From a bacterium (lineage in GTDB: Bacteria; Planctomycetota; Planctomycetia; Planctomycetales; Planctomycetaceae): a DNA stretch of 34,782 nt. Made by a program: the position numbers and the translations under genes. The notes under the pieces were generated by a model. The model was not told the DNA's origin. It saw only the letters and a program-made list of their open reading frames with translations, and did no database searches. Positions 1-34,782 of the stretch are shown here, in pieces (within the stretch, counting starts at the first letter, position 1; each line of letters opens with the position of its first letter). The stretch spans positions 1 through 34,782 of the forward strand of contig WGMU01000130.1 in the NCBI GenBank assembly GCA_016124895.1, given 5' to 3'.

Positions 1-762
1 CTTCACGAGTCCGCATGGTGTGCCTATAAGTCCGGGCAGTTGCGGCCAGCCCTGCGGCTGGTGCAACAGTGTCTGAGTCGAGATTCCGATGACGGTCGAG
101 CCTGGGAACTTTGCGGACTGATTCATTACGCCAGTGCGAATTACCGCCTGGCTGTGGCCTGTCTGGAGCGGGCATCGGTGTGTTTGCCGCTGCGGGCGCC
201 GGGACGCGTCTGCCTGGGGCATGCCTATGCGAAGACAGGGCGGCTGGAACTCGCACGGGACCTCCTCCGGTTGTTTATCGATGACGGGTCGATGACAGTT
301 TCGCTGTTGCTGCAGATTGCGGCAGCGCTGCGAAGCCTGAACCGTCCGGATCTGGCTGTGCTTGCCTGTCGCCGGGCGATCCGGCGTGACGATCAGGTCG
401 CCCAGGCTCATTACGACCTGGCACTCAGTACCGGACTCTGTGGCTATCCGCCGGGTGTCGTCGAAGCGCTGGCACGCAAGGCGATCGACCTGGCTGCAGA
501 TGTCGTGCAGTTCCGCGTCGGCCTGGTCGGCTTTCTGGTGCGGAAGAATCAGCGGCAACAGGCCCACTCACTCGTCGCTGACCTGTCCAGCACGCAACTC
601 GCTTCTCTTGGCTGTGAACGCTGTCTATCGCGGCTCAGTGATCTCTATCGTGACGCTGGCGACTGGTGTCGCGTTGTGATCTGTCAACAGCGGCGTCTGG
701 AACTGGCGTCGAGGTCTGTAGATGCCGACTGCTGTGGTGGGACGAATCTGATGACGTCCTGA
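1..762 (+). CDS. TPR-repeat protein, 5' end outside the window
   Basis: The reading frame is open from the first base, so the true start lies upstream; the first in-window start-like codon (TTG at 40) need not be used. About 250 residues are visible. They have the helix-pair periodicity of tetratricopeptide repeats: segments such as AWELCGLIHYASANYRLAVA and VCLGHAYAKTGRLELARDLL have small residues at the TPR positions and a roughly 34-residue spacing. No membrane segment or catalytic motif is visible. The C-terminal stretch, after about residue 200 of the visible part, is cysteine-rich. TPR proteins are scaffolds for protein contacts, and the partner is not indicated here. The gene ends 355 bases before the DUF1559 gene, so the two are probably separate transcription units. 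The fold is fairly secure; the function is unknown. Confidence 0.75.
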   Translation, partial: LHESAWCAYKSGQLRPALRLVQQCLSRDSDDGRAWELCGLIHYASANYRLAVACLERASVCLPLRAPGRVCLGHAYAKTGRLELARDLLRLFIDDGSMTVSLLLQIAAALRSLNRPDLAVLACRRAIRRDDQVAQAHYDLALSTGLCGYPPGVVEALARKAIDLAADVVQFRVGLVGFLVRKNQRQQAHSLVADLSSTQLASLGCERCLSRLSDLYRDAGDWCRVVICQQRRLELASRSVDADCCGGTNLMTS

Positions 763-1117
763 GTCGGTCATTTTCCATGATTCATTCGATGGCGGACTTG
801 CATCCGCATTTCTGCCGGCTACGATTTTGTCTCGGATGTGAGATTGAGTCTCAGTAGCACTTCCCTGCCGTGGCTGATCGTGGCCGTGTTCGGTCTTGGC
901 TCGGCAATTCAGGCTGTTTCTGAGTCGTGTTGATGTCAATGTGCTGCCTTTTGCGAGGCGTCCTGATCAGTCTCACTCCTCTCAATGTCGCTTAATACAT
1001 CCCTCCCCGCCGCAGGAATTTCCTGCTCCCTCCGCCGAACGTCACCCGCCAGCCATCCGCCAGCCAGTCGTTCCGTCCGGCATGTTTCCCGTCACTTCAA
1101 GTGAAGGAAGGTGTCTC
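763..1117. other. Intergenic region upstream of DUF1559 gene
   Basis: This 355-base gap holds one Fur-box-like dyad (839-853) and a pyrimidine-rich, C-rich stretch of roughly 990-1085. The annotated frame of the next gene stays open through much of it, but the translation lacks any recognisable domain. I see no convincing additional gene. Confidence 0.5.
839..853. promoter_or_regulatory. Fur-box-like 7-1-7 dyad
   Basis: The sequence TGAGATTGAGTCTCA is an inverted repeat of TGAGA and TCTCA. It matches 13 of 15 positions of the common Fur-box variant TGAGAATGATTCTCA. It lies 265 bases upstream of the DUF1559 start and 77 bases after the TPR gene. No clear -10/-35 pair was recognised around it, so operator function is inference only. 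Confidence 0.3.
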
Positions 1118-2095
1118 ATGCGAAAGCGCGCTGGTTTCACGCTCATCGAACTGCTCGTCGTCATCGCGATCATCGCGATCATCGTGGCCCTGCTGCTGCC
1201 TGCGGTCCAGTCCGCCCGCGAGGCCGCCCGTCGGGCTCAATGCAAGAACAATCTCAAGCAGATCGGACTGGCTTTACATAACTATCTGGAGTCCTATTCG
1301 GTGCTGCCTCCCAGCCTCTGTCTGACATTCAAGCCCGGTGTGGACTACGGTGAATGGGGGCCGCAGGCGAGGTTACTGCCGTATCTCGATCAGGCTGGTA
1401 TGGAGGCGCTGATTGATTTCTCGCAGACCTACAAGGTACAGCCTGCAGCGATTGCTACTCGGATTCCGACACTGATGTGCCCCAGCGAAACAAAGGATAT
1501 GGCCAGTTCGGCTGACGGGCTGCAGCAGTACCCGCTCAACTACGGAGCCAACTTCGGAACGTGGGTGGTCTATAACCCTGTCACGGGACTTGGAGGGAAC
1601 GGGGCCTTTGCTCCCAATTCGCGATACACGTCGGCGAGTTTCACGGACGGCACGAGCAGCACGCTGGCGTTCAGCGAGGTAAAAGCCTTCCAGCCGATTC
1701 TGAAAGAGGGTGGCAGTTTCAACGGGACGCCGCCGAACTCACCGACTGTCTTCAGCGGGATCACACCCGGCGAATTTGAAGCCGAGGATGGACACACGGA
1801 ATGGGTTGAGGGGCGTGTTCATCAGAACGGATTTACGGCGACGTTTACGCCGAACTCACTGGTTCCTTACACCGACTCCGGAAAGACCTACTCGGTCGAC
1901 TATACGTCGGTGGAAGAAGGCGACGACCCTGCAAGTCCCACATATGCCGCGGTCACATCGCGTAGCTACCACCTCGGAGTTGTCAATTCGGTGCTGATGG
2001 ATGGTTCGGTTAAAACGATCTCTGACAACATCGATCTGCAGGTCTGGCGGAATCTTGGCAACCGGGAAGACGGTGAATCTGTCGGCGAATTCTGA
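1118..2095 (+). CDS. DUF1559 pseudopilin (type II secretion/pilin-like)
   Basis: 325 residues. The N-terminus [18 protein letters not shown] is a textbook type IV prepilin leader. Cleavage is expected after Gly6, leaving FTLIE with Glu at mature position 5 and a hydrophobic helix to about residue 30. It continues with the family signature [29 protein letters not shown]. The C-terminal box ([17 protein letters not shown]) is the DUF1559 'H/N-x-x-x-x-DGSV' end motif, here with a degenerate first half. The protein is presumably inserted in the inner membrane and processed by a prepilin peptidase. DUF1559 proteins are hugely expanded in planctomycetes and their exact role is unknown. The ATG at 1118 is chosen over upstream in-frame codons because it begins the prepilin leader and follows a GAAGGAAGG ribosome site. 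The gene stands alone and is unlinked to the second copy at 3115-4131. Confidence 0.93.
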
Positions 2096-2120
2096 TTCCA
2101 TTGGAAACCCGTTGAGAGCG

Positions 2121-2154
2121 GCCGGTCGTCTGTTTTTTCGGACAGGCGACCGGC
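2121..2154. terminator. Strong hairpin between convergent genes
   Basis: GCCGGTCGTCTGT pairs with ACAGGCGACCGGC around a T-rich 8-base loop, giving a 13-bp stem with one G-T pair. It lies 25 bases after the + strand DUF1559 stop and about 80 bases beyond the end of the - strand operon. There is no U-tract after it on either strand, so it may be a mRNA 3'-end hairpin rather than a classic intrinsic terminator. A second weaker hairpin (AACCGC...GCGGTT, 2187-2208) is nearer the end of the - strand gene. Confidence 0.5.
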
Positions 2155-2236
2155 TGTGGGCATTTCGGACGGGACCACCGACTGATAACCGCCCGAGCCG
2201 CTGCGGTTGTCCAGCTCTGCTGAGATCCTGGAGTTC

Positions 2237-3088
2237 CTATGCCCGCCGGCGCTTCCATAGCCAGGTGATGAAAGCGCTGGCCACCAGCAGCGCGGCCATG
2301 GACTGCCACAGCCAACGGTATGATCGGGGCGTCTCTGGTGGCAGATAGCGGGGGCGATAGAGTTGTGCGGTTCGCGATTGCTCGGAAGGAAGCTGTGGCA
2401 GTTCGGTCGCTTCAATCCGGATGCTGTGCAGGATGATCTCCGCTGCAGACTGAGGATCGCTCTGAGCGAGACCCACGCGGCACAGGGTAACGTCGGCATC
2501 GCTGACAGGTAGTGTGTCCAGCTCACGCAGAGCAGCTTCTCTGCTGTCGGCAATCGAGTACGTAATTTCGTTTTTCGTGCGTTTCAGGTGTAAGCGTCCT
2601 GTCCGGGAGGTCCTGTCGGGGACGTCGAACAGCCTGGCCTTCGGGAGACGCTTCCCGTCTTCGACACGAGCAGCGAAGACACCATACACATCGCGTCCGT
2701 CTGGACGCAGCGAGCGGCCCAGTGATGCCGCCGGGTCGTCTGTCGATCCCATCGACAGATAGATGTTCGGACCGCTGCCGTAACCGCTTTCCGGCTGAGT
2801 CCGTTTCAGCAGAGTGAAATCGATCTCGATCTCGAAATCTCCGCTGATACGAAAGCGTGGCGAGAAACCGACTGTCCGGATGGCATGACCTGCAGGAACG
2901 GAGATCCGCAGTCCGTCGCTTGTCGGTTTCAGCAGGTTCACGGCGCCGGCCCCAATCGGCACGAGTGAGAGATTGTCAAAATTGCCGTTGCGGAAATCCC
3001 ACGAATAGGTGGCTGCGAGCAACGTCGAGGTTGCCGATGCGATCAGCCCTGCCAGACACACTGGGAGTAAGATTGAAGTTGTTCTCAT
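2237..3088 (-). CDS. Exported jelly-roll-like (possibly DUF1583) protein with C-terminal membrane anchor
   Basis: 283 residues from the ATG at 3088. The N-terminus MRTTSILLPVCLAGLIASAT is a signal peptide ending near STLLAA. The body (about 25-225) alternates short hydrophobic and polar stretches. It includes SWDFRNGNFDNLSLV, GDFEIEIDFTLLKR and GRLHLKRTKNEITYSI, which look like the concanavalin-type beta-sandwich found in planctomycete DUF1583 and LamG-like proteins. A C-terminal transmembrane helix (SMAALLVASAFITWLW) followed by KRRRA would anchor the protein with its bulk outside the cytoplasm. A TTG at 3118 would add ten residues before the signal and overlap the preceding gene. I prefer the ATG because it starts the signal peptide, although its ribosome site is weak. 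It is the last gene of the sigma-factor operon, 26 bases after the pseudopilin stop. The family name is tentative and the ligand unknown. Confidence 0.75.
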   Translation of the reverse strand: MRTTSILLPVCLAGLIASATSTLLAATYSWDFRNGNFDNLSLVPIGAGAVNLLKPTSDGLRISVPAGHAIRTVGFSPRFRISGDFEIEIDFTLLKRTQPESGYGSGPNIYLSMGSTDDPAASLGRSLRPDGRDVYGVFAARVEDGKRLPKARLFDVPDRTSRTGRLHLKRTKNEITYSIADSREAALRELDTLPVSDADVTLCRVGLAQSDPQSAAEIILHSIRIEATELPQLPSEQSRTAQLYRPRYLPPETPRSYRWLWQSMAALLVASAFITWLWKRRRA

Positions 3089-3114
3089 GAGTGCCACTGC
3101 AGCGGAATCGCCGT

Positions 3115-4131
3115 TCAAAACTCTGTGATCGGTTCGTCACCGCTGATTGATCCCAGGCCCTGCCATGTCGGCTGGTCGACGGTTTCGCTGACAAAGCGGA
3201 CGTGGCCATCGCCCAGCAGAACGTTGACTCCGCCAGAATGTCGACTGGACGCGGCCATCCCCACTCCATCCCACGTGAAACCGTTCTTGCAACTGGCATG
3301 ATTGGGAGTCACCAGATGGTTGTACCGGGTCCAGTTGAAATTACCGGCAAGCCAGTTTTGACCCGCATCGACATTCTGCGGATAAGCAGCCGCTTCCTCA
3401 GGAGAAAGGCTCTGGCAGAACGTTTGAAATGTCTCTTCGTTCCAGATTCCAGCCATGTCGTAGATGTCGGACAGTGGGTCGAAGATGGCGTGGTCCCATG
3501 TTCCTTTACACCGTTCGCTGAACATGGCGGTGTTCGACAGGCCGTCTGAGACCATATTGAACGTGACACTGCTGTTCTGCCCGAACATGCCGTTGCCGTT
3601 GCGGCCTTCCCAGCCGCCACCATTGCAGGACCGGTAGTTGTTGTGCCCCCACATGTTCTTGAGACGATCGATGTCGGTGGGGCACAGAAATGTGCTGATT
3701 ACCGTCACCGCGGCCTCACCGTTTTCAGCACTGAGACCACTGCTGGCGATGCAGGCTGGATCAGTGGCTCCCGAGTTGACATAGGGATGAAACGGAGCCA
3801 CGTCGAAGGTGATTCTGTAGTAAACGTCTTCCTGATCCAGTTGCTGCAGAATCTGCGAGTGTGCTGAGTAGCGACGGTCGTTGAGCGTTCCCAGTGACGA
3901 GACAATGCCGTCGTAATCTGTCCCGCAGCCAAATGGCAGCACACCGTGGGCAGCGTGGTAGTTGTGCAGCGCCGTACCAATCTGCTTCAGGTTGTTAGCG
4001 CACGACATTTTCCGGGCGGATTCGCGGGCCATCTGGACCGCCGGCAGCAGCAGCGCAATCAGGATGGCAATCACTGCCAGCGTGATGAGTAGCTCTATTA
4101 GCGTGAAGCCGCGCCGGCTGTTTTTATTCAT
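3115..4131 (-). CDS. DUF1559 pseudopilin in the sigma-factor operon
   Basis: 338 residues. [20 protein letters not shown] is a prepilin leader with cleavage expected after Gly8 and Glu at mature position 5. It is followed by LLPAVQMARESARKMSC and NNLKQIGTALHNYHAAHGVL. The C-terminal DUF1559 box is intact (NVLLGDGHVRFVSETVD), ending in GDEPITEF. The start at 4131 lies inside the last codons of the WD40 gene (stop at 4124), an 8-base overlap in a different frame with no clear ribosome site of its own. Translation is therefore probably coupled. The upstream in-frame extension to 4203 lacks signal features and is rejected. Placement downstream of an ECF sigma factor, FecR and WD40 gene suggests this pilin-like subunit is made together with its regulator. 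Its assembly into a fibre is not shown. Confidence 0.94.
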   Translation of the reverse strand: MNKNSRRGFTLIELLITLAVIAILIALLLPAVQMARESARKMSCANNLKQIGTALHNYHAAHGVLPFGCGTDYDGIVSSLGTLNDRRYSAHSQILQQLDQEDVYYRITFDVAPFHPYVNSGATDPACIASSGLSAENGEAAVTVISTFLCPTDIDRLKNMWGHNNYRSCNGGGWEGRNGNGMFGQNSSVTFNMVSDGLSNTAMFSERCKGTWDHAIFDPLSDIYDMAGIWNEETFQTFCQSLSPEEAAAYPQNVDAGQNWLAGNFNWTRYNHLVTPNHASCKNGFTWDGVGMAASSRHSGGVNVLLGDGHVRFVSETVDQPTWQGLGSISGDEPITEF

Positions 4132-7100
4132 CTGCAATGTTCCAGACAAAGACGGGGCCTTCTGACGTTCCCGCAATGATCCGGTTGCTCTGGCCCGAGA
4201 CATTCAGATCGGCAATGGACCTGGTCGGAACATTGAATTCGGACAGCCGGGTCAGTGACCCGGCCTTATCGATGAACACGCCATTTGAGTAGCGCATCAT
4301 GACCAGAAGCTGACCCTGATGGATCAAGCCGGCATGAGCCAGACCGTCAGAACGGGCCAGGTCGCTGAGCCGCTCACCGGTCGCGGTCGCCCAGCGGCAG
4401 ATTCGGCCGTCAGTTCCGAGGGAGGTGATTTCCGTTCCGTCATCGCTGAACACTGCACTGGCGACCGTGGAGCTGTGTCCTTTGAATTCAACACGGACCT
4501 TGCCGCTGGCCGTGTCCCATAACTGAAAGTGTGAAGGAACCTTCCAGCCACGCTCACTCGACGTGCTTGTCAGCAGAGACCGGCCATCCGGAGAAAATCT
4601 GACGAAGTGGACTGAGGCGCCGGGTGTCAGTTTGGTTTTCGTCTGACGAGTGGCAAAGTCCCAGATCCGGATGGTCTGATCCTCGCAGCCTGAGGCCACC
4701 GAATTTCCGTCCGGCGAAAAGGCCAGTGTCCAGACACGGGCCTGATGTCCATAACGTTTGTCGAGCCGCTGCATCTGATCCAGATCCCAGAACACGACCC
4801 CCGAACCATAACCGGCCGTGGCGGCGCGACGGCCGTCTGGTGAGAGCGCACCGGCTGTGACCGCTTCTCCGCCGTTTTCGAGCGACTGGATCAGTTTGCC
4901 GCTGTCGACATCCCAGACACAAAGCTGTTTGTCGACGCCACCCGTCACGGCCCGCTGACCTGTGGCATCCAGTGCCGCGAACCAGACCCGGCCTTCGTGG
5001 CCACGCAACATCTGCGGCGGATCGGGGGCTCTCCAGTAACGGACAACGTCCCCCTGCAAGGTCGCCGCCAGCAACGACGAACCGTCCTGCGCGAACATCA
5101 GGTCAGTGACGGGGCCGCCAACAAACACCGGGGACAGATCACGGAAATGGACCAGGTCGAATGTCTGCAGATACCCACTTGCCGTACCGACGGCCAGAAT
5201 TCGCTGATCGGGACTGAACGCAGCAGAGATAATGCCCCCGTCCGTCATGTCGACAGGCATGGTGTCGGCGAGCTGGAGCATGAATTCCGTTGTCTGCGCC
5301 TGCAGCAGAGCTGCGGGCAACGTCGCTTCCCAAGCCTGATTGGCAAACGGGACATCCCACAGGATCCAGGTTCCCGTGAGGTCGCCGCTGATCAGCCAGC
5401 GGCCGTCCGGACTGAAGGACAGAGCGTGAACCGGAGCCTGGTGACCGTTCAGCACGACTCGCCTGGCCTGACGAGTGGCATCCCAGACGACGACTGAGTG
5501 ATCATCGCTTGCCGTCGCGGCGATTTGTCCATCGACAGAAAAGACAGTCGTCCTGATTGTTCCGCTGTGTTCCTTCTGAGAAGTCGGTGCGATCTCCTGA
5601 CGCGGATCAAGCCAGACGGTGTTTCCATCACTGTCTCCCGCCAACAGACGCTGCCCGTCTGCAGAGACAGCCAGTGCGGTGATCGAAGCTTCGGACGCGA
5701 CGATCTCAACAGGCGCGGACGACGCATCTCCATTCAGAACCTGAATCGTTCCCGAGCTGGTTCCGCGATACACCTCATGACGAGGACCGGGCAGAAGCGA
5801 TGTGGTGCTCGCGCCTCCTGCAGTGCTCGCTGCTGTTGTCGTGTTCCCGCCTGTTGTCTCCGCAGATTCAGTGACCTCGAACCTCCGCCGCACCAGACCG
5901 GACGCGATCTCGGAACAGACGACAGAATCACCCTGCAGAAAGGCAACTACCTCGCCGTCTGAACTGAACCGTGTCGGGACGATGTGTCCGATGAACTGAC
6001 GCTGCTCCAGCCAGCGAGGCGTGTCCGGCGCTTCGCGGTCAATGACCATCAGGCCGCGAGAGGTTGCCGCGATCCAGTAACGGCCGAGGCTGTCAGTTGC
6101 GAGTGCCGAGATCATGTCGTCCAGTTTCAGTGTCTGTTCGGGCTCTGGGTTGTCTTCGGCCCACAGCCGTAGAGTCCCGTCTCTGGTCACAACGGCCAGT
6201 GTGTGCTGATTCGAGGCCACCGCTCCGGCCGCAAACTGGTGTGATGGCTGGGCCTGCTCGTCTGCGGGAGGTGCGGGCAGATCCGGCGCGGGCAGTTCCT
6301 GTCCCGTGGCTGTATCGACAATGCACAGACCGCGATCGAGATTTCGACCGTAGATCTTTTCATCGCTGTCGGCGAAGAAACCGGTCTTCTCTGGAAGCTT
6401 CAATTCCTGACTGACGGTCAGTGAATTACCAGTGAAGTTGTACCAGCGAAGCATCCCGTCACCGTCCCGGGTCCAGAGACGATCGGGAGTCACAAACCGA
6501 ACCTGCGATTCAAACCGAGCTTCGCCGTTCGTCATCTGCGCGATCACCGTTCCGTGGCTGACATCCCAGATGACGAGCTGATTATCGTGTCCCAGGCTGG
6601 CCAGTTGACGTCCATCCGGAGAAAACGCCAGCCCGCCGATCGACAGATCGTGCCGCTTCCAGCGCACCGACTTCCCCTCAGGAAGGGTATGCAGCACGAC
6701 GGAATGATCGCCTGCCCCGTAAGCCAGAATGCGACCACCGGGAGCGAACGCGACGTACGTGATTCCCAGCGGTTCGTGGTACTCAGTGACCACTTTGCCG
6801 GCCGGGACGTCCCACACCTGCAACAGGAAGCCTCGCTCACTGATCGGGCGGCCGACGGCAGCAAACGGGCCATCCGGCGACACCACCAGAGATCGCACAC
6901 CAGGTGTGGAATAAAGAACAGCTTCCCGCTTCCCGTTGAAGTGTCCGGGGCCGATCTGCAGTGAAGTTGCCTTGTGCGCGACCACGATCGACGGCTTGTT
7001 TTTCTCTGCTGGCGCGGAATCAGGTACCCCGGCCGTGACTTCAGAGCCTGTCGGCGATCCAACCTCTGAAGGCTGGGCGGCGGGATCGACCACACTTTCA

Positions 7101-7213
7101 GTCACGGCGGCAGACGATTCCTCATCAGTCTCCGAGCCGTGGCATCCGGACAGAATGCTCGCCGTCAGGCTGATACATAAAACAAGGCCGCGGCAGAGGA
7201 ATGGGCGTGTCAT
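4124..7213 (-). CDS. Large WD40 beta-propeller lipoprotein
   Basis: 1029 residues. The N-terminus ends in the lipobox LSGC (Cys24), followed by an acidic, low-complexity linker to about residue 75, as expected for a lipid-anchored extracytoplasmic protein. The rest is WD40 blades recognisable by FSPDGR..AS..HD..L.IWDV-type repeats, for example FSPDGRQLASLGHDNQLVIW, FSPDGRWLISGDLTGTWILW, LSPDGRRAATAGYGSGVVFW and FSPDGNSVASGCEDQTIRIW. I estimate about fourteen blades, enough for two seven-bladed propellers. A Thr/Ala/Gly-rich stretch around residue 455 (TTGGNTTTAASTAGGASTTS) could be the hinge between them. No enzyme motif is visible; a protein-docking platform is the usual role. The start is 2 bases after the FecR stop and the end overlaps the pseudopilin start, so it is firmly in the operon. 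The partner is unknown. Confidence 0.93.
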   Translation of the reverse strand: MTRPFLCRGLVLCISLTASILSGCHGSETDEESSAAVTESVVDPAAQPSEVGSPTGSEVTAGVPDSAPAEKNKPSIVVAHKATSLQIGPGHFNGKREAVLYSTPGVRSLVVSPDGPFAAVGRPISERGFLLQVWDVPAGKVVTEYHEPLGITYVAFAPGGRILAYGAGDHSVVLHTLPEGKSVRWKRHDLSIGGLAFSPDGRQLASLGHDNQLVIWDVSHGTVIAQMTNGEARFESQVRFVTPDRLWTRDGDGMLRWYNFTGNSLTVSQELKLPEKTGFFADSDEKIYGRNLDRGLCIVDTATGQELPAPDLPAPPADEQAQPSHQFAAGAVASNQHTLAVVTRDGTLRLWAEDNPEPEQTLKLDDMISALATDSLGRYWIAATSRGLMVIDREAPDTPRWLEQRQFIGHIVPTRFSSDGEVVAFLQGDSVVCSEIASGLVRRRFEVTESAETTGGNTTTAASTAGGASTTSLLPGPRHEVYRGTSSGTIQVLNGDASSAPVEIVASEASITALAVSADGQRLLAGDSDGNTVWLDPRQEIAPTSQKEHSGTIRTTVFSVDGQIAATASDDHSVVVWDATRQARRVVLNGHQAPVHALSFSPDGRWLISGDLTGTWILWDVPFANQAWEATLPAALLQAQTTEFMLQLADTMPVDMTDGGIISAAFSPDQRILAVGTASGYLQTFDLVHFRDLSPVFVGGPVTDLMFAQDGSSLLAATLQGDVVRYWRAPDPPQMLRGHEGRVWFAALDATGQRAVTGGVDKQLCVWDVDSGKLIQSLENGGEAVTAGALSPDGRRAATAGYGSGVVFWDLDQMQRLDKRYGHQARVWTLAFSPDGNSVASGCEDQTIRIWDFATRQTKTKLTPGASVHFVRFSPDGRSLLTSTSSERGWKVPSHFQLWDTASGKVRVEFKGHSSTVASAVFSDDGTEITSLGTDGRICRWATATGERLSDLARSDGLAHAGLIHQGQLLVMMRYSNGVFIDKAGSLTRLSEFNVPTRSIADLNVSGQSNRIIAGTSEGPVFVWNIADE

Positions 7214-7215
7214 GG

Positions 7216-8715
7216 TTACCTCGCGCCTGCTGTGGTTCGAAGTTCGTCGCCGATCCTGGCAGTCGATCGATTGCTGAGATCGGCAGGGAGGCGATCAAAC
7301 GAAACACGATCGACCGAGATGCGATCGATCGCGAAGCCACCGGATTCGCTTTCACCAGAGAAAAAGATCTGTACGGGGATGTGGCCCAGAGTTGGTTCAT
7401 CCCGCTCAGGCTTCTGTCGTCGGAACTCGGACAGTGGAATGCTGACCGTTCGCCATTGTCCGGGCAGAGACTGCCAGAGATCCGGAGCCACGCAGCAGTA
7501 AAGCTGCGGAGGCTGTCGCTGATCGAAAGGTCTGGCGAACAGATAGATGTGAAACCAGCCCGGTGGCTGTGACTTGAACGTCACACGCAGAACGGAATCG
7601 TCGTGCCATGCAAACAGACCGGATTGCTGGAAGGGCGAGCGGACCTGCAGCTCCGGATTGTCGCCTCGCCGCGTACCCACTGCGGCAACTGCGCCGCGGG
7701 AACCTGGTGGAAGGCCGTCACGCACCAGATGCCCTGCCCAGCCCGATGGCAGACCTTCTTCAAAATCGATGCTCCAGTCATCCGCTGATTGCTTCCAGTC
7801 GATTACGGACAACGGTCCGGATTCGGTGATCGACAGAAACTGTCCCGCTGACACCTCGGAGCTTGAACCGTCTGACCGCCGCGTGACCAGGACGCGACCT
7901 TCCGTCACGGCGACTTCGCTGCGCCCTGCCGCCGAGAGCACTTCCAGTTCCGTCCCCACTACGCGTACTTCAGAGTCCTGAGTGACGAACGTCAGCGGTT
8001 GCTGAGGACTTTGCTGTGTGACCCTGGCACTGATACTTCCCGACACGAGATCGATTCCGTCGTGCGGATCCGGGAACAGAATCAGCTCGGTTTCCGGACG
8101 AAGGTGAATCTCGGTCTTGTCAGCCAGGGTCAGGATTGCGCGACTGCTCCGCCCGGTTTTCACGCGATCTCCTCGCCGCAGCGGTTGCGAGCGGTGTCGA
8201 ATGTCGGTCGCGTCCAGCCAGACCGGCGTGTGCGAGCCACGAACGACGGCAACCTCGCCAGACACACTGACGACCTGCCCGGGGGCGGCCACCTCGACGA
8301 TCTGCTTCGGTGGCATGTCCGCAGAGCGCCACCAGCTCAGCCAGCCAGCGAGGGCCACCAAGGCCACTGCTGTTACCGACCAGGTCAGCCAGCCAGCTCG
8401 CGTGCGGCGCGACCAAGTCTCTCGAACAGTCTGCTGTCCAGAACCAGTCGTCTGCGCGGGACCATTCGTCCGCACAGAACCGTCGTCGCAGGATGAATCT
8501 GTCTGCTCGACCGGTTGCGGCAGTGCCGCGGGTTCAGCGGACAGTTCCCAGTTCAATTGAGTCAACAACTGGCAGAAGCGGACGTACTCGCGGCGGAACT
8601 GCGGATTGTTCTGCAGCAGTTCGACCAGTCGCTGTTCCTGTTCGATGGACAGCACTTCATCAGCCATACCGTTGAGCAGAATCGACCATTCGTCAGGCTG
8701 AGCGGTCGCGTTCAT
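7216..8715 (-). CDS. FecR-domain single-pass membrane protein, probable regulator of the adjacent sigma factor
   Basis: 499 residues from MNATAQPDEW. Residues 1-65 form a small helical, cytoplasmic segment (SIEQEQRLVELLQNNPQFRR) of the kind that precedes FecR domains in planctomycete ECF loci. A single transmembrane helix lies at about 109-128 after a basic stretch (SRRTR). A FecR domain follows at about 150-295 (VSGEVAVVRGS, LRRGDRVKTG, SGSISARV, DSEVRVVGTELEVL, VTEGRVLV). The C-terminal third (about 315-470) looks like a beta-sandwich (IDFEEGLPSGW, LRVTFKSQPPGWFHIYLFAR). The ATG at 8715 forms an ATGA overlap with the sigma-factor stop, the tightest form of coupling, and a longer start would run into that gene. 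By analogy with FecI/FecR, the cytoplasmic part may bind the sigma factor and the outer part may sense a signal. The ligand is unknown. Confidence 0.9.
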   Translation of the reverse strand: MNATAQPDEWSILLNGMADEVLSIEQEQRLVELLQNNPQFRREYVRFCQLLTQLNWELSAEPAALPQPVEQTDSSCDDGSVRTNGPAQTTGSGQQTVRETWSRRTRAGWLTWSVTAVALVALAGWLSWWRSADMPPKQIVEVAAPGQVVSVSGEVAVVRGSHTPVWLDATDIRHRSQPLRRGDRVKTGRSSRAILTLADKTEIHLRPETELILFPDPHDGIDLVSGSISARVTQQSPQQPLTFVTQDSEVRVVGTELEVLSAAGRSEVAVTEGRVLVTRRSDGSSSEVSAGQFLSITESGPLSVIDWKQSADDWSIDFEEGLPSGWAGHLVRDGLPPGSRGAVAAVGTRRGDNPELQVRSPFQQSGLFAWHDDSVLRVTFKSQPPGWFHIYLFARPFDQRQPPQLYCCVAPDLWQSLPGQWRTVSIPLSEFRRQKPERDEPTLGHIPVQIFFSGESESGGFAIDRISVDRVSFDRLPADLSNRSTARIGDELRTTAGAR

Positions 8716-9257
8716 AACGTGCCCTCTGCAGCCAGCGTTCGTTCGATGCACTGCCGCAGCTTCTCCCGGATGCGGCGTAACGATTCCGAGACTGCCCCGG
8801 CAGTCTTCCCGAGATCAGTCGCCAGCGAATTCACAGCCGCTTTCGGTTGATAGCGTTGCGTGATCAGCTCGCGCTGGGCGTCGGGCAGCTTCTGCAGACA
8901 GCGACGCAACACCGCTTCCCGCCGGTCGTAGTGTTCGGACTCAGCACTTGCCGCTTCGGCAATGTCATGAATCAACTCAGCGTCAAATGAAACAGTCGAT
9001 CGCGCCTGCCGTGATCGATGTGCCAGAACCTGAAATCGAGCAATCTCAAAGGCCCAGGCATAGAAGTCTGTGCCCGGCCGGTAGGTGTCGCGCTTTCTCC
9101 ACAGAATGACGTTCGTTTCCTGTAGAATGTCATCCGCATCTGATGGCCGCCGCACAAGTGCCAGAACAAAGGCATAAAGCCTGCGCTGAGACTGGCCGAT
9201 CAACCGGACGTGCTCTTCGGAAACGTCTTTCTCTGTCCGCGTGTCGTCGTCACTCAT
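8712..9257 (-). CDS. ECF RNA polymerase sigma factor, planctomycete type
   Basis: 181 residues. Sigma region 2 spans about 15-82, with the core-binding signature DADDILQETNVILWRKRD and the -10 recognition segment FYAWAFEIARFQVLAHRSR. Region 4 spans about 112-172 (LQKLPDAQRELITQRY, then the helix-turn-helix VNSLATDLGKTAGAVSESLR RIREKL). There is no region 1.1 or 3, as usual for ECF factors. It resembles the Rhodopirellula/Verrucomicrobium ECF family (TIGR02989 type), whose members sit beside FecR-domain genes. It is the first gene of the five-gene operon. Upstream of the ATG is GAGGAAAG at a somewhat long distance. ECF factors commonly drive their own operon, so the 275-base region shared with metY should contain its promoter, but I cannot identify the motif. 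Confidence 0.95.
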   Translation of the reverse strand: MSDDDTRTEKDVSEEHVRLIGQSQRRLYAFVLALVRRPSDADDILQETNVILWRKRDTYRPGTDFYAWAFEIARFQVLAHRSRQARSTVSFDAELIHDIAEAASAESEHYDRREAVLRRCLQKLPDAQRELITQRYQPKAAVNSLATDLGKTAGAVSESLRRIREKLRQCIERTLAAEGTL

Positions 9258-9259
9258 GA

Positions 9260-10834
<1,575 letters not shown>

Positions 10835-10896
10835 TTGAATCAAGATTGCCGGCCAACCAGCAGATTGGCCTGTCGATTCTGTGCGTACTGAAAAGC

Positions 10897-10928
10897 AAAC
10901 CCGCACGTTCTCCAGAGCGTGCGGGTTT
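10897..10928. terminator. Bidirectional intrinsic terminator
   Basis: AAACCCGCACG pairs perfectly with CGTGCGGGTTT (11 bp, short loop), followed by further Ts on the + strand and preceded by As that give Us on the - strand. It ends metY about 60 bases after its stop and can also serve the convergent operon. Confidence 0.9.
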
Positions 10929-10964
10929 TTGTTTGCCGGCGTCGTTCGACGTCTTGTCCAAAGC

Positions 10965-10990
10965 AGCCATCTCGACGGAACGAGATGGCT
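10965..10990 (-). terminator. Hairpin at the end of the PPC-domain gene
   Basis: AGCCATCTCG and CGAGATGGCT form a perfect 10-bp stem around a 6-base loop. The stem overlaps the TAG stop of the - strand gene. No U-tract follows, so it may protect the mRNA end or act together with the terminator at 10897-10928. Confidence 0.55.
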
Positions 10991-13316
10991 ACTGTCTCGA
11001 AATCAGCAGTACGCCCGTCTGCGAGACTGTCGGCAGATGGTCGTCTTTGAGGACCGTTGCTCGGATAGTCAGCGAGCGCTCGGCGCCGGGCGGCAGTGTC
11101 GCAGGGACAGTCAGCGTGAACATGGCACGCTCCTGCTTCGCCTGGACTGTCAGTGATTCGGCAGTGACGCCGGACGCGTTCGGCAGAAGCTCGATCAGCG
11201 CGGGTTCGGTCAGCTCTTGCGCACGGCCGATCGACAGCGGGATGGTCAGTGACTGGCCGGGCTGGACAGCGAACTCGGCTTTGTCGGCACTGAGCTTCAG
11301 CAGAGCACCCGTCGGCAGGAATCCCATGCGCGTCTTCTGGCGGACGACCGAGTAGCGGACGTTGCCTTGCGGGTCCGGAACCTGAGTGACGCCGTTGACG
11401 ACCATGCGCGACGTCCGTGTCGTTTCGAGCCACTCCGGCAGAAAGATCGGGTAGAGGATGCGCTGGACGCCCGGCAGAACGGTCAGCTCGGGGCCAGTGA
11501 TCCCCTGCCGATGCCGGCCCTGCCGCGAGGTCATTTCGAGAACGATCTCGCCGTTGAACGATTCATTCCGTTCGATCAGGACCGGATAGGGAAACGTCGT
11601 GCCGCGCGGCCATTTGGCGACATCGTCTTTCCCCTCGGCATCGACTGAGAACGGCGGTGTGATCGTTGTCGCCAGAAGCAACGGTTCCGCGACCTGCGAG
11701 ATTGGCGTCGCGTCCGACTGCCCCTCGACCGGCAGAGTCTCACCGCGGATCGTGATCAGTGTGGCGGTCGCGGCAGCATCTTCGGCGACAGTGAACTCGA
11801 CACTCAGATCGTTCTTCTTCTCTGGAATAACCAGTTCGTCCGGCACCGTGACTCCGTTCGGCAGGCCGCTGATGGAAACTCGAATCGGCGCCGTCAGGCC
11901 GCCGCTGCGGACCACATTGACCGCCAGCTTCGTCGGTTTACCGATCGAAGCGTTGAGCAGCTCGGGCGTCGCAAACCGGAAGCCGGGTGTGGCCGCGTGG
12001 GCCTGCAGTCGATACGTGGCACTGCGGTCTCCGCTGCGTCCCGAAGTGTCGGCGACCACAAGGCGATACTCGCCGTCGGACGGGACGCGAAACTCAATCG
12101 CCGCGTCGGTCGTTCCGGACTCATCATCCGAACGCTGCAGTTCTTTGCCGGTTGAATCGAACACGGCAATGCTCACATCGAGCGGACTGCCGGTTCGAGC
12201 TGACGCGACCGAGATCGACCAGACGTCGCCTTTCGTTCCCGGTACGAGGAAACTGTCTTCGCCGTATCGCTGGTCGAGGGTCCCGGTTACCGACAACGGC
12301 AACGCAAGCGGAGCAGTCGGGTCGGGCTCAACGAGTTCCGCGATGTCACTCAGCGCGAACGTTACCGAGGTCGCTTCGCCCGTCGATGCTTCAAACGAGT
12401 ACGCAAGCGAGTCGCCGTCGCTTCCCACCGGAAACGTCACGTCGCGGCGGACGGATTCGAGTGTCGCCGTTTTGCCGGTCAGCCCGTATCCGACGAACTC
12501 GACTGACCGTGTCTCGCCACGTCGTCCGGCGGCGGGAATCGTCGCGAGGATGCGCGGGCCGGTCGTCAGCGAGACCTGATAGACAAACGCGCGATTGCCG
12601 CGGAAATCGAGGTCGTAAATGCTGAGCGTGTAAGGGCGGCCTGCCTCGGCTGCAAACGTCAGACTCGTGTCAACTCCCGCGGTATCGGCGGCGTCAGCAA
12701 TCAGTCGGCCGCTCTCATCACGAACTTCGATGACGGCGTTGAGATCGGAATTAAGGATCCGGGCGAGCGTCGAAATCGTCACGAGGTCCGACTTCTCGAC
12801 TCGAAACTGATAACGGTCGACCTCTTCAATATGCTTGATCTGGCCGGAGACGGTGACGGGCAGTGCCGGCAGTTGAACAAGGTCGCCTCGCTGATCGGGC
12901 TCCACAAAGTGGGTGTGTTCAACGACGGCGAAGCGGCCCGTGGTAGAAGCTCCGTTGGCGTTCGCGACCTGCCATTTGTGGACGCCGGGAGGAACGTCGG
13001 ACGGAATTGTCAGTCGAGCCCGCGTCTCACGCGGCAGCAGAAACGGCGGGCGGCGTGCCTTCTTGTCAAACCAGTACGGCGGCTCAGGCACGATGACCGG
13101 GCCGGGCGGGCCGACCGTTTCGAGTGTGACCTGTTGATCGAGCGGGAAGAGCTGCATGTCCGGCGTCCAGTCGTAACCACCGAGCACGACGTCGACCGTT
13201 TCGCCGGGACGACCACCGGGGGGAAACATGTAGCCAATGCCGGGGGCCAGTTGAGCGACTGTGGGCTGGCTGACAGCAAGCGTAGTCATGCCGGCGATAA
13301 CGAGTCGGAGCAGCAT
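10989..13316 (-). CDS. Exported protein with two pre-peptidase C-terminal (PPC)-like domains
   Basis: 775 residues from the ATG at 13316, which has an AGAGG ribosome site and begins the signal peptide MLLRLVIAGMTTLAVSQPTV, with cleavage likely near VAQ. The open frame extends 45 codons upstream but runs back through the repeat element and has no signal features. The mature start LAPGIGYMFPPGGRPGETVD is typical of planctomycete proteins encoded beside DUF1549 and DUF1501. Two PPC-like beta-sandwiches are visible: one around VSGQIKHIEEVDRYQFRVEK to YTLSIYDLDFRGNRAF, the other around VTGTLDQRYGEDSFLVPGTK to YRLVVADTSGRSGDRS. The C-terminal 300 residues are further beta-rich modules (LPNGVTVPDELVIPEKKNDL; FAVQPGQSLTIPLSIGRAQE). 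No catalytic motif is seen; it is probably a binding or structural partner of the other two operon products. Third gene of its operon. Confidence 0.88.
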   Translation of the reverse strand: MLLRLVIAGMTTLAVSQPTVAQLAPGIGYMFPPGGRPGETVDVVLGGYDWTPDMQLFPLDQQVTLETVGPPGPVIVPEPPYWFDKKARRPPFLLPRETRARLTIPSDVPPGVHKWQVANANGASTTGRFAVVEHTHFVEPDQRGDLVQLPALPVTVSGQIKHIEEVDRYQFRVEKSDLVTISTLARILNSDLNAVIEVRDESGRLIADAADTAGVDTSLTFAAEAGRPYTLSIYDLDFRGNRAFVYQVSLTTGPRILATIPAAGRRGETRSVEFVGYGLTGKTATLESVRRDVTFPVGSDGDSLAYSFEASTGEATSVTFALSDIAELVEPDPTAPLALPLSVTGTLDQRYGEDSFLVPGTKGDVWSISVASARTGSPLDVSIAVFDSTGKELQRSDDESGTTDAAIEFRVPSDGEYRLVVADTSGRSGDRSATYRLQAHAATPGFRFATPELLNASIGKPTKLAVNVVRSGGLTAPIRVSISGLPNGVTVPDELVIPEKKNDLSVEFTVAEDAAATATLITIRGETLPVEGQSDATPISQVAEPLLLATTITPPFSVDAEGKDDVAKWPRGTTFPYPVLIERNESFNGEIVLEMTSRQGRHRQGITGPELTVLPGVQRILYPIFLPEWLETTRTSRMVVNGVTQVPDPQGNVRYSVVRQKTRMGFLPTGALLKLSADKAEFAVQPGQSLTIPLSIGRAQELTEPALIELLPNASGVTAESLTVQAKQERAMFTLTVPATLPPGAERSLTIRATVLKDDHLPTVSQTGVLLISRQ

Positions 13317-13321
13317 GCCTC

Positions 13322-13431
13322 TGACGCAAAGACGCGGAGTCGCAAAGATTCGCAAAGAAAACGAACTGGAGACAGGCGGAGTGTCCATACCAGACCTTTG
13401 CGCTGCTTTGCGTCTTAGCGACTTTGCGTCA
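13322..13431. repeat. Inverted pair of CGCAAAG-rich 36-bp repeats
   Basis: 13322-13357 starts TGACGCAAAGACGCGGAGTC and carries CGCAAAG three times at about 12-14 base spacing. 13396-13431 is the same block inverted (CTTTGCG three times, ending TTTGCGTCA). The two match at roughly 29 of 36 positions and could fold into a long hairpin. The pair fills almost all of the 127-base gap between the DUF1501 and PPC-domain genes. I recall similar CGCAAAG-type arrays from other bacterial genomes, but this has not been checked. Confidence 0.8.
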
Positions 13432-13443
13432 AACGGGCAGAAT

Positions 13444-14787
13444 TCAGACAAGCTGCTCGATGAATTTGCCGCCGTCGACGATCGGGACCGGGCGGCCGAG
13501 CGGGCCGTAGTACGTTCGGTCTGCGTCGATGCCCATCAGTGTCGAGATCGTTCGCAACAGATCGCTGACTCCGATCGGCTCCGTCGTCGGGGCAGAGGCC
13601 GTCTTGTCGGTAGCGCCGATCACCTGGCCAGGTTTGATACCGCCGCCTGCGAAAATAATCGTCTGAGCCATCGACCAGTGATCGCGTCCCGCCTGAGCGT
13701 TCACACGCGGTGTGCGACCCATCTCGCCCATCATCACGACCAGCGTGTCGTCGAGCATTCCGCGTTCTTCGAGATCCGTGACCAGAGCACTGAAGGCGCG
13801 GTCGGCGTATGGAATCAGGTCGGTGCGCAGGCTCGGGAAGCAGTTGAAGTGGACGTCCCAGCCCGGAGCATCGACGCCGACGAAGCGGCTGCCGGCTTCT
13901 ATCAGACGGCGAGCCAGTAACGCGCACTGCCCGATCTGTGTGCGTCCGTACTTGTCGCGAACGCTGTCCGGTTCGGCGTGAATGTCGAACGCCTTTCGGG
14001 CTTCTGGCGACGTGATCAGGCTGTATGCCTTTTCGTAGTAGGTCGACATCTCTCGCGCCCGGCCTCGATTCCGTGAGCGCTCAAGATCGTCGATACCGCT
14101 GAGCAGCTTCTGGCGAATGTCCAGCCGCTGTCTGCTGAGCCGGCCTGGCGGAGTGAGGTCCTTGACCTCGAAGTCCGGCTGCGTCGGGTCGGCGTCAATG
14201 ACGAACGGTGCGTGCTCGGGCCCGTAAAAGCCGGGGCCACCGCCCGCCATCGGATGCGGCAGATTGATGTACGGTGGCAGGGCGCCCCGCTGGCCGAGTT
14301 CGCGTGAGATGACTGAGCCGATCGACGGATAAAACGCGTTGTTCGGGACAGGGTTGTCGCCGTCGGGGAAGTTGGCCCGGCGACCAGTCATCACATAGTG
14401 GTAACCCGTCGAATGCCCGTTATCACGGTGACTGTGACTGCGGACGATCGTGTATCTGTCGGCGATTTTCGCACACAGCGGCAACTGGTCGGTGACGAAC
14501 GTACCGGCGACGTTGGTGGCGATCGGCGTGAATGGACCGCGGATTTCTTCCGGAGCTTCCGGTTTTGGATCCCACATGTCCTGGTGAGGAGGTCCTCCTT
14601 CCAGGAAGAGGAAGACGCAGGACTTCGCTCGCGGCTCGGCTGTGCCTGCCGCCTTCGCCTGCAGCTCAAGCACCCGCGGCAGCGTCAGGCCGCCGATCAG
14701 ACCGGTCGAGCCGAGTCGCAGCGCGTGACGGCGGCTGACTCCGTCGCAGTTTGCGGGCGAATTGCGATCGAGCTTGAATTTCAGCAT
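13444..14787 (-). CDS. DUF1501 family Tat-exported protein (sulfatase/phosphatase-like fold)
   Basis: 447 residues. The twin-arginine motif SRRHALRLGS at residues 18-27, followed by a hydrophobic stretch, marks a Tat substrate, so the protein folds with cofactor or metal before export. Family landmarks are FLFLEGGPPHQDMWDPKPEA, IVRSHSHRDNGHSTGYHYVM, GVDAPGWDVHFNCFPSLR, DTLVVMMGEMGRTPRVN with Asp and Glu near a metal site, and GRDHWSMAQTIIFAGGGI. The domain is related to the alkaline phosphatase/sulfatase superfamily but its substrate is unknown. It is the middle gene of the operon, preceded by a DUF1549/DUF1553 gene (124-base gap) and followed by the PPC-domain gene (127-base gap). Both gaps are filled by palindromic repeats. 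The start ATG at 14787 lacks a strong ribosome site but fits the Tat leader position. Confidence 0.95.
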   Translation of the reverse strand: MLKFKLDRNSPANCDGVSRRHALRLGSTGLIGGLTLPRVLELQAKAAGTAEPRAKSCVFLFLEGGPPHQDMWDPKPEAPEEIRGPFTPIATNVAGTFVTDQLPLCAKIADRYTIVRSHSHRDNGHSTGYHYVMTGRRANFPDGDNPVPNNAFYPSIGSVISRELGQRGALPPYINLPHPMAGGGPGFYGPEHAPFVIDADPTQPDFEVKDLTPPGRLSRQRLDIRQKLLSGIDDLERSRNRGRAREMSTYYEKAYSLITSPEARKAFDIHAEPDSVRDKYGRTQIGQCALLARRLIEAGSRFVGVDAPGWDVHFNCFPSLRTDLIPYADRAFSALVTDLEERGMLDDTLVVMMGEMGRTPRVNAQAGRDHWSMAQTIIFAGGGIKPGQVIGATDKTASAPTTEPIGVSDLLRTISTLMGIDADRTYYGPLGRPVPIVDGGKFIEQLV

Positions 14788-14811
14788 GACGAGTTCCGTT
14801 TGGTTTCTGCC

Positions 14812-14902
14812 GGGTGGTCGGGTCTCGACTGAGCGTGCGAAGGAAACCCTGGAAAGATGCCATTGGGGTTTTGTGCGTACCTCACTCCAACCCCAGCCAC
14901 CC
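14812..14902. repeat. Two-armed palindromic element, copy 1 (full)
   Basis: The left arm (GGTGGTCGGGTCTCGACTGA..GCGAAGGAAACCC) and right arm (GGGGTTTTGTGCGTACCTCA..CCAACCCCAGCCACC) match, with some decay, the arms of the copies at 19100-19208 and 30629-30744. The spacer is only about 12 bases. It occupies most of the gap between the DUF1549/DUF1553 and DUF1501 genes. Confidence 0.8.
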
Positions 14903-14911
14903 GAAAATTCG

Positions 14912-17368
14912 TCAGTGATTGAACACGAACTCTTTCGAGTTCATCAATGCCCACAGGATGTCTTCGGCTGCCGCGGCGCGGTCGCCTGAGGCGAACGCCT
15001 GTTGCATGAGTTGGCGTTCGGCCTGAGTCGGGAACCGCGAGAGCGTTGTCAGGTAAAGCTGTTCGATCATCGATTCCGCGGGAAGATCGGTTGCAGCGAG
15101 CGTTCGCGCGCGGCCATGGCGATGGGCGATCTTTTCGGCAATCTCGGGCGAGTTCAGCAGGTGCAGCGCCTGCGAGATGCCTGGTTCGCCACTGCGTTCG
15201 CATTCGCAGACGGACGCTCGCACCGGTCGGCCGAAGATGCGGAAGAAGTAGCTCGGCATCCGGTTATCCCAGATCTGAATCGCGCGATAACCTTCGGGCC
15301 AGCCGTTGAATTTCTCGGCGACGCCAGCGCTCTGCGAGATCGCATCGAGCAGCACTTCGGCAGGCATCGAGCGCCAGGCGGCATGTGAGAAGTTCTGCTG
15401 GTCGTCGTCATTTGCCGGGTTCGTTTCGGCACTGAGCTGGTAGACGCGCGAGTTGAGCAGCGTTCGCGTGAAAGCCTTCAGGTCGAACCGAACGTCTTTC
15501 ATGTGCTGCGTCAGAGCCTGCATCAGCGGCTCGTTCGTCGCCGGGTTGGTTTCGCGCAGATCGTCAACGGGTTCGATGAGACCGCGACCGAAGTAGTGAG
15601 CCCACAGCCGGTTGGCGATGGCCCGCGCGAAGAACGGATTGTCCGGAGCGGTCATCCAGTTGGCGAGAATTCGGCGGCGATCACTGACGTTCGAGAAATC
15701 AGCGGGCTCGGCACCGAGCGCCTGCGCGGGGACAAGCTCACTCGTGCGCGGATGCGGCAGGTCTTTGCCGCCCAGCGAGACGATGGCCTGCTCGCCGTTG
15801 GGCAGCTTCTTCAGTTTGATGCCGGTGAAGAAGCCAGCGAGTGCCGTGTAGTCCGTCTGGCTCCAGCGTTCGGACGGATGATGGTGGCACTGAGCGCATT
15901 CGATGCGCACGCCCAGCAGCAACTGGCTGATCGAGCGTGCGGCTTCGTCGGGCTTCGTGAGGATTTTGTAAAATGAGCCTGGCCCTTCTTCGGCCGTGTT
16001 TCCCTGGACCGTCAGCAGGTCGTGGGCGAGTGCGTCGAATGGGCGGTTTTCTGTGAAGCTCTTATGCAGCCAGCGCTGCATCGCGACGGCGCCTTGCGGA
16101 GTGATGATGAGCTGGTCAGCTCGCAGAATGTCGAGCCACTGCATCGTCCAGTAATCGGCGTACTCGTCGCGGTCGAGCAGTTTGTCGATCAGCTTCGCTC
16201 GCTTGTCCGGCGATGGATCGGCGAGGAACGCGCGGGCTTCGTCCGCTGTCGGCAGTGTGCCGATCGTGTCGAGCGAGACGCGGCGGAGAAACGTGGCGTC
16301 GTCAGCGAGTTCGCTCGGCACAATGCCAAGTTCTGCCAGTCGGTTCCAGACAAGACCGTCGACGAAGTTGTGCTCGGCCGGACGCTCGAACGTCACACCT
16401 GGCCGCGGCAGCGTGATGCGACAGACCGCGACATGTCCGAGATAGCGAACGAGGATTGCGGCGGCGCCCGGAATATCGCTGGCTTGAACGAGTCCACGTT
16501 CGTCGACCTCGGCAATCGAGGCTGCGTTCGATTCAAACTCGGCTTCGGTAGTCACGTCGCGGCCTTTGCCGTCGGCGTTGATCGCGGTGACTCGAATCTG
16601 TTGCGACTCGCCTGCCAGCAGAATCTGCGCGGACGGTTCGATCTCGATGCGGACGACTCGAGCGACATCGCTGCCGGCGGCGTCGAGCATTGCGCCTTCG
16701 CGAATCCAGCGCATCAGGAGCCGGTCGCGGTAACTCTCCGGTTCGATGCGCCGTCCGCCGCCGTGCGGAATCCGCGCCGACCCTTTCAGGTAGAGCAGAC
16801 TCTGTTCCGGGGTCAGCGGAGTGACCCGTCGGCCGCGGCTTTCCTGTGCGATCGCTTCGAAATCACTCTGCACGTCGAAGCCGAAGATGCTCAGTTTGAA
16901 GCCGTTCTGCCCCTCCGCCTTGCCGTGGCAGCCGCCGGTGTTGCAGCGGGCTTTGGTCAGAATCGCCATGACCTCGTTGCGAAATGAAACCGGCTGCGGA
17001 TGCGTCATTCCGCTGACGTCGATCGGGACCGACTGTCGAGCACCAGCCGCGTTGCTGTCGATCAACAGTTGCGCGTGGCCGTCGGCGAGCGGCCGAACGA
17101 GGCCGCGGTCGTCGATCGTCGCGATACCTGGCGGTTCGATAAGAAACCGCGACTGACGCGTCACATCGCGCTGCCGGCTTTCGCCCGTCGAACTCTGCTC
17201 CGCCGGCGTCTGGACCAGCATCTGCTGCGACGCTTCCGGCCGATCGAGGATGATCCGCTCGGGCGACACGGTCTGGGCGCGAGCGTTCGAGGCCAGCGCG
17301 CCCAGCAGACCGGCAAGAGTCAGGATGTGACGGATTGCGGCGCAGTTCAACGGGCGGGAAAGCGACAT
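14912..17368 (-). CDS. DUF1549/DUF1553 cytochrome-type protein with Ig-like (Big2) domains
   Basis: 818 residues. The signal peptide is MSLSRPLNCAAIRHILTLAG up to about SNARA. Ig-like Big2-type segments are suggested at about 33-118 and 240-320 (FLIEPPGIATIDDRGLVRPL; RIEIEPSAQILLAGESQQIR). Between them lies a heme-like site in NTGGCHGKAEGQNGF, where Cys142 and Cys147-His148 make CX4CH, an atypical spacing. DUF1549 follows at about 335-520 and includes a canonical CXXCH heme-binding motif, Cys491-AQ-Cys494-His495. DUF1553 spans about 555-790 (NPFFARAIANRLWAHYFGRG; QALHLLNSPEIAEKI). The family is almost confined to planctomycetes and relatives and is presumed to bind heme and act outside the cytoplasm. 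The substrate is unknown. First gene of a three-gene operon with DUF1501 and PPC-domain genes. Confidence 0.95.
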   Translation of the reverse strand: MSLSRPLNCAAIRHILTLAGLLGALASNARAQTVSPERIILDRPEASQQMLVQTPAEQSSTGESRQRDVTRQSRFLIEPPGIATIDDRGLVRPLADGHAQLLIDSNAAGARQSVPIDVSGMTHPQPVSFRNEVMAILTKARCNTGGCHGKAEGQNGFKLSIFGFDVQSDFEAIAQESRGRRVTPLTPEQSLLYLKGSARIPHGGGRRIEPESYRDRLLMRWIREGAMLDAAGSDVARVVRIEIEPSAQILLAGESQQIRVTAINADGKGRDVTTEAEFESNAASIAEVDERGLVQASDIPGAAAILVRYLGHVAVCRITLPRPGVTFERPAEHNFVDGLVWNRLAELGIVPSELADDATFLRRVSLDTIGTLPTADEARAFLADPSPDKRAKLIDKLLDRDEYADYWTMQWLDILRADQLIITPQGAVAMQRWLHKSFTENRPFDALAHDLLTVQGNTAEEGPGSFYKILTKPDEAARSISQLLLGVRIECAQCHHHPSERWSQTDYTALAGFFTGIKLKKLPNGEQAIVSLGGKDLPHPRTSELVPAQALGAEPADFSNVSDRRRILANWMTAPDNPFFARAIANRLWAHYFGRGLIEPVDDLRETNPATNEPLMQALTQHMKDVRFDLKAFTRTLLNSRVYQLSAETNPANDDDQQNFSHAAWRSMPAEVLLDAISQSAGVAEKFNGWPEGYRAIQIWDNRMPSYFFRIFGRPVRASVCECERSGEPGISQALHLLNSPEIAEKIAHRHGRARTLAATDLPAESMIEQLYLTTLSRFPTQAERQLMQQAFASGDRAAAAEDILWALMNSKEFVFNH

Positions 17369-17684
17369 AGGCAGGCTCGTTCAAGGCGAAGCAGAGAACG
17401 CGGACATCCAGCGACGCGCATCACGTTACCAAACCCGCCTGACGAAGCCAGCCGTAGTCCGGTTTCTCTGAAGCCGGAAGTTTGTCAGAACACGATGGGG
17501 ATTGAGAGGGAGAAGAGAGGCGGCCGGTTGGTGTTGAGTCCCGCAGGCGCATGTCGCAGTCATTAAACCAACCGCCCGCTGCTTCCGCCTCAAACCGTCC
17601 TCTACGGATGATCGCGGCTTCGGCGTCGCTGCAGGTTTTGGAAAACCTGCCGACAGCTTTGTTCGACTGCCTGCTCCCGACTGC
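17369..17684. other. Intergenic region with two large palindromes
   Basis: This 316-base gap lies between queC's stop and the start of the DUF1549 operon, both genes being on the - strand. It holds an inverted repeat CGGCCGGTTGGT/ACCAACCGCCCG (17521-17578, 11 of 12 matching) and a perfect 20-bp palindrome at 17631-17650. I see no gene. The promoter of the DUF1549 operon should lie here, but I cannot place it. Confidence 0.6.
17631..17650. repeat. Perfect 20-bp palindrome
   Basis: GCAGGTTTTGGAAAACCTGC reads the same on both strands. It lies 35 bases downstream of the queC stop. With no spacer and no U-tract it looks more like a dimeric protein-binding site or a REP-type unit than a terminator. 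Confidence 0.7.
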
Positions 17685-18383
17685 CTATTCCCTCGCCTGA
17701 TACTTCACTGGATCAACGAGTCCTGCTTCCTCAAACCCTTTCAGTCGCAACAGGCAGGCGTCGCAGTGGCCGCAGGCGGTGCCGTCGGGTGCAGGTGAGT
17801 AGCAGGTACTCGACAGGCTGTAATCGACGCCCAGTCGCGTGCCCTCGGCGATGATCCGGGCTTTTGTCAGATGGATCAGCGGCGTGTGGATGCGCAGCCG
17901 CTGGTCCGACTCGATGACGTGCTTCGTGGCGAGGTTGGCCATTGTCTCGAACGCCGCGATGTACTCCGGTCGGCAGTCGGGATAGCCGCTGTAGTCGACC
18001 GCGTTGACGCCAATGAAGATGTCAAAGGCGCCGAGCACTTCCGCCCAGGCGAGTGCGTATGTCAGGAACACAGTGTTCCGCGCCGGCACGTAGGTGATCG
18101 GGATTCCGGAGGTCATCTCGTCGGGATTCCGGTCATGCGGTACCGGAATATCGGACGTCAGCGCCGAGCCGCCAAACTGACGCAGGTCGATTTCGATGAT
18201 GCGATGTTCGGCAACGCCGGACTGTGCGGCGATTTCTCGGGCCGATTCAATTTCGGTCGAATGCCGCTGCCCGTAGCGGACAGTCAAGGCGTAGAGTTCA
18301 AAGCCTTCCGATCCGGCGATGGCCAGGCACGTCTCCGAATCCAGTCCACCACTCAGCAGGACGACAGCTTTCCTGGTTGTCAT
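17685..18383 (-). CDS. queC: 7-cyano-7-deazaguanine (preQ0) synthase
   Basis: 232 residues, normal length. QueC converts 7-carboxy-7-deazaguanine to preQ0 with ATP and ammonia, on the path to queuosine in tRNA. The ATP-pyrophosphatase loop SGGLDSETC is at residues 11-19. [20 protein letters not shown] and [20 protein letters not shown] are family hallmarks. The C-terminal zinc site is complete, with Cys194, Cys204, Cys207 and Cys210 in [20 protein letters not shown]. The ATG at 18383 follows CGGAG at 7 bases. No other queuosine gene lies nearby, and I recognise no preQ1 riboswitch upstream. It is divergent from the Rrf2-type regulator, sharing a 229-base region with it. Confidence 0.97.
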
Positions 18384-18525
18384 CGTTGTCTCCGACAGGA
18401 CAGGGTGCTGGTTTTGAGAGCGACCGGCGGACGCTAGGCCGCTGGTTTGCGGGCGTCAACGGCCAGGGCTGCAGTCGCCCGACACATCAGAAAACGCCGC
18501 TGGAAAGCTGTTCGATCGAGGGAGC

Positions 18526-18569
18526 TTGACCGACTGACGAGGGCGACCTAACCTGGACATGGATGTCCA
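18526..18569 (+). promoter_or_regulatory. Candidate promoter with overlapping operator for the Rrf2 gene
   Basis: TTGACC (18526-18531) is separated by 17 bases from TAACCT (18549-18554). Overlapping the downstream edge is a dyad, TGGACAT-GG-ATGTCCA (18554-18569), with perfect 7-bp arms. Rrf2 proteins are dimeric and often repress their own gene, so this dyad is a reasonable operator candidate. The -10 match is poor. Confidence 0.4.
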
Positions 18570-18612
18570 CAAGTTGATTCTCTGCTCCATTAATCCCGAG
18601 GCGAATGGATTC

Positions 18613-19068
18613 ATGATCTCGCAGACCGCCGAGTATGCGTTACGGGCTGTCGTTTTCCTGGCTGATCAGGAAGGCGAGCCGCGCACGACGGCAGTGATCT
18701 CAGAAGGGACTCAGTTGCCCGCCGGGTATCTCGCCAAGGTGATGCAGCTTCTGAGCCGCGGGCGCATCGTCAATTCGCAGCGCGGACTGCACGGCGGCTT
18801 TACGCTGATCAAGAATCCGGACGAGCTGAGCGTGCTGGAGGTCATTAACGCGGTCGACCCGATTCAACGATTCCACGAATGTCCGCTGAAGATACAGAAT
18901 CACGGGCCGGAACTGTGCCCGCTGCACCGCAAGCTGGACGATGCCGGCCAACTGCTCGAAGAGTCGTTCAGCGATACGACCATTGCCTCGCTGCTGTCCG
19001 TACCAGCTCGGCGCAAGCCGCTGTGTCGTTTTCCGGCAGTACGCCCGGAGTCGAAACCGGGTCACTGA
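18613..19068 (+). CDS. Rrf2-family winged-helix transcriptional regulator
   Basis: 151 residues from MISQTAEYALRAVVFLA, which is the conserved family N-terminus. An upstream in-frame ATG (18559) would place the start within the putative operator. The winged helix is residues 1-65, with QLPAGYLAKVMQLLSRGRIV and the wing NSQRGLHGGFTLIKNP. The regulatory segment has Cys90, Cys102 and His105, spaced like the outer cluster ligands of IscR. The middle cysteine of IscR/NsrR is absent: asparagine stands at that position and a histidine next to it. A third Cys138 lies in the tail. It may therefore carry an altered iron-sulfur cluster or none. No iron-sulfur or nitrosative-stress genes are adjacent, so the target is not evident. 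Confidence 0.93.
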   Translation: MISQTAEYALRAVVFLADQEGEPRTTAVISEGTQLPAGYLAKVMQLLSRGRIVNSQRGLHGGFTLIKNPDELSVLEVINAVDPIQRFHECPLKIQNHGPELCPLHRKLDDAGQLLEESFSDTTIASLLSVPARRKPLCRFPAVRPESKPGH

Positions 19069-19099
19069 GTACACATTCCAAGGAGAACGGGTTGAACTC

Positions 19100-19208
19100 G
19101 GGTGGCCGGGGTTGGAGCGAGGCAGGAGCGAAACCCCGGTTTGAGTGGCTGTCTTTCCAGAGTCCGGGGCTTCCTTCGCAGGCTCAGTCCAGTCCAGTCC
19201 CGGCCACT
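19100..19208. repeat. Two-armed palindromic element, copy 2 (full)
   Basis: The left arm is GGTGGCCGGGGTTGGAGCGA..GAGCGAAACCCCGG. The right arm is CCGGGGCTTCCTTCGCAGGC..CAGTCCAGTCCCGGCCACT. Each arm is itself a stem-loop. The arm order is opposite to that of the copies at 14812 and 30629, so the whole element is inserted in the other orientation. It fills the gap between the convergent Rrf2 and pduO genes. Confidence 0.9.
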
Positions 19209-19322
19209 CCAATATCAACTCCTGATTCGAGGGGGCGTGTACTGAGTGAGTACGTCGCAGAACCACGGCGCCGGCAGAGTCAGGAGCATTCGGTGATTTC
19301 TGATGAGTGGTGACTCGCGCCA

Positions 19323-19910
19323 TCAGGAATTGTCACGGTTGGCGCCAGGTTGCCACAGGACGCTTGATCGGCCGTTGTCGTTGCAGTGCTGAGCAAGCAC
19401 GAACAGCAGGTCGGACAGGCGGTTGAGATACCGTGAGACCTCGTCATTGACCGGCTCGACTTCCTTCAGCGTCCAGACAGCGACTTCAGCGCGGCGACAG
19501 GTCGTGCGGGCCAGATGCAGCCAGGCGGCGGTGGGGGAACCACCCGGCAGGACGAAACTGCGCAGCGGCTCAAGGTGCTGATTGATTTCGTCGATCCAGC
19601 CTTCCAGACGCTGAGTCTGTGCTGTCGTGACTCGCAGCGGCGGATGCTCGGGCGGCGGAGCGTCCGGTTCAGATTCCGGAACACAGAGGTCGGCTCCGAC
19701 ATCGAACAGATCGTTCTGAATTGCCTGCAGCCACCCATCGAGAGCGGCATCCAGCTCGACGGTGCGCAACAGTCCGATGACCGAATTCAGCTCGTCGACT
19801 GTGCCGAAGGCGGCGATCCGTGGATGCGTCTTCGGAACGCGGCGTCCGTCGCCCAGCGAAGTCAGACCGGCATCGCCGCCTTTCGTATAGATTCGGTCCA
19901 GAAAGACCAT
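19323..19910 (-). CDS. pduO: PduO-type cob(I)alamin adenosyltransferase
   Basis: 195 residues, the size of a single-domain ATR. It transfers the 5'-deoxyadenosyl group of ATP to cob(I)alamin, making adenosylcobalamin. Landmarks are the N-terminal ATP-binding IYTKGGDAGLTSLGDGRRVP (7-26), AAFGTVDELNS, FVLPGG (119-124), the RTTCRRAE motif (135-142) and YLNRLSDLLFVLAQHCN. The ATG at 19910 follows a near-perfect AAGGAGG ribosome site, the best in the window. It lies 36 bases after the HEAT/TPR gene stop on the same strand, so the two may be cotranscribed although they share no obvious function. No adenosylcobalamin-dependent enzyme gene is present in the window. Confidence 0.95.
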   Translation of the reverse strand: MVFLDRIYTKGGDAGLTSLGDGRRVPKTHPRIAAFGTVDELNSVIGLLRTVELDAALDGWLQAIQNDLFDVGADLCVPESEPDAPPPEHPPLRVTTAQTQRLEGWIDEINQHLEPLRSFVLPGGSPTAAWLHLARTTCRRAEVAVWTLKEVEPVNDEVSRYLNRLSDLLFVLAQHCNDNGRSSVLWQPGANRDNS

Positions 19911-19946
19911 CTTTCCTCCTTGATTCTCCTGGACAGTGCGTGTCGC

Positions 19947-22823
19947 TCATTTCAGCCCGGCTGGCAGATCCGGCAGTTCGATCTTTTCTTCAAACAGCTT
20001 CTCGAATTCCGGCGACTGTCGTACCGACTTCAAATCCGGGTCCCGGCGCATCCACTCGCGATTGTATTCGTCGAGTCCCTTGTCGATCGACTGCCGCAGA
20101 TCGGCCACAGCCTGTGCCCGGTATTTTTCAATGGAACTTCGAGTTTCTTCAGCGGGCGGAGACTGGGACTGGAGTTGCGATTCCAGCACTTCAATCGCCC
20201 GTCCGTAAATGCAGGCCGTGTTGTAGTGGTACAGCGCGTCGTCGACGAATCGTTCGCGGCTGGCCTCAACAAGTCGAACTCCCGTATCGACGGCACCGAG
20301 TCGGACTTCGGTCAGGCCCAGGCACGTCAACGCAAAGGCGGATGACGGATCGAACCGCACCGCAACGCGGAGGTCCTCGCGAGCGGTTTCCAGTTCAGCC
20401 TGCGACGGCCGCTCGTCTTTGAGTGCGATATCCGCGCGTGCTGTTCGTGCCGGCGGATGTTCGGGATCGGTCTCGACGGCCAGATTGAAATGCAGCATCG
20501 CGAGGGCTGAGTTGTTCTGCTGCTGAAGAAATGCCGATCCGCGAACCACAAACGGCATGGCTGGAGACCGCGCATAAAGCTGCTGCAGTCCTGCCGAAGC
20601 GGCGCTGCGCAGCCCGGCCTGCGTGCTCTTCGCGTGACTGATCAGGACGTCGCGGGCTGTCGGCGTCGCAATTTCCGCCAGTGTCTGGCAGACGGACAGC
20701 GCGCGACGCGCTGGTGTCGTTTCGTCGTCAATCGCTGCTGCGAGCAGTCCGACGGCGCGATCGCTGCCGTCGCGACGCAGCAGTTCCGTCACAGCGTCAA
20801 TCAATCGTTCGCGATTCGACTGCAGTGCCGACGGAGCGAGTTTCCAGAACTGCGGGCTGCGCGCCTCAGACAGGCCACTGAGAATTGCGGCCTGCTCGTT
20901 CGCACTCAGCGAATCGAAGCGTGCGGCAAGTTCTTCGAGGACAGTTTGATCGCCGACCGTGAGCATTGCCTGAACGACCCGGCGGCGCACGCGCGGAGTG
21001 TCGACATCAAGCCAGTGGCGCAGCAGCGGAATCGCGCGCGTGTCACGCACGCGCTGCAGAAACCGGGCAGCGGTTCCCGTCGGTGGTGCTGTTTTCAGGT
21101 TGGCAAGGACCGCGTCGACGGCCAGACGTTCGTTCTCCGGATCGCGACTGGCCATCAGATAACGCAGCGATAAGTCGCGCAGTGCCGCGTCGTCACTCGT
21201 CAGGCCGTCACGCAGTAATCGATTGACCTGCGGATGCCCGAGTGCGACCAGTCCCATCAGAGCCGACCGACGGATTTCGGAATCTGAGTCGCTGGCCAGC
21301 TCGAACAGTCGCGGTGCCCAGTCCGAGTGCGGATAACGGCCAAGCGTTTCTGCGACTCGCTGCCGCAGCGTTCCTTCCGACGACTCCAGCAGTGTCAGCA
21401 GTTGGCTGCGGACGGCTCCATAACGCGACGTCGCCATCGTCGCGAGCGCCTCGCGGGACGTCGCCTCGTCGCCAGTTCTGGCGGCATTCGTCAGCGCAGC
21501 AATTGCCGATTGCGTTGCAAAATGTCGCAACGTCTCAAACGCTGCCAGACGCAGGTCTGTGTTCTCTGATTCCAGGAAACTGAGAATCAGCGGGAGGTCT
21601 TCGTCAAGCAGCCGCTCACCGCAGTGGCGCAGTACGGCCTGCTGCGAGACCGCGTCTCCCTCTCGCAGTTCACGCAGCAGCAGCTCACGCGGGAGGCGAT
21701 CGCATAACGGAGCGACAGCGGCGTCGACGGCGTCCTGCAGCCGCGGATGCACGTTCTCATAGTTGTCGGCGAGCAGGCGGTCAGGTCGTTGCGCCAACTC
21801 ATCCGCTGTGGATGCCTCGGTCAGATGCACGGCGACAATTCCCGATGGCAACGCCGCAAAGCGGTCATTGTAAAGTTCGCCGAGACCTGCCTGCGCGGCG
21901 ACCTGCCGCAGCCATGTCAGCACGGCCGGATCGGGTACACGAAGTTCCGGTGCCAGGGCGATGACAAATCGAGCGACGCGGTCTTTATTCCTCAACTCGT
22001 CGATCCGCTGCACCAGCCGCCCGGCGTTGACGGAATTGAGTTCACCATCGAGCCGTAACAACGCGATCGCTCGTGCCGGTCCAATTCGCTGTGCTTCGAT
22101 CGTCAGTTGGTCCGCGGCAAGCTGATCGAGGTCGAGTGTCCCGAGTCGCTGGTCCCCGACGGCCAATGTCAGAGAGAGAGCCGGCTGACGGAGATCGGTC
22201 GTCAGGGGTTGAAAGAACAGCCCGATGCGTGCCTTTGCCGCGGGAGCAACCGTCAGTTCGCGTGGCTGAAATTCGGTGAGCGAAACGGTTTCGTCACGAT
22301 CGACAACGTCCAGCCAGTCGAACGTGTCAGTCACCGTTGCCGGAGCGTGTGCGTTTCTCGAATCCCGAAGCTGCCAGCCTGTCGCAGGAATCTGCAGCGG
22401 TGTGTCGGATCGGTTCTCAACCGTGACAAATACCGAGAGCCAGAGGATTTCGTCGCCATCGTCATTCGCTGACTGCCCGAGATACGGCGAGTCCATCGAT
22501 AGTTGAACCGTGTTGCTGTCGGCCGCTGTGAGGATCGCCGGAGCCAGCAGGCACAGCAGTGCGAAGCCGGGAATGAGAAAGCGCTGCCAGTATCTGGAGC
22601 GCGAACGCGTCGCCGTCGCAATTGGGCTGCGACGGGGCGATCGGCTGTCTGTGAGTTCGAGATTCACCACTGGAATTCCCTGCTGCGGGCGCAACGTCAA
22701 ACCTGACTGTTCGAGCTGAGTTTGAATCGCTGCGGGGACGTCGGGGAGTGTAACAGTGCAGTCAGCCATTGCCGCTGTGTGACTGCGAAGAATTCGTTCT
22801 CGACCGACGAGTCTGCGGAACAT
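19947..22823 (-). CDS. Membrane protein with HEAT and TPR repeats
   Basis: 958 residues from the ATG at 22823; an ATG at 22769 (MADCTVTLPDVP) is an equally plausible start, since neither has a good ribosome site. The N-terminal 77 residues are polar and precede one transmembrane helix (about 81-100, RFLIPGFALLCLLAPAILTA), so the large C-terminal part is probably outside the cytoplasm. About 105-240 is beta-rich and may be an Ig-like domain (WLSVFVTVENRSDTPLQIPA). About 375-740 consists of HEAT-type helical repeats (FLESENTDLRLAAFETLRHF; LASDSDSEIRRSALMGLVAL). About 750-930 is TPR-like (RGSAFLQQQNNSALAMLHFN; ALYHYNTACIYGRAIEVLES). Such solenoids hold protein partners; no enzyme motif is present. 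The C-terminus ends with an acidic segment, PEFEKLFEEKIELPDLPAGL. Confidence 0.85.
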   Translation of the reverse strand: MFRRLVGRERILRSHTAAMADCTVTLPDVPAAIQTQLEQSGLTLRPQQGIPVVNLELTDSRSPRRSPIATATRSRSRYWQRFLIPGFALLCLLAPAILTAADSNTVQLSMDSPYLGQSANDDGDEILWLSVFVTVENRSDTPLQIPATGWQLRDSRNAHAPATVTDTFDWLDVVDRDETVSLTEFQPRELTVAPAAKARIGLFFQPLTTDLRQPALSLTLAVGDQRLGTLDLDQLAADQLTIEAQRIGPARAIALLRLDGELNSVNAGRLVQRIDELRNKDRVARFVIALAPELRVPDPAVLTWLRQVAAQAGLGELYNDRFAALPSGIVAVHLTEASTADELAQRPDRLLADNYENVHPRLQDAVDAAVAPLCDRLPRELLLRELREGDAVSQQAVLRHCGERLLDEDLPLILSFLESENTDLRLAAFETLRHFATQSAIAALTNAARTGDEATSREALATMATSRYGAVRSQLLTLLESSEGTLRQRVAETLGRYPHSDWAPRLFELASDSDSEIRRSALMGLVALGHPQVNRLLRDGLTSDDAALRDLSLRYLMASRDPENERLAVDAVLANLKTAPPTGTAARFLQRVRDTRAIPLLRHWLDVDTPRVRRRVVQAMLTVGDQTVLEELAARFDSLSANEQAAILSGLSEARSPQFWKLAPSALQSNRERLIDAVTELLRRDGSDRAVGLLAAAIDDETTPARRALSVCQTLAEIATPTARDVLISHAKSTQAGLRSAASAGLQQLYARSPAMPFVVRGSAFLQQQNNSALAMLHFNLAVETDPEHPPARTARADIALKDERPSQAELETAREDLRVAVRFDPSSAFALTCLGLTEVRLGAVDTGVRLVEASRERFVDDALYHYNTACIYGRAIEVLESQLQSQSPPAEETRSSIEKYRAQAVADLRQSIDKGLDEYNREWMRRDPDLKSVRQSPEFEKLFEEKIELPDLPAGLK

Positions 22824-22902
22824 CTGGAACGACCCACAATCTCGACGGAGTTCAGAGTGTTCGAGTCACAGGAGCGCGGGTCTCTGGATTGACAATGACT
22901 GC

Positions 22903-22938
22903 GGCCCGAGACTCGCGGAGGATTTGCCGCGGGCCTTT
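22903..22938 (+). terminator. Stem-loop with U-tract in the leader of the PHP-family gene
   Basis: GGCCC and GGGCC, with inner GCGG and CCGC pairing, are followed by TTTTATT on the + strand. It stands 74 bases before the ATG at 23012 and faces the same way. No + strand gene precedes it, so it could be a leader attenuator or the end of a short RNA starting near 22830-22890. Both options are inference. Confidence 0.4.
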
Positions 22939-23011
22939 TATTGCGCAAGGCCGGACAGCAGAATTCGGGTGGTGCTGATTTCGACTTTCCTCTGGCTGAT
23001 GAGGTACCGCC

Positions 23012-25534
23012 ATGAGTGGTCAGACAGCGTTGCTGCGAACGGTCGTCCTGGCGGCGGCGTTCGGATTGCAGACGACGGCGCTCCATGCCCTGGACGTTGA
23101 ACTCGTTGCAGACGTCGACGGTCAGCCGCTCGGCGCGAACGTGATGCGCGTCGTTGAGACGCTGGCGTTTCTTGGGGCTCCGTTGCCCGAAACTCTGGCG
23201 GCGGATCTCAAACAGGCGGGTCAGAATCGCGATGCGGTCGCGCTGCAGAAACTGCTGGATTCACAAGCGGTCTTCGTGCTGTCTCTCAATCCGGAAGTCC
23301 GCGTCAAGGTGCAGCGCGGGCCGGGCCGGGCGACGCTGCAACAGGCGGCGTTTACTCCGCTGATTGTCAAAATCCTGAATGACAGTGAGGTCGCCAGCCG
23401 GCTGCGGATTCGCAGCCCGCAGGCCGGGCCAGTCTATTCCGGGCCGGCGATTTCGATCCTCAAACGCCAGGACCAGACGGAGCTGAAGGATGATGAGAAT
23501 CTCGAACAGCGCACGGACCGGTTTCTCAGCGTCGAGATGTTCGATCGGGCTCCGCTGACTCCCAGCCTCAGCGGGCTGAAAGTTGAGTACGCGGTTGCGC
23601 TGATTTCGTCGAGCGAAGCCGGTCAGCGTGAAGCAACGGTTGAATTCGACGTGGGGGCCGGCACGCAGGACATCGGCTTTCGCGGCGAGGTGCCGGTTCT
23701 CTTCAACGTGCTGCCGGCGATCCGTGTGCCGCTGCAGATTCGCGATGTCGACGGGCAGTCCACGACGGCGCGGCTCACGATTCGCGATCGCGCCGGACGG
23801 ATTTATCCGCCACAGGCCAAACGACTCGCCCCCGACTTCTTCTTCCAGCCGCACATTTACCGGGCCGATGGCGAGTCCGTGCTGCTGCCGCCTGGCGAGT
23901 TTGCCGTCGAATACTGCCGCGGTCCCGAGTACCGCGTGCTGCACAGGACGTTTGAGGTCGCTGCTGTGGACGAACAGCCGTCGCAGGACACGCGGTCTCC
24001 GCTGACGGCGAAACAGGCGGTCGCGCTGAAGCTCGCCCGCTGGGTTGATGCGCGTCAGTTCGGATTCTACAGCGGCGATCATCACATTCACGGAGCCGGC
24101 TGCTCGCACTACGACAGTCCGACGGAAGGCGTCACTCCGCAGGACATGTTCCGGCAGGTGAAAGGCGAGGGTCTTAACGTCGGCTGCGTGCTGACCTGGG
24201 GACCGTGCTACGACTTCCAGCGTAACTATTTCAGTCCCGGAGCAGACGAGGTCAGCGAACCGTTGACGCTGTTGAAGTACGACGTCGAGGTCAGCGGCTT
24301 CGGTTCTGCGGCACTCGGACACGTCTGCCTGTTGAATCTCAGAAATCAGACTTATCCCGCTTCTGAGGGGACGAAGGAGAAAGGCTGGCCGACGTGGACG
24401 GTTCCTGTTCTCAAGTGGTGCCGGGAACAGGGTGGGGTGACCGGCTATCCGCATTCAGCGATGCACGTTCAACCGCCCGCGGAAGCCAGCCGGCTGCTGG
24501 AAGCGCACGACTCTGACAGAGACGGCGGTCTGTCCCGGGAGGAAGCGTCCAGCGCATTACTTGCCGAACGGTTTGCGATCGTCGATGAGGACGGCAACGG
24601 CCAGTTATCGGCCGCCGAGCTGACTCGCAGTGCCGACCGTGCGGCGGATCGACTGCCGAATCTCGCGGTGCCTGCGCTGACCGGCGGCGGTGCAATGGAG
24701 ATTTTCGTCAGTGTCCCGGAAGGCGTCTGCGACTTCATCAGCGCGATGGATACCGCGCGGATTCCCGAGTGGAACACCTGGTATCACCTGATGAACTGCG
24801 GCTTTCCCTTGAAGCTCAGCGGCGAGACGGACTTTCCCTGTATGAGCAGTCGTCGTGTCGGTCAGGGACGCGTTTACGTACAGCTTGGCGATGTCGATCC
24901 GCTTGACTTTACCGCCTGGTGCAACGGAATTGCGGCGGGACGATCGTACGTGTCAGACGGCTTCGCGCACGCACTGCGGTTTACGGTAGACGGCCAGTCG
25001 CCCGGCTTCGATGACGTCACGCTCGACAAACCTCAGTCGGTTCAAGTCAAAGCGACAGTCGCCTTCGCTCCGGAAACACCGATCGGGGTCGCTTACGGGA
25101 ATCTACTGCCGACCGTCGGACGGCGGATGCTCGGCGACACAGTCAACCTGCACGCTCCGCGGTCGATGGAGTACCTCAGCGGCGGTCAACGCAAGGTTGA
25201 GATTGTTGTCAACGGTCAGACCGTTGCGACAGTCGACGTCCCGGCTGACGGCAAACCACACGATGTCGCATTTCCGGTTGAGATCACGCAGTCGAGCTGG
25301 GTCGCACTGCGTCAATTCCCACAGCTTCATACGAACCCGGTCAACGTCCTTGTCGCTGGCCGACCGATACGAGCCTCAAAGAGCAGTGCCCGCTGGTGCG
25401 CCGAATCCGTTCGCCTGCTGTGGAAAAACCGCAATCGTTTTATCGCCGACGAAGAGAAGTCCGCAGCCCGAGCCGCCTACGACCGGGCTCTCTCCGCTTA
25501 CGAACGTATCGCGACCGAAGCCTCTGAGCCGTAG
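23012..25534 (+). CDS. Exported CehA/McbA-type PHP metallohydrolase with inserted EF-hand pair
   Basis: 840 residues. GAGG precedes the ATG by 7 bases, and the signal peptide is MSGQTALLRTVVLAAAFGLQ up to about LHA. Residues 30-340 are beta-rich, with an oligomerisation or carbohydrate-like module. The PHP-type motif GDHHIHG (Asp356, His357, His358, His360) supplies likely metal ligands, followed by TPQDMFRQVKGEGLNVGCVL and, near residue 490, YPHSAMH. Between about 495 and 540 two canonical 12-residue calcium loops are inserted: Asp500-Asp502-Asp504 to Glu511, and Asp525-Asp527-Asn529 to Glu536. The metallohydrolase resumes (EIFVSVPEGVCDFISAMDTA), then beta-rich C-terminal parts. Similar planctomycete proteins are called CehA/McbA family metallohydrolases (esterase or phosphoesterase); the substrate here is unknown. 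A DUF1593 gene follows after 102 bases. Confidence 0.85.
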   Translation: MSGQTALLRTVVLAAAFGLQTTALHALDVELVADVDGQPLGANVMRVVETLAFLGAPLPETLAADLKQAGQNRDAVALQKLLDSQAVFVLSLNPEVRVKVQRGPGRATLQQAAFTPLIVKILNDSEVASRLRIRSPQAGPVYSGPAISILKRQDQTELKDDENLEQRTDRFLSVEMFDRAPLTPSLSGLKVEYAVALISSSEAGQREATVEFDVGAGTQDIGFRGEVPVLFNVLPAIRVPLQIRDVDGQSTTARLTIRDRAGRIYPPQAKRLAPDFFFQPHIYRADGESVLLPPGEFAVEYCRGPEYRVLHRTFEVAAVDEQPSQDTRSPLTAKQAVALKLARWVDARQFGFYSGDHHIHGAGCSHYDSPTEGVTPQDMFRQVKGEGLNVGCVLTWGPCYDFQRNYFSPGADEVSEPLTLLKYDVEVSGFGSAALGHVCLLNLRNQTYPASEGTKEKGWPTWTVPVLKWCREQGGVTGYPHSAMHVQPPAEASRLLEAHDSDRDGGLSREEASSALLAERFAIVDEDGNGQLSAAELTRSADRAADRLPNLAVPALTGGGAMEIFVSVPEGVCDFISAMDTARIPEWNTWYHLMNCGFPLKLSGETDFPCMSSRRVGQGRVYVQLGDVDPLDFTAWCNGIAAGRSYVSDGFAHALRFTVDGQSPGFDDVTLDKPQSVQVKATVAFAPETPIGVAYGNLLPTVGRRMLGDTVNLHAPRSMEYLSGGQRKVEIVVNGQTVATVDVPADGKPHDVAFPVEITQSSWVALRQFPQLHTNPVNVLVAGRPIRASKSSARWCAESVRLLWKNRNRFIADEEKSAARAAYDRALSAYERIATEASEP

Positions 25535-25636
25535 CCGGCAGCACAATCCCCGGACGGATTCATTCTGGTGACCGGTATTCGCGACTGACTCAAGACGCGT
25601 TTCGCAAATTCGCCACCACTATCTGCCAGATTTCAA

Positions 25637-26707
25637 ATGCTGCACATCCCCGACGCATTCGCTGCAGACACATTGAGACGGCGTTGTCATGTTCGCTGTT
25701 TTCTGATCGGCGTCGTGTTCGCGATCGCTGGTAGCAGTGTGTTCGCCGCCGAGAGCCCGCGGCTGCTCGTGCTGACAGATATCGGCGGCGACCCGGACGA
25801 TCAGCAGTCGATGATCCGGCTGATGGTCTACTCCAACGAGTTCGAGATCGAAGGTCTGATAGCGAGCGCGTCGGGCACTCGCGGCGAGCTGAAAGACGCG
25901 GTCACTCGTCCGGATCTGATTCGTGAAATCGTCAATGCGTACGGCAGGGTACGACCTGGCCTCGCCAGGCACGCCGACGGCTGGCCGGAAACCGAAGCCC
26001 TCTTGAGCCGCATCAAATCCGGCAACCTGCACCGCGGCCGTGAGTTCATCGGCGAGAGTCATGACACGGAGGGCTCACGCTGGATTGTGGACCGTGTTGA
26101 TGCCGGCTCGCCCGAGCGACCGTTGAATATCGCGATCTGGGGCGGTCAGACCGATCTCGCTCAGGCACTGTGGCGGGTCCATGCTGACCGCGGTGCAGAC
26201 GGGCTGGCAGACTTCGTCCAGCGGCTCCGCGTGTACGACATTAACGATCAGGACGGCATCGCCGACTGGATACGAACCGGGTTTCCGGGGTTGTTCTACA
26301 TTTTGAGTCAGGCACCCGCCGGACGCGATAAACGTGAAGGGACCTATCGAGGCATGTATCTGACCGGTGACGAAGCACTGACCAGCCGTGACTGGATTGA
26401 ACAGAACGTGCGCAGCACGGGGCCACTGGGAGCGCTCTATCCCACGAAAACCTGGACCGCTCCCAACCGTCACAGTTGCCTGAAAGAAGGCGACACGCCG
26501 TCGTGGTTTTTCTTTCTGCCGCGAGGTGGTAACGACCCTCACGACCCATCAAAGCCCGGCTGGGGTGGCCAGTATCGCAAATCCGACGAAGGCTGGTTTC
26601 GCGACATTCGATCGGCGGACAAGGACCCCCGCGAATCCGTCAGCCGCTGGCGGCCGGAGTTTCAACGCGATTTCGCGCTGCGCATGTCGTGGTGCCGCGA
26701 CCGGTAG
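25637..26707 (+). CDS. DUF1593 nucleoside-hydrolase-like exported protein
   Basis: 356 residues from the ATG at 25637. A TTG at about 25670 would start closer to the hydrophobic signal CFLIGVVFAIAGSSVFA and may be the true start, because the first 11 residues are unusual for a signal peptide. The mature N-terminus carries the nucleoside-hydrolase calcium signature LTDIGGDPDDQQS (Asp48, Asp52, Asp54, Asp55), then EIEGLIASAS. NIAIWGGQTDLAQALWRV and the C-terminal SWFFFLPRGGNDPHDPSKPG are DUF1593 features. DUF1593 proteins are generally thought to act on ribosides or carbohydrate substrates. The second domain seen in longer homologues is missing here. The gene is probably cotranscribed with the upstream PHP-family gene. 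A small hairpin (AGCGAG-T-CTCGCT, 26736-26748) lies just after the stop. Confidence 0.88.
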   Translation: MLHIPDAFAADTLRRRCHVRCFLIGVVFAIAGSSVFAAESPRLLVLTDIGGDPDDQQSMIRLMVYSNEFEIEGLIASASGTRGELKDAVTRPDLIREIVNAYGRVRPGLARHADGWPETEALLSRIKSGNLHRGREFIGESHDTEGSRWIVDRVDAGSPERPLNIAIWGGQTDLAQALWRVHADRGADGLADFVQRLRVYDINDQDGIADWIRTGFPGLFYILSQAPAGRDKREGTYRGMYLTGDEALTSRDWIEQNVRSTGPLGALYPTKTWTAPNRHSCLKEGDTPSWFFFLPRGGNDPHDPSKPGWGGQYRKSDEGWFRDIRSADKDPRESVSRWRPEFQRDFALRMSWCRDR

Positions 26708-27127
26708 CGCAGAGCGATCATTTCCTTTTGAACGTAGCGAGTCTCGCTGGAAACCTGGCACACGTCAGGGAGGAGGGCAGAACCAGTTGCTGGTGAGACC
26801 GGCCACCTCCGGTTTCCTGTTTTATGGTCATCCGCGTGAGATAAAGCGGGGTAGCCCGATCGCTTGCGATTGGGTCGCTCAGCGACGGAAGGACTCATCC
26901 TCAGCGAGCAACACCGATGGCGGGTCCAAACGGGAGAGCAGTCACTGATCGGTGGTTAATCGGCGGGTTGACGATGACGAGAAACCAATCTCCTGCCGAT
27001 CTGGTGGCTGCCGTGAATCGAGGGTGATGATGAATTCAACGTCGATTGACAGATTGAATACGGATGGTGAGTTTTCCTGTGCCTGCGGCACCCAGCCGCA
27101 AGCGGTCGGGCCACCCAGTGTCTGCAC
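26708..27127. other. Degenerate region with hairpins, no intact gene
   Basis: None of the open frames here has a family signature, ribosome site or leader. The stretch holds a small hairpin at 26736-26748, a GTAG hairpin at 26851-26874 and two adjacent hairpins at about 27079-27106 (GTGCC-TGC-GGCAC and CCGC-AA-GCGG). It leads directly into the oxoprolinase remnant. Confidence 0.6.
26851..26874 (+). repeat. REP-like GTAG hairpin
   Basis: GTAG is followed by CCCGATCGC-TT-GCGATTGGG, a 9-bp stem with one G-T pair. The 5' GTAG head plus hairpin is the architecture of REP elements mobilised by RAYT transposases. The stem differs from that of the pair at 27433 and 28824. Confidence 0.5.
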
Positions 27128-27436
27128 GAATTCTCAATCCGTCGCGGTTCCGGCGGAGCAGGGCAGCACCGAGGCGGCGACGGCATCGTTCGCCGCATCG
27201 AATTCCTCAAACCGCTGACAGTCTCCCCGCTGACCCAACGCCGAGGCGACTACGCCCCCTTCGGCCTGCAGGACGGAGCCAACGGAGCCATCGGCAACAA
27301 CACCCTGCAACGCGCCGGCAGTGACGAGCCCGAACACCTCGCCGGCCGCGCCCGAGTCGACATCAACGCTGGCGACGTCCTCACCATCGAAACCCCCGGC
27401 GGCGGCGGCTGGGGCAGCGTTGAATCGAATTCGTAG
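27128..27436 (+). pseudogene. 3' remnant of a hydantoinase B/5-oxoprolinase gene
   Basis: In this frame about 102 codons read EFSIRRGSGGAGQHRGGDG, then IEFLKPLTVSPLTQRRGDY, PFGLQDGANGAIGNNTL, and VLTIETPGGGGWGSVESNS before TAG. These are the conserved C-terminal blocks of the HyuB/oxoprolinase family. The intact family is about 500-600 residues as a separate B subunit and about 1,200 when fused. There is a TGA at 27068-27070 in the same frame, no start codon, and no homology further upstream, so only the C-terminus survives. The TAG stop (27434-27436) lies within the GTAG head of the adjoining REP-like repeat. Assignment is by motif recognition; the deleted part is not elsewhere in the window. 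Confidence 0.85.
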
Positions 27437-27466
27437 GCCGGATCAAGCGCAGCGCCGCTCCGGCAA
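27433..27466 (+). repeat. REP-like GTAG hairpin, copy 1
   Basis: GTAGGCCGGATCAAGCGCAG continues as CGCCGCTCCGGCAA. GCCGGA pairs with TCCGGC and the inner bases can pair further. It matches the inverted copy at 28824-28856 at 30 of 34 positions. The start resembles the E. coli REP end (GGCCTAC inverted), but no RAYT transposase gene is in the window. Confidence 0.8.
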
Positions 27467-27590
27467 TGCGTGTGGCCGGAACGTCGTCATTCCACACCTC
27501 AAGGCGGACTGCGGAAAATCTCGCGACGCGATTCATTTTCCTGAGATGTCCGGAAGCTACCGACGATAATAGAGGATGTAAGGGCAGCCG

Positions 27591-27639
27591 TTTTTGTTTG
27601 GCAGTCCCAATTTTCACCCGAATTTACGGGGGTATCCGC
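27591..27639 (+). promoter_or_regulatory. Leader repeat, copy 1
   Basis: TTTTTGTTTGGCAGTCCCAA followed by TTTTCACCCGAATTTACGGG leads into the ATG at 27640. It shares blocks in the same order and spacing with 27881-27931: TTGTTTG, CAATTT, CACCC, ATTTAC, GGG and GCATG. In the ungapped last 34 bases, 24 match. GGGGG may be the ribosome site. Confidence 0.65.
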
Positions 27640-27864
27640 ATGGCTGAGATTTCCAGAGAAACCCGCACCAACGCCTTTCACTGTCCACTCGCCGGAACAG
27701 TGGTCACTTTGTCGCGAGAGTTTCTGCTCATTCCCGGGCGGAGTCAGTGCGTCAGATTTGACTGTTCGATGAAGAATCAATGTGGCGTCGGAACACGTGA
27801 TTCCTGTGGTAATATCGGTTACGACTGGGACGTGTGCGTCCATCCCGACAGCCAAACCAAGTGA
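27640..27864 (+). CDS. Small cysteine-rich protein, probable zinc binder
   Basis: 74 residues, with no recognised family. Six cysteines lie at 15, 37, 42, 48, 56 and 66. The first is in FHCPLAGTVVTLSREF and the rest in QCVRFDCSMKNQCGVGTRDS and WDVCVHP. The spacing, with CPLxG at one end and W.VC.HP at the other, suggests one or two small metal-binding knuckles and a cytoplasmic protein, since there is no signal peptide. The gene begins at an ATG directly after a leader sequence duplicated before the next gene. It has lower GC than its surroundings. It may be paired with the HEPN-like gene 67 bases downstream, but each has its own leader, and no functional link is proven. Confidence 0.6.
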   Translation: MAEISRETRTNAFHCPLAGTVVTLSREFLLIPGRSQCVRFDCSMKNQCGVGTRDSCGNIGYDWDVCVHPDSQTK

Positions 27865-27880
27865 TCCACAGCCGTCATAG

Positions 27881-27931
27881 TTCTTGTTTGTCGCATCCTC
27901 AATTTACACCCACATTTACAAGGGCAATTGC
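27881..27931 (+). promoter_or_regulatory. Leader repeat, copy 2
   Basis: TTCTTGTTTGTCGCATCCTC followed by AATTTACACCCACATTTACA runs into the ATG at 27932. It is a diverged direct repeat of 27591-27639, just 17 bases after the preceding stop. AAGGG may be the ribosome site. Confidence 0.65.
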
Positions 27932-28591
27932 ATGTCGCACGCGACGGATAAAATGATTGAAAACCTCCGCTTTTACGTGAAAGAGCGTCAGCTCGGAATC
28001 GCTGAGAAACTGGCAGAGGACTTCACCAGAGACACACCGCCTTTTAATCACTCTGGGTTCGTCATTCTCTCGATCGTAGCTGCCTATTTTGAGATGATTC
28101 GGCAGTTCGATAAGGGAGAGAGTAGTTATGTGGAGAGGGAAAACGGCAAGGGGTATGACTCAAAGAGTCGAAAGTTCTTCATTGAAGGCTTCAAACTCGT
28201 ATATGACAAAACGGAGCTTAGCGACAAGGAAATCGGGCAGATCTATTCTGTCGTGCGGTGCGGTATGTATCACGGCGGAATGCCGAAAGTTGGGTGTCAT
28301 CTGTCTCGAAACTTCAGGTCAGGCATTCATCTGTGCAAAGGCGAGGTTCATATTAACCCCGCCGAGATGGTTAGGGAGGTCAAAGAGCACTTTGATCGGT
28401 ATATCGCCTCACTCGTTCCAGAATCAGATTTGCTGACGAACTTCGAGAAAATGTGCGAGATCGTTGGACTGGACACCGAGCCTCAGCATGAAACCTGGTG
28501 CGATAAACTCTCTAATGTGACGACGACGAGTTCTAATCCGGCTGACAAAGGGAAAGAGCCCCAGAAGCATCGAACGGAGACGGAGCAGTAA
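27932..28591 (+). CDS. Uncharacterised HEPN-like helical protein
   Basis: 219 residues, mostly helical, with no signal peptide and a disordered Ser/Thr/Lys/Glu-rich tail after about residue 195. The central part reads FVILSIVAAYFEMIRQF, then FFIEGFKLVYDKT, then IYSVVRCGMYHGGMP. Arg109 and His114 form R-X4-H within a helix, the pattern of HEPN ribonucleases and their relatives. The surrounding helix-loop layout also fits. HEPN proteins occur in toxin-antitoxin and abortive-infection systems as well as in non-defence roles. Codon use is AT-rich compared with neighbours: one 60-base line (28081-28140) is 45% GC, against 67% for a line in the adjacent DUF1501 gene. Recent transfer is therefore likely. 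The HEPN assignment is inference from the motif. Confidence 0.6.
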   Translation: MSHATDKMIENLRFYVKERQLGIAEKLAEDFTRDTPPFNHSGFVILSIVAAYFEMIRQFDKGESSYVERENGKGYDSKSRKFFIEGFKLVYDKTELSDKEIGQIYSVVRCGMYHGGMPKVGCHLSRNFRSGIHLCKGEVHINPAEMVREVKEHFDRYIASLVPESDLLTNFEKMCEIVGLDTEPQHETWCDKLSNVTTTSSNPADKGKEPQKHRTETEQ

Positions 28592-28751
28592 TTCGCAGAG
28601 GACTCACGCCGGGTGGCGCCCAGGGTCGGTGATCGAAGTGGTTGAGGCGCGTCGGCGTCACCTCGGCGCGTCTTGGAATGAAGATTTCCCGACTTCAGAC
28701 GTCGTCCTTCGTGCTTCAGGGCGTGCGACCCGGCCACCACGGTGCGTGCTG

Positions 28752-28793
28752 CCGGGGTTTCGGTCGTGCCTCGCTCCAACCACCGGCCACCCT
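28752..28793 (-). repeat. Two-armed palindromic element, half copy
   Basis: CCGGGGTTTCGGTCGTGCCT continues as CGCTCCAACCACCGGCCACC. This is one arm (the GGAGCGAGGC type, inverted) of the element at 19100 and 30629. The partner arm is missing or decayed to a CCGGCCACCACGG-like stretch upstream (28730-28742). Confidence 0.65.
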
Positions 28794-28823
28794 GTGAACT
28801 GCCCTATTCGCTCACGTTGCGGA

Positions 28824-28856
28824 TTGCCGGAACGGCGCTTCGCTTGGTCGGCCTAC
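28824..28856 (-). repeat. REP-like GTAG hairpin, copy 2 (inverted)
   Basis: On the - strand this reads GTAGGCCGACCAAGCGAAGC then GCCGTTCCGGCAA, 30 of 34 positions identical to copy 1. Its GTAG head begins 2 bases after the DUF1501 stop codon. Together with copy 1 it brackets the two orphan genes in inverted orientation. Confidence 0.8.
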
Positions 28857-28858
28857 GA

Positions 28859-30307
28859 TCACGCGAGGATGTCCTGCAGGACTTCGCCGGCGACGTCGGT
28901 CAGGCGGAAGTCGCGGCCGTTGAAGCGGTAGGTCAGGTCGGTGTGGCGGATGCCCATCTGGTGCAGCACCGTCGCATGAATGTCATGCACGTTGACGCGG
29001 TTCTCGACGGACTTGTAGCCAAACTCGTCTGACGCTCCATACTGCGTGCCTCCCTTGAAGCCGCCGCCGGCGAACCAGGTGGTGAAGGCGTTCGGGTTGT
29101 GGTCTCGGCCGCCGGAACCCTGCGAGTCTGACGTGCGACCGAATTCACCGCCGTAGATGACGATCGTGTCGTCGAACAGGCCGCGTTGTTTCAGGTCGGC
29201 CAGCAGAGCGCCGGTCGGCTGGTCGACAGTTGCGCCGCAGGCTCGGTGGTTGCCGTTGATGTCGTTGTGGCCGTCCCACGGGACGTCGCTGACCGCGCCA
29301 CCCGGAGTGTTCGGACACGAGGCGAAGATCTGGACGAACCGAACGCCGCGTTCGACGAGCCGGCGAGCGATCAGGCACTGGCGGCCATAGTCTTTCGATT
29401 CGTTGCGGTTCAGGCCGTAGGCCTCCTGAATGTGCTCAGGTTCCTGCGACAGGTCGAAGGCTTCAGGAGCGGCTGTCTGCATTCGGTAGGCGAGTTCAAA
29501 CGACTCCAGCCGGGCGTTGAGGTCGCGGTCGAAGGGACGCTTCTCCGCGTGCTTCGCGTTGGCCGAGTTGAGAACGTCGAGCAGCGAGCGTTGCTGGCCG
29601 TCGGTCAGCTCGCCGGGCCGGGCGAGGTTGTCGATCGGTGTGCCGCTGCGTGGATCGAGTGACGTTGCCTGGTAGACCGACGGCAGGAAGCCGGATGACC
29701 AGATGGGATCACCGCCGCGCGGTTTCGTACCGTGCATGACGACGTAGGCTGGCAGGTTGGCGTTCTCACTGCCCAGACCGTACGTCAGCCACGAACCCAT
29801 GCTCGGAAAGCCCTGGCGGATCATGCCCGAGTTGAACTCAAGCATTGCCGGTGTGTGATTGTTCGACTGCGAGTAGCACGAGTAGACGAACGCGATGTCG
29901 TCAACGTGCTTCGAGATTTCTGGGAAGATTTCCGACGTCCACGCACCGGATTCGCCGTGCTGAGTCCACTTGAACGGCGACTTCAGGCAGTTGCCGCTGG
30001 TCGTGAAGAAGCCGGTCTTCGGATCGGCTCCGGCGAGCGGCGTGCCGTCGCGTTTCTGCAGCTCCGGCTTGTAATCGAACGTGTCGACCTGGGAGGGGCT
30101 TCCGGTCTGAAAGAGCCAGATTACGGCCTTCGCCTTCGGTGCGAACTGCGAGGGCTTTTCAGCCAGCGGATTCGACGGCTTTGAGTCAGCAGCGAGGACG
30201 CCTTCCTGGTGCAGCAGGCTGGTCAGCGCGAGCGATCCGCAACCGAGGCCGGCCTTCTGCAGGAAGTCACGGCGGGAAGACGAGGTTTCAAAGGCGTGAT
30301 GTGTCAT
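28859..30307 (-). CDS. DUF1501 family Tat-exported protein (second copy)
   Basis: 482 residues. The Tat motif SSRRDFLQKAGLGCGSLALT starts at residue 10. Family blocks are AVIWLFQTGSPSQVDTFDYK, YSCYSQSNNHTPAMLEFNSG, IWSSGFLPSVYQAT, GRQCLIARRLVERGVRFVQI, DVPWDGHNDI, DDTIVIYGGEFGRT and GRDHNPNAFTTWFAGGG. This is the longer DUF1501 subtype. It is clearly diverged from the 447-residue copy at 13444 and is no recent duplicate. It lies downstream of the 1144-residue DUF1549 gene on the same strand, across a 453-base gap filled with palindromic repeats. The likely role is a Tat-exported hydrolase-fold partner of that protein. Confidence 0.95.
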   Translation of the reverse strand: MTHHAFETSSSRRDFLQKAGLGCGSLALTSLLHQEGVLAADSKPSNPLAEKPSQFAPKAKAVIWLFQTGSPSQVDTFDYKPELQKRDGTPLAGADPKTGFFTTSGNCLKSPFKWTQHGESGAWTSEIFPEISKHVDDIAFVYSCYSQSNNHTPAMLEFNSGMIRQGFPSMGSWLTYGLGSENANLPAYVVMHGTKPRGGDPIWSSGFLPSVYQATSLDPRSGTPIDNLARPGELTDGQQRSLLDVLNSANAKHAEKRPFDRDLNARLESFELAYRMQTAAPEAFDLSQEPEHIQEAYGLNRNESKDYGRQCLIARRLVERGVRFVQIFASCPNTPGGAVSDVPWDGHNDINGNHRACGATVDQPTGALLADLKQRGLFDDTIVIYGGEFGRTSDSQGSGGRDHNPNAFTTWFAGGGFKGGTQYGASDEFGYKSVENRVNVHDIHATVLHQMGIRHTDLTYRFNGRDFRLTDVAGEVLQDILA

Positions 30308-30361
30308 TTGAGCTTCTTATCCTGGGGCTGCCAGATGTCTGGTAGATGTGTTGTGCGATTT

Positions 30362-30455
30362 GAACCGCAACGCGGTTCCAGAACGAAGCCTGGGGTCGCG
30401 GCGCAGCCGCGCACCCCAGGAACCAGATGAGGAAAACATCAACCCTGAAAGGGTT
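30362..30455 (+). repeat. Three-hairpin repeat, copy A
   Basis: Three stem-loops lie in order: GAACCGC-AAC-GCGGTTC (30362-30378), CCTGGGGT...ACCCCAGG (30389-30420), and AACCCT-GAA-AGGGTT (30441-30455). The unit matches copy B on the other strand, both in stems and in linking bases such as GAACGAAGCC versus GAACAAAGCC. Confidence 0.85.
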
Positions 30456-30480
30456 GCAGAGTCAGTCGTGTGGGTTCTGG

Positions 30481-30576
30481 AACCCTTTCAGGGTTCGGGT
30501 CTTTGTGGGCTGTGTTCCCGGGGTGGCGCCGCTGCGCGGCTGACCCCGGGCTTTGTTCTTTGACCCCGTTGGGGTC
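30481..30576 (-). repeat. Three-hairpin repeat, copy B (inverted)
   Basis: AACCCT-TTC-AGGGTT (30481-30495), CCCGGGGT...ACCCCGGG (30517-30550) and GACCCC-GTT-GGGGTC (30562-30576) mirror copy A in reverse order. Between the copies are only about 25 bases, so the pair could form one very long cruciform. Confidence 0.85.
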
Positions 30577-30628
30577 GTGTCGGCGTGTCTGTTGGCCAGG
30601 TTCAAGTAACGGGCGGCTGTGACGATTT

Positions 30629-30744
30629 GGGCGGCCGGGGCTGGACTGAGCCTGCGAAGGAAGCCCCGGCACTGTTTGAGTCTGGTTTTGGTTGTGTTCA
30701 GGTTCCGGGGCTTCGCTCGTGCCTCGCTCCAGCCCCGGCCACCC
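30629..30744. repeat. Two-armed palindromic element, copy 3 (full)
   Basis: The left arm contains CCGGGGCT-loop-AGCCCCGG with loop GGACTGAGCCTGCGAAGGA. The right arm has the same 8-bp stem and the loop TCGCTCGTGCCTCGCTCC. This is the best-preserved copy, with a 33-base spacer. It ends 17 bases after (downstream of) the stop of the 1144-residue DUF1549 gene. Confidence 0.9.
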
Positions 30745-30760
30745 GTCAGGTTGCTTTGTC

Positions 30761-33700
30761 TTAATCGACGTAAACGAACTCGTTCGTGCATAGGAGCAGG
30801 TGGCAGAAGTCGCGGAAGGCGAGGGTTTCGGCGTTGGCGTCTCCGCCTCGCTGGGATTTCTGCTGCCCGATGAATTCGGCCATTGAAGTGCGTTCGGCAT
30901 CCGTTGCCGGGCGGCTCAGGGCGAACTGGTAGGCCTGGTTGATTGCCTGATCGAGCGGGATGTCGGCAGCGGGTCCGACTCGCGCAGCGAGCTTGCCGGC
31001 CAGGTCGCGAACGATCGGCGAGTTCAGCAACGCGAGAGCCTGCGGCGCGACAGTGCTTTCTTCGCGGGAGCCGATGGCCTGCATCGTGCCGGGGGCGTCG
31101 AACAGTTGCAGCAGCGGGATGAGCTGGCTGCGTTTGACGGTGAAGTAGATGCTGCGTCGCGTGCTGCGCTGGTCGAGCGTGCCTTTGCCGAACTGCGTGC
31201 GATCGAGCGTTCCGCTCACGGCGAGCAGTTCGTCGCGGATGATTTCCGCTTCCAGTCGCCGGGACGCTCGTCGCCACAGCAGCAGGTTCTCGGGGTCGTG
31301 CTGTCGTCCGCTGTCGGTGACCTCGCCGGCCTGCATGTAGACAGCACTGGTCATGATCAGCTTGTGGATCGGCTTGAGCTTCCACTCCTGGCGGATCAGT
31401 TCGGCGGCCAGCCAGTCGAGCAGTTCCGGATGCGATGGCTCTTCGCCGCTGTTCCCGAAGTCGCTGGGCGTCGCCACGATGCCTCGTCCGAAGTGGTGGT
31501 GCCACAACCGGTTGACGATGACGCGAGCCAGCAGTTGGCCGCTGCCGTATTCGACGTCGGTCAGCCAGTCGGTCAGGCCCAGACGTCCGGCTCGCTGCTG
31601 TTGGGGGTTGGCGGGATCGGCGAGCCAGCGTTTCTCCTGATTCTCGCCCGTCATCAGCACCTGCAGAAAGCCGGGCTGAGCTTCGTCGAGTTTGTTGTCC
31701 GAGTTGCCTCGCCGCAGGTGGTAGACCTTGTAGGTGTCCTCGCCGAACTGGTACGTCGAGCCGCGAACTCGGGCGGCGAAGACGTTGGTCAGATCGGGCT
31801 TTGGCGTTTCGGTGTCGTCACGAAGCACGGTCTGGTTCAGGTGCAGCCATTCGAGGTCGAAGCCGCGATACCACTCGGACAGCCGGTTCTTCTGCGGATC
31901 GTTCCGCTGATCGGCGGCGACTTTGAGAATCGCGGTGACATCATCGGGCGTCTGTGCTGCCGAGGCCGCGAAGTAAAAGCCGGTCTTGCCGCCGCCGTTG
32001 ACGATCTTCATCAGAATCTCGTTGCGGCCTTTGGCGAGCTGGATCGTGACGTTCTCCTGGCCGGCGGCCGCGGTGTTGCGACCGACCTTCTTCGAGAGAA
32101 CCTCGCGACCATTGACCCACAGCTTGATGCCGTCGTCGCTGCCCAGTGACAGCGCGAGCACTCGCGGCTGGTCGACGTCGACGGTGCGGAACAGGTAGTT
32201 CGCGCAGTTCGTGCCCGTCAGGTGGTCGTTGTACGCGGTGCCGTCTTTCCAGTCGGGCTGCTCGGCCCACTTGAGCTTGCCGTCTTCAAACGTCTGATCG
32301 AGTCGCGTGTCGAGTTCCGGCGGAAAGACCTGGTCGAAGGCGACATCGAAGTTCGCGGCGGCGAACGGGCCGACGTGGTGCCAGGCGGCGAACCCCGGAA
32401 CGTCGCCGGACTGCACCGGAGTCGCCGCGAAGTAGAAGCCCGACGGGCCGCCGCCGTTGACGATCTTCATCAGCAGTTCGTTGCGGCCGGGCTTCAGCTT
32501 GACCTGCACGGTGTCCTGTCCGGCGGCGACGTCTCCGGCGGTCAGATTCGAGAGCACGGACTCGCCGTTGACCCAGACTTTGATCGCGTCGTCGCGGCCC
32601 AGCGACAGCGAGACCGTCTGCTCCTGCTGCGTCTCGATCGTGCGGAACAGGTAGTTGGCCGCGTTGTCGGTCGAGAACGGGTTGTGAATCGTGGCGTCGG
32701 CCCATTCGGGGTGCGGTGTCCACTTGAGCTTGCCGTCCTCGTAGGTCGCCGCCAGATCGACGGACGCTTCCGGAGCGAACGTCTGCTCGAAAGCCTTTTC
32801 AAAGCTCTCGGCTTTGAACGGCCCGACGTGCTGCCACTCGCTGAGTTTCAGCGGCGAGGTCTGCGTTGGCGTCTCCGGCTGCAGTTCCGCCAGCCAGGCG
32901 TTGAGAGCTTCGGGCAACTGCTGCTGTTCGTACTCGGTGCGGGCGGCGACCAGCGGTGCGTGAGCGGCGTCGAAGGCGGCCTTGTCGGCGGCGAACTTCT
33001 CCGGCTGCATGTTGATGCCGGTGTCGGAGAAGCCGACGTCCGCGAAGTTCGAGATCAGCCGGTAGTAATCGAACTGCGGCAGCGGATCGAACTTGTGGCT
33101 GTGGCAGCGGCTGCAGCCGACGGTCATGCCGAGCAGCGAGGTGCCCAGCGTGCTGGCGATATCGTCGAGCTGTTCGTAGCGGCTGCGTTCGCGTTCCTTC
33201 TGAGTCTGCTGCGTGGTGTACGGGCCGGCGACGAGGAACCCGGTCGCGGCGATCCGGTCAACGGCCGTGCGAGCTTCGTCGGTCGTCTTGACGTTGGCGT
33301 CGGTCAGCAGGTCGCCCGCCAGCTGCAGGCGGACGAACTCGTCATACGGCATGTCCGCATTCAACGCCCGGATGACGAAGTCGCGGTAGTGCCAGGCGTT
33401 CGGGCGGTCGCCGTCGAAGGCGTACCCGTTGCTCTCGGCGAAGCGGACGATGTCCAGCCAGTGGCGAGCCCAGCGTTCGCCGTAATGCTCGCTCTGCAGC
33501 AGGCGGTCGATCAGAGCGGCGTAGGCGGCCGCGGCGTCAGTCTCGTAGTCGGCGACAAATCGCTCGACATCGTCCGGTTCCGGCGGCAGGCCGATCAGAT
33601 CGAAATACGCGCGGCGGATGAGCGTTCGCGGCCCGGCGATCGCATTCGGAGTGACTCCGGCGGCTTCCTGTCGGTGGCGGATGTAGTTGTCGATCGGCGT

Positions 33701-34195
33701 CCGCAGCCAGGGCGAGTCAGCGACCTGCGGCGGCGGTGAGAGATTCAGCGGCTGAAACGACCAGTGCTCACGCCCGGCTTCGATATCGATCTCCGTGGTC
33801 GCGACGACGGCGGTCCCTTCACGCGGATCGGGGGCTCCCATTTCGATCCACTTGACGAAGTGCCCGATGATCTCGTCCGGCAGCTTGCCGGCAGGCGGCA
33901 TCTTGAAGCTGTCCTGCTTGAGCGCCGAAATGAGCAGACTCTCGCCCGGCTTCCCCGGCACCACCGCCGCCCCGCTCTCGCCCCCTTTGCGGCTGCCCTC
34001 GCGCGAATCGAGGAACAGATTGCCCTTGAGCTTCTTCTTTGTGACGGCCTCGGCGGAATGGCACTCGTAACAGTGCTTCACCAGCATCGGGCGAATCTTC
34101 GCCTCAAAGAAGTCGAGCCCCTTGCGATCCGTCTCAGCAGCGCTGGCCGCTGAGGTGCTGATAAGAAGAGCCAGTGCAATCAACAGTCTGGTCAT
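30761..34195 (-). CDS. DUF1549/DUF1553 cytochrome-type protein with N-terminal PSCyt1 domain and an internal tandem duplication
   Basis: 1144 residues, longer than is usual for the family. The signal peptide is MTRLLIALALLISTSAASAA. The PSCyt1-type heme motif Cys42-YE-Cys45-His46 lies in a short cytochrome-like domain that ends in KMPPAGKLPDEIIGHFVKWI. DUF1549 is about 165-385, with a second heme motif, Cys361-SR-Cys364-His365. Then come two tandem ~140-residue modules (about 453-593 and 604-745). They share WQHVGPFKAESFEKAFEQTF versus WHHVGPFAAANFDVAFDQVF, ANYLFRT, KVWVNGESVLS versus KLWVNGREVLS, and LMKIVNGGG. DUF1553 follows at about 850-1120 (VIVNRLWHHHFGRGIVATPS; APQALALLNSPIVRDLA). First gene of an operon with DUF1501, followed by a repeat-filled gap. 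The substrate is unknown. Confidence 0.95.
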   Translation of the reverse strand: MTRLLIALALLISTSAASAAETDRKGLDFFEAKIRPMLVKHCYECHSAEAVTKKKLKGNLFLDSREGSRKGGESGAAVVPGKPGESLLISALKQDSFKMPPAGKLPDEIIGHFVKWIEMGAPDPREGTAVVATTEIDIEAGREHWSFQPLNLSPPPQVADSPWLRTPIDNYIRHRQEAAGVTPNAIAGPRTLIRRAYFDLIGLPPEPDDVERFVADYETDAAAAYAALIDRLLQSEHYGERWARHWLDIVRFAESNGYAFDGDRPNAWHYRDFVIRALNADMPYDEFVRLQLAGDLLTDANVKTTDEARTAVDRIAATGFLVAGPYTTQQTQKERERSRYEQLDDIASTLGTSLLGMTVGCSRCHSHKFDPLPQFDYYRLISNFADVGFSDTGINMQPEKFAADKAAFDAAHAPLVAARTEYEQQQLPEALNAWLAELQPETPTQTSPLKLSEWQHVGPFKAESFEKAFEQTFAPEASVDLAATYEDGKLKWTPHPEWADATIHNPFSTDNAANYLFRTIETQQEQTVSLSLGRDDAIKVWVNGESVLSNLTAGDVAAGQDTVQVKLKPGRNELLMKIVNGGGPSGFYFAATPVQSGDVPGFAAWHHVGPFAAANFDVAFDQVFPPELDTRLDQTFEDGKLKWAEQPDWKDGTAYNDHLTGTNCANYLFRTVDVDQPRVLALSLGSDDGIKLWVNGREVLSKKVGRNTAAAGQENVTIQLAKGRNEILMKIVNGGGKTGFYFAASAAQTPDDVTAILKVAADQRNDPQKNRLSEWYRGFDLEWLHLNQTVLRDDTETPKPDLTNVFAARVRGSTYQFGEDTYKVYHLRRGNSDNKLDEAQPGFLQVLMTGENQEKRWLADPANPQQQRAGRLGLTDWLTDVEYGSGQLLARVIVNRLWHHHFGRGIVATPSDFGNSGEEPSHPELLDWLAAELIRQEWKLKPIHKLIMTSAVYMQAGEVTDSGRQHDPENLLLWRRASRRLEAEIIRDELLAVSGTLDRTQFGKGTLDQRSTRRSIYFTVKRSQLIPLLQLFDAPGTMQAIGSREESTVAPQALALLNSPIVRDLAGKLAARVGPAADIPLDQAINQAYQFALSRPATDAERTSMAEFIGQQKSQRGGDANAETLAFRDFCHLLLCTNEFVYVD

Positions 34196-34506
34196 GAGGC
34201 GTTCCGTGAGAAAATTCGTCCGTTCGGCAATGCCGCCGTGTCGTCAGGAGTGAAGCCCGCGATGATGACAAACAGCCGCCCTCGATGCAAGGCAGCCACG
34301 CGTGGAGAGTCGAACCAGGGTGGCCGTGGCTGGACTGAGCCCGCGAAGGAAGCCCGGGTGTCTGAAGGGATTTGGGCTTAGAGGTGAAGACTTGATTTCG
34401 AGACATTCTCGACAACACTGCGGACATTCGTGGCCTGTGTAATCGACGCAGCCGTCGTTAGGTACGCCGATCGTAAATAACTCCGTGACCGCTTAAGAGT
34501 AGTCGT
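34196..34506. other. Intergenic region with a half repeat element
   Basis: This 311-base divergent region should carry the promoter of the DUF1549 operon, but I cannot place it. At 34318-34360 is one arm of the two-armed element (GGTGGCCGTGGCTGGACTGA..GCGAAGGAAGCCCGGGTG), with no partner arm. No other gene is apparent. Confidence 0.65.
34318..34360 (+). repeat. Two-armed palindromic element, single arm
   Basis: This is the TGGACTGAGCC..GCGAAGGAAG arm found at 30629, with the GGTGGCC start. The sequence after it does not contain the second arm. Confidence 0.7.
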
Positions 34507-34779
34507 GTGGACTTACCAGCTTTACAGCCTCTGATTGTCACTCCGGATTGGTGCGTCAGGTACCATCAATTCTTTGCCATCGATCCAAGTCCTGAGCTCG
34601 TTGAAGACCTTTGGTTCAAAGAAGACATGTACCAAGGTTACAACGAGAAACGCGATCGTCTTCTCGATCTCGGTTGGTACCCCAGGGCCAGCGCGCACTT
34701 TGGGCAGGGGAGGCAGGCTGGATGGCTGGCGCATTTGTGTTTTGCCTGTTACAAGCTCGTGAGTGGTGCGGCAGCATGA
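34507..34779 (+). CDS. Small orphan protein, function unknown
   Basis: 90 residues from a GTG that follows TTAAGAG by about 6 bases; it is the only start after an in-frame stop at 34486. The protein is rich in aromatic and acidic residues (DWCVRYHQFFAIDPSPELVE; WFKEDMYQGYNEKRDRLLDL; GWYPRASAHFGQG), with a C-terminal stretch WLAHLCFACYKLVSGAAA. It has no signal peptide. It resembles no family I can name. The sequence does not look like a shadow frame, because it has few Arg/Pro/Gly artefacts and sensible amphipathic segments. The gene ends three bases before the window edge. Confidence 0.55.
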   Translation: MDLPALQPLIVTPDWCVRYHQFFAIDPSPELVEDLWFKEDMYQGYNEKRDRLLDLGWYPRASAHFGQGRQAGWLAHLCFACYKLVSGAAA

Positions 34780-34782
34780 GGC

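Follow-up and report, generated by a model that had tools for sequence, protein, structure and literature searches.

The window, a 34,782-nt stretch of planctomycete DNA, contains two REP-like hairpins that face each other across two open reading frames, between a remnant of a hydantoinase B gene and a DUF1501 gene whose 3′ ends converge. The features of this part of the window are as follows.

27182–27436, + strand: C-terminal remnant of hydantoinase B (Pfam PF02538, E 2.1e-16, profile positions 439–518)
27433–27465, + strand: left REP arm, GTAG head at 27433, 56 bits with model R1; its exact 22-nt head also occurs in five other places in the genome
27475–27488, + strand: stump of the left arm's partner, the inner 14 nt of a long-type arm (truncated REPIN)
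27640–27864, + strand: 74-aa ORF of doubtful status
27932–28591, + strand: 219-aa gene, GC 0.489, possible HEPN-type RNase
28752–28792, + strand: half-copy of another palindromic repeat (families D5 and I9), lying just within the interval at its right end
28825–28856, − strand: right REP arm, head at 28856, 44.5 bits with R1
28859–30307, − strand: DUF1501 gene (Pfam PF07394, E 8.7e-147)

The sequence at 27433–27466 aligns with the complement of 28824–28856 at 30 identities in 34 columns (one gap, three mismatches), with GTAG outermost in both arms and the arms facing inward across a spacing of 1359 nt. The TAG of the left arm (27434–27436) is the stop codon of the hydantoinase B remnant frame, and there are two bases (28857–28858) between the DUF1501 stop (28859–28861) and the right head, towards which the DUF1501 gene runs. 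An earlier note, made from the letters of this DNA, had described the 30-of-34 match, the facing orientation and the placement of both GTAG heads at stops; its observation of inward REP-like arms at two gene ends is correct on each of these points.

A 22-nt head pattern allowing up to 3 mismatches matched the 8,134,610-base genome 66 times, compared with a single match for the reversed control, indicating that the repeat in the window is not a product of chance. Using a covariance model built from 38 arms, we found at least 139 REP arms in the 8.13-Mb genome (E up to 1; 150 candidates scored), each 31–33 nt long or, in a long type, 39 nt. The consensus has 7 base pairs, but the three flanked stretches, when folded by themselves, showed no clear gain in stability over shuffled sequences (z −1.29, 0.83 and −0.16). 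Grouping the listed arms with a 3-kb limit gives 78 clusters, of which 22 consist of one arm. Close inverted doublets are the main form: 53 convergent pairs with GTAG on the outside lie less than 200 nt apart, 50 of these at 13–50 nt, which is the layout of a REPIN or head-head dimer, and 31 of the 139 listed arms are unpaired. Among 21 genomes searched, the family is present in four, namely the window's own genome (G000) and three others, G001 (same genus), G007 and G011, with 117, 81 and 38 arms, respectively, in fuller lists for the latter three. In arm length, unpaired GTAG head and high copy number, the family fits GTAG REPs, which are repeats of 20–40 bp.

The two arms in the window do not form a compact doublet of this kind, being 1359 nt apart and the left one retaining a trace of a partner of its own. 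Nine nucleotides after the left arm, positions 27475–27488 match exactly, over 14 nt, the partner arms of compact REPINs; 30 shuffles reached at most 10 nt, and the next-longest match was 12 nt (26 arms tested). On the inner side of the right arm, the adjoining 60 nt hold no partner match that reaches 8 nt. Because the left arm is followed by the stump of its own partner, the right arm is, from the sequence, probably not its other half, and the stump together with the partnerless right arm makes the window pair most simply two damaged REPINs.

To place the heads relative to genes, we used stops called by a crude codon-usage caller trained on long frames. Of 133 outer heads, 51 lay at −4 to +20 nt of a called coding stop, as did at least one outer head at 45 of the 78 REP loci, and in 14 of the 133 the head itself supplied the TAG stop. 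Coding stops were hit by 161 of 8400 random points, by 145 of 4877 random GTAG/GCAG words and, in a stricter control, by 593 of 11040 random non-coding points (non-coding DNA is ~15% of the 639-kb sample). REP heads of this family thus favour coding stops. With 51 of 133 heads at stops, this preference leaves most heads unexplained. The earlier note had held that REPs sitting at most gene ends, with no tie to cargo genes, would speak against a mobile island; the concentration at stops goes part of the way, but the other 82 heads lie away from any stop seen by the crude caller.

This family resembles, by description rather than by comparison with the 24 GTAG family sequences, the GTAG REPs of Di Nocera et al. 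2013 (PMC3733652). These have an unpaired GTAG head and a short palindrome, form head-head dimers mostly 20–100 bp apart, sit behind coding regions and can supply the TAG stop from the head, and Planctomycetes are named among their hosts. Head, dimers, gene-end location and TAG supply are all shared, and the consensus pairing here would make a short palindrome as well, whereas the 1359 nt between the two arms in the window depart from that description. A position near the stop codon is likewise shared with E. coli REPs, for which PMC12306157, citing Liang 2015, gives a distance of up to ~15 nt. According to Bertels and Rainey 2011 (PMC3116915), REPINs are dominated by inverted doublets, and singlets look like remnants, DNA insertion being one stated route to them. 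The present family is similar in both respects, but differs in that no RAYT closely flanked by these REPs was found and in that the two arms in the window stand far apart instead of forming a compact doublet.

The search for a RAYT transposase that the earlier note had proposed did return such genes, although REPs of this GTAG family do not closely flank any of them. The genome has eight Y1 transposase matches; those on contigs C52 (161.8 bits) and C10 (88.0 bits) score above the NCBIfam threshold for REP-associated tyrosine transposase, and one on C146, whose gene is at a contig end, falls below it (67.2 bits). The clear REP closest to a RAYT is that on C52, at a distance of ~1.6 kb; on C182, a weak REP match of 17.6 bits occurs near an IS200-type gene. 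By analogy with the REPIN literature (PMC3116915), the REPs here would owe their mobility to a RAYT.

The interval between the arms has a GC content of 0.528, and only 0.51% of 5478 windows of the same length are as low (sample of 639 kb of own-genome DNA around REPs, the island itself included), in agreement with the lower GC that the earlier note had ascribed to the enclosed genes. That note had called both genes orphans, which holds for the 74-aa ORF, with no family in Pfam, PADLOC or NCBIfam and no relative in the fetched loci or viral contigs, but not for the 219-aa protein, which belongs to a real family with 52–53% relatives in two planctomycete MAGs. These relatives, like the gene content, point to a planctomycete as the source of the window. 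The 219-aa gene is present in one copy in its own genome and was absent from all 58 other genomes searched; its protein gave no match in Pfam, PADLOC or NCBIfam and nothing in a plasmid search. HEPN proteins, of which AbiV is one, are marked by the motif Rx4-6H, and the 219-aa protein has such a motif (R109-x4-H114, here R109-CGMY-H114), invariant in all three sequences, that is, the protein and its two relatives. The best of five structural models (three input sequences) had a pLDDT of 75.7 and a pTM of 0.72, the other four averaging 41 to 69. AbiV was the first VIA row for the best model (Z 6.7, rmsd 3.7, 122 aligned), at a Z within reach of unrelated helical models; Csm6 stood lower in the list (Z 4.0), and a Foldseek search of the PDB gave nothing significant (best E 0.14). 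The motif and the AbiV row make a HEPN-type RNase no more than a fair guess; a difference from AbiV and HEPN-type proteins is that no Pfam, NCBIfam or PADLOC family is matched. In a Gimesia MAG, two small ORFs (L040:1360-2328), the first without a Pfam match and the second with HTH_3, adjoin the 219-aa relative and look like a toxin-antitoxin pair.

We then compared the gene ends on either side with those of relatives. The DUF1501 gene adjoins a large gene at 30761–34195, which we take to be PSD1-like, and the same pair occurs in G007. DNA matches to the DUF1501 gene (E ≤ 1e-150) were found in 22 other genomes out of 149 searched, and for 13 of these we inspected 3′ flanks of ~0.1 to 12.7 kb. 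In all 13, the DNA downstream of the gene lacks REPs, the hydantoinase remnant, both the 74-aa and the 219-aa frame and the left-hand genes of the window, indicating that the end of the DUF1501 gene is a variable place. The comparison with relatives lacking the island that the earlier note had suggested therefore yielded no matching empty site in these flanks. On the other side, positions 27110–27415 align with the 3′ end of a full hydantoinase gene on contig C62 of the same genome, at 85.7% identity across 308 nt. This partial duplicate of the hydantoinase 3′ end (window 27110–27436 and L076:5633-5943) has a REP 3′ of both copies, directly after it in the window and ~1 kb away on C62. In the stretches fetched from G001, G007 and G011, the DNA 3′ of the full hydantoinase gene has nothing in common with the window or C62 and holds no REP.

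Long-spaced REP pairs are not in general more frequent than expected. Across the four genomes, 6 cases of REP loci 200–3000 nt apart were observed at E < 0.05, a threshold that leaves out the weak-match pairs on C148 and C144, against 5.3 expected from random placement with each genome treated as one stretch rather than as contigs (probability of at least 6, 0.43). Of the six, one in G000 and one in G001 are similarly spaced: in each, two complete REPINs stand ~1.8 kb apart (G000:C135:33139-35119 and G001:C816:2470-4517), and the two cases may be orthologous. Convergent pairs of singlets 200–3000 nt apart, a class picked post hoc, numbered 3 against 0.18 expected (P 0.0007): the window pair (1359 nt), one on C62 (2066 nt) and one in G011 (1883 nt). 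The excess persists with half (P 0.005) or a quarter (P 0.03) of the sequence taken as available, settings that predict 10 and 20 close REP loci, respectively, against the 6 seen. We regard it as a modest statistical oddity and a residual puzzle.

The C62 pair (L076:7001-9138, equal to G000:C62:87926-90063) has a right head that forms the TAG stop of the next gene. It encloses DNA with a GC of 0.534, among the lowest 0.44% of 4985 windows, so that both singlet-pair intervals of this genome fall in the lowest ~0.5% of the 639-kb sample. The C62 interval encodes a 651-aa AAA_15 protein with an OLD-like TOPRIM match below cut-off and a resemblance to the AriA and GajA models; both intervals thus carry defence-type genes, tentatively so for the 219-aa gene in the window. 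A G011 orthologue (65%) of the gene to the right of the C62 pair has no REP at its stop by eye in the stretch inspected, and the model search found none on that contig. In the G011 pair (G011:C54:18454-20402, equal to L150:3955-5903), the left head provides the preceding gene with its stop codon. The DNA inside this pair has a GC usual for its surroundings and encodes an esterase and a truA-like tRNA pseudouridine synthase; it is bordered by a DUF4147/MOFRL gene on one side and an argininosuccinate-lyase-type gene on the other. Lyase and synthase are neighbours in one of 11 other synthase loci examined, in G004, a genome with no REP of this GTAG kind. Given the ordinary enclosed genes and a lyase neighbour kept in a REP-free genome, the most fitting interpretation of the G011 pair is that two REPs were inserted next to ordinary genes.

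We consider it likely that the two REP arms in the window are remnants of separate elements, each at a gene end, that the gene between them was acquired, and that their flanking of this gene is a coincidence rather than the mark of a transposition unit. This is the second of two readings in the earlier note, that REPs settle at gene ends and flank genes by chance, and it gains from the proportion of loci with a head at a stop, from the heads that supply TAG and from the G011 pair. The GTAG REP/REPIN family would spread through the genome, presumably copied by a RAYT transposase, favouring places beside stops. The left hairpin would be a REPIN whose second arm was cut after 14 nt and the right hairpin a singlet behind DUF1501, and the low-GC 219-aa gene, a possible HEPN RNase, may have entered this same tolerant stretch by horizontal transfer, at a point where two gene ends converge and where relatives, too, appear to differ. 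The flanking would then reflect coincidence together with a shared preference for such stretches, and if the hairpins have a role today, it would be the one that gene-end REPs have in general, in mRNA 3′ ends or translation.

Foreign DNA carrying the 219-aa gene could instead have been inserted between the two arms of a single REPIN at convergent gene ends, leaving them 1.36 kb apart. The arms are oriented as in the 53 compact pairs, both heads are at stops, the GC inside is low and convergent singlet pairs are in excess, all of which speaks for this origin. We nevertheless think it unlikely, because the 14-nt stump of a long-type partner lies 9 nt from the left arm, so that the right arm is not its mate unless an arm was rearranged, and because the G011 pair encloses ordinary genes. 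The types of the C62 arms (i/ii) are also rarely paired in compact REPINs (2 of 53), and those of the window (A/ii) are paired in 4 of 53; arm type as proof against a common origin was dropped, since with these four cases type alone is undecisive. A recombination or deletion between REPs might have joined a hydantoinase 3′ end and truncated REPIN to the DUF1501 end, damaging the inner arms. Such an event would account for the partial duplicate of the C62 gene, which also has a REP ~1 kb downstream, for inner arms that are damaged or missing and for the downstream neighbourhoods of the 13 DUF1501 relatives, which are unlike the window. It is improbable in our estimate, as the C62 segment between the gene and the REP has no match in the window and no junction or target duplication was identified.

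The other reading in the earlier note, an island that moved between REP sites, could take the form of a mobile cassette whose ends are REP arms by which a RAYT moves defence-type genes. One genome does hold two REP-bracketed low-GC loci, one with the possible HEPN gene and one with an AAA/OLD-TOPRIM-like ATPase, as well as RAYT genes, and the over-representation of convergent singlet pairs leaves movement of an island some probability. Against movement of this kind, the search for the island between other REP pairs, as the note had advised, placed the 219-aa gene at one site only, and it is missing from the 58 other genomes; the stump beside the left arm comes from another partner, these REPs were not found close on either side of any RAYT gene and the same geometry surrounds ordinary genes in G011. 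The island reading is accordingly unsupported, and we judge a REP-bounded cassette very improbable. More loosely, single defence-type genes might land or be exchanged at REP arms located at convergent gene ends in this planctomycete lineage, candidates being the HEPN RNase candidate in the window and the AAA/OLD-like ATPase on C62, with REPINs seeding small defence islands; this we put forward as a long shot.

On balance, the arrangement in the window is largely ordinary, and the evidence favours coincidence over a mobile cassette. The analysis describes, in a planctomycete, a GTAG REP/REPIN population that is restricted to its lineage and has the head-supplied stop known from other bacteria, and it illustrates that a foreign-looking gene can lie between inverted REPs without belonging to a mobile unit. 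Should an excess of singlet pairs around defence-type genes hold in more genomes, REPINs would become candidate insertion hot spots for small defence genes.

The window also contains a second, longer palindromic repeat family, of the CCGGGGCTTC type, at 14812–14903, 19099–19195, 28752–28792, 30629–30745 and 34318–34358. Twelve loci of this type occur in the 639-kb own-genome sample, five of them inside the 34.8-kb window, and on contig C125 one such repeat follows a REP singlet by ~25 nt.
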